Source: Bacteroidota bacterium
GTDB taxonomy: Bacteria; Bacteroidota; Bacteroidia; Chitinophagales; Chitinophagaceae
Length of the DNA: 64,000 bases
Direction of reading: 5' to 3'
NCBI GenBank assembly: GCA_016868815.1
Contig: VGFQ01000010.1
Coordinates: 1-64,000, forward strand
Below, in pieces: positions 1-64,000 of this stretch (position 1 is the first letter of the stretch; each line of letters begins with the position of its first letter). The notes beneath the pieces are model-generated. The model was not told the origin of the DNA. It searched no databases and saw nothing but the letters and a program-made list of their open reading frames with translations. The translations under genes were made by a program, and so were the position numbers.

Positions 1-431
1 TCACCCTGAATGGAATCACCTGGAACAATTCTGTCCGGTTCCGCATCCAAGTCAACGCGGCTGACCTCACCGACCAGATCTTCTTCGACGCCATCACCGT
101 CAAAGGAAGGACCAATACGACGGCAACGGGATCCACGGTCTCCCTCACTGCCGTCGCCAAACCCCTGGGCTTTGCCGGCATGGACGACCTGGAGGGGATG
201 GTGGAAGACCCCACGCTGCAGCTATTTCCCAACCCGGTCAAAAAACAATTGAGGATCGTCGGTGTCACCGCCATTAAAGAGGTCAGAATTTTTGCGACCT
301 CGGGGGCCTTGGTCGCCAGGCATCGGCGCACGACCCAGCCAGATGTATCGGGATTGCCTATAGGCCTATACATCGCAGAGATCGAAACAGTCAATGGCCA
401 AACCCATCGCAGGAGGTTTATCAAAGAATAA
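1..431 (+). CDS. 3' end of a T9SS-secreted protein (type A sorting domain)
   Basis: The reading frame is open from base 3 to the TAA at 429-431, so this is the C-terminal part of a gene that begins before the window. The last about 75 residues form a Por-secretion-tail (T9SS type A) sorting domain: an LFPNP start, a GLYIAEI strand and a final RRFIKE. In this family the domain directs a protein through the outer membrane and is removed or linked to the surface. The preceding residues look like the end of a beta-sandwich rich in Thr, Val and Asn. What the cargo does cannot be told from this fragment. Confidence 0.85.
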   Translation, partial: TLNGITWNNSVRFRIQVNAADLTDQIFFDAITVKGRTNTTATGSTVSLTAVAKPLGFAGMDDLEGMVEDPTLQLFPNPVKKQLRIVGVTAIKEVRIFATSGALVARHRRTTQPDVSGLPIGLYIAEIETVNGQTHRRRFIKE

Positions 432-453
432 CTGGATAGATCGTTTCATCATA

Positions 454-491
454 CAAAGGATGCAGCCACAGGATGAAGGCCGCATCCTTTG
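454..491. terminator. Hairpin between convergent genes
   Basis: CAAAGGATGC at 454-463 and GCATCCTTTG at 482-491 are perfect 10-bp inverted arms around an 18-nt loop. They lie in the 113-bp gap between two converging genes. There is no T-run, so a transcription-end or mRNA-stabilising hairpin is an inference from position. Confidence 0.4.
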
Positions 492-544
492 CATGTATAG
501 CCCCTGCCATTGCTTAGGCGTCTTGTATGAGGTGGGATACTGTC

Positions 545-3070
545 TTATGGAGTCTTTTTCATTTTCCGAATTGCTTCGAGTTTCCCGATGAACAGGCTTC
601 TGCCGTGGGTGCCGAGTACCATCTCTCCCTCCCGTTCCTGGATGGCGATGTCGTGGACCGGGATGGAGCGGGGCAGACCTTTCACAAAAGGCATAAAATG
701 TATTCCGCCATCGAGGCTGGCATAGGCACCGCCATCGGTCCCTACATACAGGATGCTGTCGGAGGCGGGGTCTTCCCGGATCACATTGACAGGTTCCAGG
801 GGTAGGACATTCCCGATGCGGGCCCATGACTGGCCGTAGTCCTCACTGCGGTAGACGTATGCGCTTGCGTGGTCTTGTCGGAATCCATTGAGGGTTAGGT
901 AGACGCGGCTTTTTGCATGTCTGGAAGCGACGATGCGGCTCACCCAGAGTCCCTGCGGAAGCCCGCCCTTGCCTTTCTTGTCGGGCTGTCCGAGTCGTGT
1001 CCAGGTATTACCGCCGTCTCGGGTTACATGGACATATCCGTCATCGCTGCCGGTGTATACGAGGCCGAAGGCCAGTGGGGACTCGCTGATGCAGGTGAGG
1101 GTACCGAAGGGAACGTCACCGGGCCGCTTCCCGCCCGTGAGGTCGCCGCTGAGGGTCTCGAAGCTTTCTCCGCGGTTCATGCTGCGGTGCAGTCGCTGTG
1201 AGCCCATGTATAGGATGTCCGGGTTGTGGGAGGACAGCAGGATGGGGGTCTGCCAGTTGAAGCGGAGCCGGTCTTCCTGCAGAGGTGGGGCGGTTGGCCG
1301 GATGGGCTTCATCTCTGTCGAGCCTTTGCTGAAGCGGAAATAACTGCCGAACTGCAGGCCGCTGTAGATGGTACTGTTATCCCGGGGGTCAACCTGCACC
1401 TGCATACCGTCGCCTCCGTTGAGGGCTTTATAGGTGTATTGCCCCCGGTCGATCCATTCTATTCCTTCTTTGTGGGTGGAAGGGCCGTACCAGGAGCCGT
1501 TGTCTTGCAGGCCGCCATACACGAGATAGGGCTTTGCCTGATCGGTTGTGATGGCATAGAATTGACCTACGGGGGGTGTATGCACTTTGAACCAGTTCTT
1601 TCCATCATCGTAGGTGATGTTGGCACCTCCGTCGTTGCCTGTCACTAGGTGGCTGTCATCTTTCGGGTTGATCCAACACGCATGCCAGTCGGCATGTGTG
1701 TTGGCCTTGTCCATCACCCGGAAGGTCTTCCCGCCATCGATGGATACATCTGCGCTGAAACCCAGGATGACAATCTTGTCCGGGTTTTGGGGGGAGGCGG
1801 TGATGTCCCCAAAATAATAACCATAGGTGTTGTATAGCCCCAGGGGCTTGTCGTGTGTCTTTGTCCAGTGTTGTCCTCCATCTTCGCTCCGGTATACTTC
1901 TGCCCCATAGATCTGGCTGGCGGAAGGGCCGGCGTCTTCCTGATAGAGGTGGTGGTATAGGGCGGTGGGGGGCAGGTTGCCTGTCTTGACCTGTTCTTTC
2001 AATGCGGCAGCCGTATAGCGCGGTCGGAGTCCATTTGAGCCTAAGAAGCGGTCGAGCTTTGCCTCTGGCAGTGCGAGGAACTGTTCTGCGGTAGGGGATT
2101 GGAAGTCTTCCAGCCGCAGTCGGGAGGTGTCTCGCGCGCTGGTGTCTGCCTTTCGGTTATAGTTGTCGACAATGGCATATACGCGGTCGGCCTTGGCTGC
2201 CGTGGTGGCGAGGCCGATGCGGCCGATGCCGTCGCCCTGCGGGAAGCCTGATTCTTCTCCGCTGATGCGTATCCACTGTTCTCCTCCGTCGGTGCTGCGA
2301 TAGATTCCCGATTCTTTTCCTCCTTCTACAAAGTTGGAGGCGCTGCGGGTGCGCTGCCAGGCGGATGCATAGAGTACATGGGGCTTCCCTGGTTGCATCT
2401 CAATGTCCACGGTACCGCTCGTTGTGCCGACAAAAAGGGTGCGGCGCCAGGTGTTTCCGCCATCTGTCGTCTTGTAGACACCGCGATCTGTGCTTGGGGA
2501 GTAGAGGGCCCCGAGCACCGCTACCCAGGCGGTGTTCGGATCGTCGGGATGCAGCAAGATGCGTCCGATATGGCGGGATTCAGCCAGTCCGACATGCTTC
2601 CAGTGCTGTCCGTTGTCGGAGCTGCGGTACACACCCAGGCCTGCATACGATGACCGGCTGCTGTTGACTTCGCCGGTGCCCACCCAAATGTCGTGGGTGG
2701 CCCAGTTGACGGCGATGTCTCCGATGCCGATGACGGCTTCCGTGTCGAAGATGGGCTCCAGGCTCTGTCCGTTGTTGACAGTATGCCACAACCCACCCGT
2801 GGCATAGGCGACGTAGAACTCTGAAGGCCTGGCTGGGTTGACGTCCACATCCACCACCCGTCCGCCCATGATGCTGGGGCCGATGTTGCGGAAAGCGATG
2901 TCCTTTAACAGCGATTTATCTTCTGCCATGCGTTTTTCTGCCAGACTTTTCATTCTTTCGTGACCAGGTGTCGGCATCGGCAGCCCTTGGGAAATGCCTT
3001 GGATGGGGATGGCCATGCACCACAGCAGGGCGGTGAGGGTAGGGCATAGCATGCGAACAGAAGATGCCAT
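545..3070 (-). CDS. Exported BNR/sortilin-type beta-propeller protein
   Basis: About 841 residues. The protein carries many Asp-box (BNR) repeats of the form S/T-x-D-x-G-x-x-W/F, for example SSDNGQHW, TTDGGNTW, STDGGEQW, SEDGGQHW, TYDDGKNW, TRDGGNTW and SEDYGQSW. This is typical of the VPS10/sortilin-like propeller proteins that are abundant in Bacteroidota and often annotated as glycosyl hydrolases without proof of activity. The frame is open to 3154, but the start at 3070 (or ATG 3052) gives a signal peptide with a hydrophobic core ending near GISQG. No T9SS tail is visible at the C-terminus. The next gene diverges only 34 bp away, so the two promoters must overlap. Substrate unknown. Confidence 0.85.
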   Translation of the reverse strand: MASSVRMLCPTLTALLWCMAIPIQGISQGLPMPTPGHERMKSLAEKRMAEDKSLLKDIAFRNIGPSIMGGRVVDVDVNPARPSEFYVAYATGGLWHTVNNGQSLEPIFDTEAVIGIGDIAVNWATHDIWVGTGEVNSSRSSYAGLGVYRSSDNGQHWKHVGLAESRHIGRILLHPDDPNTAWVAVLGALYSPSTDRGVYKTTDGGNTWRRTLFVGTTSGTVDIEMQPGKPHVLYASAWQRTRSASNFVEGGKESGIYRSTDGGEQWIRISGEESGFPQGDGIGRIGLATTAAKADRVYAIVDNYNRKADTSARDTSRLRLEDFQSPTAEQFLALPEAKLDRFLGSNGLRPRYTAAALKEQVKTGNLPPTALYHHLYQEDAGPSASQIYGAEVYRSEDGGQHWTKTHDKPLGLYNTYGYYFGDITASPQNPDKIVILGFSADVSIDGGKTFRVMDKANTHADWHACWINPKDDSHLVTGNDGGANITYDDGKNWFKVHTPPVGQFYAITTDQAKPYLVYGGLQDNGSWYGPSTHKEGIEWIDRGQYTYKALNGGDGMQVQVDPRDNSTIYSGLQFGSYFRFSKGSTEMKPIRPTAPPLQEDRLRFNWQTPILLSSHNPDILYMGSQRLHRSMNRGESFETLSGDLTGGKRPGDVPFGTLTCISESPLAFGLVYTGSDDGYVHVTRDGGNTWTRLGQPDKKGKGGLPQGLWVSRIVASRHAKSRVYLTLNGFRQDHASAYVYRSEDYGQSWARIGNVLPLEPVNVIREDPASDSILYVGTDGGAYASLDGGIHFMPFVKGLPRSIPVHDIAIQEREGEMVLGTHGRSLFIGKLEAIRKMKKTP

Positions 3071-3104
3071 AGATGGAAGTTTAGACTTGCAAAATAACAT
3101 ATCG

Positions 3105-3803
3105 ATGCATACCATCCTGCGCTGTGCATGGGCCGGAGTCCTCTCGCTCGCCATGGCCTTCGACAGCCATGCGCAAGACTATGTGCTAACAGAGCAAGGT
3201 GACACCATCAATCGAGTCGACAGCAAGGGGCTGCGACAAGGCCCTTGGATCCTGCATGTAGACCCTCTGCGGGGCCAGCCAGGCTACGAAGAGGAGGGGA
3301 TGTTCCGGGATGGAAAGAAGGAAGGTCCCTGGCGGCGGTTCACGCTGCAGGGAGATCTCTTGGCATTCGAAAACTATAAGAGAGGATTTCGGGATGGGAA
3401 GCAAACCTACTTCACCAAGATGGGGGAACTGCTGAGGGAAGAGTCGTGGAAGGCGGTCGATCCCGCCCATCCGTATGATACCATCGAAGTGCCAGACCTC
3501 GACAACCCCATGGTATCTTATACTAAGGTCGTGAAGTTGGAGTCAGACGAAGTACGGCATGGCACCTGGACCTACTACAACCCTTTAACCGGCGCGGTCA
3601 TGCAAAGAGAGACCTTTGTCTCCGGTCAAAAGCTGCGCATGCCAGACGGCCAGACGGTGCGGTCGCAGCCCATGGATACCATCACACAGGCTGACGTGCC
3701 TCCCGCGAAGGCCAAGGCAAAGCCCAAAGCAGTAGAAGACTGGGAGAAGAAGAATGCTGGAAAGAAACGAGTCACCCTACGGGATGGTCGGACAGGGGGG
3801 TAA
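3105..3803 (+). CDS. Exported MORN-repeat protein
   Basis: 232 residues. The frame is open from 2994, but the ATG at 3105 gives a clean signal peptide (MHTILRCAWAGVLSLAMAF, cleavage near SHAQ). The mature part contains repeats of the MORN_2/YwqK type: G-x-W runs such as GLRQGPWILH, GKKEGPWRRF, GFRDGKQTYF and VRHGTWTYY. In Bacteroidota such proteins are exported and of unknown role. The C-terminus is Lys-rich (PAKAKAKPKA). It is divergent from the propeller gene and is followed by a 490-bp gap. Confidence 0.75.
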   Translation: MHTILRCAWAGVLSLAMAFDSHAQDYVLTEQGDTINRVDSKGLRQGPWILHVDPLRGQPGYEEEGMFRDGKKEGPWRRFTLQGDLLAFENYKRGFRDGKQTYFTKMGELLREESWKAVDPAHPYDTIEVPDLDNPMVSYTKVVKLESDEVRHGTWTYYNPLTGAVMQRETFVSGQKLRMPDGQTVRSQPMDTITQADVPPAKAKAKPKAVEDWEKKNAGKKRVTLRDGRTGG

Positions 3804-4293
3804 ACCCGATAGTTGATAATCTTCTGAACTCCGGAGTGAAGTCGGATGGAATGGTCAAGTCATTCCTGTACAGCGAGAATCTAGTGACGTTTTTACTAAC
3901 GATAGCCTACAAGCCCCTGGGTCATTTTACAACCACCGGAATTGGTGCTGCGAGAAGCTGTACAGGATGTGAGGAGTACGATGGCAGAGGCTAAGAGACC
4001 GAGTACGAAAGCCAAGACAATACGTTTCATTGTGGTTTACTTTTGAATGTTTACCATCTTGTGTCTAGGAGACAGTGGGGTGGGTGGCACTTCAAAGGAT
4101 TGAATGAAAATGTTGGCTCAGGGTATGTAGACAAATCTATTACATATTACGTCTATATCAATGTAAATAACCTTAATTTATTTTTCCACAGATTCTTATA
4201 GTATTTTTACTAACCCGGAGCGGTGAAAAAAGAGTGGCCAAAGATGACCGTATCTCCTCATCATTAGCGAATTTCGTTTGATATCTGCCTTAC
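3804..4293. other. 490-bp intergenic region, no gene seen
   Basis: All frames are broken by stops and no RNA signature was recognised. The region turns AT-rich after about 4130. A 10-bp self-complementary site (ACTCCGGAGT, 3828-3837) lies near the end of the upstream gene, and TTTTTACTAAC occurs twice (about 3889 and 4205). The promoter of the exonuclease gene is expected in the last 100 bases, but no good TAnnTTTG match was found there. Confidence 0.5.
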
Positions 4294-5067
4294 ATGCATA
4301 TAATCTTACATAAGCCGTTAGCCTTTCTGGACCTGGAGACGACGGGCATCAATCTGGTGACAGACCGCATCGTGGAGGTCGCCATTGTGAAAGTGATGCC
4401 CGACGGATCCCAGCTAAGAAAAAGAAAGCTATTGAATCCGGGCGTGCCTATCCCGGCAGAATCCACCACCGTGCATGGCATTTCTGACGACATGGTGAAG
4501 GATGCTCCCACTTTCAAACTGGCAGCTAATGAAATCAGACAGTTTCTCGACGAATGCGACCTTGCCGGGTATAATTCCAACCGGTTCGACTGGCCACTGC
4601 TCGTAGAAGAATGTCTGCGGGCAGGGCTTGAGTTCGACATGTCAGGTCGGCGCATGATCGATGTGCAAAGGATCTTCCATGTCATGGAGCCCCGTACACT
4701 TACCGCTGCCCTGCGTTTCTACTGTGATGAGGAATTGACCAACGCCCACAGCGCCGAAGCCGATGCGGAGGCCACTTGGAAAGTCTTTAATGCCCAGCTG
4801 CAGCGGTATCCCTCCCTCGGCCAGACCCTCGACTCCGTATTAGCACAAATAGGTGATGAGCCGCTGGTGGATATGGCTCGCCGCTTCATCTGGGAGAAAG
4901 GCACTGAAGTTTTCAATTTCGGCAAATACAAAGGCCGGCCTGTGGCCGACGTGCTGAAGGCAGAGCCCCAGTACTATGACTGGATGATGAAAGGTGAATT
5001 TTCTTTGCATACCAAGCAGAAGCTATCAGAAATTTTCAAAAGGACCGCTCTGAAGATACCCATATAA
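4294..5067 (+). CDS. DnaQ-like 3'-5' exonuclease with ExoX-type C-terminal domain
   Basis: 257 residues. The N-terminal about 170 residues form a DEDDh exonuclease domain: Exo I FLDLETTG (D13, E15), Exo II around NRFDW (D99) and Exo III HSAEADA (H152, D157). The C-terminal part, about residues 205-245, with FNFGKYKGRPVADV and YYDWMM, matches the small domain found after the nuclease in ExoX-like proteins. It is probably a repair or proofreading exonuclease, sometimes labelled DNA polymerase III epsilon-like. It precedes the mannosyltransferase gene by 39 bp, but the functions are unrelated. Confidence 0.85.
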   Translation: MHIILHKPLAFLDLETTGINLVTDRIVEVAIVKVMPDGSQLRKRKLLNPGVPIPAESTTVHGISDDMVKDAPTFKLAANEIRQFLDECDLAGYNSNRFDWPLLVEECLRAGLEFDMSGRRMIDVQRIFHVMEPRTLTAALRFYCDEELTNAHSAEADAEATWKVFNAQLQRYPSLGQTLDSVLAQIGDEPLVDMARRFIWEKGTEVFNFGKYKGRPVADVLKAEPQYYDWMMKGEFSLHTKQKLSEIFKRTALKIPI

Positions 5068-5106
5068 GTAATATTTGAATGGCCCTGATCGCCCAGATAT
5101 AAATAA

Positions 5107-5862
5107 ATGGAGAAAATCGTCATCATACCTACCTACAACGAGCAGGAGAATATCGGTCCTATGATACGCCATGTCATGTCCATGGGAAAAAGCTATCATA
5201 TCCTGGTGGTGGATGATGACTCTCCGGATGGGACAGCCACCATCGTCAAAGCCATGCAAGCCGATTATCCTGATGCCCTTTTTATTGAAGAGCGAAAAGG
5301 AAAGCTGGGGCTGGGCACGGCTTATATCCATGGTTTCCGGTGGGCCATGCGCGCAGGCTATCAATTCATCTTCGAGATGGATGCCGACTTCTCCCATCAT
5401 CCAGATGACTTGGAGCGATTGTGCCAGGCTTGCCGGGAAGGTGCCGATATGGCCGTGGGCTCTCGCTATGTCAAAGGAGGACGTGTGGTGAACTGGCCGT
5501 TGGACCGAAACCTCCTCTCCAAATCTGCCGCCCTCTACACCCAGATGATCACCTGGCTGCCTGCCAATGATCCGACCGCCGGTTTTGTCTGCTATCGTCG
5601 GGAAGTGCTGGAGGCCATCAATCTCGATGCCATACGATTTGTGGGCTATGCTTTCCAGATAGAGATGAAGTTTGCCGTCTGGAAGTTAGGATTCCAGATC
5701 CGCGAAATTCCGATCGTCTTCACCGACCGGGAACGCGGGGTCTCCAAAATGAATAAAGGTATTATCAAAGAAGGCATCATTGGCGTACTCCTCATCCAAT
5801 GGCAGAGTTTTTTCCATAGCTATGCCGCCAAGGCAATGCCCCGCAGTGGCCTCACGACCTGA
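5107..5862 (+). CDS. Polyprenol-phosphate mannosyltransferase (GT2)
   Basis: 251 residues, GT-A fold glycosyltransferase of the DPM1 class. The start IIPTYNEQENI, the VVDDDSPDGT motif (sugar nucleotide and metal), the EMDADFSHHP acceptor-loop region and VGSRYVKGG are all present. The family transfers mannose from GDP-mannose to polyprenyl phosphate, giving a membrane donor for protein or glycan mannosylation. There is no C-terminal membrane domain, so it is the short soluble type. The exact sugar is an inference from the family. Confidence 0.88.
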   Translation: MEKIVIIPTYNEQENIGPMIRHVMSMGKSYHILVVDDDSPDGTATIVKAMQADYPDALFIEERKGKLGLGTAYIHGFRWAMRAGYQFIFEMDADFSHHPDDLERLCQACREGADMAVGSRYVKGGRVVNWPLDRNLLSKSAALYTQMITWLPANDPTAGFVCYRREVLEAINLDAIRFVGYAFQIEMKFAVWKLGFQIREIPIVFTDRERGVSKMNKGIIKEGIIGVLLIQWQSFFHSYAAKAMPRSGLTT

Positions 5863-5929
5863 TTCACCCATGGGGCTTTCCCATATGAACCGCTGACCTT
5901 GTCCTCCTGCTGAATAATATCTGTCAGCC

Positions 5930-6829
5930 ATGCTTGCGCACCAACGATCCTTCCTCTATCTACACCTGGCTATACTCCTGGCGGGCCTGACAGGTGTGCT
6001 GGGCAGATTGATTTCGTTGAATGAGGGACTGCTTGTTTGGTACCGAATGCTTTTCAGCTTGCTGGGGCTGCTAGGGTTGTGTGTCCTCACAGGAAAAGTA
6101 CCCAGCACTTCTCGTGCCGCCAGAAGCCGTTTGCTCGGTACGGGTGCACTGGTTGCCCTTCACTGGGTGTTTTTCTACGGTAGCATCAAATATGCGAATG
6201 TATCCGTCGGGCTGGTGTGCTTTTCTTCCATGTGCTTCTTCACCGTCCTGCTGGAGCCCCTGCTGTTGCGCCGGCGACTCGATTTTGCCGAGCTCTTGCT
6301 GGGGTTTTTGGTGATGGTAGGTATATGGATCATCTTTCAATTCGAAGCGAGATTTCGCATTGGGGTCGTGCTGGGCATCATCTCTTCCCTCTTGGCAGCC
6401 GTCTTCACCATCTTCAACAAGCGTTGGCTGGAAAAAGACTCCCCACAGACCGTCAACTTCTATGAGATGGCCGGTGGCTGTATTTCTTTAACGTTGCTCT
6501 TACCCATTTATACGGCTTTTTTTCCGCCGGACCATTGGCTGCCCACTCCTTCAGACTTCGGTTGGCTTATGGTACTGAGTATGCTCTGTACGGTGCTGGC
6601 CATACGGCTCTCCCTGGTAGCACTCCAGCATGTATCTCCCTTTACGGTTAATCTCAGCTACAACCTGGAGCCGGTCTATGGTATCCTCCTAGCCTTTTGG
6701 ATATACGGCGAAAACCGTCTCCTCGGGACAGGCTTTTTTATAGGACTCTTCATCATCGTGTTATCAGTCGCATTACAAACAGTGAGGGTCTGGTACCAGC
6801 GCACTGCAAAAAAAAGTGGAACCAATTGA
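5930..6829 (+). CDS. EamA/DMT-family transporter
   Basis: 299 residues, almost entirely hydrophobic with about ten predicted membrane helices in two similar halves, as in the drug/metabolite transporter superfamily. Family signatures include the VSVGLVCFSSMCFF segment in helix 3-4 and the late SLVALQHVSPFTVNLSYNLEPVYG segment, which resembles the EamA repeat. The substrate cannot be predicted. It is probably the last gene of the run that starts at 4294. Confidence 0.85.
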   Translation: MLAHQRSFLYLHLAILLAGLTGVLGRLISLNEGLLVWYRMLFSLLGLLGLCVLTGKVPSTSRAARSRLLGTGALVALHWVFFYGSIKYANVSVGLVCFSSMCFFTVLLEPLLLRRRLDFAELLLGFLVMVGIWIIFQFEARFRIGVVLGIISSLLAAVFTIFNKRWLEKDSPQTVNFYEMAGGCISLTLLLPIYTAFFPPDHWLPTPSDFGWLMVLSMLCTVLAIRLSLVALQHVSPFTVNLSYNLEPVYGILLAFWIYGENRLLGTGFFIGLFIIVLSVALQTVRVWYQRTAKKSGTN

Positions 6830-6909
6830 CAGACGCTGTCATTTTCACTGATGCTGGACTAGAATGTTCAAAACATACTCCTTTCCAATAACGGTATCCC
6901 CTCAAAAAC

Positions 6910-6917
6910 TACCTTTG
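6910..6917 (+). promoter_or_regulatory. Promoter -7 element of the S9 peptidase gene
   Basis: TACCTTTG matches the Bacteroidota -7 consensus TAnnTTTG and lies 43 bp before the ATG at 6961. A clear -33 TTG is not seen at the usual distance. Confidence 0.45.
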
Positions 6918-6960
6918 ATTTAACAGTGCTCCAAAGCTTATACGACCCATCTTACTGCTT

Positions 6961-9852
6961 ATGAGACTCTCTATCGTTTGCACCCTCTGCCTGATCCTTG
7001 TATTTCCAGCCGCAGCTCAGAAAAAATCGCTCGACCACAGTGTCTATGATACCTGGGAGAGTATGGGTGAAAGTAGCATCAGTGCCAACGGGCAGTGGGT
7101 CGCCTTTGTTACGGACTTGCAGGAAGGTGACGGCAGACTTACGGTCCTCCGATCAGATGGCACCCAAAGAACGGTATTCCCAAGGGCATATGGGATTGCT
7201 TTCAGCCCCGACAGCCGGCAGCTTGTCTTCCGCATCAAACCTCCTTACGCCGTCACACGCCAGGCCCGCATCCAAAAGAAAAAGCCGGAAGACATGCCCA
7301 AAGACTCGCTGGCCATCTTTTTGCTGGGCACCGATTCCGTCATCCGCTACCCGGCAGTCAAAGGCTACCGCATGCCACAGGATGACCGAGAGGGCTGGCT
7401 GGCGATCCATTTTGAAAAAGCGCTTGCCGATACAGCTACAAAAGCCCGTAAGCCGATGGATGAAGCAGTCGCACACCCCTCAGATGTCCCTGCCCATGCA
7501 GATCTCGACAAGGATTCCATTCGGCAACCGTTGCTGTGGGATGCAGAAGTAGAGGAACAAGCCCCGGGTGCTGGCGAGGGTACCGAGCTCCTGGTGCGAT
7601 ACCTGCCAAGCGGGGAACAATATCGGCTGTCATCTGTCCGATCATACGTCTGGAGCCGAACGGGACGTATCCTCGTGGTAGAAGGAAGGGCTTCCAAGTC
7701 CATACCTGGCAGCCGAAACAACTTGACTGTCTGGCGGTCTACCGAACGGAGGGCAGACACCATCCACCAAGGAGCGAACGACTACCGCAGCCTTGCTACC
7801 GATGAAGCAGGCCGCCAGGTGGCCTTTGTCGCGGAGCGCGACAGTTCCTCCAAAGCTCTGCAACGGTTCTATAAGCTCTGGTATTGGTTAAATGGCTATG
7901 ATTCGGCACGTCTTGTGGTTGACCGTCACCATGCCGGCATGCCTCTGCAATGGGCCGTTAGTGAACATGCCAACGTCTCCTTCAGCCGCAGCGGATCTCG
8001 GCTATTCTTCGGCACGGCCCCTGTACGCCCGCCCCGAGACACGTCTATGCCTGAGATTGACAGGGTACGGCTGGATGTCTGGCACTATAAAGATGAATAC
8101 CTGCAGCCCCAGCAGCTGCGCAGTCTCGACAGAGACCTAAAGCGGAGTTACCTGGCGGTGTGGGATATCGCCTCTGGCAACATGGTACAGTTGGCAGACC
8201 CCAAGCTTCCCCAGGTCATGCCCTCGGCGGAAGGCGATGGGGCCTATTTCACTGGCAGTACAGATGTCCAAACCCGCCTACAAGCCCAGTGGCGAGGCCG
8301 CAGCTTCGACGACGTCTTCGCCGTACGCGTCTCTGACGGAGCCCGTATCCCTGTCATCAAAGGATTGAACGGGAATGCCCTACCTTCCCCCTCGGGTCGC
8401 TACATCTTCTGGTATGATGCGACCACCCGCCAGTATGTCACCTGGTCCAGCGGCCAGACACACAGGATTTCTTCGAAGGTAGCGGTCCCCCTCTACGATG
8501 AGCGTTTTGACATGCCCGACGATCCGATGCCTTATGGGATCCTGCGCTGGACGAAAGGCGACTCCTCCCTCCTTGTGTACGACCGCTATGACGTCTGGAA
8601 GCTCGACCCGGAGGGACTTCGCTCCCCCGTCTGCCTAACCCGCTGCCAGGGCCGCGCCACCGGCGTCATCTATCGCTATATCCCACTCGATCCGGAAGAG
8701 CGGTATCTGACCCCCGGCAGCCAGCTGCTCCTGAGAACCTTCCATGAATCGAGCAAGGCAACGGGACTTGCGATGCTGCACTTGCCGGCAGACCATTCCT
8801 CGCAGGGGCAATCGCCCAGGCTCCTGTTGTCTGGCGACTTCCAGCTTGGCCGGGTCACAAAGGCGAGGGAAGCGGCTCAGTACCTATTTACCCGCGAGCG
8901 TTTTTCAGCGTCGCCCGACCTATATCTCTCGTCGGATCTGGTCAACAGCCAGCGCCTCAGCCACCTCAACCCGCAACAGTCACAGTATCTCTGGGGAACG
9001 GCGGAGCTTTTCACCTGGAAGGCGTACAACGGCCAGAAGGCTACAGGCATCCTCTACAAGCCGGACGACTTCGACCCGAGCAAAAAGTATCCTTTGATTG
9101 CGTATTTCTATGAGCGACTTTCTGATGGCCTTCATACCTACCTGCCGCCGGCGCCCACTCCGAGCCGGCTAAATATTTCATTCTTTGTCAGCCGCGGGTA
9201 TCTGGTGCTTGCGCCTGACATATATTATCGCAATGGCTATCCCGGGAGGTCTGCGTACGACTATGTGGTGAGCGGCGTACGAGCCGTTGTTAAGAAGGGC
9301 TGGGCCGACAGTACGAGGCTGGGACTGCAAGGGCAAAGCTGGGGCGGGTATCAGGCCTCTTATATCATTACCCGCACGCCTCTTTTCCGAGCGGCATGGG
9401 CCGGGGCGCCCGTCGTCAACATGACCAGTGCCTATGGCGGTATCCGATGGGAGTCAGGCCTCAACCGACAATTCCAATATGAGCACTCCCAGTCGCGCAT
9501 CGGCGCCACCCTCTGGCAGAAACCGGGGCTCTATATGGAGAACTCCCCCCTTTTCCATCTGGAGAAGGTAAAGACCCCCCTGGTCATTATGGCCAATGAT
9601 GCCGACGGGGCAGTCCCCTGGTATCAGGGCATCGAGTTCTTCACGGCCATGCGCCGGCTCGGGAAGCCTGTCTGGATGCTGAATTACAACGGAGAGGCAC
9701 ATAACCTCGTGGAGCGCAAGAACCGTAAAGACATCCAGGTACGAGAACAGCAGTTCTTCGACTGGCTGCTGAAAGGGGAGAAGCCTACCCGTTGGCTCAC
9801 GGAGGGTGTTCCTGCCACGGAGAAGGGCAGGGAATGGGGACTTGGGTACTAG
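6961..9852 (+). CDS. S9 family (prolyl oligopeptidase-like) serine peptidase, exported
   Basis: 963 residues. The signal peptide is MRLSIVCTLCLILVFPAAAQ. Residues about 25-650 contain beta-propeller-like repeats. The C-terminal alpha/beta-hydrolase domain has GQSWGGYQ with nucleophile S793, then D882 in NDADGAVPW and H914 in GEAHNL, a complete catalytic triad. Family members cut dipeptides or small peptides in the periplasm. The long insert after the second propeller blade (around residues 150-185, rich in Lys and Asp) is usual for the large Bacteroidota subgroup. It appears to be transcribed alone. Confidence 0.9.
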   Translation: MRLSIVCTLCLILVFPAAAQKKSLDHSVYDTWESMGESSISANGQWVAFVTDLQEGDGRLTVLRSDGTQRTVFPRAYGIAFSPDSRQLVFRIKPPYAVTRQARIQKKKPEDMPKDSLAIFLLGTDSVIRYPAVKGYRMPQDDREGWLAIHFEKALADTATKARKPMDEAVAHPSDVPAHADLDKDSIRQPLLWDAEVEEQAPGAGEGTELLVRYLPSGEQYRLSSVRSYVWSRTGRILVVEGRASKSIPGSRNNLTVWRSTERRADTIHQGANDYRSLATDEAGRQVAFVAERDSSSKALQRFYKLWYWLNGYDSARLVVDRHHAGMPLQWAVSEHANVSFSRSGSRLFFGTAPVRPPRDTSMPEIDRVRLDVWHYKDEYLQPQQLRSLDRDLKRSYLAVWDIASGNMVQLADPKLPQVMPSAEGDGAYFTGSTDVQTRLQAQWRGRSFDDVFAVRVSDGARIPVIKGLNGNALPSPSGRYIFWYDATTRQYVTWSSGQTHRISSKVAVPLYDERFDMPDDPMPYGILRWTKGDSSLLVYDRYDVWKLDPEGLRSPVCLTRCQGRATGVIYRYIPLDPEERYLTPGSQLLLRTFHESSKATGLAMLHLPADHSSQGQSPRLLLSGDFQLGRVTKAREAAQYLFTRERFSASPDLYLSSDLVNSQRLSHLNPQQSQYLWGTAELFTWKAYNGQKATGILYKPDDFDPSKKYPLIAYFYERLSDGLHTYLPPAPTPSRLNISFFVSRGYLVLAPDIYYRNGYPGRSAYDYVVSGVRAVVKKGWADSTRLGLQGQSWGGYQASYIITRTPLFRAAWAGAPVVNMTSAYGGIRWESGLNRQFQYEHSQSRIGATLWQKPGLYMENSPLFHLEKVKTPLVIMANDADGAVPWYQGIEFFTAMRRLGKPVWMLNYNGEAHNLVERKNRKDIQVREQQFFDWLLKGEKPTRWLTEGVPATEKGREWGLGY

Positions 9853-9883
9853 ACGGTAGGCGACTGCCGACGTGTATGTGCCA

Positions 9884-9898
9884 GCAGACTAAGTCTGC
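9884..9898. terminator. Short hairpin between convergent genes
   Basis: GCAGACT and AGTCTGC are inverted arms with one base between them, in the 49-bp gap between the S9 peptidase gene and a converging gene. A role in ending transcription is inferred from position only. No T-run is present. Confidence 0.3.
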
Positions 9899-9901
9899 CT
9901 G

Positions 9902-10483
9902 CTACCCGCTTGAGGTGACTGTTCCGTTTACTTGCGACCGACAAAACGCATTGAAGTCATCTTCGCCCACTTCATATTCCTCATCAGCCTCATCATCGGT
10001 GTATCGTTGGTAGAGGCGGTTGTTTCTGAAGTCTATGGTCAGCAGGTCGTCTCGTAAGACGACATTTTTCACCTCCGACCAGGCATATTTCCGGCTGCCA
10101 AGCCCGTTGAAGTGGATGCCTTGCGGGGAGAAACCGATTTCCGACTTCCTGGAAGCGTAGGATTCCAGCCATGCCAAGGCAAGGAAGGGGAGGCCTATGC
10201 CAAAGAAGGGAGGCACAACTATCATCCCAATGCCGGCGACAGCCAGACAGGGGGCATGGCGTATCGCCTGCTGGGCTCGCATCCGAAGGGCGTTGCGGAG
10301 TATGAATATGGCACAGGCCACGACAAAGAGGATGCTGGCTTTAGATTCTGCAATGCCGTAAGCGCGGTAGGCAAGGATCAGAAGTGCCAACAAGGAGAGG
10401 AGCAGGCCAAAGCGTTGGGTGGCTTTTCGGTTTGTATCCCGCAGCACGACCACATAGTCATAAACGGTCACATCGCGCCGCAT
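9902..10483 (-). CDS. Membrane protein with C-terminal PH-like domain
   Basis: 193 residues from the ATG at 10483, which sits 4 bp after the stop of the ureohydrolase gene. The frame extends further upstream but into that gene. Two N-terminal helices (LLLSLLALLILAY and ILFVVACAIFIL) and a hydrophobic hairpin (AVAGIGMIVVPPFFGIGLPF) are followed by a soluble tail of the bacterial PH/YcxB-like type (GIHFNGLGSRKYAWSEVKNV). The function is unknown. The close spacing suggests co-transcription with the ureohydrolase. Confidence 0.7.
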   Translation of the reverse strand: MRRDVTVYDYVVVLRDTNRKATQRFGLLLSLLALLILAYRAYGIAESKASILFVVACAIFILRNALRMRAQQAIRHAPCLAVAGIGMIVVPPFFGIGLPFLALAWLESYASRKSEIGFSPQGIHFNGLGSRKYAWSEVKNVVLRDDLLTIDFRNNRLYQRYTDDEADEEYEVGEDDFNAFCRSQVNGTVTSSG

Positions 10484-10487
10484 AGGC

Positions 10488-11540
10488 TCAGGAGTGTGAG
10501 GCGGCCAGGAAATGGCAGAGCTTGAAGAGGACCCTAGCACCTACATTTTCGTCCCATTCGGACTGGCTGATGCCGACTTCGCAAAGGTCAAATCCGATCA
10601 GGATACGACTCGACTCCAGCATACGACGGATGAGATAAAAGATTTGCTCTGTCTCAACCCCCCCTTGTACCGGCGTGCCGGTGTGTGGGCAAAGCTTAGG
10701 GTCCAGGCCGTCGATGTCAAAGCTGAGGTACACTTTTTCTGGCAGATGGTCGATGATGTCGTCTGTGATTTGCCTCCAGGTATCACCTTCGTACTGTCTT
10801 TCTTTGAGCTGTTTGTCGAAATAGGTGACGACGCGGTAGTCGCTGTTGCAGATGTATGACCATTCCGATGGGCTATAGTCTCGTACTCCGAGCTGTACCA
10901 GCCTTTTGACCTGCGGTATTTCTTCTAGGACGTTGTACATGATGGATGCGTGGGAATAGTCGAAGCCTTCGTACGATTTCCGGAGGTCGCAATGGGCATC
11001 TATTTGTAAGATGCCGAATTCCGGATGCCTTTCAGCGATGGCCCGTATGAAGCCGAAAGGGGTGCTGTGGTCTCCGCCTACGAGCCCGACCAGTTTGCCT
11101 GTCTGCAGCAGTTCGCTCGTCTGCTGATAGACCCAATCGTTCATGTAGCGACTGCCCTCGTTGACCTCACGCAGGGCTTTGCACATGAATTTATTGTTGT
11201 CGATATGTTCTCCCTGCGTGATGAAATTGATGTATAACTCTGCCTCTTTCCGGAGATAATCGCTCTTTTGGAGGATGCCCTTGTCTGGCGTCCGCATATG
11301 GAAGCCCTGGCGCCAGAAGCCGGTATAGTCCGGATCGAAGATGTCTACCTGTAGGCCTGAGCGTAGCAAATGCTCTGGGGCCCTGGCTGTTCCGGCGTGA
11401 TAGCTGGCGGTCACCTCCCAGGGCACGGGCTGCAGCACCAGGCGGGCGTCTTGCTCGCCGAAGGGAAGGCCGAAGATGTTGTTGTTGGGATTGCCCGCTG
11501 CATTTGGGTCGAAGAGAGATAGGTCTGTCATGTAAGACAT
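10488..11540 (-). CDS. Ureohydrolase (arginase/agmatinase family)
   Basis: 350 residues from ATG 11540. The upstream extension to 11765 lacks family similarity. The metal-ligand motifs of the family are intact: GGDHS, DAHCD and SFDIDGLDP. The family hydrolyses a guanidino group (arginine, agmatine) or formimidoylglutamate with a binuclear Mn centre. The subgroup with the long N-terminal extension (FGLPF then VPWEVTASYHAGTARAP) is common in Bacteroidota, and its substrate is not fixed by sequence. An AguA-AguB pair 6-8 kb away already converts agmatine to putrescine, so arginase or a different guanidine may be its job (inference). Confidence 0.85.
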   Translation of the reverse strand: MSYMTDLSLFDPNAAGNPNNNIFGLPFGEQDARLVLQPVPWEVTASYHAGTARAPEHLLRSGLQVDIFDPDYTGFWRQGFHMRTPDKGILQKSDYLRKEAELYINFITQGEHIDNNKFMCKALREVNEGSRYMNDWVYQQTSELLQTGKLVGLVGGDHSTPFGFIRAIAERHPEFGILQIDAHCDLRKSYEGFDYSHASIMYNVLEEIPQVKRLVQLGVRDYSPSEWSYICNSDYRVVTYFDKQLKERQYEGDTWRQITDDIIDHLPEKVYLSFDIDGLDPKLCPHTGTPVQGGVETEQIFYLIRRMLESSRILIGFDLCEVGISQSEWDENVGARVLFKLCHFLAASHS

Positions 11541-11593
11541 GCTGGGATGGGACAGGGATGTGATTTCGTCCGCTCGGAGCGACTTCAGAAACG

Positions 11594-11621
11594 CAAAATT
11601 ACCCTGATTTATGCGATGCAA
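11594..11621 (-). promoter_or_regulatory. Promoter of the ureohydrolase gene
   Basis: On the minus strand TTG (11621-11619), 17 bp and TAATTTTG (11601-11594) form a -33/-7 pair matching TTG-N17-TAnnTTTG. The ATG at 11540 lies 53 bp downstream, which supports that start over the longer frame that begins upstream of the promoter. Confidence 0.6.
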
Positions 11622-11730
11622 CCCAAAACAATTTTTTGATCCGGACAGAAGGCGACTGCCAGCATTGAACAAAAAATCAGCTGGGACCTTTTTCAATGTA
11701 GATTTGCCACTCTCCGGCAACAAAGCAGGC

Positions 11731-12168
11731 ATGAAGAAGATGCATATTATACTCCTGGTGGTCATCGCTGCGGTTATTGCAGGACTACTAACCTGGATGA
11801 AAGACCTCTCTACATACGATACGGTGGCATCCGCCCGACGAAAGGATGGCCGTTTCGTTCACCTCATCGCCCGGCTCGATCGGTCGGCGCCCGTGGTGTA
11901 CGATCCCATCAAAGATCCTAACTTCCTCTCTTTTCATGCACTGGACTCCCTTGGGCAGCGCACCCAAGTCGTCTACCGCAATGCCAAGCCGGTAGACCTG
12001 GAGCGGAGCGAACGGGTGGTCATGAAGGGGCGTATGCAAGGCGAGATCTTCGAATGCAGTGAGATTGTCCTCAAATGCCCCTCCAAGTATACAGAAGACC
12101 CAGGTGTGCAGATGCGCCGCTATGAAGGTGCGGGCAGTGACACTGCTGCTGCGCTGCTGGGATCTTGA
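11731..12168 (+). CDS. ccmE: Cytochrome c maturation heme chaperone CcmE, CxxxY type
   Basis: 145 residues from ATG 11731 (the frame is open from 11611). One N-terminal membrane anchor (IILLVVIAAVIAGLLTW) is followed by an OB-fold domain. CcmE carries heme covalently in the periplasm and passes it to the CcmF/CcmH lyase. In the well-studied enzyme the heme ligand is the His of HxxxY; here the site reads CPSKY (C116, Y120), the CxxxY form known from some other bacteria and archaea. It lies 21 bp before ccmF on the same strand, as expected for partners. Confidence 0.85.
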   Translation: MKKMHIILLVVIAAVIAGLLTWMKDLSTYDTVASARRKDGRFVHLIARLDRSAPVVYDPIKDPNFLSFHALDSLGQRTQVVYRNAKPVDLERSERVVMKGRMQGEIFECSEIVLKCPSKYTEDPGVQMRRYEGAGSDTAAALLGS

Positions 12169-12189
12169 GTTTCCAAAGACGAATGGTAC

Positions 12190-14670
12190 ATGCAGTACGA
12201 AGGCGAACACCTGTGGATCGGCCATTTAGGCCACTTCTGTACGATCTTGTCGCTGGTAGCCTCGCTGGTGGCTGTATATGCCTATGCCCGATCGACCGCC
12301 CTTGGTGACCAACCCTCCGTGGCTGCTTGGCGTCGGTTGGGACGCGTCGCCTTTCTCATCGATGCGGTCTGCGTACTAGCGGTCTTTGTGATCCTCTATG
12401 CCATCATCTACAACCACTGGTTTGAATACAGATATGCGCATCAGCATTCCAAGCGAAGCCTAGATGTGCAGTACCTGTTGAGCTGCTTCTGGGAAGGGCA
12501 GGAGGGTAGCTTCATGCTCTGGTCGTTCTGGAATGCTGTGCTCGGGTTGATCGTCATCCGGACGGCGCGGCAATGGGAGGCGCCTGTGATGGCAGTGATG
12601 TCTGTTGCGCAGGTATTTCTGGCTTCCTTCCTGATCGGGATTTATTTTTTCGACCTACGGGTGGGAAGTAGTCCTTTTGTGCTCATGCGAGAAGAATTTC
12701 CGCAGGCCCCCATCTTCCGCGACCCGCAGTACCTCTACAAATACTTAGTAGATGGCAATGGCCTGAACATCCTGCTACAGAATTACTGGATGGTGATTCA
12801 TCCGCCGGTGCTCTTTCTGGGCTTCAGCTCTACCATTGTTCCTTATGCCTATGCCATAGCGGGGTTGTGGCGGCGGGAGCACCGTTCGTGGACGGATCAG
12901 GCACTTCCCTGGTCGCTCTTCAGCGCCGGCATACTTGGCCTCGGCATCATGATGGGGGCTGCCTGGGCCTATGAGTCGTTGACCTTTGGAGGCTATTGGG
13001 CATGGGACCCGGTAGAGAATGCTTCTATGGTCCCCTGGCTGCTGCTGGTGGCGGGTATCCACACCATGCTTATTTTTCGCAGTACCGGTCATTCGTTGCC
13101 GGCCACCCATTTGTTCATCGCGGGCGCCCACATCCTGGTGTTGTATTCTACTTTTCTGACCCGCACTGGAGTGCTCGGAGATACATCTGTCCATGCCTTC
13201 ACCGGAGAGGGGAGCACCCTATATGGCCATCTGCTCCTCATGATTGCTGTTTTCACAGCATGGCCTCTTGCCTGGTACCTGCGTCGTAGGCGAGAGGTAC
13301 CTGTCGTGCGGGAAGAAGAGCAGATGTCGTCTCGCGAATTCTGGATGTTTATTGGTTCGTTGCTCAATTTTGTCTCTGCCGTCTACATTATCATCCTCAC
13401 CTCGCTGCCATTTTTCAACCGTCTCTTCGGCAGTCGTTGGGCCATTGGGGAAGATGTCTCCTTCGTCTACAACCGCGTGATGTTGCTAGTAGCCTTTGTG
13501 ATTGCCGTGCTCACTGCTACCACGCAATTTCTCCGCTATCGGCAGACACCCCGCGGGCATGTAAGGCCGCGTCTGTGGGTTGCCGTCCTCGCCGCCCTCG
13601 CTGGCGGCCTGCTGGTAAGCCTTTCCGGCATTCTGGACTACAATGTCTATGGCGCCGGATTTCAGGCAGGCATCCACATTACTCTGTGGGCATCGCTGTA
13701 CACCGTCTTCGGTAATGCCCAATATCTTTTTGCCGTGTTGAAAGGGAAGATGAAGGCTGCCGGCGCCTCCCTGGCCCATGCCGGCTTCGGCCTGATGCTC
13801 GTGGGCATCCTGATTTCATCTGCCGGGAAGGAGCTTGTCTCCCGGAACCGCACCGGTATCGCTGTCCCCGGCCTGAAAGATGCGCGGGGCAAGGACGAGA
13901 ATCCGCTGGAGAATGTCACGCTGATCCATCGGGCGCCCATGCCCATGGGCAGGTATGAGGCAACTTATACGGGAGACTCTACAGATCCCAAGGGCGACCG
14001 TGTCTATTTCAACATACAATTCCGGGAAATCGACAGCCTCACAGGCGTGACGGTCGACAGCTTTGTCGTCACCCCCAATGCCTTCCTGGTTAAAGGAGAG
14101 GAGGGCACGCAGCTGTCTTCTAACCCCGGCTCCAAACATTACCCAGGCAAAGACGTCTTCGTATACATTACTTCCTGGCTCAACCCCGATAATATCCAAG
14201 ACACAAGCTCCTTCCGCATGCAGCCTGCCTTGGAAGGGGATACCGCCTTTTACTCAGGAGGCTATGTGACGCTCGACCGCCTTATCGCGGCCAACCGGCA
14301 CAACAACAAGGACCTGCCGGTCGTCGACAGTGCCTGGCTGGCACAACTCACGGTGCATGCCTCCGATGGCAGAACCTTCTCGGCAGAGCCTGCCTTCTTG
14401 GTCAAAGATGGCTTGCCGGCTGTCAAGACCGACACCGTCTGGCAGCAGAACCTCTTGCTGACCCTGGGCCGCTCCGCGAATGGCCAGATAGAAATGGGGC
14501 TCCGTGAAACGGCCGCTGCCACCCGCTATATCACCCTCAAGGCGTACATCTTCCCATATATAAACCTGCTTTGGCTGGGGACCGTGCTTATGGTTGTGGG
14601 TTTTCTCGTGAGTGCCTGGCATCGCGTCCGGGGGCATGTGCGTGCCGTCAAAGGCGTTTCGGGCAGATGA
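12190..14670 (+). CDS. ccmF: Cytochrome c heme lyase subunit CcmF/CcsA family
   Basis: 826 residues, polytopic. The WWD heme-handling signature is present as GGYWAWDPVENASMVPWL (around residues 265-285), with surrounding conserved His residues (for example VIHPPVLFLG and the YSTFLTRTGVLGDTSVHAF region). A large periplasmic segment after about residue 550 ends in a final membrane helix (LLWLGTVLMVVGFLVSAW). It is longer than proteobacterial CcmF, as usual in Bacteroidota. With CcmE it attaches heme to apocytochromes c outside the membrane. ccmABC and ccmGH are not in the window. Confidence 0.9.
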   Translation: MQYEGEHLWIGHLGHFCTILSLVASLVAVYAYARSTALGDQPSVAAWRRLGRVAFLIDAVCVLAVFVILYAIIYNHWFEYRYAHQHSKRSLDVQYLLSCFWEGQEGSFMLWSFWNAVLGLIVIRTARQWEAPVMAVMSVAQVFLASFLIGIYFFDLRVGSSPFVLMREEFPQAPIFRDPQYLYKYLVDGNGLNILLQNYWMVIHPPVLFLGFSSTIVPYAYAIAGLWRREHRSWTDQALPWSLFSAGILGLGIMMGAAWAYESLTFGGYWAWDPVENASMVPWLLLVAGIHTMLIFRSTGHSLPATHLFIAGAHILVLYSTFLTRTGVLGDTSVHAFTGEGSTLYGHLLLMIAVFTAWPLAWYLRRRREVPVVREEEQMSSREFWMFIGSLLNFVSAVYIIILTSLPFFNRLFGSRWAIGEDVSFVYNRVMLLVAFVIAVLTATTQFLRYRQTPRGHVRPRLWVAVLAALAGGLLVSLSGILDYNVYGAGFQAGIHITLWASLYTVFGNAQYLFAVLKGKMKAAGASLAHAGFGLMLVGILISSAGKELVSRNRTGIAVPGLKDARGKDENPLENVTLIHRAPMPMGRYEATYTGDSTDPKGDRVYFNIQFREIDSLTGVTVDSFVVTPNAFLVKGEEGTQLSSNPGSKHYPGKDVFVYITSWLNPDNIQDTSSFRMQPALEGDTAFYSGGYVTLDRLIAANRHNNKDLPVVDSAWLAQLTVHASDGRTFSAEPAFLVKDGLPAVKTDTVWQQNLLLTLGRSANGQIEMGLRETAAATRYITLKAYIFPYINLLWLGTVLMVVGFLVSAWHRVRGHVRAVKGVSGR

Positions 14671-14767
14671 CGCAGCATTTTGTAATTTTAACGCCGTCTT
14701 GTATAGGAAGATGAGAAGGCATCCCTTATTTTGTCAGGGTTACTATCCATCTTGGCCATCTCTATCC

Positions 14768-15382
14768 ATGCCTGTTGACAGACTATACCGCTCGATCGCC
14801 TTCACCGCCGCCATCCTTGGAGCGACGGCTGGAAGCGCACAGTGGACGCCTGGTAAAAACGATACCTTGTTTGTCCCTGTGATCGTTGTGGCCGGGGATA
14901 CGATGACCTTCCGCGAACTGGAGATGGTGCTGGTGTATGGGCCCATGACAGAGGCGCAGCGTGAGGCCTACCGCCGCTGGACTAGGCTGCGCAATGCCGT
15001 ATACGTCACCTATCCCTATGCACGCAAGGCCGGGGCTGTTTTCAATGAGATCAATCGCCATCTTACCCACATCCCGGAGCGCAGAAAGCGGGAAGTCTAT
15101 ATCAAAAGCAAAGAGTCGGCCCTTCGGAAGGAATTCACCACGCCCCTCACCAACCTCTCCGTCTATCAGGGCAAAGTGCTCATGAAGATCATTAACCGCG
15201 AGACGAGCAATACATGCTACGACATCATACGGGAATATAAGGGCAGCTTTTCTGCCCGCTTCTGGCAGACAGTGGCATGGATCTTCGGCAGCAGCCTTAA
15301 ACAGGACTATAACCCCCTGGGCGAGGACGCAGAATTGGAGAACATCGTATTGGAAGTCGCCCGTATGTACGGAGATATCTAA
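14768..15382 (+). CDS. DUF4294 exported protein
   Basis: 204 residues from ATG 14768, which gives a signal peptide (LYRSIAFTAAILGATAGSAQ). The frame upstream overlaps ccmF and is not family-like. The mature protein, with MTFRELEMVLVYGP, a charged helical middle (IPERRKREVYIKSKE) and NPLGEDAELENIV near the end, matches the DUF4294 family restricted to Bacteroidota. The role is unknown. It is followed 37 bp later by bshB1. Confidence 0.75.
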   Translation: MPVDRLYRSIAFTAAILGATAGSAQWTPGKNDTLFVPVIVVAGDTMTFRELEMVLVYGPMTEAQREAYRRWTRLRNAVYVTYPYARKAGAVFNEINRHLTHIPERRKREVYIKSKESALRKEFTTPLTNLSVYQGKVLMKIINRETSNTCYDIIREYKGSFSARFWQTVAWIFGSSLKQDYNPLGEDAELENIVLEVARMYGDI

Positions 15383-15419
15383 TCTTCAGCGATAGCGGCC
15401 AGCAGTGTATCTTAGCGTT

Positions 15420-16163
15420 ATGAAGCTCGACATCCTCGCCATCGGGGTACATCCGGATGACGTAGAGCTCGGTTGTTCTGGAACACTCCTAAATGAGCGC
15501 CGCATCGGCAAGACAACCGGCGTCGTAGACCTCACCCAAGGCGAGCTGGGCACCCGCGGTACCATCGAAACCCGCTATGCCGAAGCCGCCGCCGCAGCGC
15601 AGATCCTTGGGCTATCCGTCCGGGAGAATCTATGCATGCGCGATGGCTTTTTTACAAACGACGAAGACCATCAAAAAAAGCTTATCCGCATCATCCGCAA
15701 GTACCGGCCAGAGATCGTCATCGGAAACATTCTGGGCGACCGACATCCCGACCATGGCCGCGCCGGACAGATGACCGCCGACGCCTGCTTTCTCGCGGGC
15801 CTTACCAAAATCCACACACAAGCTGACGATGGCAGCGAGCAGGAACGCTGGAGGCCTAAACTGGTCCTGCACTACCTGCAGGATTGGTACCATGAGCCCG
15901 ACCTGCTGATCGACATCAGCGACGTCTTCGAACAGCGTATGGAATCGATCCGGGCCTATCGCACCCAGTTCCATACCCCGGACACTGCCAGCGGCGCAGA
16001 TGGTCCACAGACCTATATCTCCACGCCAGACTTTCTCGACAGTGTCGTCGCCCGGGCCCGTATGTTCGGGAATCACATCGGCGTCCGGTACGCAGAAGGC
16101 TTCATCACCCGGAAAAAGATTGGCATCCGACAGCTCGATGCCCTGGTGCTCGTCGAAACCTGA
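15420..16163 (+). CDS. bshB1: N-acetylglucosaminyl malate deacetylase BshB1 (bacillithiol synthesis)
   Basis: 247 residues from ATG 15420. It is a LmbE/PIG-L-type zinc deacetylase with the motif GVHPDDVELGCSG near the N-terminus and GDRHPDHGRA in the middle. The family member BshB1 removes the acetyl group from GlcNAc-malate, the second step of bacillithiol synthesis. The start GTLLNERRIGKTTGVVDLTQGELGTRG is characteristic of BshB1. bshA and bshC are not in the window. Confidence 0.88.
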   Translation: MKLDILAIGVHPDDVELGCSGTLLNERRIGKTTGVVDLTQGELGTRGTIETRYAEAAAAAQILGLSVRENLCMRDGFFTNDEDHQKKLIRIIRKYRPEIVIGNILGDRHPDHGRAGQMTADACFLAGLTKIHTQADDGSEQERWRPKLVLHYLQDWYHEPDLLIDISDVFEQRMESIRAYRTQFHTPDTASGADGPQTYISTPDFLDSVVARARMFGNHIGVRYAEGFITRKKIGIRQLDALVLVET

Positions 16164-16190
16164 GCTGCTAACCCCAATAAAACTGCACAT

Positions 16191-17843
16191 ATGTACAGGA
16201 GGCAGTGGCCCGGCTGGATATATCTGGTGATGGGTTTGATATCATGCCAGGGACCTGTGGCAGACGTCGTATATCATAGTGGCTATATCTGGACCGGCGA
16301 TAGCAGCCTGCCAGCTGCCTCTGTCGTCGCCATCCAAGGAGACAAGATCGTCTATGTCGGCAACGACCCATCCGCTGCCCGGGGGCTACAGACCCTCATG
16401 GTCGACTTACAAGGTATGATGGTCATTCCCGGCTTCATCGACAACCACACCCATTTTCTGCTCGGTGGCTATAGCCTTCAGAGCGTGCAGCTGAAATCCG
16501 TTCGTTCAAGGCAGGCCTTTATCCAAACCGTTGCTGATTTCTGCCGAAACAGAAAAATGCCTGGCTGGATAAGGGGAGGCGACTGGGACCATGAGTCAAT
16601 GGGGGGAGCGCTTCCCGCCCGTGACTGGATTGATTCAGTCACAGGAGACATGCCCGTCCTGCTTACCCGCTATGATGGCCACATGGCCCTGGCCAACAGC
16701 CGTGCCCTGGCTTTGGCTGGCATCGACGCGCAGACCCCTAATCCATCGGGAGGGATTTTTGTCAAAGACGCTCAAGGCAGACTGACAGGCATCGTCAAAG
16801 ACGAAGCCATGGCCGTCGTCGAAAAGGCCATCCCACCCTACTCCCAGCAAGCGCTAGACAGCTTTCTCGAAAACGCCATGAGCCATGCACTCGAGCATGG
16901 TGTCACCGAAGTCGACGACATGAGCTATTTCGGCGGATGGAGGGAATGGGAGACCTATCGAAAGGCCGACCGTGACGGCAGACTCCGGCTGCGGGTATAC
17001 TCCTTCATGCCGTTGCGGGAGTGGCCAAGGCTCGACAGCCTGGTAGAGAAAGAAGGTCGCGGCACGGGACTGCACCGCTGGGGTGGGCTCAAAGGATTCG
17101 TTGATGGTTCCCTGGGATCTACCACCGCCTGGTTTCATGCGCCCTATCTGGATGATACCGTTACCAGAGGCCTTCAGGTGACAGATACCAACGACCTGCG
17201 GCAATGGGTCTTGGGAGCCGACAAGGCCGGCCTGCACGTGGCTGTCCATGCTATTGGAGACCATGCCAACGACTTTATCCTCGATGTGTATGAAGAGGCG
17301 GACCGTCGCAACGGACACCGCGACAGACGCTTCCGGGTGGAACATGCCCAACATCTGTCCGCCTATGCTATCAAACGCTTTGCCGCCCTTGGCGTCATCC
17401 CCTCGATGCAGCCCTTCCACCTCGTAGATGATGGCATTTGGGCGGGGAAAAGGATTGACACCCCTCGCCTACGAGGCACTTACGCCTTTCGCAGCCTCTT
17501 GGTCAGCGGCGCCATGGTCAGCTTCGGCTCCGACTGGACCGTAGCACCCCTCGATCCCATCGCCGGCATCGATGCAGCCGTCAACCGCCGCACAGCGGAT
17601 GGCAATAACCCTTCCGGATGGTTTCCGAAAGAACGGCTGACCGTAGCAGAGGCCCTGGCATGCTACACCTCCCACAACGCCTTCGCAGGCTTCCGGGACC
17701 AGGCACGCGGTCGCATCCGCATCGGCATGCAGGCAGACCTGACCGTGCTCGATAAGAATATCCTTGAGATGCCGACAGATAGTATTCGTACGGCTAGGGT
17801 GATGCGCACCCTGGTGGCAGGAAAGGAACAATTTGTTCGATGA
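16191..17843 (+). CDS. Amidohydrolase lipoprotein (YtcJ/NfdA-like)
   Basis: 550 residues. The N-terminus YLVMGLISCQG has a lipobox, so it is probably a lipid-anchored periplasmic protein. The metal-dependent hydrolase fold is shown by IDNHTHFLLGG, GGDWDHE, VHAIGDHAND, FRVEHAQHLS and GSDWTVAPLDPI, in the usual order for the amidohydrolase_3 group (YtcJ-like). Substrates in this group are N-substituted amides or ureas and cannot be predicted here. It follows bshB1 by 27 bp. Confidence 0.82.
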   Translation: MYRRQWPGWIYLVMGLISCQGPVADVVYHSGYIWTGDSSLPAASVVAIQGDKIVYVGNDPSAARGLQTLMVDLQGMMVIPGFIDNHTHFLLGGYSLQSVQLKSVRSRQAFIQTVADFCRNRKMPGWIRGGDWDHESMGGALPARDWIDSVTGDMPVLLTRYDGHMALANSRALALAGIDAQTPNPSGGIFVKDAQGRLTGIVKDEAMAVVEKAIPPYSQQALDSFLENAMSHALEHGVTEVDDMSYFGGWREWETYRKADRDGRLRLRVYSFMPLREWPRLDSLVEKEGRGTGLHRWGGLKGFVDGSLGSTTAWFHAPYLDDTVTRGLQVTDTNDLRQWVLGADKAGLHVAVHAIGDHANDFILDVYEEADRRNGHRDRRFRVEHAQHLSAYAIKRFAALGVIPSMQPFHLVDDGIWAGKRIDTPRLRGTYAFRSLLVSGAMVSFGSDWTVAPLDPIAGIDAAVNRRTADGNNPSGWFPKERLTVAEALACYTSHNAFAGFRDQARGRIRIGMQADLTVLDKNILEMPTDSIRTARVMRTLVAGKEQFVR

Positions 17844-17889
17844 AGGTCCCCATAATACTATGTGGTTCCTGCAATTGACCGTTGATCGG

Positions 17890-17897
17890 TAATTTTG
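17890..17897 (+). promoter_or_regulatory. Promoter -7 element of the agu genes
   Basis: TAATTTTG fits TAnnTTTG and lies 30 bp before the aguB start. The -33 element is not clear. Confidence 0.45.
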
Positions 17898-17927
17898 CTT
17901 TCTTGATCATCCATACACTCCATCTCC

Positions 17928-18800
<873 letters not shown>

Positions 18801-18872
18801 TGGGCTCTCCTTCCATGCCGATCTGGTGGCGGGAGACTTGTCATGTGGCAAACACATTGATCCAATTTTCGT

Positions 18873-19934
18873 ATGACAACCACGACACCACGTTCGCTGG
18901 GATATCGCTTTCCTGCAGAGTTCGAACCGCATGAGGCCACCTGGCTGAGCTGGCCGCACAAGGAAGCTTCCTGGCCTGGGAAGTTGGGGTCGATCTTTTC
19001 TTCCTATGCAGCGTTCGTGCATACGCTGGCCCGATACGAAGAAGTGCGTATCAATGTCTCCGGCGCGCACATGCAGCAGGAAGCAGCGCACATCCTTTCA
19101 GCGGCTGGAACTGATATGGGCCGTGTCCGTTTCTTTCATCATCCCACCAATGATGCCTGGTGCCGCGACCATGGTCCGGCATTTCTCGTAAACCCCTCGT
19201 CCGCACAACCAAAGATCATCGTCGACTGGGGATACAATGCTTGGGGCGACAAATATCCTCCCTACGATCTGGACGACGTCATTCCCACGCACATCGCCCA
19301 AAGCCTCCAACTTCCGGTCTTCCACCCAGGTATTGTCATGGAGGGCGGATCCATCGACGTCAACGGCGCCGGCACACTGATCACGTCTACGGCCTGCCTC
19401 TTGAATCCGAACAGGAATCCGCATCTGTCAAAGGCTGAGATAGAATCGTTTCTCTTAGACTACTACGGGCAAGAACAGGTGCTATGGGTGGATGAAGGCA
19501 TCATAGGCGATGATACAGATGGTCATATCGATGATACGGTTCGCTTTGTCTCCATGGACCGTGTCATCGCAGCGGTCGAGGAAAATCCCAGGGAGGAGAA
19601 CTATGCCCTCTTGCAAAGAAACCTGGAGCAGCTGAGGGGAATGCGGCTTGCCAATGGGCGGCCGCTGGAGATTATCGCCTTGCCCATGCCCGACCCAGTA
19701 GAATGGGAAGGACAACGACTGCCAGCCTCCTATGCAAATTTTTACGTTGCCAATGGCTGCGTCGTCGTGCCCACCTTCCGATGTGTAGAAAAGGACAGGC
19801 GTGCCTTGGGCATTCTTTGCGAATGCTTCCCCAGCCGGGAGGTGGTGGGTATAGATTCTACGGATATCATCTGGGGGCTGGGCAGCTTCCATTGCCTCAG
19901 CCAACAGGAGCCAGCGGTATCAATCGATGCATGA
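18873..19934 (+). CDS. aguA: Agmatine deiminase
   Basis: 353 residues, guanidino-group modifying (Porphyromonas-type PAD) family. Motifs are PAEFEPHEATWLSWPH at the start, NDAWCRDHGPAF, MEGGSIDVNGAGT, GDDTDGHIDD, and the C-terminal GSFHCLSQQEPA with catalytic C341. It converts agmatine to N-carbamoylputrescine and ammonia. It pairs with aguB just upstream. Putrescine from this route feeds polyamine synthesis. It converges on the PBP1A gene with only 14 bp between stops. Confidence 0.92.
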   Translation: MTTTTPRSLGYRFPAEFEPHEATWLSWPHKEASWPGKLGSIFSSYAAFVHTLARYEEVRINVSGAHMQQEAAHILSAAGTDMGRVRFFHHPTNDAWCRDHGPAFLVNPSSAQPKIIVDWGYNAWGDKYPPYDLDDVIPTHIAQSLQLPVFHPGIVMEGGSIDVNGAGTLITSTACLLNPNRNPHLSKAEIESFLLDYYGQEQVLWVDEGIIGDDTDGHIDDTVRFVSMDRVIAAVEENPREENYALLQRNLEQLRGMRLANGRPLEIIALPMPDPVEWEGQRLPASYANFYVANGCVVVPTFRCVEKDRRALGILCECFPSREVVGIDSTDIIWGLGSFHCLSQQEPAVSIDA

Positions 19935-19948
19935 GGCTATCATCGGCT

Positions 19949-22381
19949 TCACTCCTGCCGATCTTTTCTGATCAATCTTTTGAGCAATCCATTCCTTTTT
20001 TTCTTGTCGGTGCTATCGCGGTCCGGTTCCTTGCGGAGTGGCTCTTCGTTCCTTCCCTCGCCCTGAGTTTTGCGGCCTTCCTCCAATACTTTTTTCTCTT
20101 CGGCGTTCATCTCGGGCTTGGTTGATTCACCAATGATCTTTTCCCTTCCATCGCTGACGGGGACGTCAATAAAGTCGGAGGAGGAGCCGCTGCCGACGTC
20201 GGTTCCTTCTGCAGGGGGAGGATCTTCCGTCGTCAGCTGTTGATAGTCGTACACGGCAATATTATCGAGTGTCTCTGGTATGACGAAGTGGATGGCAGTG
20301 TCATAATTAAGGGCTCTGTCTGCCTGTACCTGCTGATAGTAGTAGGCCCAGGCAGGCATCGCCATCTGCGCCCCGCCCGTCGTATACAGTAGCCGCAGGA
20401 AGGGCGCATCACAGCCCACCCAGACGCCGGTCAGCAGTTGTGGGGTGAATCCAATGAACCAGCCGTCGGCATTGTCGTTGGTAGTGCCAGTCTTCCCTCC
20501 CACGTCTCCCTTGATGCCAAAAACGCTTCGCAGGGCCCGGCCTGTACCGAAGTTGACGACACCCTCCATCATCCTCGTCATGATATAGGCGTCTCCTTCG
20601 CTGACAATCTCTTTACGCACACTCTGGAAAGAGGCCAGCACATTACCGTTCCGGTCCTCGATGCGGTTGATGAAGCGGGGCTTGACATTGAAGCCGCGGC
20701 CGGGAAACATAGAATATGCTTGCACCATCTCCGTCAGAGAGATTTCCGCAGAGCCCAGCGCGATGGAAGGGTAGGGGGGGATATAACTGGTAATGCCGGA
20801 CTGCTTGGCGATTTCGATGGTCCTTTCAATGCCTACCTGGTTTATGAGGTAGACAGCGGCCGGGTTCTTAGAGTAGGCCAGGCAGATGGCCATCGGTCCG
20901 CATGTGCCCGTGATTATCTTGTCCCCCATGGGTATCGGTCCGTCTGGCAAGACCGTCTCCGGGCGGTAGCCGTTCATCACCGCAGCTGTATACAGTAATG
21001 GCTTGAAGGCAGAGCCCACTTGTCGCTTGGTATTCACATTGACATGGTCGAACTTAAAATGCCGGAAGCTGCTGCCACCCACCCATGCCTTCACTTCACC
21101 TGTCACCGGGTCGACCGACAACATCCCGATCTGCATCGTCTGCAGGTGATATTTGATAGAATCTAACGGACACATCAAAGTATCTTTCTCTCTTTTGTTA
21201 TTCCAGGCGAAGACTTTCATAGCGACGGGCATTCGCATCTCTTCCATGATCTCTTCTTCCGTGAGCTCTTCTTCCTTACCGTTGCGCCAGCGTTCTGACT
21301 GGCGGATGGCCTGCTCTAGGACCTTCTTGCCATCTCTACTTTTCCAGATAGATCCGTCTTTTATGTTCTTCTGGTTGCTAAATACTTTCTGCAGGTTTTG
21401 CATGTGGCGGAAGACCGCGATCTCCGCATATTCCTGCATCCTTGGGTCGATGGTGGTGAATATTTTCAGCCCGTCTTTATAGATGTCGTAGGGAATGTCC
21501 GTCTTTGGGTTTTTGTTCTGCCGGCACCATTTTTTCATCTCTTCTCGCAGGATTTCCCTGAAATAGGGTGCTATCCCTGCGTTCTCGTCGAGTTTTCTGT
21601 ATTTGAGGCGGATGGGCTCTATCTTGAGACTGGCAGCCTTATTGGCATCGATGTATTGGTTCCTGACCAGCTGGTCGATGACGGTATTGCGCCTGTCCAG
21701 TGCCATCTTGGGGTTTCGCCGAGGATTGTAGCGGGTACTTCCCTTCAGCAGTCCCACCAGTACGGCAGCCTCCTCGATCGCCAGCCGGTCTGGCTCTTTC
21801 TGGAAGTAGGTACGGGCAGCGTTTCGGATACCATAGATCTCGTCTCCATACGTCACTGTGTTGAGATACATGGTGAGTATCTCTTCTTTGGTGAAATTTC
21901 TTTCCAGCTTGATGGCTACGACCCATTCCTTGAACTTTTGAATCACACGCATCACCATGTTCCGACTCCCTTCTCCAAACAACAGCGCTTTGGCAAGCTG
22001 CTGGGTGAGGGTGCTGGCACCACCTTCCTGCCCCAGGAAGATGACGGCCCGTAGGAGGCTCTTCGGGTCAATGCCGGAATGCTGATAGAAACGCTCGTCT
22101 TCGGTAGCAACCAATGCGTTGATGACATTCTTGGAGATGTCTTGGTAGCCAACGTTGATGCGGTCTTTCAAATAGAATTTACCCATCAGGGATCCGTCTG
22201 TCCCATAGATTTCGGAAGAGGACAGCATGGAAGGGTTCTCGAGTTCTTGCAGTGAGGGCAATTTTCCAAAAAGCCCGAGGTTGATGGCGAGGATGAACAA
22301 GAAAAAGGCGATCCAGCTATACAGGGTCACTTTCCACAGAAATCTGACGGATGGGGACAGGCTATCCGATTTCTTTTTCAT
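19949..22381 (-). CDS. Bifunctional penicillin-binding protein 1A
   Basis: 810 residues. A cytoplasmic tail and one membrane helix (about 15-35) are followed by a GT51 transglycosylase domain (EDERFYQHSGID, STLTQQLAKALL) and a transpeptidase domain with SxxK in GSAFKPLLYT, SxN in AYSKNPAAV and KTGTT. It polymerises and cross-links peptidoglycan. The segment between PDGPIP and the SxN motif looks clearly shorter than in typical class A PBPs. The C-terminal about 60 residues are highly charged. It is downstream of the SprE/PorW gene on the same strand (58-bp gap). Confidence 0.9.
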   Translation of the reverse strand: MKKKSDSLSPSVRFLWKVTLYSWIAFFLFILAINLGLFGKLPSLQELENPSMLSSSEIYGTDGSLMGKFYLKDRINVGYQDISKNVINALVATEDERFYQHSGIDPKSLLRAVIFLGQEGGASTLTQQLAKALLFGEGSRNMVMRVIQKFKEWVVAIKLERNFTKEEILTMYLNTVTYGDEIYGIRNAARTYFQKEPDRLAIEEAAVLVGLLKGSTRYNPRRNPKMALDRRNTVIDQLVRNQYIDANKAASLKIEPIRLKYRKLDENAGIAPYFREILREEMKKWCRQNKNPKTDIPYDIYKDGLKIFTTIDPRMQEYAEIAVFRHMQNLQKVFSNQKNIKDGSIWKSRDGKKVLEQAIRQSERWRNGKEEELTEEEIMEEMRMPVAMKVFAWNNKREKDTLMCPLDSIKYHLQTMQIGMLSVDPVTGEVKAWVGGSSFRHFKFDHVNVNTKRQVGSAFKPLLYTAAVMNGYRPETVLPDGPIPMGDKIITGTCGPMAICLAYSKNPAAVYLINQVGIERTIEIAKQSGITSYIPPYPSIALGSAEISLTEMVQAYSMFPGRGFNVKPRFINRIEDRNGNVLASFQSVRKEIVSEGDAYIMTRMMEGVVNFGTGRALRSVFGIKGDVGGKTGTTNDNADGWFIGFTPQLLTGVWVGCDAPFLRLLYTTGGAQMAMPAWAYYYQQVQADRALNYDTAIHFVIPETLDNIAVYDYQQLTTEDPPPAEGTDVGSGSSSDFIDVPVSDGREKIIGESTKPEMNAEEKKVLEEGRKTQGEGRNEEPLRKEPDRDSTDKKKRNGLLKRLIRKDRQE

Positions 22382-22439
22382 GCCTTGTGATGTTCATCCA
22401 GATAAACTATATCAAAATCAATGCCGGCATTCCGGAGAT

Positions 22440-25400
22440 TTAGAACTCCCCCGGCAGGTGCTGACGGAGGAAGCTCAGGTATGCCTGGATGTCTTGTTTC
22501 TGCAACAGCAGTTCCATATTTGGCAGGGATACCGGCAGGAATTGGTAGGTACCCGTTGGCATCCATGGGAAGAGCTCTTTTGAGGCCGCATCCCGGACAG
22601 TCTTGCCATAACTCCAGGCGGCGGACAGCCCATCGAACGGTGCGACCTTAATGATTTTGACATCTTCTGTCAGTGAGAGGGATTCCGCTGTGAGCCCGGC
22701 GTCTGGAAGCGTCGACTGATGGTATTTGTTCAGTGTTATCCTAGCTTCCGTACGATAGACGACGTCTACTTTTTGGAAGACCATGATCACGGCATGAGGT
22801 TCTGCTGGCTGGTGGAGATAGCTTGTCCGCGGCCCCTGTGTCTCGGGTGACGGCGGAGGCGTGGGTGCCGGTGGGCTGGGGAGTGAGGGGTCGATGGGTT
22901 TGGGTGCGGGGACTGGTGGTTTGTTCGACTGGGTCGTATCCATGACAGGGGCCTTCTGGGGCTGGACGGCCACTGGCTTGGCCGGGAGGACAAGGCTGTC
23001 TTCGGGATAACGACGCACGTCGAGTTTTGTCAGGTATTCTTCGATCTCGGCCCTTTTCTTGAGTACTTCTGCCAGCTCGCTGGCCCGTCGGGCGATGGGT
23101 GTCGATGGATCCTTCTCCCGGATGCTCGCTAGCGCCAGCTCAGCGAGGCTATCCTTCCGCTCAGATATGAGGTATAGTGCTTCTATATATTGCAATTCCG
23201 AGGTCCAATATTTCTTACCATATCCACTATCAGCCTGCTGCTTTTTTTTCATCGCCTCCTCAAACTGGCCTTGTATCATGAGTGCGGCAATTTCTTCATA
23301 ACGGGTCTCTGCCTCTTTGCGTGCTTCCTCTTGCTTTTGCTGTAGCAGTTGCGGGTTTTCCAGTTGCGCCAGCAGCCTGCCTTTCGGGAAGCGGCTAGCC
23401 ATCTGCCGCCGGTAGAATTCGTAGCCTGTAAGGTCTCCCGACTGCCTGAGGCAGGAGCACAGGTGGTAGAGGGCTTCTTCCATCAGCATCGTCTGTGGAT
23501 ACTGGTTGAGGAGTGCTGTCAGCTGCATGGTTGCTTCCTGGCACATATCGAGTTCTTCTCGGAAGGTGATGCCCAGGTTGAGTAGGGCCATCTGTATGGT
23601 GGCATGTGCTTGCTGGCGAAGGGAGTCTGTCAGGGGCAGGCCAGCTATGAGTCCATCATAGCTATAGTCCAGCGGTGCTATGTCTGGCATATAGGCGGCC
23701 GGCAGGCCAGGGCTTGCGGCCTTATCAGGGTCTCCAGGGTCAGCCTTCAACATCGCGTTGAGTTGAGCTTCGATCGCGGCATTGCGTCGCCAGTTGTCGA
23801 GATTGGGCCGCTTCCCCCATTTTGCCTGGAACTGACGGTAGCCTTGTACTTTCAGCGTGCCGTTGTAAAAATACCAGTCGCCTTTGCCCTCATTGGCGGC
23901 AAACAGGTTGATGGGGGCTTCCTCTCTCAGAGGGTTGGCAGAGGAAGGAGTGGGTGTGCCTGCCTCTTCTTCCTGTAGGCCTTGTGCTTTCCGGAGGGTG
24001 CGGGAGAGTTTCTGCACATATATTTTTCGTTCTGCTTCCGGGAGGGCGGCGATGCGCAGGAGGCTGTCTTGTGTACGTATGGTCCCCATCTGGGTGGCCA
24101 GTTTGCGTACTACGGCGGACCGAAGGGCCACGCGAAGGGTGTCTGTCTCATCCAACAGGTTGGTCTGGATGCTGTCGTAACTATTCGCCGCAAGCAGGTA
24201 GTTTCGCTGGGCGAAGGATAGGTCTCCAAGCGATAAGAAGGATCTTGCCCGTAAAGCAGCATCTGCAGCCCCGTTGGCGATGCTTTCTTGCAGCTGGCGG
24301 ACAGCCGCCAGCGTGTCTTTTCTCTGCAACTCCAGTCGGTAGGCTGCATAATGAATGATCTGCCGATAGTCTTCATACCGCGTACGGCCTGCCATGCGCT
24401 GCAGTTTCTCCAAGCTCTTCCGAATCCGGGCACTATCGGCAGCTGTCTGCTGCAGGCCGATCTGCTGGATGCGTGCGTAGGCTTCCATGACAGGGTCGGT
24501 CGTATGGCTGATGGCAGCACCGTATAGGCGGTCGGCTGCTTCTGTAAGCCATGCTCGCTCGTAGAGCTGCGCGGTGAGATATTCCCTCCTGGCTTTCTCT
24601 GCACCTGAAAGGACGGGAAGCGATTTTTCAAGATAGATGGCCGCACTGTCCCACTGCTCCGAACGGTAGAACCACCTCGCCTGCGACTCAGCAAGGCCGT
24701 TCGCCAGACGGGATGGGAGGGTAGGGTCTCGGCGTAGGGTCTCTATCAGGCCACTAGCTTCATTCAGCTGCCCTTGTTCGATCAGCGACCGCAACAGCCA
24801 GAGTACCGCATCGTTGCGTGCCGGTTGGTGAGTGATGGCAGACGATAACGCAGATTTTCGCTCGGGGGTGGAGATGGTATACACATTGCCCGCTTCATTG
24901 ATGCTACTGCCGATCGACTTTTCATATCCAAGCTCCTCGCGGGTGCGCGGTTGAAATGAGTAGTTGATGTATTGAAAGGTGATGGCAGCAGAATCAAACT
25001 CCTTCTTGTGATAGTATGCAATGCCCATAAGGAGGTAGAGGTCATCTACCCAGTCGTTACGCAAGTCATGCAGCAGAATCCCGTTATTGCACTTCAGGAT
25101 CACGGAGTCCAGCTCCTCTTTCTGGGCTGATGTTTGCTCCAGGGTGTAGTTATCTATGGGAAGTAACTTTGTATAGTCCTCTTTTTGGGCGCTTTTGGCT
25201 CCCAGGATGACCTCTGACAATTTATTGGCGGCGTTGAAGTAGAAGTTGTAGTGAGTGACGATGTTCTGCTGGATCCTGCGAAAGGGGTTTATTCTTCCGG
25301 AGCCCGTACGTTCCGATGCCAGCGTTCGGTTCTCATATTTTTCCGGCTTCGGCAGGTCAATGGATGCACCCTGCTGCGCCTGCATCTCCAGCAGGGGTGA

Positions 25401-25457
25401 TGCCAGGAAGGATGTCCATACTGTCAGCCGGAAAAAGGTTTTTGCAAAGAGGTCCAA
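22440..25457 (-). CDS. SprE/PorW-type gliding motility and T9SS protein
   Basis: About 1005 residues. The opening INPFRRIQQNIVTHYNFYFNAANKL and the segment with WVDDLYLLMGIAYYHKKEFDSA match the SprE/PorW family, TPR-containing periplasmic proteins required for T9SS function and gliding. TPR-like helices fill the middle, then a Pro-rich linker (about PVPAPKPIDPSLPSPP) leads to a C-terminal domain. The frame is open to an ATG at 25583, but a TTG at 25457, preceded by GGAG, gives a proper signal peptide (LFAKTFFRLTVWTSFL, cleavage near MQAQ) and is preferred; the start remains uncertain. No lipobox Cys is visible, unlike described lipoprotein members. Confidence 0.8.
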   Translation of the reverse strand: MDLFAKTFFRLTVWTSFLASPLLEMQAQQGASIDLPKPEKYENRTLASERTGSGRINPFRRIQQNIVTHYNFYFNAANKLSEVILGAKSAQKEDYTKLLPIDNYTLEQTSAQKEELDSVILKCNNGILLHDLRNDWVDDLYLLMGIAYYHKKEFDSAAITFQYINYSFQPRTREELGYEKSIGSSINEAGNVYTISTPERKSALSSAITHQPARNDAVLWLLRSLIEQGQLNEASGLIETLRRDPTLPSRLANGLAESQARWFYRSEQWDSAAIYLEKSLPVLSGAEKARREYLTAQLYERAWLTEAADRLYGAAISHTTDPVMEAYARIQQIGLQQTAADSARIRKSLEKLQRMAGRTRYEDYRQIIHYAAYRLELQRKDTLAAVRQLQESIANGAADAALRARSFLSLGDLSFAQRNYLLAANSYDSIQTNLLDETDTLRVALRSAVVRKLATQMGTIRTQDSLLRIAALPEAERKIYVQKLSRTLRKAQGLQEEEAGTPTPSSANPLREEAPINLFAANEGKGDWYFYNGTLKVQGYRQFQAKWGKRPNLDNWRRNAAIEAQLNAMLKADPGDPDKAASPGLPAAYMPDIAPLDYSYDGLIAGLPLTDSLRQQAHATIQMALLNLGITFREELDMCQEATMQLTALLNQYPQTMLMEEALYHLCSCLRQSGDLTGYEFYRRQMASRFPKGRLLAQLENPQLLQQKQEEARKEAETRYEEIAALMIQGQFEEAMKKKQQADSGYGKKYWTSELQYIEALYLISERKDSLAELALASIREKDPSTPIARRASELAEVLKKRAEIEEYLTKLDVRRYPEDSLVLPAKPVAVQPQKAPVMDTTQSNKPPVPAPKPIDPSLPSPPAPTPPPSPETQGPRTSYLHQPAEPHAVIMVFQKVDVVYRTEARITLNKYHQSTLPDAGLTAESLSLTEDVKIIKVAPFDGLSAAWSYGKTVRDAASKELFPWMPTGTYQFLPVSLPNMELLLQKQDIQAYLSFLRQHLPGEF

Positions 25458-25584
25458 TGATACTCCAATTGTAAAGTTTCCAAGAGAATGACAGGAAGAT
25501 AAAATTAAGCCAATTTCATGGAAGTGCCTGCGGGTCAAGAAGGTTGTTCGCAATGGTTCTTCGTCTCCGGTTCTCTTTCCCATT

Positions 25585-25618
25585 TTGGTTTTAATAGAAA
25601 TATTTTTTCTTACATTTG
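25585..25618 (+). promoter_or_regulatory. Promoter of the bactofilin-atpZ cluster
   Basis: TTG (25585-25587), 23 bp and TACATTTG (25611-25618) match the Bacteroidota -33/-7 pattern, 41 bp before the ATG at 25659. The element overlaps the furthest-upstream ATG of the divergent SprE/PorW frame, which is another reason to prefer a downstream start for that gene. Confidence 0.6.
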
Positions 25619-25658
25619 ATATACTCGATTAATTATTAGACGACAGCGATCCAGGCCT

Positions 25659-26048
25659 ATGGACAAACCGAGTACCCTGCAGCGACTGCGGAACCGCTAC
25701 AGGCTCGTTGTGATGAACGACGATACCTATGAGGAGGTGGCCACCTTACGGCTCACTAGTCTGACGGTATACATCATGCTCTGCACCACGTTTGTTGTTT
25801 TGGTTGGCTTCACCGTTGCCCTGATCGTATTTACGCCGTTGAAATACTACATTCCGGGATACGGAAGCAGGACGGATCAAAAGAAGTTTATGTCCCTCAA
25901 AATCCGAGCGGACTCTATCGAAGCAGACCTTAACGACAATCAGGCCTACATAGAGAGCATCCGAATAGCCCTCTCTGATGGTAAAATGCCAACCTTGAAA
26001 GATACCGTGATATTGGAATTGCCAGACCCGGAGCGATTGGAAGACTAA
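25659..26048 (+). CDS. Single-pass membrane protein, resembles the N-terminal part of M23 peptidases
   Basis: 129 residues: a basic cytoplasmic start (RLRNRYRLVVMNDDTYEEV), one membrane helix (VYIMLCTTFVVLVGFTVALIVF), PLKYYIPGYG and a short coiled-coil-like tail. This N-terminal arrangement resembles Bacteroidota M23 metallopeptidases that lie next to bactofilin genes, but no peptidase domain (HxxxD/HxH) is present. It may be a stand-alone version that links the cytoskeleton to the cell wall (inference). The bactofilin gene starts 22 bp downstream. Confidence 0.65.
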   Translation: MDKPSTLQRLRNRYRLVVMNDDTYEEVATLRLTSLTVYIMLCTTFVVLVGFTVALIVFTPLKYYIPGYGSRTDQKKFMSLKIRADSIEADLNDNQAYIESIRIALSDGKMPTLKDTVILELPDPERLED

Positions 26049-26070
26049 ATCACTAACGAACGTAACTCGC

Positions 26071-26493
26071 ATGAACATGTTCAAACAGAAGCCCCGAATA
26101 GAGACCCCATTAGGTCAGCCGGTGGGCAACACCCTGATCGGAAATGGTACCAGCATCAATGGGGATATCATCGCTGCCGGAGACCTCCGCATCGACGGCA
26201 CCCTCATCGGACAGATCAATGGCGTCGCCAAAGTGGTAATTGGCGCTACAGGCGTCGTGGTTGGAGATATTAGCTGTGTACATGCAGATATTCAGGGAAA
26301 GGTCACCGGCAATCTGAACATATCCGACTTGTTGAACCTCCGTGGCGAGGCCGTCATCGAAGGAGATATTCGCGCTGGAAAGCTATACATAGAGACAAAC
26401 GTCTCTTTCAATGGACATTGTCATATGGGTAAGGATGAGAAGGTTGTGGAAATGACGAAAGATGAAAAACGCAGGGCCATCGATTCACGCTGA
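26071..26493 (+). CDS. Bactofilin (polymer-forming cytoskeletal protein)
   Basis: 140 residues. The bactofilin core of short beta-helix repeats runs from about residue 20 to 120: NTLIGNGTSINGDII, AGDLRIDGTLIGQI, ATGVVVGDISC, ADIQGKVTGNL, GEAVIEGDIRAGKLYIE. Flexible charged ends flank it. Bactofilins form nucleotide-free filaments that scaffold cell-wall enzymes. The 3' end overlaps the AtpZ gene by 32 bp in another frame. Confidence 0.9.
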   Translation: MNMFKQKPRIETPLGQPVGNTLIGNGTSINGDIIAAGDLRIDGTLIGQINGVAKVVIGATGVVVGDISCVHADIQGKVTGNLNISDLLNLRGEAVIEGDIRAGKLYIETNVSFNGHCHMGKDEKVVEMTKDEKRRAIDSR

Positions 26494-26722
26494 CACCGAC
26501 CCAAGCCATCAGCCCCCTAAACCTAGTGGTTCATTATTGCTACGCTACTCGGGACTGGCAGCCCGTTACCTCACGCTTCTTGGTGCTATGGTTTGGCTGG
26601 GCCTGAAGGCAGACCGTTGGATGTCGTGGCAATTCCCCCTTTGTGTCTGGCTATTCCCGCTGCTGGCCCTCGCTGCCCTCATGGTGAAAGTCGTCCTGGA
26701 TACTTCCAAGCCCCGCTCCTGA
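26462..26722 (+). CDS. AtpZ/AtpI-family F0F1-ATPase accessory protein
   Basis: 86 residues with a polar start and two membrane helices (ARYLTLLGAMVWLGLKADRW and FPLCVWLFPLLALAALMVKV), the AtpZ-type hairpin including the helix-1 GLKADRW segment. Such proteins help with ion supply or c-ring assembly of ATP synthase. The gene overlaps bactofilin by 32 bp and the next gene by one base (TGATG), so it is translationally coupled. Confidence 0.7.
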   Translation: MKNAGPSIHADTDPSHQPPKPSGSLLLRYSGLAARYLTLLGAMVWLGLKADRWMSWQFPLCVWLFPLLALAALMVKVVLDTSKPRS

Positions 26723-27117
26723 TGCAAAAAAAACTGTTAGCCCCTATCTGGTGTGTTTTTCTGTTGGTGATGGTCCTTGCCGCAAGTCTTGAGGGTCCTA
26801 TGCGCGATGCGGGGATCGATGTGGCAGTCGTTTGTACGGGGAATCTGCTTTTATTCCTGCTCTGCCTGCTCAGCTATTATCTGCACCGTCGGGGGATGCA
26901 TGCCAGTGGCGGTGTCCAGTTTCTGGGATCTGTGTACGGAGCTTTCATCCTACGCATGGCTGTCTGTGCTTCCGCCGTTCTGGCCTATGCCTTGTGGAAG
27001 CAGCCCTATCTGAGCTGGCCCGCAGTCTTTGTCTGTATGTTCTTGTATCTCGTTTATACTTTTTTAGAGACACGTGCCCTTCTGCATATCCAAGGAGGTC
27101 GGCATGGCAAGGACTGA
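26722..27117 (+). CDS. Four-helix membrane protein, AtpI-like position
   Basis: 131 residues from the ATG that shares its A with the AtpZ stop codon. Four hydrophobic helices are visible: WCVFLLVMVLAASL, VVCTGNLLLFLLCLLSYYL, GSVYGAFILRMAVCASAVLA and VFVCMFLYLVYTFL. In many Bacteroidota a protein of this size and topology lies between atpZ and atpB. No sequence motif was recognised, so the AtpI-like label rests on position. atpB does not follow; a SprT-like gene does. Confidence 0.6.
   Translation: MQKKLLAPIWCVFLLVMVLAASLEGPMRDAGIDVAVVCTGNLLLFLLCLLSYYLHRRGMHASGGVQFLGSVYGAFILRMAVCASAVLAYALWKQPYLSWPAVFVCMFLYLVYTFLETRALLHIQGGRHGKD
27092..27099 (+). promoter_or_regulatory. Shine-Dalgarno site of the SprT-like gene
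   Basis: AAGGAGGT ends 4 bp before the ATG at 27104. Such a strong site is unusual in this window and fixes the start of the SprT-like gene inside the 3' end of the preceding gene. Confidence 0.6.
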
Positions 27118-27724
27118 ATCACCCCTAAATGCCCTGGAAATCTATCTTCCAGAAGGATCCTTTCCGCTGGTAGAGCCATTGCTGGTCACCCATCGTGTGC
27201 ACTTGACTATTACCCGCAGTCGTGTCTCCATCTTGGGCGATTATCGGCATGCCCTGGGAGTACGGAATCACCGCATCTCCGTCAATGGCAACCTCAACCG
27301 TTTTGCGTTTCTTATCACCTTACTACATGAATGCGCGCATTTGCTGACCTTCATCCAGCACGGATCTCAGGTCGCCTCCCACGGCAAGGAATGGAAGAGC
27401 CACTATGCTGCGATCCTTCATGTCTTCATGCTACAAGGTATCTTCCCGGAAAACATCCGAAGGGCCCTGGAGGATAGTCTGAAAAATCCTGCTGCCAGCA
27501 GCTGTGCAGACGCCGAGTTGATGCGGGTACTCCGGCAGTATGATGCGGTACGGGATGGGTACTGCCTGGTGGATGAAATCCCTGCAGGCGGACAGTTTAG
27601 GATCAATGGGGGCAGGGTCTTTAAAAAAGGGAATCGCCAGCGAAAGCGCTATCTCTGCGAGGAGTTGGCGACCGGCAGGGTCTATGCCTTCAGCCCCATC
27701 TATGAGGTCTTCCGGCTTCCCTGA
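27104..27724 (+). CDS. SprT-like zinc metalloprotease domain protein
   Basis: 206 residues. The zinc motif HExxH appears as LLHECAHLLTF, followed by GKEWKSHY as in SprT/Spartan-like proteins. The N-terminal half holds the beta-strands typical of the fold (HRISVNGNLNR). The C-terminus (KKGNRQRKRYLCEELATGRVY) is basic with few cysteines, so no zinc ribbon is evident. Substrates in bacteria are unknown. The start overlaps the preceding membrane-protein gene by 14 bp. Confidence 0.78.
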   Translation: MARTESPLNALEIYLPEGSFPLVEPLLVTHRVHLTITRSRVSILGDYRHALGVRNHRISVNGNLNRFAFLITLLHECAHLLTFIQHGSQVASHGKEWKSHYAAILHVFMLQGIFPENIRRALEDSLKNPAASSCADAELMRVLRQYDAVRDGYCLVDEIPAGGQFRINGGRVFKKGNRQRKRYLCEELATGRVYAFSPIYEVFRLP

Positions 27725-27753
27725 AGACAGCGATGTGCCGGTATATCGATGGT

Positions 27754-28278
27754 TCAGAGATCCAGAATCATCCAGACTTCACATCCGAAATGGCCGGTAT
27801 TCCCCATAGGACCTTCCAGGTGTCGGAATCCAAATCGTTGGTATACGGCGATGGCCCGCTTGAGCGCTGGCATGGTCTCGATGTATACCTGTCGGTAGCC
27901 ATGTTGTCTGGCCTGTTGCAGACATGCCTGGATCATCGTCCATCCAAGCCCTTTGCTACGGGCAGAAGGGATGAGGTACATCTTCACCAGCTCACAGATG
28001 TCTGGCGGTAGGCCGGGACTGGGGAAGATGCCAGCCCCACCGAGTAGTTGGACATTATCCCAGGCCGTCATATAGTAGGAGCGGGGCGTAAGGAATAGTC
28101 GGTACAGATCGTCTGTCGTGGGATCTGTATAGACGGTGCCCGCCTTGGCCAGTCCAAACTCGGCCAACGAAGTCCGGATGATCTTTGCCATGGCGGCATT
28201 ATCGGCAGGTCGGAGCGGTTGAAATCGAATCCGGTGCGATAAGATACCCGGGTCCTCCTGTCGCGGTGTCATGGGCAT
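27754..28278 (-). CDS. GNAT family N-acetyltransferase
   Basis: 174 residues from ATG 28278. The acetyl-CoA site is visible as LVKMYLIPSARSKGLGWTMI (R-x-x-G-x-G), followed by AIAVYQRFGFR near the end. A TTG at 28296 overlaps the stop of the upstream oxidoreductase gene and could be the true start through translational coupling. The substrate is unknown. Confidence 0.82.
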   Translation of the reverse strand: MPMTPRQEDPGILSHRIRFQPLRPADNAAMAKIIRTSLAEFGLAKAGTVYTDPTTDDLYRLFLTPRSYYMTAWDNVQLLGGAGIFPSPGLPPDICELVKMYLIPSARSKGLGWTMIQACLQQARQHGYRQVYIETMPALKRAIAVYQRFGFRHLEGPMGNTGHFGCEVWMILDL

Positions 28279-28292
28279 ACAGTAGTCGGTGG

Positions 28293-29297
28293 TCAAGGGT
28301 CTATCGGGTATCGAATACCGGCGATCTTTCGGATCTCATCCAGCACTTCGAGCAGGTCCAGGCTGTCTTGATGCGTCATTACTGGGCTTTCGGTGAGGCC
28401 CAGGCGAAGGCATTCTTGAAAATGTCGTATTTCATGCTGATAGCCCCATCCAGGCTCCCTGGCAACTTCCAGCACCTGCTTCGTATCGGGTCTTCCCGGA
28501 TACCATTCCACTTGGGCGGAGGGCTCGTAAAAGCGGGTGGTGAGGTGGATGCGACCCTGCTCTCCGGCAATGTCGGCTTCCGTCGCAAGGTTAGACAAGA
28601 ACGAAGAAAAAAGCTGGGCAGTCGCGCCGCTGGCATAGTGGAAGGTCACTGCACACTCTAGGTCGATCCCGGTTGGGGAGGGCGTCATGCTGGCCTCGAT
28701 CTTGTCCGGCTTCCCTAAGACTGACATAGCAAAGAATACGTTGTAAATGCCTATATCGAGCATCGTACCGCCTCCCAACGCTGGGTCTAGCAAGCGGGCC
28801 GGTACGGGTGTCGAGGGAATAAAGCCAAAGTCGGCCCGCAGATGCCGGATGCGGCCCAGCTGGCCAGACTTCACAAGATTCATGACCAACTGATAATGAG
28901 GAAGAAACTTCGACCACAAGGCTTCCATCAACAAAACCCCCCTCGCACGGGCGGTTGCAGTCATCTCTGCTGCCTGACCACGGTGGATGGCAAAGGCCTT
29001 CTCGCACAAGACGGGCTTATTGTGTGACAGGCATAGCAGGGTATGCTCTGGATGCATGGCGTGCGGGGAGGCGATGTAGATGGCATCCACGTTGGGATGG
29101 GCTGCCAGTTCCTCATACTTACCAAGCGCCAGCGGTGCTCCATGCTTGGCGGCAAATATCCGGGCCTTCTCGATGTCGCGGGAGGCGACCGCTAGCAGCT
29201 GACCGTCCGATAGCCTCGAGAGGTCCTCTGCAAACTTCTCTGCGATCCGACCACACGCTAGGATGCCCCAGCGGGTCGGCTTCTGCGAATGTTTCAT
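28293..29297 (-). CDS. Gfo/Idh/MocA family oxidoreductase
   Basis: 334 residues from ATG 29297. The N-terminal Rossmann fold (RWGILACGRIAEKFAEDL) is followed by the family signature CEKAFAIH (EKP-like, with Ala in place of Pro) and the C-terminal alpha/beta domain (GGGTMLDIGIYNV). Members oxidise or reduce sugars or diols with NAD(P). It resembles the dihydrodiol/trans-1,2-diol dehydrogenase-like subgroup. The substrate is not known. The GNAT gene follows directly. Confidence 0.85.
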   Translation of the reverse strand: MKHSQKPTRWGILACGRIAEKFAEDLSRLSDGQLLAVASRDIEKARIFAAKHGAPLALGKYEELAAHPNVDAIYIASPHAMHPEHTLLCLSHNKPVLCEKAFAIHRGQAAEMTATARARGVLLMEALWSKFLPHYQLVMNLVKSGQLGRIRHLRADFGFIPSTPVPARLLDPALGGGTMLDIGIYNVFFAMSVLGKPDKIEASMTPSPTGIDLECAVTFHYASGATAQLFSSFLSNLATEADIAGEQGRIHLTTRFYEPSAQVEWYPGRPDTKQVLEVAREPGWGYQHEIRHFQECLRLGLTESPVMTHQDSLDLLEVLDEIRKIAGIRYPIDP

Positions 29298-29513
29298 GCG
29301 ATGTTCCTTTCTGCTGGGAAGATATTCCATTCGGATCAGAAATTGAGATTGATAAATTCATAACAATTACTTGATGTAATATTATATGATCCCTTGAAAA
29401 TGAACTTTTTAAGTATTTATTAAGAGCTCGTGGATAACCTTCCAAAAAACTTGATTGGCAGCCCTTAATTTAGTGTGTAATCATTGCTATTTTTTACCCA
29501 TAAAGATTGAATT

Positions 29514-32500
29514 GTGAGATTGAAAAGTTTGGATATCAAGGGATTCAAATCATTTGCAGATAAAACGGTCATCCATTTTGACGAGGGGATAACCGGCATC
29601 ATTGGTCCGAATGGATGTGGCAAGAGCAACATTGTCGACTCGATTCGTTGGGTGATTGGAGAGCATAAGATCAGCAACCTTCGGAGTGAAAATCTGGAAA
29701 GCCTGGTGTTTAACGGCTCTAAATCCCGTTCAGCCAGTGGCCTGGCGGAAGTCAGTCTGACGTTTGAAAACACGCGAAATCTGCTGCCCACCGAATTTAA
29801 CACAGTCACGGTCACCCGGAAATTCTACAAGAACGGGGAGAGTGAATATCGCTTGAACGACGTGCAGTGTCGCCTCAAGGATATCCATAACCTCTTTCTT
29901 GATACTGGGGTCACATCGGACAGCTATGCCATCATTGAGCTGGGGATGGTAGATGACATCATCCGCGACAAGGACAATTCTCGACGGCGTATGCTGGAAC
30001 AAGCTGCTGGCATCTCCATCTACAAGACGCGTAAAAAAGAAGCCCGGCTCAAATTGGACGCGACTGAGCAGGATCTGGCACGGATAGAAGACCTGGTGTT
30101 CGAGATCCACAACCAGTTGAAGATACTTGAAGGGCAGGCCCGTAAGGCAGAGCGCTATATCGAAATCCGAAAAGAATACCGCGCCGCCTCTGTAGAGTAT
30201 GCCAAAGCGGCGTTAGAAGGCTTCAATAGTTCCTATGAAGGACTAATCGCAGAACAGGGGACCTCCACCGACCGGAAGCATCAGCTTGAAGCGGACATCG
30301 CCCTGCAGGATGCGGCACTCGAACAGGAACGCCTGGATTTCATCGAACGGGAGCGTCAACTGCAAGCACTACAGGGGTCTTTCAATGAGTTGCTCAACAA
30401 TATCCGGACAAGGGAAAACGAGAAAAGCCTCACCGTCCAACGACTTCAGCACCTTCGGGAGCGCGAGGTACAACTCAAAGACTACCTCGAAAAAGCAGAA
30501 CGACAGATGATCGATTTTCGAGAAAACGTCGAATTCACCGAAGTGCAACGGGCAGAGGAAGAAGTACGTACGACAGCACAAGTTGCGCAAGTCGAACAGG
30601 CCCGGCTGGATATGGAAGAAAAGCGAAAAGGCTTCGACAGCCGTCGGGCTACGGTAGACACGATGCGCCGCGAGAACCAGGCCATGCAGCGTCAACAGTT
30701 CGATGCCGAAAAGCAGGTCGCCGTCGGAGATGCATCCCTCCAGAACATGCGGCGCACCATCCAGCAGATGACGCAGGATCAGGAACTACGCCACACCCAG
30801 ATGAAGGAAGTGGCGCAGGAGATATCTTCTGCTGATACAGAACTTCAGCAATCCCGTCAAGCGCTAGCACAATTACAGGAAGACCACGAACGCACCAAAG
30901 GCCTCATCCTAGAAACCCAATCCGCCCTGGAAGGAATCCGGTCGCAGCTGGCAGAAGAGAACCGCCGCCTCGATGCCCGCGTCAACGAACATGCCCTGCT
31001 GAAAAGCCTTATTGATTCGATGGAAGGCTACCCCGACAGTGTCAAATTCCTACACAAGAACCCCGATTGGAACCACCATTCTCCTATCCTCTCTGACATC
31101 GTGTATGTACAAGAGGAATATAGGGCCGCCCTCGAAAACGTATTGGAACCTTACCTCAATTACTACGTTGTCCAAAACCTGGCGGAAGGCATGCGAGCCG
31201 TGCAATTGTTGGACGCCAACCAGAAAGGAAAGGCCAATTTCTTCCTGCTGGACAGATTGGCCGGCCTGACAAAATCTTCCTCAAATGTCAAACCCATTGC
31301 TGGGACCATCTCTGCCCTCGATGTGGTCGAATTCGATCCCTCCTACGTGCGCTTGGTGAAATACCTCTTGGGTCATGTCCGGATCGCTGAGGGCGACATC
31401 CCTCGCCAGCCTGTAGCAGGCGTAGTGATATTGGATCGTACAGGACGCTTCGTGATGGGGCAGTACACGCTGACAGGTGGAAGCGTCGGTCTTTTTGAAG
31501 GAAAGAAGATTGGGCGGGTCAAGAATCTGAAAAAACTTTCGCAAGAGATCCACACCCTCGAGCAGCAAGTGAAGGTACTGAAGAGCTCTCTGCAGGAACG
31601 GCACGACAAGGTTATTGATTATAACCGGCAGCTCGACGAACAAGCCATCCGCCGCAAGCAGGAACAAGTCAATGGGTTTACCCAAAGCGTTTTTTCGCTA
31701 AAGAATAAGCAGGAAAACTTGCAGCAAGCCGAGGCGACCACTTCCCTCCGACTGGAAGAGCTGGCGGTCATGCTGGCTGCCGGGCAGAAAGACGTCTCCA
31801 GCGCTCGTACGCATCTCAATGCGCTGAATAAAAAAATGTCGCAGGTGACAGCACGCATGCATCATGTCGAAACGGAATACGCGTCTACCGAAAAAGAGTA
31901 CAATCATTCCGTTGGCCAGCACAACGAGGCCAATATCCAACTGGCCCGACAGCAGGCCCGACTGAACGGACTCAAGCAGGAACTTGATTTCAAGAAAAAA
32001 CAAGTCGAAGAGCTGACAGAGCAAATGTCCAACAGCCAGGCCCAACTACAAGAAGCCAGCCAGCTCATCGGCGAGACAGCGGAGGCGCTGGCAAGTCTGG
32101 AGGCTGATATTGTGCAATTTATGAGAAGGAAGGACCAAGACGAGCGAACCCTCAATGAAGCCGACCGTACCTACTATACCATCCGGTCCGTCATCACAGA
32201 AAAAGAAGGCATGATCCGCCAAAAAACTCGGGATAAGGACCAGCTTGACCAGCAACTGAACCTCATCAAAGACAAGGTCAACGACATCAAACTGCACCTG
32301 GCGGGCATCCGGGAACGGCTCAATGTAGAATTCAAGATCGATATCGAACAGATCTGGAATGATCCCCGACAGACTACAAACACTCCCGAAGAACTCCACA
32401 TAGCCTGTGAGCGTATGAAAAAGCGCCTCGAAAGTATTGGAGACGTAAATACGACTGCCATCGAAGCCTATGCAGAGGTGAAAAAGCGGTTCGACTTCAT

Positions 32501-33062
32501 CGTCGAACAGAAGAACGATTTGATTTCTGCCAAAGACAACCTCGTTCAAACCATTATGGAGGTGGAAGCCACCGCCAACCAACGGTTTCTGGATACCTTC
32601 AACCAAGTCCGGGAAAACTTCCAGAAAGTCTTCAAAGCCCTTTTCACCGAAGAGGACACCGCAGAGATGATCTTAGAAGACCCCTCCAATCTCTCAGAAA
32701 CAGGCATCGACATTGTCGCAAAGCCCAAAGGCAAACGCCCGACCTCCATCACCCAGCTCAGCGGCGGAGAAAAGACTCTGACAGCCACCGCGCTCCTCTT
32801 TGCCATCTACCTGATTAAACCTGCCCCTTTCTGTATCCTGGATGAAGTCGATGCCCCCCTGGACGACGTCAACGTGGCCAAATTCACTGGCATGATCCGT
32901 CAGTTTAGCAAAGAGTCGCAGTTCATCATCGTCACCCACAATAAAAGTACTATGTCTGCCGTCGACATCATTTATGGTGTGACCATGCAGGAAGCCGGTG
33001 TCAGCAAACTTGTGGCGGTAGATTTCCGCAGCATCCAGCAAGATAAGGTATTGGCAAGCTGA
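29514..33062 (+). CDS. smc: Chromosome segregation ATPase SMC
   Basis: 1182 residues starting with GTG at 29514. The Walker A motif GPNGCGKS is at 31-38, long coiled coils fill about 165-500 and 665-1000, the hinge lies between (around DIVYVQEEYRAALENVLEPY to FVMGQYTLTGGSVG), the ABC signature LSGGEK is at 1082 and Walker B ILDEVDAPLDD at about 1108. SMC with ScpA/ScpB organises and segregates chromosomes; the scp genes are not here. The upstream 216 bp are AT-rich and should hold the promoters for this gene and the divergent oxidoreductase. Confidence 0.95.
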   Translation: MRLKSLDIKGFKSFADKTVIHFDEGITGIIGPNGCGKSNIVDSIRWVIGEHKISNLRSENLESLVFNGSKSRSASGLAEVSLTFENTRNLLPTEFNTVTVTRKFYKNGESEYRLNDVQCRLKDIHNLFLDTGVTSDSYAIIELGMVDDIIRDKDNSRRRMLEQAAGISIYKTRKKEARLKLDATEQDLARIEDLVFEIHNQLKILEGQARKAERYIEIRKEYRAASVEYAKAALEGFNSSYEGLIAEQGTSTDRKHQLEADIALQDAALEQERLDFIERERQLQALQGSFNELLNNIRTRENEKSLTVQRLQHLREREVQLKDYLEKAERQMIDFRENVEFTEVQRAEEEVRTTAQVAQVEQARLDMEEKRKGFDSRRATVDTMRRENQAMQRQQFDAEKQVAVGDASLQNMRRTIQQMTQDQELRHTQMKEVAQEISSADTELQQSRQALAQLQEDHERTKGLILETQSALEGIRSQLAEENRRLDARVNEHALLKSLIDSMEGYPDSVKFLHKNPDWNHHSPILSDIVYVQEEYRAALENVLEPYLNYYVVQNLAEGMRAVQLLDANQKGKANFFLLDRLAGLTKSSSNVKPIAGTISALDVVEFDPSYVRLVKYLLGHVRIAEGDIPRQPVAGVVILDRTGRFVMGQYTLTGGSVGLFEGKKIGRVKNLKKLSQEIHTLEQQVKVLKSSLQERHDKVIDYNRQLDEQAIRRKQEQVNGFTQSVFSLKNKQENLQQAEATTSLRLEELAVMLAAGQKDVSSARTHLNALNKKMSQVTARMHHVETEYASTEKEYNHSVGQHNEANIQLARQQARLNGLKQELDFKKKQVEELTEQMSNSQAQLQEASQLIGETAEALASLEADIVQFMRRKDQDERTLNEADRTYYTIRSVITEKEGMIRQKTRDKDQLDQQLNLIKDKVNDIKLHLAGIRERLNVEFKIDIEQIWNDPRQTTNTPEELHIACERMKKRLESIGDVNTTAIEAYAEVKKRFDFIVEQKNDLISAKDNLVQTIMEVEATANQRFLDTFNQVRENFQKVFKALFTEEDTAEMILEDPSNLSETGIDIVAKPKGKRPTSITQLSGGEKTLTATALLFAIYLIKPAPFCILDEVDAPLDDVNVAKFTGMIRQFSKESQFIIVTHNKSTMSAVDIIYGVTMQEAGVSKLVAVDFRSIQQDKVLAS

Positions 33063-33463
33063 CCATTATGCAGATCCAGCCACTTCGGTCCTATTGGAAG
33101 TTGGGGCCAGCTAAAATTTTTTTTCAATCTTTTATTATGGAATATCTAATGTCGCGTATTTTACACTCGTTAGATTATATACAAGTCAGCTGCCTCTGAT
33201 TTTGATCCGTATCCCCCCAAAAGCCACCATACCGTTTTCCAATATCACGGGCAATTGACAGTCCCTGCTAACAGCTACCTCACGTCAGCTGTATCCAGAA
33301 ACATGTCAGCCTCGCCGCAGTCTAACTGAGTGGCATCCGATCATCGCCAGGCCGAAATATGGTCGTGTTCGTATGATTCAGTCACCACTCGCTGCAGCGC
33401 ACAAGTGAAAAGTACCTGTTCTCTGACATTCTCGTATTACCGAAACTGTCCAATTCAATGGGT

Positions 33464-33538
33464 ATGCGATCTCTTGCGTGGCTTGTTGCCGCATCTGATG
33501 CGCCCATGGAGAAGACAGAGGGTCATATGAGATCGCAT
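33464..33538. repeat. Inverted repeat with 10-bp arms
   Basis: ATGCGATCTC (33464-33473) and GAGATCGCAT (33529-33538) are perfect inverted arms. Inside them CGCATC-T-GATGCG (33490-33502) is another palindrome. They could form a nested stem in RNA. Confidence 0.55.
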
Positions 33539-33605
33539 GATGACCGTCATGGAGCACACGCGACGGACACGTAGTTATTAGATCGGCCTGGGCTGGGTGT
33601 TGGCC

Positions 33606-33635
33606 GCATACATAATCCTGCAGGTTATGTATTGC
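33606..33635. repeat. Near-perfect palindrome
   Basis: ATACATAA-T-CCTG (33608-33620) is followed directly by CAGG-TTATGTAT (33621-33632): twelve complementary pairs with one extra T and no loop, extended outward by GC/GC with one bulge. The absence of a loop favours a DNA-binding or recombination site over a simple RNA hairpin (inference). Confidence 0.6.
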
Positions 33636-33658
33636 ATGCTGAAATGCCTCTGGCCAGA

Positions 33659-33680
33659 TATCGTGTTGGATCACACGATA
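33659..33680. repeat. 8-bp hairpin
   Basis: TATCGTGT (33659-33666) and ACACGATA (33673-33680) are perfect inverted arms around a 6-nt loop. It lies 23 bp after the preceding palindrome. Confidence 0.5.
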
Positions 33681-34053
33681 CATCCGATCTGGTAACTGCT
33701 GTTTGTGGCGTTTCTGTGGGTCAGTAGAAGATTAGACAGCAGGATATCGGTTGAATATATGCCTCAGGCATGTCTCACTTATCCTGCTGATCGTTTGCGC
33801 TGTGGTGGTTCTTGGATATCAAAAATATCTGGTGAGCATGCCGGGCAGCCTTTCTTCTACGTCAACGACCTTCACCGAATTTCTCATCTCACCGGTGATG
33901 TGTATCGCTTTGTGTCCGCTGTACAGGGCACCAAGGCGCTGATCCGGTCGACTGGAATTGGATCCTCCAGAAGACTAGACAGGTAGTATACAGGGATTCC
34001 GGGAAATTCGGAGCATGACAATCAAGAACAGGGATCAATGATATCGTACCCTT

Positions 34054-34093
34054 GGCCGAAGGATGTTTGGATCACATCTTTCGGCCTTTTTTT
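34054..34093 (+). terminator. Strong intrinsic terminator
   Basis: GGCCGAAGGATG (34054-34065) pairs with CATCTTTCGGCC (34075-34086), twelve pairs including one G-U, with a 9-nt loop and seven Ts after it. The nearest annotated plus-strand gene end is smc, almost 1 kb upstream, which implies either a long 3' region or an unrecognised transcript. Confidence 0.85.
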
Positions 34094-34172
34094 CTGACCA
34101 GTCACCCGTATTGATGCATCTCTCTGACGGGTTTCCCGCTGGGATATCTTGGCATTTACTTAATTTCAAGCC

Positions 34173-35006
34173 ATGAAGATCTACAGGCTGGCCAACAAGT
34201 CATGGATTGTACAGGAAGGGGTTGCATACCAAGTAGAACAAGATTGGGATGCGTTGATCAACCGGCCCAACCTTTATCGCCAGCTCTCCTCCGAGATTCA
34301 ACAGTTAAAGGTCGACCCTGACTTTCGCGAACAACAATCCTTCGATCCTCCTGCCCTCGGCCAGGAGCTCTGGGCTGCCGGCGTCACCTATCTCCGCAGC
34401 CGCGAGGCCAGGATGGCAGAAGCCAAGGATGCGGGGGGAGGAGATTTTTACAATAAAGTGTATCACGCCGACAGGCCGGAACTCTTCTTCAAATCCACCG
34501 CAGCCCGCCTCTCCGGACATATCGGGGAAGTGTGCATCCGACGCGACTCTACATGGAATGTCCCCGAACCAGAACTCACCCTCTTTGTCTGTTCCGCTGG
34601 CAGCATCGAAGGATATACCATCGGCAACGACATGAGCTCCCGGAGCATCGAAGGAGAGAACCCCCTCTACCTGCCACAGGCCAAGAGCTATGACGGGAGT
34701 GCCGCCCTGGGCCCCTGCCTGTGGGTACCGCCTGCCCCCATTCCGGAAGAGACTACCATATCCCTCACCATCTGGCGGGATGGCAAGACTGTCTTCAGCG
34801 ATGCCATCGCGCTGGCTCGCATGAAGCGAAAGCCCCCGGAGCTGGTCGACTGGCTATTCCGGGCACTCAGCTTCTCCGCCGGCTGCTATCTGATGACGGG
34901 GACAGGCATCGTCCCGCCCGATGATTTCACCCTACAGGTTGGCGACCGGGTAGACATTTCGATTAAAGGAATAGGAACCCTTGTGAACTACGTTACGTTA
35001 AGATGA
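34173..35006 (+). CDS. FAH-superfamily protein, 2-keto-3-deoxy-D-arabinonate dehydratase-like
   Basis: 277 residues. The core ELWAAGVTYLRSREARM, VYHADRPELFFKSTA, IRRDSTWNVPEPELTLFV and GNDMSSRSIEGENPLYLP resembles the FAH-superfamily branch that includes archaeal 2-keto-3-deoxy-D-arabinonate dehydratase (KdaD), rather than fumarylacetoacetate hydrolase itself. Acidic metal ligands are present in NVPEPELTLF. A dehydratase or hydrolase acting on a 2-keto-3-deoxy sugar acid is the best guess. The GH29 fucosidase gene starts one base after its stop, which supports a role in deoxy- or pentose-sugar breakdown (inference). Confidence 0.75.
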   Translation: MKIYRLANKSWIVQEGVAYQVEQDWDALINRPNLYRQLSSEIQQLKVDPDFREQQSFDPPALGQELWAAGVTYLRSREARMAEAKDAGGGDFYNKVYHADRPELFFKSTAARLSGHIGEVCIRRDSTWNVPEPELTLFVCSAGSIEGYTIGNDMSSRSIEGENPLYLPQAKSYDGSAALGPCLWVPPAPIPEETTISLTIWRDGKTVFSDAIALARMKRKPPELVDWLFRALSFSAGCYLMTGTGIVPPDDFTLQVGDRVDISIKGIGTLVNYVTLR

Positions 35007-35007
35007 T

Positions 35008-36477
35008 ATGTTGAACCGATTACACTTGTTTTTTGGTTGCCTTTTCTCCGTTTCAACTGCTGTCCTGGCACAGGTAGTACCCCCTGCCCCCTACGGAGCC
35101 CTGCCCTCTGCCCGACAGCTGGCCTGGCATGAGACTGAGATGTATGTGCTGATCCATTTCACCCCTACCACCTTCGAAAACAAAGAATGGGGCTACGGCG
35201 ATGCCCTGCCCACCCTTTTTCATCCCACAGCCTTCGATGCACCACAAATTGTCCGCGCTGCCAAAGCCGGAGGCTTCCGGGGACTGGTCTTTGTGGCCAA
35301 GCACCACGACGGATTTGCCTTATGGCCAACGGCTACGACCCCCTACAACATCAGCCAGAGTGGCTGGAAGAACGGACAGGGAGACATGGTTGCTGAGTTT
35401 TCCCAGGCCTCCCGCGCAGAGGGCTTCCGCTTTGGCATCTATTGCTCCCCTTGGGACCGCAACAATCCGCACTATGGAACCCAGGAGTATGTCCGGATCT
35501 ATCGAGAGCAACTGAAGGAATTATATACCCGTTATGGCCCACTCTTTATGTCATGGCACGATGGTGCCAACGGAGGCGATGGCTATTACGGGGGGACTCG
35601 CGAAAAGCGGCAAATCGACAACGCCACCTACTATGGCTGGGATACCACCTGGGCGATGACCCGACAGCTGCAACCCGATGCCTGCCTGTTCAGCGATGTG
35701 GGATGGGATGTCCGATGGGTCGGCAATGAGAAAGGCGAAGCAGCAGAGACCTCCTGGTCTACCTTCACGGCCATGCCGTTGCCCGGCAAGGCCAAGGCCG
35801 GACCGGGTGAGTCCAACTACCGTCTGAATCCAGTAGGCACCCGTGATGGTAAAAACTGGATGCCAGCGGAATGCGACGTACCCCTACGACGGGGATGGTT
35901 TTATCACCCGGAAGAGGACACGACGGTCAAATCCCCGGAAAAACTCTTTGAGATCTACCTGAAAAGTGTCGGAAGGGGAGGAGCCCTGGACCTTGGATTG
36001 GCTCCCGACCGACGCGGACAGCTGCATGAGTCCGACGTAAAAGCCCTTGAAGGCTTTGGAGCACTCTTGCAGAAGACCTTCGCCCGCAACCTGGCCAGTG
36101 AGGCGACGGTTAAAGCCTCCCATACCCGCGGGCAGAGCCCGGAGCTTTTCGGGGTCTCCCGTCTGACGGATGGGGACCGGTTGACCTACTGGTCCACAGA
36201 TGATCATGTGCAGCTGCCAGCGCTTACATTTCACTGGCAGCAACAGCATGAATTGCGATACTTGAAGATCCGAGAACATCTACCACTCGGCCAGCGGGTC
36301 GGGTCATTCGAAGTGGATGCCTGGCAGGATGGTGACTGGAAGTCCATCGCAAAGGGCAGCTCCATCGGCGCCTGTCGCATCTTACGCTTTGAAAAGGCCG
36401 TACGCACAACCGGGATCCGCATCCGCATCACCGATGCGCCCGTCTGCCCAGCCATCTCTGAGGTCGGACTCTATTGA
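35008..36477 (+). CDS. GH29 alpha-L-fucosidase, exported
   Basis: 489 residues with a signal peptide (LHLFFGCLFSVSTAVLAQ). The catalytic TIM-barrel domain shows ARQLAWHETEMYVLIHF, VAKHHDGFALWP, FGIYCSPWDRN and FMSWHDGANGG, where the Asp of WHDGA is the expected nucleophile. The C-terminal about 130 residues form a discoidin/CBM32-like sandwich (SRLTDGDRLTYWST then IRIRITDAPVCPAISEVGLY). It removes terminal L-fucose from glycans in the periplasm. It is coupled to the FAH-like gene upstream and converges on a GH20 gene. Confidence 0.9.
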   Translation: MLNRLHLFFGCLFSVSTAVLAQVVPPAPYGALPSARQLAWHETEMYVLIHFTPTTFENKEWGYGDALPTLFHPTAFDAPQIVRAAKAGGFRGLVFVAKHHDGFALWPTATTPYNISQSGWKNGQGDMVAEFSQASRAEGFRFGIYCSPWDRNNPHYGTQEYVRIYREQLKELYTRYGPLFMSWHDGANGGDGYYGGTREKRQIDNATYYGWDTTWAMTRQLQPDACLFSDVGWDVRWVGNEKGEAAETSWSTFTAMPLPGKAKAGPGESNYRLNPVGTRDGKNWMPAECDVPLRRGWFYHPEEDTTVKSPEKLFEIYLKSVGRGGALDLGLAPDRRGQLHESDVKALEGFGALLQKTFARNLASEATVKASHTRGQSPELFGVSRLTDGDRLTYWSTDDHVQLPALTFHWQQQHELRYLKIREHLPLGQRVGSFEVDAWQDGDWKSIAKGSSIGACRILRFEKAVRTTGIRIRITDAPVCPAISEVGLY

Positions 36478-36501
36478 GTATGCCCTATTGGGGAAACCTG
36501 C

Positions 36502-38058
36502 TCATTTCCAATCCACCCGAGCAGAAGGGTAGTAGTCCACCCCCATGGCCTTGAAGCGACTGCCATGCTTGGCCAGCCGTAGCTTGTACTCGGCCCAATC
36601 CCTTCCCTTCGTGTCCGCCCAGCCGATCTCTGCGATGCCCGGAAGACGCGGGAACACCATGTATTCGATATCGTCCATCGTCTGAATGGTCTCCGTCCAG
36701 AGTGGTGCTTCTATCCCCAAGATGTCTTTTCGGGTGACGCCTTCCGTCAGCGTTGCCGGATCCCAGTTGTAGGCATCATCCACTTCAATATATCCCGCCC
36801 AGTTCAGGCCAAGCCGGGTAGTACTGTCATATTGCATGTCTAAATAGGCTTTTTTGGAAGGGGACATGATCACCTGGGCCCCTTTCTTGACTGCCAGTTG
36901 CGTGTTCGGCACATCGGCCCAGAATTGTACCGTCGTATTGGGGTGTAGGTCTGCATTCGCAATCTCATCCCAGCCGATGACTTTTTTGCCATACTGCTTG
37001 ACGATGGGCTGCACGCGGTTGACAAAGTCGATATAGTCAGCCGGCAAAGTCACGTGGCTCTCATCACCTCCAATATGTATCCAGGGCCCGGGTGTAAGGG
37101 TGGCCAGCTCGCGGACGACGTCTTGTATGAAGGCATAGGTAGAGTCATTTTTGGCGCAGAACGTGCTAAAGCCTACTTCAATGCCTGTATAAAGAGTGTG
37201 GACGGTGTCCCGACAGTTGAGCCAGGGATAGGAGACAATCGCCGCATTGGTATGACCTGGCATGTCAATCTCCGGAATGATGGTGACAAACCGATCAGCC
37301 GCGTGGCGAACAATCTCGGCATATTCATCTTGGGTATAGAACCCGCCTTTTCCGCCACCCACCTGGGTCGATCCGCCAACCTCCGTCAGCTTAGGCCTCG
37401 ACTTGATCTCGATTCGCCAGCCTTGGTCGTCTGATAGATGCAGATGCAAGATGTTCATCTTGTACGCAGCAATCAGGTCGATGTACCGCTTCACCTCCGC
37501 CACCCCAAAGAAATGCCGGGCGACATCCAGCATGGACCCCCGAAAGGCATACTCCGGTTTGTCGCGGATTTGTACCTCCGGTACTATCCAATCCGTATGG
37601 GTCGCCACCGACGATGCTTCTATGGCAGCCGGAAGCAATTGCCGAAGGGTCTGGATGCCGTAAAAAATTCCAGCAGGCTTTTGAGCTAGTATATGTACTT
37701 GATAATCATTTATATCAAGTATGTAGCCTTCACCTCCGAGTGAGGTATCTGTTTCGTTCACAGAGAGTAGAATACGACCGGCACTGTCCGTCGTAATAGG
37801 ACCAGCCGGCAGCGTCAGCCCTGTAGCAGGCGCAAGGAGTTGTGATAGATATTGCCCAAGCTGCTTCATAGCGGCCGAAGTGTCACTGAGCTGAATGGTC
37901 GCCTTCGGAGTTAGACGGAAGGAAGCTTTTCCGGTAGATGCCTCCAGTGGTTTTGGGATCAGCGGCAGGGGCGAGGCCTCTTCCTTCCCTCCTAGGCAAG
38001 ACGTCGCGGCACAGGCCAGCAAGGCACAGCAAAATCTATTCACAGAGGAAATGCCCAT
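36502..38058 (-). CDS. GH20 beta-N-acetylhexosaminidase lipoprotein
   Basis: 518 residues from ATG 38058, with a lipoprotein-like start (RFCCALLACAATSCLGG). An N-terminal GH20b domain (IPKPLEASTGKASFRL to about residue 130) precedes the catalytic barrel with RGSMLDVARHFF, LHLHLSDDQGWRIEI and HIGGDES, whose Asp-Glu pair is the substrate-assisted catalytic dyad. It removes terminal GlcNAc or GalNAc. Together with the converging fucosidase it suggests use of host- or algae-type fucosylated glycans (inference). Confidence 0.9.
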   Translation of the reverse strand: MGISSVNRFCCALLACAATSCLGGKEEASPLPLIPKPLEASTGKASFRLTPKATIQLSDTSAAMKQLGQYLSQLLAPATGLTLPAGPITTDSAGRILLSVNETDTSLGGEGYILDINDYQVHILAQKPAGIFYGIQTLRQLLPAAIEASSVATHTDWIVPEVQIRDKPEYAFRGSMLDVARHFFGVAEVKRYIDLIAAYKMNILHLHLSDDQGWRIEIKSRPKLTEVGGSTQVGGGKGGFYTQDEYAEIVRHAADRFVTIIPEIDMPGHTNAAIVSYPWLNCRDTVHTLYTGIEVGFSTFCAKNDSTYAFIQDVVRELATLTPGPWIHIGGDESHVTLPADYIDFVNRVQPIVKQYGKKVIGWDEIANADLHPNTTVQFWADVPNTQLAVKKGAQVIMSPSKKAYLDMQYDSTTRLGLNWAGYIEVDDAYNWDPATLTEGVTRKDILGIEAPLWTETIQTMDDIEYMVFPRLPGIAEIGWADTKGRDWAEYKLRLAKHGSRFKAMGVDYYPSARVDWK

Positions 38059-38096
38059 GTATATTGATTTGATTTCAAGGTATCTAATATTTGCTA

Positions 38097-38124
38097 ATGA
38101 TACAAAGTCGTACTTTAGTATCAT
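38097..38124. promoter_or_regulatory. Inverted repeat over a probable promoter
   Basis: ATGATACAAAGT (38097-38108) and ACTTTAGTATCAT (38112-38124) are inverted arms with one base bulged. They lie between the divergent GH20 and 2Fe-2S subunit genes. TTG (38091-38093), 17 bp and TACTTTAG (38111-38118) resemble a plus-strand -33/-7 pair, so the repeat would cover the -7 element like an operator. Confidence 0.45.
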
Positions 38125-38189
38125 ATACAACTTCCTTTCGAACACCATTCTTCCGAAGAGATCCATTCACGGGCTTAAAATGATTCATC

Positions 38190-38663
38190 ATGCCAGTGTA
38201 TTCCATAAAAGTCAACGGTAAACTACAGCAGGCAGACGTTGCAGCAGATACCCCTTTGCTGTGGGTCTTGCGCGACCACCTGCGCCTGACAGGCACCAAG
38301 TATGGATGTGGCATCGGCCAGTGTGGTGCCTGTACGGTGCACCTTGACGGCAATGCCGTCAGGTCCTGCCTCCTGCCCATCTCGGCTGTCGGCAAAGGCT
38401 TGGTGACGACCATCGAAGGGCTTTCCGAGAAAGGAGACCATCCTGTGCAACTGGCCTGGGAGGAAGTCGACGTCCCACAATGCGGATATTGCCAGGCCGG
38501 CCAGATCATGACGGCTGCCGCCTTCCTCAAACGTACCCCCAACCCCAGCCAGCAGCAAGTGATGGATGCCATGCAGGGCAACCTCTGTCGCTGCGGGGCC
38601 TACCACCGCATCCGCGAAGGCGTAATGGCGGCTGCCAAAAAAGTCGCTGCCAAGAAGGCATAG
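38190..38663 (+). CDS. 2Fe-2S subunit of a molybdenum hydroxylase (isoquinoline 1-oxidoreductase alpha type)
   Basis: 157 residues with two iron-sulfur clusters: plant-ferredoxin type ([17 protein letters not shown] and a later Cys in VRSCLLP) and the helical domain type (CGYCQAGQ and NLCRCGAY). It passes electrons from the molybdenum site of the large subunit encoded next. The Ala/Lys-rich C-terminal tail is short. The pair resembles IorA/IorB, which need no FAD subunit. Confidence 0.88.
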
Positions 38664-38741
38664 CCCTTATAAAAGTCTATGTCTCTGAAGGGAAGCAACC
38701 GTTTACACATTTGAACCTGACACTCGAAAAAGCAATACGAC

Positions 38742-40877
38742 ATGGGTACCCCAACAAATGATAGCCGCAGGGAGTTTCTCAAAAACCTGTCATGGGCCGG
38801 AGGGGGTCTGCTGTTGGGATTCCAGTGGGACAGTGTGGAGGCCTCTATGCCTTCGCTACTGAACGTCCGCCAGGCCACAGCCCCGGCCTTCAACAGCTAT
38901 CTGGCGATCGCTGCCAACGGGCAGGTGACGATCTTTTCGCCCAACCCCGAGCTGGGGCAGAACATCATGACATCCTTCGCACAAATTGTAGCGGAAGAGC
39001 TCGATGCCGACTGGAAGCAGGTGCGCGTAGAACAGGCTCCGCTGGATGCCAAGCGCTTTGACAGGCAACTCACAGGCGGCAGCGGAGCTATTCCCCATTC
39101 GTGGACCAGACTGCGTAAGGCAGGCGCTTCTGCCCGCTATCTGCTCGTCGGCGCGGCCGCCGGCCGTTGGGGGGTGCCAGCGCAAGAATGCACTACAGAG
39201 GCCGGCTTCGTGCACCATAAGCCTTCAAAACGCAAGGCTGGTTACGGCGAGCTGGCTGAGGCAGCTGCCGCGCTGTCACTGCCTGCAGACATTCCCTTGA
39301 AAGATCGGAAAGACTTTAAAATCATCGGAAAACCTGTCAAGAATGTCGCGGGCAGAGACATCGTCACAGGCAAGGGAATTTTTGGGCTAGACGTCTATCG
39401 CGAAGGCATGGTGCATGCCGTCGTACAACATCCGCCAGCCTTCGGCACCAAGTTGAAATCTTTCGATGCTAGTGCCGCTAAGGCCATGCCCGGCGTCATC
39501 AACGTGGTCTCGTTTAAGAACAACGTGGCCGTCGTGGCCCGAAGTACCTGGGAAGCCCTGCAGGCCCGCAAAGCCATCCATATAGAATATGAGAAAGAAG
39601 CGGCCATCGAGCACAGCACGGACCACGACCGATGGATGCAGGAGATGCTTGACAGCGACAAAGCCACCGTACGGCGACGCAATGGCGACGTAACGGCCGC
39701 CTTCCAGTCCGCCGCCAAAGTCGTTCAAGCCGAATATCAGAGCCCATTCCTGGCACATAACCCGATGGAGCCAATGAACTTCTTCGCCGACGTGCGAAGC
39801 AACGGCGTCGAGCTGATTGGTCCTACCCAGACGCCTGCCAATGCCCGTGCACAAGTATCGAAGCTGGTAGGTATGCCCGAAGACAAAATCACCCTGCAGC
39901 TGACTCGCCTGGGTGGCGGCTTTGGCCGAAGGCTGCGGAACGATTATGTCCTAGATGCGGCCGAACTGTCGATGATATTACAAAAGCCCGTCAAAGTCGT
40001 ATGGACCCGCGAAGATGATATGACAGGTGGCGTCTACCGCCCTGCCGTTCGCTACCGCTTTCGGGCTGCATTGGACAAAGATGGAAACCTTATCGGATAT
40101 CATCTCCGGGGGGCTGGCATCAATGCCGACAACAGCACCCGTGAAGATAATTTTCCCTCAGGTGCCGTCGAACATCTCCTCATAGAATCCATCGACCATA
40201 AGTCTCCCATCACGACGGGTGCATGGAGGGCCCCCACTACCAACTTCCTCGCCTATGCCGAGCAGTCGTTTCTGGACGAAGTCGCAGCCGCAGCCGGCAA
40301 AGATCCTGTCCAGTTTCGCTTGGATCTCCTCGCTAAGGCTCGTCAGCAGCCTGTCGGGGCGGTTAAATATAACATCGAACGCATGGAAGCGGTGATTCGT
40401 AAAGCGGCGGAGGTCTCAGGCTGGGGAAAGAAGAAAGGTGTCGCCCAAGGCTTCAGTGTATATTTCTCCCATGCCTCTTATGTTGCCCAGGTGGCAGAAG
40501 TGACGATGCGCGGTGGGAAGCCATCCCTGTCAAGAGTATATGCGGCGGCCGACTGCGGACAGGTAGTCAACCTCAGCGGATCACGCCAGCAAGTGATGGG
40601 TGCCATCGTCGATGGACTGGGTCATGCCATGTACGGACGAATCAGCTTCAAAGAAGGGAAGGCCCAGCAAGCCAATTTCCATCAATACCGGCTCATACGG
40701 ATGAAAGAGATACCTGAAGTGGAAGTTGTCTTTGTAGAAAACGACTTCGACCCGACAGGCCTTGGAGAGCCAGCCCTCCCCCCGACGGGTGGTGCCGTGG
40801 CCAATGCCATCTTTGGAGCAACCGGTATACGCCTGTACCAGCAGCCTTTTGCAGACCATTCCTTGTTCAAGGGGTGA
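38742..40877 (+). CDS. Molybdopterin subunit of a xanthine oxidase-family hydroxylase (IorB type)
   Basis: 711 residues. The N-terminus contains a twin-arginine signal ([20 protein letters not shown]), so the enzyme is probably exported folded with its cofactor. Family motifs include [41 protein letters not shown] and [21 protein letters not shown], with [19 protein letters not shown] near the end. Such enzymes hydroxylate aldehydes or N-heterocycles; the substrate is unknown. The 2Fe-2S subunit gene is 78 bp upstream. No XdhC/CoxI maturation gene is in the window. Confidence 0.88.
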
Positions 40878-40901
40878 GGCCGAGTCGCTGGCCTGCATCC
40901 T

Positions 40902-41192
40902 TTAATTCATCTGCAGGACCGGCAGCCGATAATATGGGCCGTCGACGACGAAGATCTCGGCAATTTCATAATTCCAGTAGCGGAATAGCGGCGACTGCCG
41001 CAAGTACTTCTCCACCGACTTCTTCGAGGCGGCCGTAAAGGTGATCCAGGCTTGCAGCGACTCCATCGTCACCACATACAGGTCGATGACTCCTTCCCGT
41101 ATCAACGTGTCAATATGCTGACGATGCTCCGGCAACGCCTGCATGAAATCATCGTCCATGAAAAAATGGATGGTCACCTGAAATTTTTTCAT
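40902..41192 (-). CDS. Small protein with muconolactone isomerase/YciI-like fold
   Basis: 96 residues from ATG 41192; the frame continues upstream but overlaps the mtaB end. The pattern [38 protein letters not shown] and [13 protein letters not shown] fits a ferredoxin-like dimeric alpha-beta barrel. No catalytic residue can be assigned. It is 31 bp downstream of mtaB, so probably co-transcribed. Confidence 0.6.
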
Positions 41193-41223
41193 CGCGAAGG
41201 CTTTAAGTGCTGACCTAGCGTTT

Positions 41224-42492
41224 TTACAGTTGCCATTCGACAACCTTGTTGACCCAGTGAGGCCTGAAGGGTGTCGTGACGCGGATATAATTGTCGGTAT
41301 ACCCTTCCATCATGCCCGCGTCACCACCTTTTTCAAACAACACAGGGCGTCGTTGGCCGGTTTGGGCTTCCGTGAATGCGTGCATCTTCTGGAAGGAAAG
41401 GTTTCGGAGGATCTTGTTCCGTTTCTGACGGATCGGTACCGGCACGGTAGGACGGATCTCCAGCGCTTTGGTGTCTGCCCGCTCGGAGTAGGTGAAGACA
41501 TGCAGGTAGCTCACTTCGCTGTCGCGGAGGAACTCGAAGGTTTCCAGGAAGTCAGACTCCGACTCAGACGGGAACCCTGCGATGACATCGGCACCTATGC
41601 AGGCATGTGGCATCCGGTCTTTGATCAGACGCACTCTTTCTTCATACAGGGATCGACGATACCGCCGGCGCATGAGGCCCAGCAGCCGGTCGCTGCCGCT
41701 TTGCAACGGCATATGGAAATGTGGCATGAAGCGGTGCGAGCTTGCCACAAAAGACACTATCTCCGGGGTCAGGAGGTTGGGTTCTATCGAGGAGATGCGA
41801 TAGCGCTCAATGCCTTCTATCGGGTCCAGTTGCCAGCAGAGGGAGAGGAAATCCTCTTTTGTGCCATGGCCGAAGTCGCCCAGGTTGACACCCGTCAGCA
41901 CGACTTCCTTCACGCCCTCCGCGGCCAGCTGTTGTACCTGCTCCACGACCCGCGCAATGGTATCGCTGCGGCTGGCTCCCCTCGCACGGGGGATGGTGCA
42001 AAAACTACAGGTATAGTCGCACCCATCCTGAACTTTGAGAAAACTGCGCGTCCTCTCCGACAGGCTATGTGAGGCATGGAAATCTTTCACCTCCGAGATA
42101 TCGCAGCTGCAGACGCGCGTCGGTTCGCCTTTGCTGAAGTGGCGGATGTGCTCCGTCAGTTTGAACTTCTCCGCAGCTCCCAACACGAGGTCAACGCCTG
42201 GGATCTTTGCAATCTCAGATGCCTTCAGTTGTGCGTAGCATCCCGTGACGACGACCGTGGCCTCCGGTGAACGGCGCTGGATGCGACGGACGATCTGCCG
42301 ACATTCCTTGTCGGCATTTTCTGTGACCGAACAAGTATTGATCACGTAGATGTCCGCGGACTCTTCAAACGCACGCCGTGAAAAACCGGCTTGCTCCATC
42401 ATTCTGGTGAGTGTGCTGGTCTCCGAAAAATTCAACTTGCAACCTAAGGTGTGGAATGCAACGGTCGTGCCTGCTGAAATCGTATCCCTCAT
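41224..42492 (-). CDS. mtaB: tRNA t6A37 methylthiotransferase MtaB
   Basis: 422 residues. An N-terminal MTTase domain has three cluster Cys (FHTLGCKLN, INTCSVT, VTGCYAQL), the radical-SAM motif CDYTCSFC binds the second cluster, and a TRAM-like C-terminus follows. The NADKECRQIVRR and CTIPRARG segments fit the MtaB group, which adds a methylthio group to t6A at position 37 of Lys tRNA. It is divergent from plsC. Confidence 0.9.
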   Translation of the reverse strand: MRDTISAGTTVAFHTLGCKLNFSETSTLTRMMEQAGFSRRAFEESADIYVINTCSVTENADKECRQIVRRIQRRSPEATVVVTGCYAQLKASEIAKIPGVDLVLGAAEKFKLTEHIRHFSKGEPTRVCSCDISEVKDFHASHSLSERTRSFLKVQDGCDYTCSFCTIPRARGASRSDTIARVVEQVQQLAAEGVKEVVLTGVNLGDFGHGTKEDFLSLCWQLDPIEGIERYRISSIEPNLLTPEIVSFVASSHRFMPHFHMPLQSGSDRLLGLMRRRYRRSLYEERVRLIKDRMPHACIGADVIAGFPSESESDFLETFEFLRDSEVSYLHVFTYSERADTKALEIRPTVPVPIRQKRNKILRNLSFQKMHAFTEAQTGQRRPVLFEKGGDAGMMEGYTDNYIRVTTPFRPHWVNKVVEWQL

Positions 42493-42536
42493 GTAACATA
42501 AAGTTACGGGTCTTCTTTTCTTACTTTCTATTCTCT

Positions 42537-42559
42537 ATTCGTTTAATTGTTAAACGAAT
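42537..42559. promoter_or_regulatory. 23-bp perfect palindrome, probable operator
   Basis: ATTCGTTTAA (42537-42546) and TTAAACGAAT (42550-42559) are perfect 10-bp arms around TTG. That TTG is also the expected -33 element of the plsC promoter, so a dimeric regulator bound here should block it. The size and symmetry resemble MarR- or TetR-type operators (inference). Confidence 0.7.
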
Positions 42560-42574
42560 GATCGCCTATCTTTG
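42547..42574 (+). promoter_or_regulatory. Promoter of plsC-priA
   Basis: TTG (42547-42549), 17 bp and TATCTTTG (42567-42574) match the Bacteroidota -33/-7 consensus. The ATG at 42600 follows 25 bp later, which argues against starts further upstream. Confidence 0.65.
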
Positions 42575-42599
42575 TTCAACAATCATCCATTTTCCGGGT

Positions 42600-43358
42600 A
42601 TGTTTTCTTTTCTCTTCTGGCCGCTGCGGGTCCTTTATACGGCCTATGCGCTATTTTTTTTCTTGCTATGGATGCTGTTGCTGGCGCCCTTCGTTTTTCT
42701 GGCAGCTTCTTTCGGCAGGGTTCGGGGTGGCAACTGGGTACAGCTGGTGCTGCGCATCTGGGCAAGCATCTGGTTTTTTATGGTCGGCATCCGTCATCGC
42801 AACATCTATCGGTTTCATCCAGACCCTTCCCGACATTATATCTTCATCCTTAACCATATTTCCTACATCGACGTGGCCATGGCGGTAGAAGCAATCCGTC
42901 AGCCTTTCCGAGCGCTTGGAAAGATGGAGGTAAAGTCCTTGCCCGTCTTTGGATGGATCTATCGCATCTTTGTGATCATGGTTGATCGGAAGAACCCGGC
43001 TGACCGAGCACGCAGCCTGGCAGACATGCGGCAGTTCCTCGACCAACATATATCTATCCTTATCTTTCCGGAGGGAACGTTCAATGAAACCGACAAGCCG
43101 CTGAAGAACTTCTACGATGGTGCCTTCAAGATTGCGATTGAGACGGGTACGCCACTTGTACCCGTGGTCTTGCTAGATGGGCGGGACCGGATGCATCATC
43201 TTCATTTCTTATCACTGACCCCGGGGCCTTCCAGGGCTGTCTTCCTGCCACCCATCGAGGTACATGGGCTCACCCTGGAAGATGTGCCTGCCTTCAAGCA
43301 ACAGGCCTATCTTGCGATGGAACAATGCCTCCTCCAAAAGGCATCCTTTGCCAAATGA
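42600..43358 (+). CDS. plsC: 1-acyl-sn-glycerol-3-phosphate acyltransferase
   Basis: 252 residues from ATG 42600. Two N-terminal membrane helices (LFWPLRVLYTAYALFFFLL and APFVFLAASF) precede the acyltransferase motifs NHISYID (HxxxxD) and FPEGTFNE. It makes phosphatidic acid from lysophosphatidic acid and acyl-CoA or acyl-ACP at the membrane. The stop overlaps the priA start (ATGA). The upstream palindrome suggests specific control. Confidence 0.85.
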   Translation: MFSFLFWPLRVLYTAYALFFFLLWMLLLAPFVFLAASFGRVRGGNWVQLVLRIWASIWFFMVGIRHRNIYRFHPDPSRHYIFILNHISYIDVAMAVEAIRQPFRALGKMEVKSLPVFGWIYRIFVIMVDRKNPADRARSLADMRQFLDQHISILIFPEGTFNETDKPLKNFYDGAFKIAIETGTPLVPVVLLDGRDRMHHLHFLSLTPGPSRAVFLPPIEVHGLTLEDVPAFKQQAYLAMEQCLLQKASFAK

Positions 43359-45805
43359 AGCGCTACGCTGAAGTCATCATACCATTGGCAGTGCCAAAAA
43401 CCTTCACGTATTCTGTGCCGGCGACGCTGGACGGACAGTTGTTGCCGGGTTGCCGTGTCGAGGTAGAGTTTGGTGGTTCCAAGCGATATGCCGGCGTCGT
43501 CGCTGCCCTGACAGATGAGCGTCCATCCAGCTTCGAGCCGAAGCCCATTCTCAATCTGCTGGACATAGAGCCGATTCTGCACACCACGCAGTTGGAGCTT
43601 TGGAAATGGGTCTCTGAGTATTATTTCTGTAGCCAGGGGGAAGTCATGACTGCCGCACTCCCAGCCCATTTCAAGTTGAGCAGTGAAACCATTCTGTTGT
43701 TCAATGAAGAGTACGGGGATGACTTCACTCACCTGGACGGTGATGAGTATCTGGTCGCAGAAGGCCTGTTGTTGCGGCAGGAGTTACGGTTGGATGAAGT
43801 GCAGGATATACTAGACATTTCGAATGTTTACCCAGTCGTCAAGCGCCTCATCGAGAAAAAAGTTTGTATGGCCTGGGAGTCACTGAAGGAACGGTATGTA
43901 CCTAAGAAAGATACCTACATCCGTCTGCAAGATATGTATGCAGACGCCAGCGCCCTGGAAGGCCTGCTCAATGGATGGGACGTACGGGCCCCGAAGCAGA
44001 TGGAGCTGCTGCTGGCATACCTGCACCTGGCTCGTTCCGCAGGAGAGGTCCGACAGGCAGATCTGCTGAAAAAATCGGGTTGCAGCCAGCCCGCCCTCAA
44101 GTCGCTGATCGACAAAGGGGTGCTCGTATCGGAAAAAAGGTTGGTCGACCGAATACGGTCCATGCCCCGAGAGGTCTTGATCGATTTTACACTCTCTGCC
44201 GCACAGGCGCAGGCCCTTGACTCCGTACGGGCGGCCCTCCGGGAAAAGTCCGTCTGCCTCTTGTTCGGGGTTACGTCCAGCGGGAAGACGCAACTCTACA
44301 TTCATTTGATGCAAGAGTACCTGCAGCAAGACCGCCAGGTGCTGTTCTTGCTGCCAGAGATAGCCCTGACAGCCCAAGTCATCAGAAGGCTGCAGCACCA
44401 TTTTGGTGGCTACATCTCTGTGTACCATTCCAAGTTTAGTGCCAACGAACGGGTGGAGATATGGAACCGCGTACGGTCTGGGGAGACAAAGATCCTCCTG
44501 GGGGCGCGGTCTGCCCTGTTCCTTCCGTTCAGTGCGCTGGGACTGATTATCGTCGACGAAGAACATGACAACTCCTATAAGCAACAGGATCCCGCCCCTC
44601 GCTACCATGCCCGGGATACCGCTATTTATTATGCCTCTCGGGTGGGTGCCAAAGTGCTGCTGGGAAGTGCCACGCCCTCCCTTGAGTCTTATCAAAATGC
44701 AGTCACCGGCAAGTATGGGCTGGTAAAATTGTGTGAGCGCTTCGGCGGAATTGACATGCCGTTGTTATCTCTGGTCGACATGAACCAACAGGGGGCATCG
44801 AAACATGCCAGGCCGATCCTCTCAGACCCCCTACTGGCGGCGATACGAAAAGTACTGGATGCCAAGCAACAGGTCATCTTGTTCCAGAACCGTAGAGGCT
44901 ACTCGCCCTATATGGTCTGTGGGCTTTGCCAACATATTCCCCATTGTGATCAATGCGACGTCACCCTCACATATCACAAGCTCTTGCACCGTTTGCAATG
45001 CCATTATTGCGGCAGCTCATACCCTCGTCCGTTGACTTGCCCGGCCTGTGGCAGCAGCAAATGGCAGGAGCGCAACTTCGGCACCGAGCGCATTGAAGAG
45101 GAGTTGCGCCTACAGCTGCCGGATGCGCAGGTCGGGCGAATGGACTTTGACAGCATCAAAGGAAAGCATGCCCATGATGCCATCATCCAGTTGTTCGAAC
45201 AAAGGCAGATCGACATCCTTGTCGGCACACAGATGGTCGTGAAAGGGCTTGACTTCGCGCATGTTAGCCTGGTGGGCATCTTGGATGCGGACGGTCTATT
45301 GGGCTTTGCAGACTTCCGCGTCAACGAGCGTGCTTTTCAGTTAATGGAGCAGGTCAGTGGCCGTGCCGGGCGCAAGGGAAGCCAGGGCACCGTGATCGTA
45401 CAGACTGCTCAACCTTCGCATCCCGTCATCGGATATGTATTAGAGCACGACTATGAACGCTTCTTCACCTTCGAGGCAGAGGCCCGGAGACGCTTTCGTT
45501 ACCCACCGTTTGCCCGTATCATCCGGCTGACTTTTCGCCATAAATATCAAGACAGAGCCGATGCCTGTGCCGCCCGTATGGCTTCACAGCTCAGCCCGGA
45601 GCTAGGGTCCTATCTGCTGGGACCTGCCGAGCCCATTGTGAATCGCGTGAAGCAGATGTACCGCTCCGAGCTGGTACTAAAACTCCCCAAGCACGCGGGG
45701 GTGGTCAACCGTGCCCGGGTGCTCATACAAAAAGAGTTGGCAGTGCTGGGCAACGACAAGCAGTACCGCTCCGTGCTGATCGATGTCGACGTCGACCCCC
45801 TCTGA
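43355..45805 (+). CDS. priA: Primosomal replication-restart helicase PriA
   Basis: 816 residues from ATG 43355, which overlaps the plsC stop by 4 bp. The N-terminal 3'-DNA-binding domain (KRYAEVIIPLAVPKTFTYSV) is followed by a superfamily 2 helicase with FGVTSSGKTQLY (Walker A), IIVDEEHD (DEEH box) and GSATPSLES. Zinc-binding Cys pairs lie in MVCGLCQHIPHCDQCD and CHYCGSSYPRPLTCPACG, and the QVSGRAGRKG motif VI is present. It reloads the replisome at stalled forks. Confidence 0.93.
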   Translation: MKRYAEVIIPLAVPKTFTYSVPATLDGQLLPGCRVEVEFGGSKRYAGVVAALTDERPSSFEPKPILNLLDIEPILHTTQLELWKWVSEYYFCSQGEVMTAALPAHFKLSSETILLFNEEYGDDFTHLDGDEYLVAEGLLLRQELRLDEVQDILDISNVYPVVKRLIEKKVCMAWESLKERYVPKKDTYIRLQDMYADASALEGLLNGWDVRAPKQMELLLAYLHLARSAGEVRQADLLKKSGCSQPALKSLIDKGVLVSEKRLVDRIRSMPREVLIDFTLSAAQAQALDSVRAALREKSVCLLFGVTSSGKTQLYIHLMQEYLQQDRQVLFLLPEIALTAQVIRRLQHHFGGYISVYHSKFSANERVEIWNRVRSGETKILLGARSALFLPFSALGLIIVDEEHDNSYKQQDPAPRYHARDTAIYYASRVGAKVLLGSATPSLESYQNAVTGKYGLVKLCERFGGIDMPLLSLVDMNQQGASKHARPILSDPLLAAIRKVLDAKQQVILFQNRRGYSPYMVCGLCQHIPHCDQCDVTLTYHKLLHRLQCHYCGSSYPRPLTCPACGSSKWQERNFGTERIEEELRLQLPDAQVGRMDFDSIKGKHAHDAIIQLFEQRQIDILVGTQMVVKGLDFAHVSLVGILDADGLLGFADFRVNERAFQLMEQVSGRAGRKGSQGTVIVQTAQPSHPVIGYVLEHDYERFFTFEAEARRRFRYPPFARIIRLTFRHKYQDRADACAARMASQLSPELGSYLLGPAEPIVNRVKQMYRSELVLKLPKHAGVVNRARVLIQKELAVLGNDKQYRSVLIDVDVDPL

Positions 45806-45817
45806 GGAGACCTTTAT

Positions 45818-46897
45818 TTACTCCCCATCGTTGGGACGATACTTCACGTAGGTTCTCCATTTCTCGATCAGGCTTGTTATGTCTTCAGGCAGCGGGCTGT
45901 CAAAGCGTACCTCCTGCCTGCTGACAGGATGTAGAAACCCCAGTGATCGCGCGTGCAGTGCATGCCGCGGGCAGAGAGTAAAACAGTTCTCGACAAATTG
46001 CCGGTAACGGGTGAAGACAGTCCCTTTAACGATGCGGTCGCCACCATATACTTCATCGTTGAAGAGTGGGTGCCCTGTGTGTTGCATGTGCACCCTTATC
46101 TGGTGCGTTCGCCCTGTCTCCAGCCTACATTCAATCAGGGAGACATATCGTAGGCGTTCGAGTACTGTATAATGGGTGATGGCATCCTTTCCGAAGTCTC
46201 CCTCCGGATATACGTCCATCACCTTGCGGAAGCGGTGGTGCCGTCCGATATGGCCCTTCACAGTGCCGCTGTCGGCTTCCGGCTCTCCCCATACCAGCGC
46301 GATATACCTTCGGTACACAGTATGGTCAAAAAATTGCCCAGCCAGGTCTACCGCTGCCGCATCTGTCTTGGCAACGACCAGCAGCCCGCTGGTATTCTTA
46401 TCTATCCGGTGGACGAGGCCATAGCGGGGGAGGGAGTCCTCTGTCAGCTCGGGATGTTGCTGTTGCAGATGCCAGGCGATACCATTGACGAGGGTGCCAC
46501 TGTAATTTCCATGGCCGGGATGCACCACTCTGCCGGCTTCTTTGTTAAGCACAAGGATGGCCTCATCTTCATATACGATGTGCAAGGGAATCTGTTCCGG
46601 CTTGACTTCGTAGGTCTCTGGCGCGGTAACAGAAAACAGGATAATGCTATCGCCTGGACGGATCTTATAGTTCGACTTCACAGGCTTGCCATTGACAAGT
46701 ACCATCTGTGCCGCAATCGCCTGTTGCAGCCGGTTACGTGAGAGGTTTGTCAGTCGCTGGATGAGGAACTTGTCGATTCTTACAGACTCCTGTCCTTTGT
46801 CAACTACGACAGTATGTCGTTCAAAGAGTTCTTCACTGGCATCCGTTTCCCCATGCCACAGGTCAGGTCCGTCGGCTTTCGCTGGTTGACTATCCAT
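45818..46897 (-). CDS. RluA-family pseudouridine synthase (RluD-like)
   Basis: 359 residues. An S4 RNA-binding domain (RIDKFLIQRLTNLSRNRLQ) at about 40-100 is followed by the catalytic domain with GLVHRIDKNTSGLLVVAK, whose Asp is the nucleophile, and CRLETGRTHQIRVHM. The closest functional guess is RluD (23S rRNA 1911/1915/1917). It converges on priA with 12 bp between stops and diverges from lipB. Confidence 0.88.
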   Translation of the reverse strand: MDSQPAKADGPDLWHGETDASEELFERHTVVVDKGQESVRIDKFLIQRLTNLSRNRLQQAIAAQMVLVNGKPVKSNYKIRPGDSIILFSVTAPETYEVKPEQIPLHIVYEDEAILVLNKEAGRVVHPGHGNYSGTLVNGIAWHLQQQHPELTEDSLPRYGLVHRIDKNTSGLLVVAKTDAAAVDLAGQFFDHTVYRRYIALVWGEPEADSGTVKGHIGRHHRFRKVMDVYPEGDFGKDAITHYTVLERLRYVSLIECRLETGRTHQIRVHMQHTGHPLFNDEVYGGDRIVKGTVFTRYRQFVENCFTLCPRHALHARSLGFLHPVSRQEVRFDSPLPEDITSLIEKWRTYVKYRPNDGE

Positions 46898-46928
46898 CTG
46901 TTCAAAGATAGGATCTGTGGAAAGAATC

Positions 46929-46936
46929 TATTTTTG
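46929..46936 (+). promoter_or_regulatory. Promoter -7 element of lipB
   Basis: TATTTTTG matches TAnnTTTG but ends only 4 bp before the lipB ATG at 46941, so the transcript would start at or almost at the start codon. No clear -33 TTG is found. Confidence 0.4.
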
Positions 46937-46940
46937 CAGC

Positions 46941-47681
46941 ATGTCTGAACAGACGGTTCTACTGCGAGCGTTGGGAAATATTGGATATGCGGATGCCTGG
47001 GACTTGCAGGAGCAGTTGCTCGCGGGCAATGTGCAGGTGAAGACCGACTGGCACCGACAGCCGCCTGGTCAGCGGATACCGGCCAACGCTCCGTCCACCC
47101 AACATCATCTCCTTCTCTGCGAACATCCTCTCGTCTATACCCTGGGAAAAAGTGGAAAGATGCAGCATGTGCTGCTCGATGAACAGTCCATGGCTGCCAG
47201 AGGCATCTCTTTTTTTCATACAAATCGTGGCGGGGATATCACCTTCCATGGACCAGGGCAATGGGTGGGCTATCCGATCCTCGACTTGGAACGATTCCGG
47301 CCCGACATCAGCTGGTACCTCAGAAGCCTAGAAGAAGTTATCATCCGGATGCTGGCGGGCTATGGGCTGAACGGGGACCGCAGCCCCGGTGAGACAGGTG
47401 TCTGGCTGGAACCGGAGATACCGGCTCGGGCCCGAAAGATCTGTGCCATGGGTGTCCGCTGCTCCCGCTGGGTCACCATGCACGGCTTTGCCTTCAATGT
47501 GAATACAGATTTGTCGTACTTCGGGCACATCATCCCCTGCGGCATCCACGACAAACAAGTGACGTCGCTTGCCCAGGAGCTAGGCCATCCCGTACCTATG
47601 GAAGAAGTATCTCAACAACTCTGTAGACAGTTCGAGCGGGTCTTTGACTGCCAACTGATTAGTTCCGAAGCTTTGGAATGA
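46941..47681 (+). CDS. lipB: Lipoyl(octanoyl) transferase LipB
   Basis: 246 residues from ATG 46941. Motifs are EHPLVYTLGKSG, NRGGDITFHGPGQWVGYPI, RKICAMGVRCSRWVTMHG (catalytic Lys) and HIIPCGI (catalytic Cys). It moves octanoyl from ACP to the lipoyl domains of E2 and GcvH proteins. lipA is not in the window. The last 23 bp overlap the 3' end of the converging hypothetical gene. Confidence 0.92.
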   Translation: MSEQTVLLRALGNIGYADAWDLQEQLLAGNVQVKTDWHRQPPGQRIPANAPSTQHHLLLCEHPLVYTLGKSGKMQHVLLDEQSMAARGISFFHTNRGGDITFHGPGQWVGYPILDLERFRPDISWYLRSLEEVIIRMLAGYGLNGDRSPGETGVWLEPEIPARARKICAMGVRCSRWVTMHGFAFNVNTDLSYFGHIIPCGIHDKQVTSLAQELGHPVPMEEVSQQLCRQFERVFDCQLISSEALE

Positions 47682-48519
47682 AGATGCGGTTCCGATCCTT
47701 GACGGTTCCATTTTGCCGGATCTCGAATTCGAACCAGCCCGACCGCTGGAAGTTCACTTTGTCGAGTATGAGGATGGGTTCTTGGTCGATATCGAATTGA
47801 AACAGGGATCCACCCTCTGGCTGGAAGAATTGTATCGAATATCGGATACCTCTTGTATCTGGCATGGCCACCACTACATTTCCTTCTTTGTTGGTAAAGA
47901 GATATGGGGAGGGTGAAAACAGATTGCTGGGTAATTGAAAACTTAGCTTTGGTGGTGCGGAAGCCATGGGATCTCCGGGCTGCAGATACCGCCAGGGCAT
48001 TTTCTTCAATAAGACGAACCTAGTTTTTTTAAGGATAAGGTCGTATTCTTTCTGGTCCTCAGATCGAGGCACCCAAAGGCTCATTGCTAGGGATGGTTTT
48101 GGGGGGGCATCCCCTGGACGGGAGATGACGATGGGGCTTGGCAGCTCAGGGAGAGTCTTCTCGTAAGGTGGGAGGATGTCACCGGGTCTTTTCACTCGTG
48201 TCTGAAAGAATCGACCATATGGGAATTGTACGTATATGCGGTAGTACTGTCTGGTATTAGGTGCTGATACGTCCGTAAATCCGTTCACGGCAAGGGCAGG
48301 GTCTGGCATAGTGACAATCGTACGAAATCCGTACAGGCTGTCTTCAGACCGTTGGATACTGATCTGATATACATCTTGGTACGGATTGGTCCAGCTGATG
48401 ATGGTTTTCCCGGACCGGATGGTGGCCGTAAACGAGGGTAGTGTATCCTGTGCCAGTCCCTGCAGGGTCAGCGACATACCTATCAAGAGCAAAGATTTTC
48501 GCGCGCGCCGGATGAGCAT
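47659..48519 (-). CDS. Exported protein of unknown function
   Basis: 286 residues with a signal peptide (KSLLLIGMSLTLQGLAQ). The first mature part (ATIRSGKTIISWTNPYQDVYQISIQRS) looks like a fibronectin-type fold that compares with the TIISW...I.IQRS pattern, then a Pro/Ser-rich middle and a C-terminal beta-rich domain (YSIQFFQPEGGSLFQFDI, GWFEFEI). No enzyme motif is visible. Its 3' end overlaps lipB by 23 bp on the other strand. Confidence 0.7.
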   Translation of the reverse strand: MLIRRARKSLLLIGMSLTLQGLAQDTLPSFTATIRSGKTIISWTNPYQDVYQISIQRSEDSLYGFRTIVTMPDPALAVNGFTDVSAPNTRQYYRIYVQFPYGRFFQTRVKRPGDILPPYEKTLPELPSPIVISRPGDAPPKPSLAMSLWVPRSEDQKEYDLILKKTRFVLLKKMPWRYLQPGDPMASAPPKLSFQLPSNLFSPSPYLFTNKEGNVVVAMPDTRGIRYSIQFFQPEGGSLFQFDIDQEPILILDKVNFQRSGWFEFEIRQNGTVKDRNRIFIPKLRN

Positions 48520-48559
48520 CTCTGCAAAGGATTATGACCTCTGCAAAGGTAGGTGCTGG

Positions 48560-49477
48560 TCAAGAACTTGTGAGAGACAGATTTTTCAACGATCGGTTGC
48601 CCTGAAGCCCTCCACTGTGGATGGCCAAGATGCGCTCCTTGTTGTGGAAGTACCCATTTCGGAACAGGTCGTCCACGGCAAACATCAGTTTGGCTGTGTA
48701 GACAAAGTCGGTCTGGATGCCACTGGCTAGATAGAATCGTTTCATAAACTGCAGCAGCGCTAGATTTTTTTTGGCGTACCCTCCAAAGTGGTATCCATCT
48801 ATCATTGTCATTGCCCCTTGCCGCTCCTCCTCAGGAATCAACGAATGAATATCATTTTCCAGTCCGCCATGCCCTTTCAGAACAGGAATCCCGATAACAG
48901 CTGTCCGAGGGTGGGCTGCCATGCGTAGTCCGGCTGCCATGGTTCCCGTGCCACAGGCACAAACAATGCGGTCATATCGCTCAGTAGGGATACCATCCAG
49001 CATCTTCTTTGCCCCCTGGGCCCCCTCACGCGTGTAGCCCCCTTCGGGTACCACCAGCCACCGGGGGGGTATTTCCGCTGTGTACGCGTTGGGATCTCGG
49101 TGCAAGGCCTTGTATCGCTCACGGGAGAGATAGCGGAGTTGCATGCCCCATTCTTGCGCATCTGCCAAGGTCGGTGAGCAGTGGGGGGGCTGTTCCCCCC
49201 GGATGATGCCGATGGCTGGAAGGCCTGCTGCCTGGGCGGCAAAGGCAGTCGCATGGATGTGGTTGGAGTAAGGCCCACCAAATGTGACGATCCCTGGCCG
49301 ACCTTCCTGGAAGGCTCTGGCGAGGAAGGGTTCTAGCTTATACAACTTATTGCCCGACACCACCGGATGGCACTCGTCCAACCTTAGTACGTCCCAGCTG
49401 GGCTTTTTTGTGCCCCAGGAAAATGGGTCGGTTCGGATACGAACCGACATACTCCAATTGTTGTCGTTGTCTGCCAT
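48560..49477 (-). CDS. PLP-dependent D-cysteine desulfhydrase/ACC deaminase family protein
   Basis: 305 residues, fold type II PLP enzyme. The Schiff-base Lys is K44 in SGNKLYKLEPF, and TFGGPYSNHIHATA and GTGTMAAGLRMA bind the cofactor ring and phosphate. The family includes ACC deaminases and D-cysteine desulfhydrases, which cannot be told apart reliably by eye. The protein is short for this family. It has its own start 112 bp from the divergent nucleotidyltransferase gene. Confidence 0.82.
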   Translation of the reverse strand: MADNDNNWSMSVRIRTDPFSWGTKKPSWDVLRLDECHPVVSGNKLYKLEPFLARAFQEGRPGIVTFGGPYSNHIHATAFAAQAAGLPAIGIIRGEQPPHCSPTLADAQEWGMQLRYLSRERYKALHRDPNAYTAEIPPRWLVVPEGGYTREGAQGAKKMLDGIPTERYDRIVCACGTGTMAAGLRMAAHPRTAVIGIPVLKGHGGLENDIHSLIPEEERQGAMTMIDGYHFGGYAKKNLALLQFMKRFYLASGIQTDFVYTAKLMFAVDDLFRNGYFHNKERILAIHSGGLQGNRSLKNLSLTSS

Positions 49478-49588
49478 GATTCGGAAGCTATTTGTGGGAA
49501 TGTCTGTCTGTAGGTCACCGGAGAGACAATCCCCCCATTACCATAGAATTAATTTATTTTAGTGTCCCTCAAACCATTCAAAAGTAGC

Positions 49589-50494
49589 ATGATGAAGCCC
49601 ACTTTGGTGATTTTGGCCGCTGGAATGGCATCCCGATACGGTTCTATGAAGCAGACAGAATCTTTTGGACCTTCCGGGGAGACCATCATGGACTATTCGA
49701 TTTATGACGCGATCCGTGCTGGCTTTGGCAAGGTCGTGTTTATCATCCGGAAAGAATTCGCTGAAAACTTCGAGTCCATTTTTGGGCCACGTCTACAAGG
49801 CTTGGTGCAGACTGACTATGTTTTCCAGGAATTGGAGTCTTGTCTTGGCGGAAGACAAGTGCCGGCTGGACGGACCAAGCCATGGGGTACTGCCCATGCA
49901 GTGCTCTGCGCGCGCGAAGCCGTACACGAACCCTTTGCGGTCATCAATGCCGATGATTTTTACGGTAGGGACGCTTTTGAAAAGGCAGTAGCCTTTTTGC
50001 AAGAGCCCTGTGATGCGCGTACCTATTCGATCATTGGGTACAACCTTATGAAAACTCTCTCTGACAACGGCACGGTCAATAGGGGCGTCTGCGAGGTGGA
50101 TGAGCATGGCCACTTGACGGCTATTGCGGAGCGACTCAATATTTCACAGACGGACGGCGTCGTTGTCTGTGGCGACCAGGCATTGCCCCGCGAACTTCCG
50201 ACGCATGCGCAAGTTTCCATGAACTTCTGGTGCTTCCATCCTTCCTATTTTGAATATGCCAGCCATCTTTTCAGCGAATTCCTGGATGCCCGTATGCAGG
50301 AAGAGAAGTCTGAGTTCTTCATCCCCATTGTGGCAGACCGGTTCATTCGGGAACAGATGGGCGACATCCAGGTCATTCCTACGTCTGCTACCTGGTTCGG
50401 TGTGACCTATAAGGAAGACGCACCGGAGGTACGCAGGTGCGTGAATGAATTGGTGTCGAATGGGGAGTACCCCGTACAACTTTGGAAGGCCTGA
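49589..50494 (+). CDS. Nucleotidyltransferase (sugar-1-phosphate NTP transferase type)
   Basis: 301 residues from ATG 49589 (or 49592). The N-terminal VILAAGMASRYGSMKQTESFGPSGE is the nucleotide-binding loop of NTP transferases, INADDFYGRDAF holds the metal-binding Asp, and the Cys/Trp-rich end (SATWFGVTYKEDAPEV) fits the Bacteroidota group that is often paired with a kinase. No kinase gene is next to it here. The product is an NDP-sugar, identity unknown. Confidence 0.75.
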   Translation: MMKPTLVILAAGMASRYGSMKQTESFGPSGETIMDYSIYDAIRAGFGKVVFIIRKEFAENFESIFGPRLQGLVQTDYVFQELESCLGGRQVPAGRTKPWGTAHAVLCAREAVHEPFAVINADDFYGRDAFEKAVAFLQEPCDARTYSIIGYNLMKTLSDNGTVNRGVCEVDEHGHLTAIAERLNISQTDGVVVCGDQALPRELPTHAQVSMNFWCFHPSYFEYASHLFSEFLDARMQEEKSEFFIPIVADRFIREQMGDIQVIPTSATWFGVTYKEDAPEVRRCVNELVSNGEYPVQLWKA

Positions 50495-50600
50495 GCCGCG
50501 ATCCCATTCATGGAGAGCTACATGGATCAAGTTATGTCTATTCGTGGATCCGTGCCTGTTGTGACATGGCAGGAATCCATCTATTCAACATGGCGGCAGC

Positions 50601-51701
50601 TCACATCAAAACCTTCACCATATAGATGCAGTCTTGTATCTTCCGAACCTGACGGATGCGGTCTAATCCTTTAATCTGGGAGGCCGCTGACAGACGCAGT
50701 CCTTTGGCGAGGTTCTGGTCTTTCATCTCTTCTACCAGGCGGTAGATGTTCAGCGAGCGGATGGCGAAGACTACCCCTTCTGCTTTCGCTTGGCGCGCAT
50801 TGAGAATACCTATAACTTCTCCCTTTCTATTTATGACGGGACCGCCGCTGTTGCCTGGGTTGGCGGAAATGCTCAACTGGTAGGAGAGGGTATCTCCTTC
50901 AGCGCCGGAGCGAGCACTAAGGTAACCTTCCCCGTATACGACTTCATCTTTAGGATATCCCAGCGTGAAGACTGGCTCTGCAATCTCCATCCCATTACGA
51001 CTGATGCCATAGGGCAGGGCGGATTTTGGGAGAAAATCATCATCCTCGATTTTAAGGATGGCCAGGTCTCGCTGGATGTCTGCAAAGACAATCGTCGCAC
51101 GGAATTCTTCACCGGTATGGTTCTGCACAACCACGCCTGTTGCGTCTGTGAGCACGTGAGCGCTGGTCACCAGATAACCCTTGGCATCGATGAGGAAGCT
51201 CGTGCCGCCAAAGCTTACTTCCCTGCCGGGTTCGATTTTTTTACGGACAGCATTGATTTCTGCCCGCTGATTGCTGCTCTGCCGTTCCAGCCGGCTGACT
51301 TTCCGGCGTAGTTCTTCTACTACTGTAATGGGCGCTTTGGGCGCAAAGACAGCCGTGATGCCGCTGATCAGCAGGGCGGTAACACCAGCGATGGAGGCCG
51401 CAACACCCACAACTCTGCGATAGCGAGTCCATAACTCCAAGAGCTTTCCCTGAACTTCTTTTTCTAGTGGTTGGATGTCACCACTTTCCTGGAGAGTTTG
51501 GTGAATATCGTGCAGGTTTGCTTTGACCCGCTTCCTTTCGGCATAAGTTACCATCCGGTCTAGCATCAACTGATGTTCGACAAACAATTGGTCCTGCGCT
51601 GGATTAGAGCGACGCGTCTCTTCGAAGACTCGGCACTCATCTGGAGACATCTCTCCCCGAAGGAACTTTTCGGTAGCAGCAATATGTTGGTATTGATCCA
51701 T
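50601..51701 (-). CDS. Membrane protein joining an anti-sigma-like cytoplasmic domain to a trypsin-like protease
   Basis: 366 residues. Residues 1-90 are a small helical cytoplasmic domain of the kind seen in Bacteroidota anti-sigma proteins (KFLRGEMSPDECRVFEE), then one membrane helix (about 97-119), a short coiled coil (VVEELRRKVSRLERQ) and a periplasmic S1C/trypsin-like domain (about 163-325) with complete triad H182 (TSAHVLT), D212 (RDLAILK) and S285 (GNSGGPV). No PDZ domain follows. The ECF sigma gene ends 3 bp before it, so the protein probably restrains that factor and senses or processes something outside (inference). Confidence 0.8.
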   Translation of the reverse strand: MDQYQHIAATEKFLRGEMSPDECRVFEETRRSNPAQDQLFVEHQLMLDRMVTYAERKRVKANLHDIHQTLQESGDIQPLEKEVQGKLLELWTRYRRVVGVAASIAGVTALLISGITAVFAPKAPITVVEELRRKVSRLERQSSNQRAEINAVRKKIEPGREVSFGGTSFLIDAKGYLVTSAHVLTDATGVVVQNHTGEEFRATIVFADIQRDLAILKIEDDDFLPKSALPYGISRNGMEIAEPVFTLGYPKDEVVYGEGYLSARSGAEGDTLSYQLSISANPGNSGGPVINRKGEVIGILNARQAKAEGVVFAIRSLNIYRLVEEMKDQNLAKGLRLSAASQIKGLDRIRQVRKIQDCIYMVKVLM

Positions 51702-51704
51702 GTT

Positions 51705-52310
51705 TTATTGGGGCTTATATTCTGCGAAGAATAATTTTTTGAGCCTCATCAGGCATTTGTATTTCTGCGTTTTGGCATTGTCAGCGTTCGTGTATCCGAA
51801 ATAAGCGGATATTTCTACCATGGATTTCTGGTGCACATAGAAGGCCTCTAATAAACTTTTACAAGGCTCTCCCAAGCGGCCCATGGCCGCTTTCATGACA
51901 CCATATTGGGCGGTACGTTTTTCATGGGCTTCAAGATCCTCCTCGATCGAGACCGTCTCGACTAGATCCTCATCCGGGGATTCGAAGCGTTTTAGATATT
52001 GGAGTTTTTTCAACCAGATCCGCCGGGCGACGGAGTACAGATAAGTTCGAATCTGGCAAGTCAGCTCGAAGTCATCAGTTTGGGATTTTTCATACAGGAC
52101 AAGCAACGCCTCCTGAAAAACATCCCTAGCATCATCCTCAGTACCATTATTCCGGATAATCAGCGTCTGAACCAGACTGAAATTCTCTTTATAAATGAAG
52201 TGAATAGCGTCTTTTTCATTGAGCGCCAATCCTTTAAGTAGCAGAGAATCACGATCTGAACGACTCACGGATCTATTTTTAATACCCCAACGCTGTGATT
52301 TGTAACCCAT
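51705..52310 (-). CDS. ECF-type RNA polymerase sigma factor
   Basis: 201 residues from ATG 52310 (a GTG at 52313 is also possible). Region 2 is visible as DARDVFQEALLVLYEKSQ and IRTYLYSVARRIWLKKL; region 4 as LGEPCKSLLEAFYVHQKSMVEISAYFGYTNADNAKTQ. It directs RNA polymerase to a stress or surface regulon. The membrane protease gene follows 3 bp downstream and is the likely partner. The small lipoprotein gene is divergent. Confidence 0.85.
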   Translation of the reverse strand: MGYKSQRWGIKNRSVSRSDRDSLLLKGLALNEKDAIHFIYKENFSLVQTLIIRNNGTEDDARDVFQEALLVLYEKSQTDDFELTCQIRTYLYSVARRIWLKKLQYLKRFESPDEDLVETVSIEEDLEAHEKRTAQYGVMKAAMGRLGEPCKSLLEAFYVHQKSMVEISAYFGYTNADNAKTQKYKCLMRLKKLFFAEYKPQ

Positions 52311-52408
52311 CACAAAGAAAAAAAAATAATCGATGCAGGTGGGTTACCTGGATTCTTTTTTGGTATCAATGGTGAAAACTTCATCTAAAAAAACAAAAAA
52401 TCAAGAAA

Positions 52409-52579
52409 ATGAAGAAGCTCCTCGCCATTATGGCCATCGCCTTCCTCGCATCCTGCGGTGGTGGTGCCAAAGAAGAAGTCACAGACACAGCTGCTGTTGC
52501 CGTTGACACAACTGCTCCTGCCGTTGACACAACTGCCGCTCCCGACACGACCGCTGCTGCTGATACAGCTGCTCATTAA
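52409..52579 (+). CDS. Small repeat-rich lipoprotein
   Basis: 56 residues. The start is AIMAIAFLASCGGG with a lipobox (LASC), then three or four imperfect repeats of the type V-D-T-T-A-(P/A), ending DTAAH. Only Ala, Thr, Asp, Val and Pro are common after the lipobox, so the mature peptide is acidic and probably unfolded. The A-rich stretch before ATG 52409 is typical for translation starts in this phylum. A strong terminator follows 29 bp after the stop, so it is a one-gene unit. The role is unknown; such short lipoproteins can be abundant in the envelope. Confidence 0.75.
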   Translation: MKKLLAIMAIAFLASCGGGAKEEVTDTAAVAVDTTAPAVDTTAAPDTTAAADTAAH

Positions 52580-52608
52580 CTTTTTTCTTATATGGCAAGC
52601 AATCGTTT

Positions 52609-52643
52609 AAGCTGCCCCGTTTTAACGGGGTAGCTTTTTTTTT
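52609..52643 (+). terminator. Intrinsic terminator of the small lipoprotein gene
   Basis: AAGCTGCCCCGTT and AACGGGGTAGCTT form a 13-pair stem with one G-T, a 2-nt apex and nine Ts. The strength suits a highly transcribed small gene. Confidence 0.88.
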
Positions 52644-52746
52644 ACATTCCTGCTTGACATTTTTGCGGAGCAAATCTAACACACTTTCCATGCCTGGTTT
52701 GCTCGTAACTCCTTCTGCTGTTTATCATCTTCTCACCTGCGAACGG

Positions 52747-52754
52747 TACCTTTG
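52747..52754 (+). promoter_or_regulatory. Promoter -7 element of the helicase gene
   Basis: TACCTTTG fits TAnnTTTG and lies 14 bp before ATG 52769, giving a very short 5' leader. The -33 region is not clear. Confidence 0.45.
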
Positions 52755-52768
52755 CGCAAACTTTCTCC

Positions 52769-54448
52769 ATGACTTTTGAAGCGCTGGGTATCCGTCAGGA
52801 TTTGCTCGCATCCATCTGGGACCTAGGATTCACAGAGCCCACGCCCATCCAGGAGAAAGCTATCCCCATCCTGCTCTCCGGCACCCGCGACTTTGTAGGT
52901 CTTGCCCAGACAGGTACCGGAAAGACGGCAGCCTTTGGCCTCCCCCTCTTACAACTCGCAGATGCAGGCCGGAAGGTCCCACAATCGCTCGTCGTGTGTC
53001 CGACCCGCGAGCTATGTATGCAGATCTCACAAGACATGGCTCGCTATACCAAGCGCGCCCAGGGCCTGTATACGGTCGCTGTCTACGGTGGGGCCAGCAT
53101 TGGAGAACAAATCCGTGAACTGCGGAAAGGACCGCAGATCGTTGTGGCCACGCCTGGGCGGCTGATAGATCTCATTGAGCGAAAAGCCATCCAACTGGAT
53201 GAGATTACGCACGTCGTCCTCGATGAGGCCGATGAGATGCTCAATATGGGCTTTCGGGAAGACATAGAATTTATCCTCCAAAACACGCCCTGTCGGCACA
53301 GTGCCTGGCTATTTAGTGCCACCATGCCCACAGAAGTACGGCAGGTCAGCCGTCGCTTTATGTCTTCTCCAGCGGAAGTGAGCATCGGCAGAGTCAATGC
53401 CGCCAATGCCAACATTGACCACCAGTACTTCATCTGCCACTCCGTCAACCGATATGCGACCCTCAAGCGGGCAATCGACTTCAACCCCGGCATCTACGGT
53501 ATCATCTTCACACGGACCAAGGCGGATGCGCAAACGATAACGGAATCACTCATCCGTGAAGGCTATGATATCGAATCCCTGCATGGCGACCTTACCCAGC
53601 AGCAACGCGACAAGGTGATGGGCCGCTTCCGTGAAAAAAGCCTGCAGCTGCTCATCGCTACCGACGTTGCCGCCCGCGGCATCGATGTCACCGGCATCAC
53701 CCACGTCATAAACTACGAACTGCCCGACGACCCAGAAGTATACACACACCGCAGCGGCCGTACTGGCAGGGCCGGACGATCCGGCGTCTGCCTGTCGCTC
53801 ATTACCCCAAGGGAAACCCACCGCATCCGACAGATCGAACGAATGATCGATAACCGCCTTCACCGGATGGACATCCCGGGGGGTAAAGACGTGTGCCGCA
53901 AGCAGTTCTTCCATTTCATAGACCGCATGCTCGCCGCCGACATCAGCCATGGCGACTACGAGACCTACCTCCCTACACTCCGGGAGAAGTTTGCACCAGT
54001 AGATAAAGAAGAAATCCTGCAACGGGTCGCCGCCCTAGAATTCGACCGTTTCCTTCAATACTATGAAAACGCCGCCGACCTCAACGTCCGCGACGAGAGA
54101 AGAGCGCATCGCGACACCCCCCGGTCAGCCGCTGGACAATACACCGACACCCGTGGACGACGCTTCGATCTTGCTCAAAACCAAATGCGCAAACTGTTCG
54201 TCAACCTTGGCACTCGCGATGGATTCTACAAAGCCAGCTTTCTTCAGTTTATCCTCGATATGAGCGACTTGAAAAAAGAAGTACTCGGTCGCATCGATAT
54301 GAAAGATATGAACAGCTGGATCGAAATTGACGCCTCCGTAGCCGAAAAAATGATCCGTGCCCTCGATGGTAAGAAATTCAAAGGCCGCCGCATTCGGATG
54401 AATGATGCAGAGTCAGGCGTACCACGCCCGCCCAAGCGGCAGAAATGA
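52769..54448 (+). CDS. DEAD-box RNA helicase with DbpA-type C-terminal domain
   Basis: 559 residues. Q motif and motif I AQTGTGKT, PTRELCMQ, motif II VLDEADEML, SATMP, ATDVAARGID and HRSGRTGRAGRSG are intact. Residues about 480-550 form a DbpA-like RNA-binding domain (KLFVNLGTRDGFYKASFLQF and IEIDASVAEKMIRAL). It is probably involved in ribosome assembly or mRNA turnover (DeaD/CsdA-like). Confidence 0.92.
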   Translation: MTFEALGIRQDLLASIWDLGFTEPTPIQEKAIPILLSGTRDFVGLAQTGTGKTAAFGLPLLQLADAGRKVPQSLVVCPTRELCMQISQDMARYTKRAQGLYTVAVYGGASIGEQIRELRKGPQIVVATPGRLIDLIERKAIQLDEITHVVLDEADEMLNMGFREDIEFILQNTPCRHSAWLFSATMPTEVRQVSRRFMSSPAEVSIGRVNAANANIDHQYFICHSVNRYATLKRAIDFNPGIYGIIFTRTKADAQTITESLIREGYDIESLHGDLTQQQRDKVMGRFREKSLQLLIATDVAARGIDVTGITHVINYELPDDPEVYTHRSGRTGRAGRSGVCLSLITPRETHRIRQIERMIDNRLHRMDIPGGKDVCRKQFFHFIDRMLAADISHGDYETYLPTLREKFAPVDKEEILQRVAALEFDRFLQYYENAADLNVRDERRAHRDTPRSAAGQYTDTRGRRFDLAQNQMRKLFVNLGTRDGFYKASFLQFILDMSDLKKEVLGRIDMKDMNSWIEIDASVAEKMIRALDGKKFKGRRIRMNDAESGVPRPPKRQK

Positions 54449-54546
54449 ACACTGCCTTTCTCTGAAAAATATCGAAACATATTGCCCGCTGTTTTGATAT
54501 CTTTCAATCATTCTCCAGAATATTTTTTTCCAATCACTTATTACCG

Positions 54547-54554
54547 TATATTTG
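54547..54554 (+). promoter_or_regulatory. Promoter -7 element of the aromatic operon leader
   Basis: TATATTTG matches TAnnTTTG exactly. It ends 3 bp before the leader ATG at 54558, so the leader would be translated from the very 5' end or from a slightly later start such as TTG 54582. No strong -33 TTG is seen. Confidence 0.5.
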
Positions 54555-54557
54555 ACT

Positions 54558-54638
54558 ATGATCAATCGTAGCACATACCGATTGTATTTCTCCTACTTCT
54601 ATTTTGAAGCGGGATCGGGATGTCTTGGGTTGTCATAA
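54558..54638 (+). CDS. Tyr/Phe-rich leader peptide of the aromatic operon
   Basis: A 26-residue frame, ATG to TAA: MINRSTYRLYFSYFYFEA then GSGCLGLS. Residues 7-16 contain four Tyr and three Phe. Shortage of charged tRNA-Tyr or tRNA-Phe should stall the ribosome there. The frame ends between the two halves of the predicted antiterminator, as in leader peptides such as pheL of E. coli. It is too short for usual gene callers. The start could also be TTG 54582, which keeps most aromatic codons. Confidence 0.8.
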   Translation: MINRSTYRLYFSYFYFEAGSGCLGLS

Positions 54639-54688
54639 AATTGCATACAACAACAAGGGATCCCGGCCGATGAGCCGGGATTTTTTTT
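54616..54688 (+). promoter_or_regulatory. Transcription attenuator of the aromatic operon
   Basis: The terminator is ATCCCGGC (54660-54667), loop CGATGA, GCCGGGAT (54674-54681), then Ts to 54688. The alternative pairing is CGGGATGTCTTG (54616-54627) with CAAGGGATCCCG (54654-54665): eleven of twelve positions pair (one G-U), with one mismatch. The two share 54660-54665 and exclude each other. 54616-54627 lies in the last codons of the leader frame, so a ribosome that reaches the stop masks it (terminator forms), while one stalled on Tyr/Phe codons leaves it free (read-through into pheA, 12 bp after the T-run). Confidence 0.8.
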
Positions 54689-54700
54689 AACCATTGGCGC

Positions 54701-55567
54701 ATGACATCCCTCCAGCCACGATCATCTTTGGCAAACCGCCCTGTCCGTGTTTCCATTCAAGGCTACGAAGGAAGCTTTCACCAAGAGGCGGCCCGTCGTT
54801 TTTATGGCCCGGAGGTGGAGGTCATCCCTTGTGCCACCTTCCGGGAAGTCGTAAAAATTGCCTCCTCCCGCAAAGAATCAGACGGAGGGGTGATGGCCAT
54901 CGAGAACTCTATCGCAGGCAGCATTCTGCCCAACTACCACCTGCTCCAGCGCTCCTCACTCTGCATCATAGGGGAAGTCTACCTACAGATCCGACAGCAG
55001 CTCCTCACATACCCCGGCGTAACCCTCGCAGACATCCGGGAAGTTCACTCTCATCCAATGGCCTTGCAGCAATGCCTAGACTTCCTCGACAAGCATCGCT
55101 GGAAGCTGGTAGAGTCTGAAGATACCGCCCTGAGTGCGAAAAAACTCATGCAGCACAAAAGCCGACACACGGCAGCCATCGCCAGCAAACTGGCGGCTGA
55201 TCTCTTCGGCTTGCAAGTGCTGGCACCCAATATCCACACCATGAAAAACAATTACACGCGTTTCCTCTTCCTCCAGCCGGAGAAAGAGGCGATGCCAGTG
55301 GAGCTTGCCGACAAGGCATCCCTCACCTTCCATACCGACCACTCCCATGGGAGCCTGGCACGAGTGCTCACTCAGATTGCCGACGTCGGCATCAACCTCA
55401 GCAAACTGCAGAGCTTTCCCATCCCTGGCTCTGACTTTAAATACAGCTTCCATGCCGACCTGGAATTCGAGGAGTTCGCCCAGCTGCAGAAATTACTTCA
55501 GTCTATACAAGCCATCACCGACTCCCTCCGCATCTTAGGCGTCTACCGCCGCGGCTCCTTCAAATAA
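54701..55567 (+). CDS. pheA: Prephenate dehydratase
   Basis: 288 residues. The catalytic domain has GYEGSFHQEAARRFYG, IENSIAGSI and the NNYTRFLFL motif (Thr-Arg-Phe) that is essential in the family. An ACT domain follows at about 205-280 (SHGSLARVLTQIADVGINLSK), where phenylalanine usually binds as feedback inhibitor. It converts prephenate to phenylpyruvate. It is the first structural gene after the attenuator; its stop overlaps the next start by one base. Confidence 0.93.
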   Translation: MTSLQPRSSLANRPVRVSIQGYEGSFHQEAARRFYGPEVEVIPCATFREVVKIASSRKESDGGVMAIENSIAGSILPNYHLLQRSSLCIIGEVYLQIRQQLLTYPGVTLADIREVHSHPMALQQCLDFLDKHRWKLVESEDTALSAKKLMQHKSRHTAAIASKLAADLFGLQVLAPNIHTMKNNYTRFLFLQPEKEAMPVELADKASLTFHTDHSHGSLARVLTQIADVGINLSKLQSFPIPGSDFKYSFHADLEFEEFAQLQKLLQSIQAITDSLRILGVYRRGSFK

Positions 55568-56769
55568 TGAAAATGAAAACATGCACGACGGCACAGCGGC
55601 TGGAGGGTATCGGTGAATACTACTTCTCCAAAAAACTCAGAGAGATCGCAGAGATGGACCTCCTAGGCGATAAAGTTATCAATCTGGGTATCGGAAGCCC
55701 AGACCTGCCCCCACATCCGGAGGTCCTGCAGGCCTTGCAGGAAGCATCGGCCCGCCCAGACGCACATGCCTACCAGTCTTACAAAGGCTCACCCATACTT
55801 CGGAGGGCCGTCGCAGATTGGTATGCCCGTTGGTATCATGTATCTCTCGATCCGGACCGCCAGGTGCTACCACTCATCGGAAGTAAAGAGGGCATCCTGC
55901 ACATCTGCATGACCTATCTCGACCCGGGCGACCTGGCGCTGGTGCCCAACCCGGGCTATCCTACCTATCGGAGTGCTGTCCGCCTGGCCAATGGCGAAGT
56001 CCTGGAATATCGGCTAGAAACCGCCAACGATGGTTATCCAGACTTAAACGCCCTGGAGCATGTCTGTGCGGAGCATACCCGTCATGGTCGGAAGGTGAAG
56101 TTGATGTTCGTCAACTATCCCCACATGCCCACTGGCAGACTTCCCCAGCGACATACCATGGAGCGGCTGGTGGATTTCGCCCGGCAACAGGGTATCCTGC
56201 TAGTGCACGACAACCCGTATAGCTTCATCCTGAATGATCAGCCCATGAGTCTCTTGTCGGTGACAGGTGCGATGGATGTGGCGATGGAACTGAACTCACT
56301 GAGCAAGTCGCACAACATGGCGGGATGGAGGGTCGGCATGTTATGCGCCGCCGGCGAGCGGATCGATGAAGTGCTTCGATTCAAGAGCAACATGGATAGT
56401 GGAATGTTTCTGCCAGTGCAACTGGCAGCCGCCAAAGCCCTGTCGCTGGGCCTGGAATGGCACCAAGAACTCAACCACACCTACGCGAACCGCCGTCAGG
56501 AGGCAACGGCCATCCTCGAAGGGCTTGGCTGCACAATAGCCCCAGGGCAGGCGGGCATGTTCCTCTGGGCAAAGATCCCGGAGACCGCTGTAGATGGCTA
56601 TGCGCTGAGTGATGTCGTCTTGCAACAAGCCCGCGTCTTCATCACGCCCGGCGGCATCTTTGGCGATGCCGGAGACAATTACCTGAGGGTCAGCCTTTGC
56701 AGTCCAGTTGACACCTTGCTCGCTGCAAAGCAACGGATACAAAAAAACCTGAAGACATTGAATGCTTAA
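55567..56769 (+). CDS. Class I/II PLP aminotransferase, probable aromatic aminotransferase
   Basis: 400 residues, fold type I. The PLP Lys is K247 in LSKSHNMAGWR, with GIGSPDLPPH near the start, YQSYKGSP, NPGYPTY and FVNYPHMPTG (His-Met where many relatives have Asn-Asn). Placed between pheA and tyrA, it most likely makes phenylalanine and tyrosine from phenylpyruvate and 4-hydroxyphenylpyruvate (inference from context). The family also includes LL-diaminopimelate and aspartate aminotransferases. Confidence 0.85.
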   Translation: MKMKTCTTAQRLEGIGEYYFSKKLREIAEMDLLGDKVINLGIGSPDLPPHPEVLQALQEASARPDAHAYQSYKGSPILRRAVADWYARWYHVSLDPDRQVLPLIGSKEGILHICMTYLDPGDLALVPNPGYPTYRSAVRLANGEVLEYRLETANDGYPDLNALEHVCAEHTRHGRKVKLMFVNYPHMPTGRLPQRHTMERLVDFARQQGILLVHDNPYSFILNDQPMSLLSVTGAMDVAMELNSLSKSHNMAGWRVGMLCAAGERIDEVLRFKSNMDSGMFLPVQLAAAKALSLGLEWHQELNHTYANRRQEATAILEGLGCTIAPGQAGMFLWAKIPETAVDGYALSDVVLQQARVFITPGGIFGDAGDNYLRVSLCSPVDTLLAAKQRIQKNLKTLNA

Positions 56770-56775
56770 GTAACA

Positions 56776-57639
56776 ATGAAAGCAACATCCATAGAGCCCA
56801 AGATCATCACGGTCATTGGCGTTGGACTGATCGGCGGGTCGCTGGCGCTGCGCCTGCGCGCCGGAGGACTTGCCTCCCGCATCCTCGGCGTGGACAACCA
56901 GGAGGCGCATGCCAGCAAAGCCCTGGAGCTTGGACTGGTCGATGCGATGATGTCGCTGGAAGAGTCCGTCGCCTGCTCTGACACTATATTCTTATCCATC
57001 CCGGTGGACAGCGCCGTCCAGATATTACCAAATCTACTGGACAAAGTCGACCATCAGATTGTTATAGACCTTGGCTCGACAAAGTCTGACATCGTGGCAG
57101 CGGTCCGTCATCATCCCCGACGCGGTCGCTTTGTGGCCTCTCACCCCATGTGGGGAACAGAGTATAGTGGCCCTCAAGCGGCTGTCGCTGGCGCGTTTCA
57201 GGGTAAGTCGGTCATTCTATGCGACGTAGCCGACAGCGATGCGGATGCCTTGGAATGGGCTAAGCACCTTTTTCATGCGATCGGCATGCACATCACCGAG
57301 ATGGATGCCGTCGCCCACGACATACATGCAGCCTATGTGAGTCATATTTCCCATGTCACCTCCTTCGCACTGGCGAACACCGTCCTGGCAAAAGAACGTG
57401 AGGACGAGGCCATCTTCGAACTTGCCAGCGCAGGCTTCGAGAGCACCGTCCGACTGGCGAAGAGCAATCCAGACATGTGGCTTCCCATCCTCCGCCAGAA
57501 CAAAGACAATGTGCTCGACGTACTCAATGAGCACATCACTCAGCTCCGACGTTTCAAGAGCTGCCTGGAGCGTGAGAATTGGGAATACCTCCGAGAGCTG
57601 ATGCAAGACGCCAACCGCATCCGACGAATCATACAGTAA
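56776..57639 (+). CDS. tyrA: Prephenate dehydrogenase
   Basis: 287 residues. The NAD-binding motif is VIGVGLIGGSLALRLR, then DLGSTKSDIV, SHPMWGTEYSGPQAA and HDIHAAYVSHISHVTSFALA, which are the conserved catalytic segments of TyrA. No ACT domain is attached, so feedback may be weak. It oxidises prephenate to 4-hydroxyphenylpyruvate. It is separated from the aminotransferase gene by 6 bp. Confidence 0.92.
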   Translation: MKATSIEPKIITVIGVGLIGGSLALRLRAGGLASRILGVDNQEAHASKALELGLVDAMMSLEESVACSDTIFLSIPVDSAVQILPNLLDKVDHQIVIDLGSTKSDIVAAVRHHPRRGRFVASHPMWGTEYSGPQAAVAGAFQGKSVILCDVADSDADALEWAKHLFHAIGMHITEMDAVAHDIHAAYVSHISHVTSFALANTVLAKEREDEAIFELASAGFESTVRLAKSNPDMWLPILRQNKDNVLDVLNEHITQLRRFKSCLERENWEYLRELMQDANRIRRIIQ

Positions 57640-57678
57640 CCCAAAATCATCCCCATCTTTATCTTTAATTTCACAGAC

Positions 57679-58770
57679 ATGCAAACGACCCCGACAGCAA
57701 CCGCCGCTTCACTGATTACAGATAAATGGGAGAAGCGGCCACTCCTTATCTCAGGGCCCTGCAGCGCAGAAACCGAGGAGCAATTGGTGACTACAGCACA
57801 ACAACTTGCTGCCACCGGCAAGGTGGATGTCCTTCGGGCTGGTATCTGGAAGCCACGTACCAAGCCCGGTATGTTTGAAGGCATAGGCGCAAAAGGCCTA
57901 CCCTGGCTGCAGCAGGCAAGGAAGCTCACCGGTATCCCCACCACCGTAGAAGTGGCCACCGGTAAGCAGGTACAAGATGCACTTACCTTCGACGTAGACA
58001 TGCTTTGGATTGGTGCCCGCACCACCGTCAATCCATTCAGCGTACAAGAAGTTGCAGACGCCCTGCGCGGCGTCCAGGTGCCCGTATTCATCAAAAACCC
58101 TATCAACCCCGACCTGGAGTTATGGGGAGGTGCCGTAGAGCGTGTAGCCCGTGCAGGCATCTCCCGGATAGGCCTGATACATCGTGGGTTCTCTTCCTAT
58201 GGGAATACAGAGTTTCGAAATGCCCCCATGTGGCACCTGGCCATCGAGATGAAGCGCAGGCACCCGGAGATGCTCATGGTGAATGACCCATCTCATATCT
58301 GCGGCCGGAGGGATATCCTCCTGGACGTAGCACAAAAGGCTATGGACCTCGACTTTGACGGGCTGATGATTGAAAGTCACCTAGATCCTGACAATGCCTG
58401 GAGCGATGCCAAACAGCAAGTCACGCCGGCCCGACTGGCAGAGATGTTCGACAACATAAAGTGGCGCCATGAAGATGTCGCCTCGGAATCTTTTCATATG
58501 GCGCTCGACAAACTCAGGGAACAGATCAACCATGTAGACGATGAACTGCTCGATCTACTCGCCCAGCGCATGCGCATTGCAGAAAAAATCGGTGAATACA
58601 AGCGGAACAATGCTGTGACCATCCTGCAGACCAACCGCTGGAATCAGGTCCTAGAGAAATCCTTCGGAAAGGCTGACAAGCTGGGCCTGAGTCGCGAGTT
58701 TGTCACCCGCTATCTCGACGCGGTTCACATGGAAAGCATCAACCGACAAAACAGGGTGATGAACGGCTAG
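57679..58770 (+). CDS. Fused DAHP synthase-chorismate mutase
   Basis: 363 residues. The N-terminal about 265 residues are a short (type Ibeta/KDPG-like) DAHP synthase: LISGPCSAETEEQ, RAGIWKPRTKPG, WIGARTTVNPF, FIKNPINPD, NDPSHICGRRD and MIESHLDPDNAWSDA. Residues about 272-355 are an AroQ-type chorismate mutase (LDKLREQINHVDDELLDLLAQRM). It joins the first pathway step to the first step of the Phe/Tyr branch, with the mutase domain a possible regulatory module. It starts 39 bp after tyrA. Confidence 0.93.
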   Translation: MQTTPTATAASLITDKWEKRPLLISGPCSAETEEQLVTTAQQLAATGKVDVLRAGIWKPRTKPGMFEGIGAKGLPWLQQARKLTGIPTTVEVATGKQVQDALTFDVDMLWIGARTTVNPFSVQEVADALRGVQVPVFIKNPINPDLELWGGAVERVARAGISRIGLIHRGFSSYGNTEFRNAPMWHLAIEMKRRHPEMLMVNDPSHICGRRDILLDVAQKAMDLDFDGLMIESHLDPDNAWSDAKQQVTPARLAEMFDNIKWRHEDVASESFHMALDKLREQINHVDDELLDLLAQRMRIAEKIGEYKRNNAVTILQTNRWNQVLEKSFGKADKLGLSREFVTRYLDAVHMESINRQNRVMNG

Positions 58771-58783
58771 CCAACCTCAACGC

Positions 58784-59215
58784 ATGTCATTGTTAAAATC
58801 ATATCTGTATGTACACGCGGTCTGGTCCGTCAGCGGACAAAGACCACTGCTGCAGCGCAGTGTCCGTACCGTACTGTCGGCTCATATGCTCAAATCTGCC
58901 GAGGAAAAAGGGATCCGAATCCTGAAAGCAAACGGAGGGGCCGACCATCTACATCTACTCCTCCATCTTCATCCGGCCCAGAACCTAGCACAGCTGGTCC
59001 GACAGCTCAAGTCTGAGAGTACTGACTGGCTCAATACTACTCAGATCGTATCTGAGTCATTTCAATGGGAAGAAGACTTTGTGGCGTATAGCGTGAGCCC
59101 GAATGTGATTCGGCAGGTATCCGAATACATCGACCGACAGGAAGAGTATCACCTCACAAAGACCTTCCAGGATGAAATGGCCGTCTTCGATGCCTTGCAG
59201 TCCAACCAACCCTAA
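58784..59215 (+). CDS. Y1/HUH transposase-like protein (IS200/IS605 family) inside the aro operon
   Basis: 143 residues. The HUH motif is DHLHLLL (H55, H57) and the catalytic Tyr motif is EYIDRQEEYH, giving Y115 and Q119 in the YxxxQ arrangement of TnpA-type enzymes. The length matches complete IS200/IS605 transposases. It sits 13 bp after the DAHP synthase stop and 13 bp before aroB, same strand, without visible subterminal hairpins or a partner tnpB. It may be a recent IS200-like insertion without recognisable ends or a domesticated copy (RAYT-like). All active-site residues are kept. Confidence 0.85.
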   Translation: MSLLKSYLYVHAVWSVSGQRPLLQRSVRTVLSAHMLKSAEEKGIRILKANGGADHLHLLLHLHPAQNLAQLVRQLKSESTDWLNTTQIVSESFQWEEDFVAYSVSPNVIRQVSEYIDRQEEYHLTKTFQDEMAVFDALQSNQP

Positions 59216-59228
59216 GCCGCACGCTGAC

Positions 59229-60296
59229 ATGACCCCCTCTGCGACATACCGTTTCTCTGCGCAGTCCGTTGATTATTTTTTTGGCGGTCGTCTTTCCTCT
59301 CTGTCAAAACACTGCCAAAAGAAGTCTACGGTGCTGTTGATGGATGAAACCGTCCATGCCTTACATGGCGCGTGCTTCAAAGACTGGGACATCCTCACCA
59401 TCCCCTCTGGAGAGCAGTATAAAGTCCAGTCAACGGTAGACCGCATCATAGGTGAGCTCATCGAGCGGAAGGCGGACCGATCCTTTACCCTGGTAGGTGT
59501 TGGCGGCGGCGTCGTCACTGACCTGACCGGTTATGCGGCCTCCGTATACATGCGTGGCATATCCTTCGGCTTTCTGCCAACTACACTGCTGGCCATGGTG
59601 GATGCCTCCATCGGAGGGAAAAACGGCATTGACGTAGGAGCCTACAAGAATATGGTGGGTGTCATCCGACAGCCTGGCTTCATCCTCTACGACTGGTCAT
59701 TTCTACGGACCCTGCCAGACACACTCTGGTCGGATGGTTTTGCGGAAGTCATCAAGCATGCCTGCATCCGCGATGCGGCCGCCTTTCGACTCCTGTCCAG
59801 CTACGATGTGAAACGCTTGCAAAAGAAGTCGGACATCCTCCACGGCCTAATCGAAAGAAATGCCCGCATGAAGTCGGCCATCGTTCGGCGCGATGAGTTT
59901 GAGTGCAATGAGCGGCGACTGCTAAACTTTGGACATACGCTGGGGCATGCCATCGAGACGGTGCACCAGCTCAGCCACGGACAGGCTGTCGCCATCGGGA
60001 TGGTACTGGCCAGCCAGCTCTCAGCGCAGCGGCTGGGCTTCAGTGGCACAGAAAAGCTACAAGACGTATTGCAGGCCTACGGGCTGCCTATAACACATCG
60101 CTATGATGCGACGAAAGTGTTGGAAGTCCTCCGCCTAGACAAGAAACGGGTGAGCCTTGACATGAATGAGGTGTTGCTGGAACGCATCGGTAAGGGTGTC
60201 GTGCAAAAGATCGCTTTGGCCTCCTTTGAAGAATGGGTGCGGCAGGCGGCAGAGGCGCAACAGCCTGCTTTTCGAAAGCCACCAAAAAAAAGTTGA
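59229..60296 (+). CDS. aroB: 3-dehydroquinate synthase
   Basis: 355 residues from ATG 59229; upstream frame overlaps the transposase-like gene. The NAD-binding loop VGVGGGVVTDLTGYAASVYMRG, then TTLLAMVDASIGGKNGID and the metal-ligand segments SDGFAEVIKHA and NFGHTLGHAIE identify AroB. It closes DAHP to 3-dehydroquinate. It is followed by aroA 12 bp later. The C-terminal Lys/Pro-rich end is short. Confidence 0.93.
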   Translation: MTPSATYRFSAQSVDYFFGGRLSSLSKHCQKKSTVLLMDETVHALHGACFKDWDILTIPSGEQYKVQSTVDRIIGELIERKADRSFTLVGVGGGVVTDLTGYAASVYMRGISFGFLPTTLLAMVDASIGGKNGIDVGAYKNMVGVIRQPGFILYDWSFLRTLPDTLWSDGFAEVIKHACIRDAAAFRLLSSYDVKRLQKKSDILHGLIERNARMKSAIVRRDEFECNERRLLNFGHTLGHAIETVHQLSHGQAVAIGMVLASQLSAQRLGFSGTEKLQDVLQAYGLPITHRYDATKVLEVLRLDKKRVSLDMNEVLLERIGKGVVQKIALASFEEWVRQAAEAQQPAFRKPPKKS

Positions 60297-60308
60297 AGTA
60301 TCGCATAT

Positions 60309-61622
60309 ATGATTGCAACCGTCCATCCATCCACGCTGAAAGGGCATCTCGTCTCACCCCGCTCCAAGAGCGCCATGCAGCGTGCTTGTGCGGCGGCCTT
60401 GTTGCGTCATGGACAGACGGAGATACGGCTCCCCGGACAGAGCAATGACGACCTGGCGGCCATGGACGTCATCACGCGCCTGGGGGCCACCATCCATGAG
60501 TCTGATGCCGCCCTGCTGGTGCAGAGCCAGGGCGTGCATCCCAAATCCGATGCGGTCCACTGCGGCGAGAGCGGGCTGGGCATACGGATGTTCACCCCGA
60601 TTGCTGCGCTTTCTCCCCGACGGCTGCTGCTGACAGGTGCGGGCTCCCTGGTGACGAGGCCGATGGATTTCTTCGATGCTGTCCTTCCCCAGCTAGGAGT
60701 GATGGTGTCATCACAGCAGGGAAGGTTGCCATTGTCTATTCAGGGCCCGCTGCGTCCGGCGGATATCACCGTCGACGGTTCCCTCAGTTCCCAGTTTCTG
60801 ACGGGGCTGCTCATGGCCTTCTCCGCCGCAGGCGCCTCTGACGTGACCATCCGTGTCGAAGGTCTAAAGAGCCGACCCTATATTGATTTAACGCTCTCGG
60901 TCATGCGCAGTTTCGGCATGCATATGCCAGACACGACGGCTGGTGATGTGTTTCATTTTCCCGTCTATATTCCAAGCCTTGCGATGACTGAGCCGCTGTG
61001 TTATACGGTAGAAGGTGACTGGAGTGGGGCCGCCTTTCTGGTGGTGGCGGCCGCCCTGGCAGGCGATCTTGCTATTGAGGGCCTCGACGTGGCATCAGTA
61101 CAGGGTGATAAGGCCATCCTCACAGCCCTAGCGTCTGCCGGTGGACAGTTTCATGTCGGTGCCGACGGCCGGCTATATATTGCACAGACATCGCTACAAG
61201 CCTTTGCTTTCGATGCCACCGAGTGCCCGGACCTATTCCCTCCGCTGGCGGCCCTTGCAGCCTGCTGTGCTGGGACCTCCGTCATACAAGGTGTTGGCAG
61301 GCTGGCGCATAAGGAAAGCGACCGTGGACAGACCCTCCAACAGGAGTTTGGGAAGTTGGGAGTGTCGATCCGCCTGGAGGAAGACCTGATGTTTATTGAG
61401 GGAGGCGGAGCCATTCTGGCTGGTAATGTCCATTCCTGTCATGACCATCGCATCGCCATGTCGCTAGCGGTGGCAGCCTTGAGGGCCCAGGGACCTCTAC
61501 GCATCGAGGCAGCCGAAGCCATTGGGAAGTCCTACCCGCATTTTTTCGATGACATGGTCTCATTGGGGGCAGGCATTCATCGATCCGGAAGCCTGCCAAC
61601 CACCGTCTTCACACCAGAATAA
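60309..61622 (+). CDS. aroA: EPSP synthase (3-phosphoshikimate 1-carboxyvinyltransferase)
   Basis: 437 residues. The N-terminal SPRSKSAMQRACAAALL (shikimate-3-phosphate Lys), LPGQSNDDLAAM, CGESGLGIRMFTPIA (in place of the usual GNAGTAMR), GSLSSQFLTGLLMA, LAHKESDRGQTL and SCHDHRIAMSLAVAAL are the signatures of EPSPS. The altered GNAGT-type loop is common in this phylum. It makes EPSP from shikimate-3-phosphate and PEP. aroC follows 5 bp later. Confidence 0.93.
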   Translation: MIATVHPSTLKGHLVSPRSKSAMQRACAAALLRHGQTEIRLPGQSNDDLAAMDVITRLGATIHESDAALLVQSQGVHPKSDAVHCGESGLGIRMFTPIAALSPRRLLLTGAGSLVTRPMDFFDAVLPQLGVMVSSQQGRLPLSIQGPLRPADITVDGSLSSQFLTGLLMAFSAAGASDVTIRVEGLKSRPYIDLTLSVMRSFGMHMPDTTAGDVFHFPVYIPSLAMTEPLCYTVEGDWSGAAFLVVAAALAGDLAIEGLDVASVQGDKAILTALASAGGQFHVGADGRLYIAQTSLQAFAFDATECPDLFPPLAALAACCAGTSVIQGVGRLAHKESDRGQTLQQEFGKLGVSIRLEEDLMFIEGGGAILAGNVHSCHDHRIAMSLAVAALRAQGPLRIEAAEAIGKSYPHFFDDMVSLGAGIHRSGSLPTTVFTPE

Positions 61623-61627
61623 AGAGT

Positions 61628-62629
61628 ATGAATCGATTCGGAAAACACTTCAGCGTCACCATCCTCGGTGAGTCTCACGGCGACGGGGTGGGGATTGTCA
61701 TCGACGGCTGCCCAGCCGGACTGCCCCTTGCCGTGGAAGATTTCATCGCCGACATGGAGCGACGAAAGGGTGGCCTCCAGAAAGGCACAACCCCCCGGCA
61801 AGAGGAAGATCTCCCGCAATTCCTCACTGGCTTGTTCATGGGACGTACGACGGGGGCACCCCTCACCCTCTTCTTCCCCAACCGCAATACCCGCTCGGCT
61901 GACTATGAAAAACAACGTGCCGTGCCAAGGCCCGGCCATGCTGATTTTGTCGCCCATCACAAGTTCGGTGGCTTTGAAGACTATCGTGGGGGCGGGCATT
62001 TCAGCGGTCGCTTGACGGCATGTCTAGTGGCAGCTGGCGTGATTGCGAAGCGACTGCTGACACCAGTACAGATCGAGGCCACGATCCTGGAGATTGGTGG
62101 CATTCCTGATATAGAGAAAGGTTTGGAGCAGGCCATTCAGCACAAGGACTCTGTTGGAGGAATGGTAGAATGCCGCGCCAAGGGGCTTCCTCTGGGACTG
62201 GGAGAACCTTTCTTCAACTCCGTAGAATCTTTGTTGGCGCATGCGGCCTTTTCTATCCCCGCGGTGAAAGGCGTCGAGTTCGGGGCAGGCTTTGCCGCTG
62301 CCCGTATGTTTGGCTCCGAACATAATGATCCCATCACAGACTTGCAGGGTCATACGGCCAGCAACCACGCAGGAGGGATCGTGGGAGGGATCACCAATGG
62401 CAACGAGCTCGTGTGGAGGGTTGCCGTCAAGCCGACATCTTCTACGCCCAAAGAACAGGTGACCTTGAATTGGGAGACTGGCGAGACGGAGCTATTCTCC
62501 GTCAAAGGTCGTCACGATCTATGCATTGCTTTACGGGTACCGCCCGTCCTGGAAGCTGTGACCGCCATGGTGTTGGTTGATCTTATGCTGGAGGCTCATA
62601 AAATACCCAGGGTACTTTGCTCGTTATAG
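61628..62629 (+). CDS. aroC: Chorismate synthase
   Basis: 333 residues. Family motifs GESHGDGVGIVIDGCPAG, RPGHADF, DYRGGGHFSGR and the later FGSEHND and NHAGGIVGGITNG are all present. It converts EPSP to chorismate with reduced FMN. The protein is a little shorter than average for AroC. aroE, aroK and aroD/Q are not in the window, so the pathway is completed elsewhere. Confidence 0.94.
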   Translation: MNRFGKHFSVTILGESHGDGVGIVIDGCPAGLPLAVEDFIADMERRKGGLQKGTTPRQEEDLPQFLTGLFMGRTTGAPLTLFFPNRNTRSADYEKQRAVPRPGHADFVAHHKFGGFEDYRGGGHFSGRLTACLVAAGVIAKRLLTPVQIEATILEIGGIPDIEKGLEQAIQHKDSVGGMVECRAKGLPLGLGEPFFNSVESLLAHAAFSIPAVKGVEFGAGFAAARMFGSEHNDPITDLQGHTASNHAGGIVGGITNGNELVWRVAVKPTSSTPKEQVTLNWETGETELFSVKGRHDLCIALRVPPVLEAVTAMVLVDLMLEAHKIPRVLCSL

Positions 62630-62637
62630 CTTTTGTA

Positions 62638-62955
62638 ATGCCTTCTGTCATGCAAGTGATCTATCATTTCACCACCCGAAACGAATGGGAGTTCTCCCAG
62701 GGCCGTGGCCAGGTCGTCGCCCCATCCCTCTATGACGAGGGATTCATCCATTGCTGTACCTCGGAACAGGTTCCGGAGATCCGTCAGCGCTATTTCCTGG
62801 GCCAGGAAGATGCCATCCTCCTCGAGATAAACCCTCAGGCCTTGTGCAGCCAGCTGGTTTATGAATGGTCGGATTCTTTGGAGCAGACCTTCCCACATAT
62901 CTATGGGCCCATCAACACCGATGCCGTCACAGAGGCTCGGCTGCTGCCTGTCTAA
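62638..62955 (+). CDS. DUF952 family protein
   Basis: 105 residues from ATG 62638; ATG 62650 would give the usual short start MQVIYHFTTRNEW and is equally likely. The DUF952 pattern is clear: EGFIHCCTSEQVPEI, YFLGQEDAILLEINP, FPHIYGPINTDAV. Members are glutathione-S-transferase-like in fold and of unknown role. It is the last gene of the aro operon, 8 bp after aroC. Confidence 0.78.
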   Translation: MPSVMQVIYHFTTRNEWEFSQGRGQVVAPSLYDEGFIHCCTSEQVPEIRQRYFLGQEDAILLEINPQALCSQLVYEWSDSLEQTFPHIYGPINTDAVTEARLLPV

Positions 62956-63013
62956 TATCTATTTTTATTTTTTTTCTACAGGCGTTGTACAAACCATTGT
63001 GCGACGGTGTGGG

Positions 63014-64000
63014 TCATCGGATGATGGTGACATACCCGGCCATCTTTGCCCGCCCATTCTTAGGGTCTATCACATAATAGTACGTGCCGAAGGGTAGCGG
63101 CAGTCCATTGCGCTTTCCATCCCAAGGCTTGTTGTAGCCAATAGAGCGGTAGATCAGTTGCCCGTCGATGCTAAAGACTTCTATGATGGCCCCCGGGTAT
63201 GAATCTATATATAGAATATCCCAGAAATCGTTGATTCCATCTCCGTTGGGGGTGAAGGTGTTGAAAGCTACAGGCTTATAGAGGACTTTCAGGAACATGG
63301 AGCTGGTGTCGGTACAGCCTTTGTCGGACGTGACCGTCAGCAGATACCGTATAGCACTGTCCGGGGAGGCAATGGGCTTGAGCAGCGTGGGGTTGTTGAG
63401 CCCTTTGGCGGGTGTCCAGAGGTAGGTAAGCCCGTTGGCATTGGTGGCCGTCGCTTCGATGGTGATCTGTGCACCTTCGAGCATGATGCGGTTGGGACCA
63501 GCATCCGCGATAGGGTTCGGGTTGATGGAGACGATTTTTGTGGCCACTGTAGATGGGCAGTCAAAACTGTTTGTGATTTTTAAGGTTACCGTATAAAGGC
63601 CAGTATTACTATAGACATATGAGAACGAGGGGATATTTCGAGTGGTTCCATCACCTAAATTCCAGTCAAGCGTTTTTAAAGTACCATCTTGTGTGTTAGA
63701 TCTATTTATAAACTGCAGTGATCCGCCAAGGCAAACGTCGGTTGCACTGACAGTGAAGTCTGCAATAGGCTGTGGATGTATGGTATTTAATACAATGGTT
63801 GTATCGTGAATACAACCTTGCTGTGTCGTTGCCTGAAGCCTTACGTTGAAGGGCCCTAGGTTGGCATAGGTGTGCGCAGGATGCCTAGCGGTGGATGTGT
63901 TTACGGCTCCGCTTCCAGGGTCTCCAAAGTTCCACAGATAGCTGAGTGTCGAGGTGTCTGCACCGGGGACGTGAGATTTATTTAAAAACGGAATTACCGC
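63014..64000 (-). CDS. C-terminal part of a PKD-repeat T9SS cargo protein (type B sorting domain)
   Basis: The frame is open from the window edge to the TGA at 63016-63014, at least 328 residues, so the gene begins beyond the window. Two or more PKD-like domains are visible (YLWNFGDPGSGAVNTSTARH, WNLGDGTTRNIPSFSYVY with LYTVTLKITNSFDCPSTV). The C-terminal about 90 residues are the gliding-motility-associated domain (FTPNGDGINDFWDILYIDS to TYYYVIDPKNGR), a T9SS type B sorting signal. Such proteins are secreted to the cell surface, often as adhesins. Confidence 0.9.
   Translation of the reverse strand, partial: AVIPFLNKSHVPGADTSTLSYLWNFGDPGSGAVNTSTARHPAHTYANLGPFNVRLQATTQQGCIHDTTIVLNTIHPQPIADFTVSATDVCLGGSLQFINRSNTQDGTLKTLDWNLGDGTTRNIPSFSYVYSNTGLYTVTLKITNSFDCPSTVATKIVSINPNPIADAGPNRIMLEGAQITIEATATNANGLTYLWTPAKGLNNPTLLKPIASPDSAIRYLLTVTSDKGCTDTSSMFLKVLYKPVAFNTFTPNGDGINDFWDILYIDSYPGAIIEVFSIDGQLIYRSIGYNKPWDGKRNGLPLPFGTYYYVIDPKNGRAKMAGYVTIIR

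What the first reader, a model, noticed from the sequence alone, without database searches (positions are those of the whole stretch)
54547..54700. Tyr/Phe attenuator with leader peptide ahead of a Bacteroidota aromatic operon
Seen in sequence: a 26-codon frame with seven Tyr/Phe in ten residues, a GC-rich terminator with a T-run 12 bp before pheA, and an alternative 12-position pairing (54616-54627 with 54654-54665, one mismatch) that excludes it. Geometry fits ribosome-stall attenuation: a ribosome at the aromatic codons leaves the antiterminator strand free, one at the stop codon covers it. Such control is well known for pheA in Enterobacteria. Here both Tyr and Phe codons are read and the operon contains both branches plus the entry enzyme. 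I do not know of this leader being described for this lineage. The -7 element lies directly before the leader ATG, which suggests a leaderless leader peptide and is unusual in itself.
Basis: partly seen in the sequence, partly recalled or inferred. Interest (0 to 1): 0.8.

Follow-up and report, generated by a model that had tools for sequence, protein, structure and literature searches.

The report
Leaderless Phe/Tyr attenuator before pheA
A tiny gene rich in phenylalanine and tyrosine codons, followed by two mutually exclusive RNA hairpins, most likely lets the ribosome switch an aromatic amino acid operon on or off in Bacteroidota, and in this lineage its message appears to begin at, or a few bases before, the start codon.

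Summary
Upstream of pheA lies a 26-codon frame (54558-54638) with 7 Tyr/Phe in 10 residues, an antiterminator (54615-54633 with 54647-54666) and a terminator (54660-54688).

A comparable leader lies in 31 of 34 same-genus pheA loci (the 3 misses have little or truncated upstream DNA), 77 of 80 named loci, and 60 of 85 loci sampled across the class (18 families). Both helices covary. Antiterminator pairing is reached by at most 10 of 200 shuffles in 157 of 169 sequences. Folding of transcript prefixes switches with ribosome position as attenuation requires.

The unusual part also survives. In this lineage the Bacteroidota -7 box mostly ends 3-8 nt before the leader ATG, implying a 5' UTR of about 0-4 nt; in other families it lies that close in few. 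His leaders (4 nt in 25 of 28) and Trp leaders of the same genus look alike.

Leader-peptide attenuation, and leaderless leader peptides in Actinobacteria and Sinorhizobium, are known. This is a new variant in Bacteroidota. No transcription start has been mapped.

The parts
54547..54554 (+). -7 promoter box TATATTTG (Bacteroidota TAnnTTTG), 3 nt before the leader ATG
   Evidence: Sequence; an exact box within 12 nt of the leader ATG in 29 of 31 same-genus leaders; -33-like TTG about 22 nt upstream in relatives. In the window itself the -33 site is only a T-run.
54558..54638 (+). Leader peptide frame, 26 aa, MINRSTYRLYFSYFYFEAGSGCLGLS, with stop TAA
   Evidence: comparable leaders; pN/pS 0.44 over 63 nearest pairs
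54576..54605 (+). Regulatory codons: 7 Tyr/Phe codons in 10 (Y7 to F16)
   Evidence: all 171 frames counted hold both Phe and Tyr
54615..54633 (+). Antiterminator 5' arm, inside the last codons of the leader frame
   Evidence: (0 of 200 shuffles reach the pairing energy); covariation
54647..54666 (+). Antiterminator 3' arm; 54660-54666 is shared with the terminator 5' arm
54660..54688 (+). Intrinsic terminator: ATCCCGGC / CGATGA / GCCGGGAT, then T-run
   Evidence: (hairpin -15.6 kcal/mol by RNAfold); covariation
54701..55567 (+). pheA, prephenate dehydratase (PF00800)
55567..56769 (+). Class I/II aminotransferase (PF00155)
56776..57639 (+). tyrA, prephenate dehydrogenase
57679..58770 (+). DAHP synthase fused to chorismate mutase (PF00793 + PF01817)
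59172..60296 (+). aroB, 3-dehydroquinate synthase
60309..61622 (+). aroA, EPSP synthase
61628..62629 (+). aroC, chorismate synthase

Best explanation
This is a ribosome-mediated transcription attenuator that senses charged tRNA-Phe and tRNA-Tyr and controls the pheA-aminotransferase-tyrA-DAHP synthase/chorismate mutase operon (and probably aroB-aroA-aroC). Transcription starts at, or within a few nucleotides of, the leader ATG, so the leader peptide is read from a leaderless or nearly leaderless mRNA. With Phe or Tyr short, a ribosome stalls on the aromatic codons; the last codons of the frame stay free, pair with the downstream strand (antiterminator), and RNA polymerase reads into pheA. With both plentiful, the ribosome reaches the stop codon and covers that strand; the terminator forms and transcription ends 12 bp before pheA. 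Shown by sequence and comparison: the leader frame, the two alternative helices with compensatory changes, their geometry, and the position of the promoter box. Inferred: translation, stalling, termination, the transcription start, the extent of the operon, and that both amino acids are sensed.
For: Leader and terminator in 31 of 34 same-genus, 77 of 80 named and 60 of 85 class loci. On 50 leaders, terminator: 97.1% of cells paired, 6 of 9 pairs with changes on both sides, 0 of 500 shuffles reach any of the five measures; antiterminator: 87.4% paired, 6 of 13 pairs with changes on both sides, 0 of 500 on four measures and 4 of 500 on the fifth. Antiterminator pairing reached by at most 10 of 200 shuffles in 157 of 169 sequences. 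Transcript prefixes ending at the terminator loop: antiterminator in 168 of 168 with a ribosome in mid-run and 165 of 168 at the last aromatic codon, against 6 of 168 with the ribosome at the stop. The antiterminator starts 7-12 nt after the last aromatic codon in 153 of 168 and in all three frames of the leader (39/78/51), so RNA rather than peptide is kept there. Both Phe and Tyr in all 171 frames counted, matching an operon with both branches. Promoter box beside the ATG; His and Trp leaders of the same genus alike. No Rfam family matches the window at gathering scores.
Against: No transcription start, term-seq, ribosome profile or expression data. On the full-length leader the static minimum-energy fold holds the terminator in 159 of 168 sequences without a ribosome and in 114 of 168 even with a stalled one, so the switch depends on the antiterminator forming first during transcription. 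With no ribosome, 147 of 168 prefixes form the antiterminator, so the E. coli-like default of termination without translation is not predicted for most. In one search the two outermost antiterminator pairs are unpaired in 23 and 19 of 50 sequences, and sliding the partner by +1 gives 22 cells with changes on both sides against 19 observed (though only 39.6% paired against 87.4%). Twenty-five of 85 class loci and 6 of 8 same-order loci outside the family lack an accepted ATG leader. The window's own -33 element is poor. Leader codons are only moderately constrained (pN/pS 0.44; 66 of 592 aromatic positions change to non-aromatic between nearest pairs).
Confidence: 0.9

Rival explanations
1. The attenuator is real, but the mRNA is not leaderless: the true transcription start lies further upstream and the TAnnTTTG beside the ATG is not the promoter used.
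For: No 5' end is mapped. In other families of the class the box is often farther away: of 45 printed leaders without a box within 12 nt, 21 have one 15-33 nt upstream and 24 have no exact one within 60 nt. The window lacks a clear -33 TTTG. In 14 of 28 His leaders of other genera of the family the gap is 10-18 nt.
Against: Exact box within 12 nt in 29 of 31 same-genus and 64 of 78 named leaders, against 3 of 55 elsewhere in the class and 2 of 255 ordinary ORFs within 9 nt. TTG at 21-23 nt before the box start: 20 occurrences in 28 distinct same-genus and 44 in 68 distinct named promoters (the sets overlap). His leaders of the genus fixed at 4 nt in 25 of 28.
Confidence: 0.2
2. The terminator is controlled by a ligand, tRNA or protein (riboswitch, T-box, RNA-binding protein); the short frame is incidental.
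For: Such systems also use terminator/antiterminator pairs; T-boxes control aromatic genes in Firmicutes (recalled).
Against: No Rfam match; only about 105 nt between promoter box and terminator, mostly the leader frame; aromatic frames recur in 18 sampled families with similar spacing to the antiterminator; His codons before hisG and Trp codons before trpE in the same genus.
Confidence: 0.04
3. The leader peptide acts as a small protein (arrest peptide or trans-acting peptide) rather than by codon-specific stalling.
For: Leader peptides can act in trans (peTrpL of Sinorhizobium, PMC7298713, listing and passages seen); some N-terminal residues recur within the genus.
Against: Phe and Tyr interchange often (78 swaps among 592 aromatic positions of 63 nearest pairs); the C-terminus changes frame while the RNA stays.
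Confidence: 0.05

Closest known systems
Classical leader-peptide attenuators of Enterobacteria (pheL-pheA, trpL, hisL; recalled)
   Same: Short frame rich in codons of the product amino acid, overlapping antiterminator and terminator, T-run before the first gene.
   Different: Here Tyr and Phe codons are mixed, the ribosome-free prefix mostly forms the antiterminator rather than a 1:2 hairpin that frees the terminator, and the leader has almost no 5' UTR. The Enterobacterial features are recalled.
Structured 5' element before pheA (and hisG) in Flavobacterium psychrophilum and other Flavobacteriaceae (PMC9723704, passages seen)
   Same: Same phylum, same gene; the authors report strong clues for leader-peptide attenuation before amino acid biosynthesis operons, and no Rfam hit for the pheA element.
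   Different: The passages seen give no sequence or mechanism for pheA; supplementary tables could not be read. That paper counts 5.5% leaderless mRNAs in F. psychrophilum, so a leaderless leader would be unusual for the phylum.
Leaderless leader peptides in Actinobacteria (Streptomyces lividans leuL, trpL1, ilvL and others, PMC8079986; Corynebacterium glutamicum ilvBNC discussed as leaderless, PMC11857589) and Sinorhizobium meliloti trpL (PMC7298713); passages seen
   Same: The leader peptide start codon is at the 5' end of the mRNA.
   Different: Other phyla and mostly other amino acids; supported by transcript data in the S. lividans and Sinorhizobium papers, here inferred from promoter motifs.
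Aromatic amino acid attenuator of Corynebacterium glutamicum (Neshat et al. 2014, title seen only in a reference list) and the 'pheA' RNA motif candidate of Actinobacteria (one table row of PMC2864571)
   Same: Attenuation or a structured RNA linked to aromatic amino acid genes.
   Different: Actinobacteria; neither sequence was compared here.

Membership tests
Ribosome-mediated transcription attenuator (leader-peptide type) | Short frame with regulatory codons for the operon's product | tested here: met
   (frame and codons; translation itself not shown)
Ribosome-mediated transcription attenuator (leader-peptide type) | Intrinsic terminator between leader and first gene | tested here: met
   (termination itself not shown)
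Ribosome-mediated transcription attenuator (leader-peptide type) | Mutually exclusive antiterminator supported by covariation | tested here: met
Ribosome-mediated transcription attenuator (leader-peptide type) | Geometry: a stall leaves the antiterminator strand free, a ribosome at the stop covers it | tested here: met
   (prefix folds with assumed ribosome edges)
Ribosome-mediated transcription attenuator (leader-peptide type) | 1:2 pause / anti-antiterminator hairpin | tested here: inconclusive
   without a ribosome 147 of 168 prefixes form the antiterminator, while in 131 of 168 at least 6 bases of the late codons pair with the leader 5' part
Ribosome-mediated transcription attenuator (leader-peptide type) | Read-through rises when the amino acid is limiting | not testable with these tools
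   Needs expression data
Leaderless mRNA | Transcription start at the start codon | tested here: inconclusive
   Promoter boxes at short, often fixed distance support it; no mapped 5' end
T-box / riboswitch in Rfam | Match to a curated RNA family | tested here: not met
   0 matches at gathering scores in the whole window

The most novel reading that the evidence does not exclude
The class Bacteroidia carries an old set of leader-peptide attenuators (mixed Phe/Tyr before pheA, His before hisG, and at least in this genus Trp before trpE). In the window's genus all three have nearly or wholly lost the 5' UTR, so that a ribosome loads on the 5'-terminal AUG as it leaves RNA polymerase. Leaderless loading would then replace the Shine-Dalgarno sequence and the pause hairpin as the device that keeps ribosome and polymerase in step.
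Probability: 0.5. Interest if true: 0.72.

Novelty: new variant of a known kind. Interest (0 to 1): 0.6.

Why it matters
A 2010 survey knew of no leader-peptide system of this kind outside Proteobacteria and Actinobacteria before its own Firmicutes example (PMC2965389, passages seen). In Bacteroidota I saw only hints: one Flavobacterium and one Bacteroides transcriptome paper (PMC9723704, PMC7366714, passages seen). Here amino-acid attenuation looks like a common regulatory device across much of a class whose mRNAs lack Shine-Dalgarno sequences (as PMC9723704 notes for flavobacteria). Mixed Phe/Tyr codons fit an operon that feeds both branches. The nearly leaderless form in one lineage, beside ordinary spacing in other families, is a natural experiment on how ribosome loading and transcription are kept in step.

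Tried and rejected
Riboswitch or T-box: no Rfam match. Chance short frame: not excluded by the window alone (29 of 3000 shuffles) but excluded by conservation. Generic sigma-70 and terminator scans were uninformative. Static folding of whole leaders favours the terminator in most sequences and would not by itself show a switch; prefix folding does. A Val/Ile/Leu-rich leader before ilvD was looked for in 30 loci: 4 unrelated frames turned up and no conserved one. The homoserine dehydrogenase loci were fetched but not scanned. A scan of the whole genome for further leaders was not possible. Literature: all ten paper searches turned up no paper that I could see to describe a Bacteroidota pheA leader in detail; only listings and passages were read, and supplements could not be. 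No phylogenetic tree was built, so the number of times the leaderless form arose is unknown. His and Trp leaders were not tested against shuffles, and the relaxed box used for Trp was chosen after seeing sequences. Rows dropped: L043 and L044 (contig pieces) from all leader counts; L050, L115 and L194 as doubtful frames; L143 and L115; L115, L143, L050 and L194; 48 of 98 distinct stretches from the alignment, chosen by me mostly to leave out the group with a different leader C-terminus.

Full report
WHAT IS THERE. The intergenic stretch before pheA (54449-54700) holds the -7 box TATATTTG (54547-54554), a 26-codon frame from ATG 54558 to TAA 54638 with 7 Tyr/Phe in residues 7-16, and a terminator hairpin 54660-54681 with a T-run to 54688, 12 bp before pheA. 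Downstream come pheA, an aminotransferase, tyrA, DAHP synthase fused to chorismate mutase, an IS200-like transposase gene, aroB, aroA and aroC, all on the plus strand. The set feeds both the Phe and Tyr branches and includes the entry enzyme. That all of it is one operon is inferred.

IS IT MORE THAN CHANCE. In the window alone the aromatic frame is only modestly unlikely (29 of 3000 dinucleotide shuffles; the sole such ATG frame in 64 kb), while the antiterminator pairing energy is not reached in 200 shuffles.

RELATIVES. PheA was sought in 60 relatives, of which 42 matched, in 296 genomes of the class, of which 90 matched, and in a collection of named genomes, from which the best 80 of at least 585 loci were kept. 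Of 34 same-genus loci, 31 have the leader; the three misses hold 33, 159 and 260 nt upstream, the last with a truncated match. Of 8 loci from other families of the order, 2 have it (L034, L038); one miss holds only 117 nt upstream. Of 80 named loci, 78 gave a frame and I accept 77: L194 looks spurious, L144 has none, L206 holds 177 nt upstream. Eight named contigs equal same-genus or same-family contigs in length, so these sets overlap; from that and the record titles I infer that the family is Chitinophagaceae. Most of the 80 titles name Chitinophagaceae or its genera, broader groups, or unplaced Bacteroidota MAGs.

CLASS SAMPLE. Of 85 loci fetched (L045-L129, of 90 matching genomes; the own genome and L038 were already in hand and three were not fetched), 62 gave an ATG frame; I discard L115 and L050 as doubtful, leaving 60 in 18 families (19 with L034). 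L048 has a GTG-started one. L103's terminator lies 161 nt beyond its stop. Over all sets 34 loci gave no ATG frame; in 20 of them a same-strand open frame of at least 80 codons ends within 260 nt upstream of the pheA start or overlaps it, so pheA may not come first there; the other 14 have no such frame, and some of those hold ample upstream DNA.

STRUCTURE. On an alignment of 50 leaders (of 98 distinct stretches prepared), the terminator has 97.1% of cells paired and 6 of 9 pairs with changes on both sides, and the antiterminator 87.4% and 6 of 13; no shuffle of 500 reaches the covariation score of either. Against: the two outermost antiterminator pairs fail in 23 and 19 of 50 sequences, and one slid control has more cells changed on both sides (22 against 19), though only 39.6% paired. 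Across 169 sequences from the whole set, 157 have at most 10 of 200 shuffles reaching their antiterminator pairing energy, 131 at most 2 (near-duplicates included). In 168 sequences at least four bases of the terminator 5' arm can pair with both partners, with many different sequences; these pairings were chosen as the best found, so that count alone is no test. The antiterminator begins 7-12 nt after the last aromatic codon in 153 of 168 and lies in all three frames of the leader (39, 78, 51), which shows that RNA rather than peptide is kept there.

SWITCH. Folding transcripts that end at the terminator loop: ribosome in mid-run, 168 of 168 form the antiterminator; at the last aromatic codon, 165; at the stop, 6; no ribosome, 147. 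With the full leader and no kinetics the terminator wins in 159 of 168, and in 114 of 168 with a stalled ribosome. The switch therefore needs the antiterminator to form before the terminator's second arm is made; without a ribosome most leaders would be expected to read through.

CODING. Over 63 nearest pairs pN/pS is 0.44; of 592 aromatic positions 377 codons are unchanged, 62 synonymous, 87 swapped among aromatics (78 of them Phe/Tyr) and 66 changed to another residue. All 171 frames with a terminator contain both Phe and Tyr (L050, L115 and L143 included).

LEADERLESS FORM. Exact TAnnTTTG within 12 nt of the leader ATG: 29 of 31 same-genus leaders (gaps 3-8, and two of 10 where a second ATG was chosen) and the other two with a one-mismatch box; 64 of 78 named leaders (58 of them at 4-8) with 9 more showing a one-mismatch box; 2 of 4 same-family class loci; 2 of 5 leaders of other families of the order, so the close box is not confined to the family; and 3 of 55 in the rest of the class, 4 more with a one-mismatch box. 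Of 45 printed class leaders without a close exact box, 21 have one 15-33 nt away and 24 have none within 60 nt. Among 255 ordinary ORFs with free upstream DNA, 2 have the box within 9 nt (first ATG taken as start, not verified). In F. psychrophilum the sigma-A box lies at -12 to -5 (PMC9723704, passages), so a gap of 4 nt puts the start on the A of ATG and 8 nt gives a 4-nt 5' UTR. Leaderless mRNAs are rare in the two mapped species (5.5% in that paper; about 3.7% with less than 10 nt in B. thetaiotaomicron, PMC7366714, passages). TTG, as in the -33 element TTTG, piles up 21-23 nt before the box (20 occurrences in 28 distinct same-genus and 44 in 68 distinct named promoters). The window itself shows only a T-run there.

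OTHER LEADERS OF THE GENUS. Before hisG, 28 of 30 same-genus loci (of 32 genomes with a match) have a His-rich ATG frame, with the box (TAnnTTYG) exactly 4 nt before the ATG in 25; in 30 loci of other genera of the family, 28 have it, 12 with gaps up to 9 nt, 14 with 10-18 nt and 2 with no box; in 28 loci of other families, 25 have it, 9 with gaps up to 9, 10 larger, 6 without a box. Before trpE, 30 of 30 same-genus loci (of 35 genomes with a match) have a Trp-His frame and 25 a box-like site, under a relaxed pattern, 4-7 nt before the ATG. The window's own genome has both: MCTSLRLRHHHSSPAR before hisG (gap 4) and MTALKINGWWHSNS before trpE, the latter with only a degenerate box.

KNOWN OR NEW. 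Leader-peptide attenuation is classical. Leaderless leader peptides are reported in Streptomyces lividans and Sinorhizobium (passages). For Bacteroidota, passages mention strong clues for leader-peptide attenuation and a conserved element before pheA and hisG in Flavobacteriaceae without Rfam match, and short frames in long 5' UTRs of B. thetaiotaomicron. In ten paper searches (listings, and passages of eight papers) I saw no description of the mixed Phe/Tyr leader, its class-wide spread, or its leaderless form. Novelty: a new variant of a known kind.

Noticed in passing
58784-59215: An IS200-like (Y1) transposase gene sits among the aromatic genes between the DAHP synthase/chorismate mutase gene and aroB, whose longest frame overlaps its end.
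   Followed up: no
46898-46940: A 43-bp gap between a divergent pseudouridine-synthase-like gene (minus strand, start 46897) and a lipoate-transferase-like gene (plus strand, start 46941) holds two opposed -7-like boxes 5 and 4 nt from the two ATGs, so both genes may be leaderless. The gene names are recalled from the sequences, not from a search.
   Followed up: partly
L238 (G000:C16, upstream of 41264): His-rich leader frame MCTSLRLRHHHSSPAR with a -7 box 4 nt before its ATG and a terminator-like hairpin before hisG in the window's own genome.
   Followed up: partly
L257 (G000:C8, upstream of hit 33027-33467, minus strand): Trp leader frame MTALKINGWWHSNS and a terminator-like hairpin before trpE in the window's own genome.
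   Followed up: partly
L210 and L236: Two same-genus hisG loci depart from the usual arrangement: in L210 no His-rich frame was found, and in L236 it seems to follow closely on another gene, without a box.
   Followed up: no
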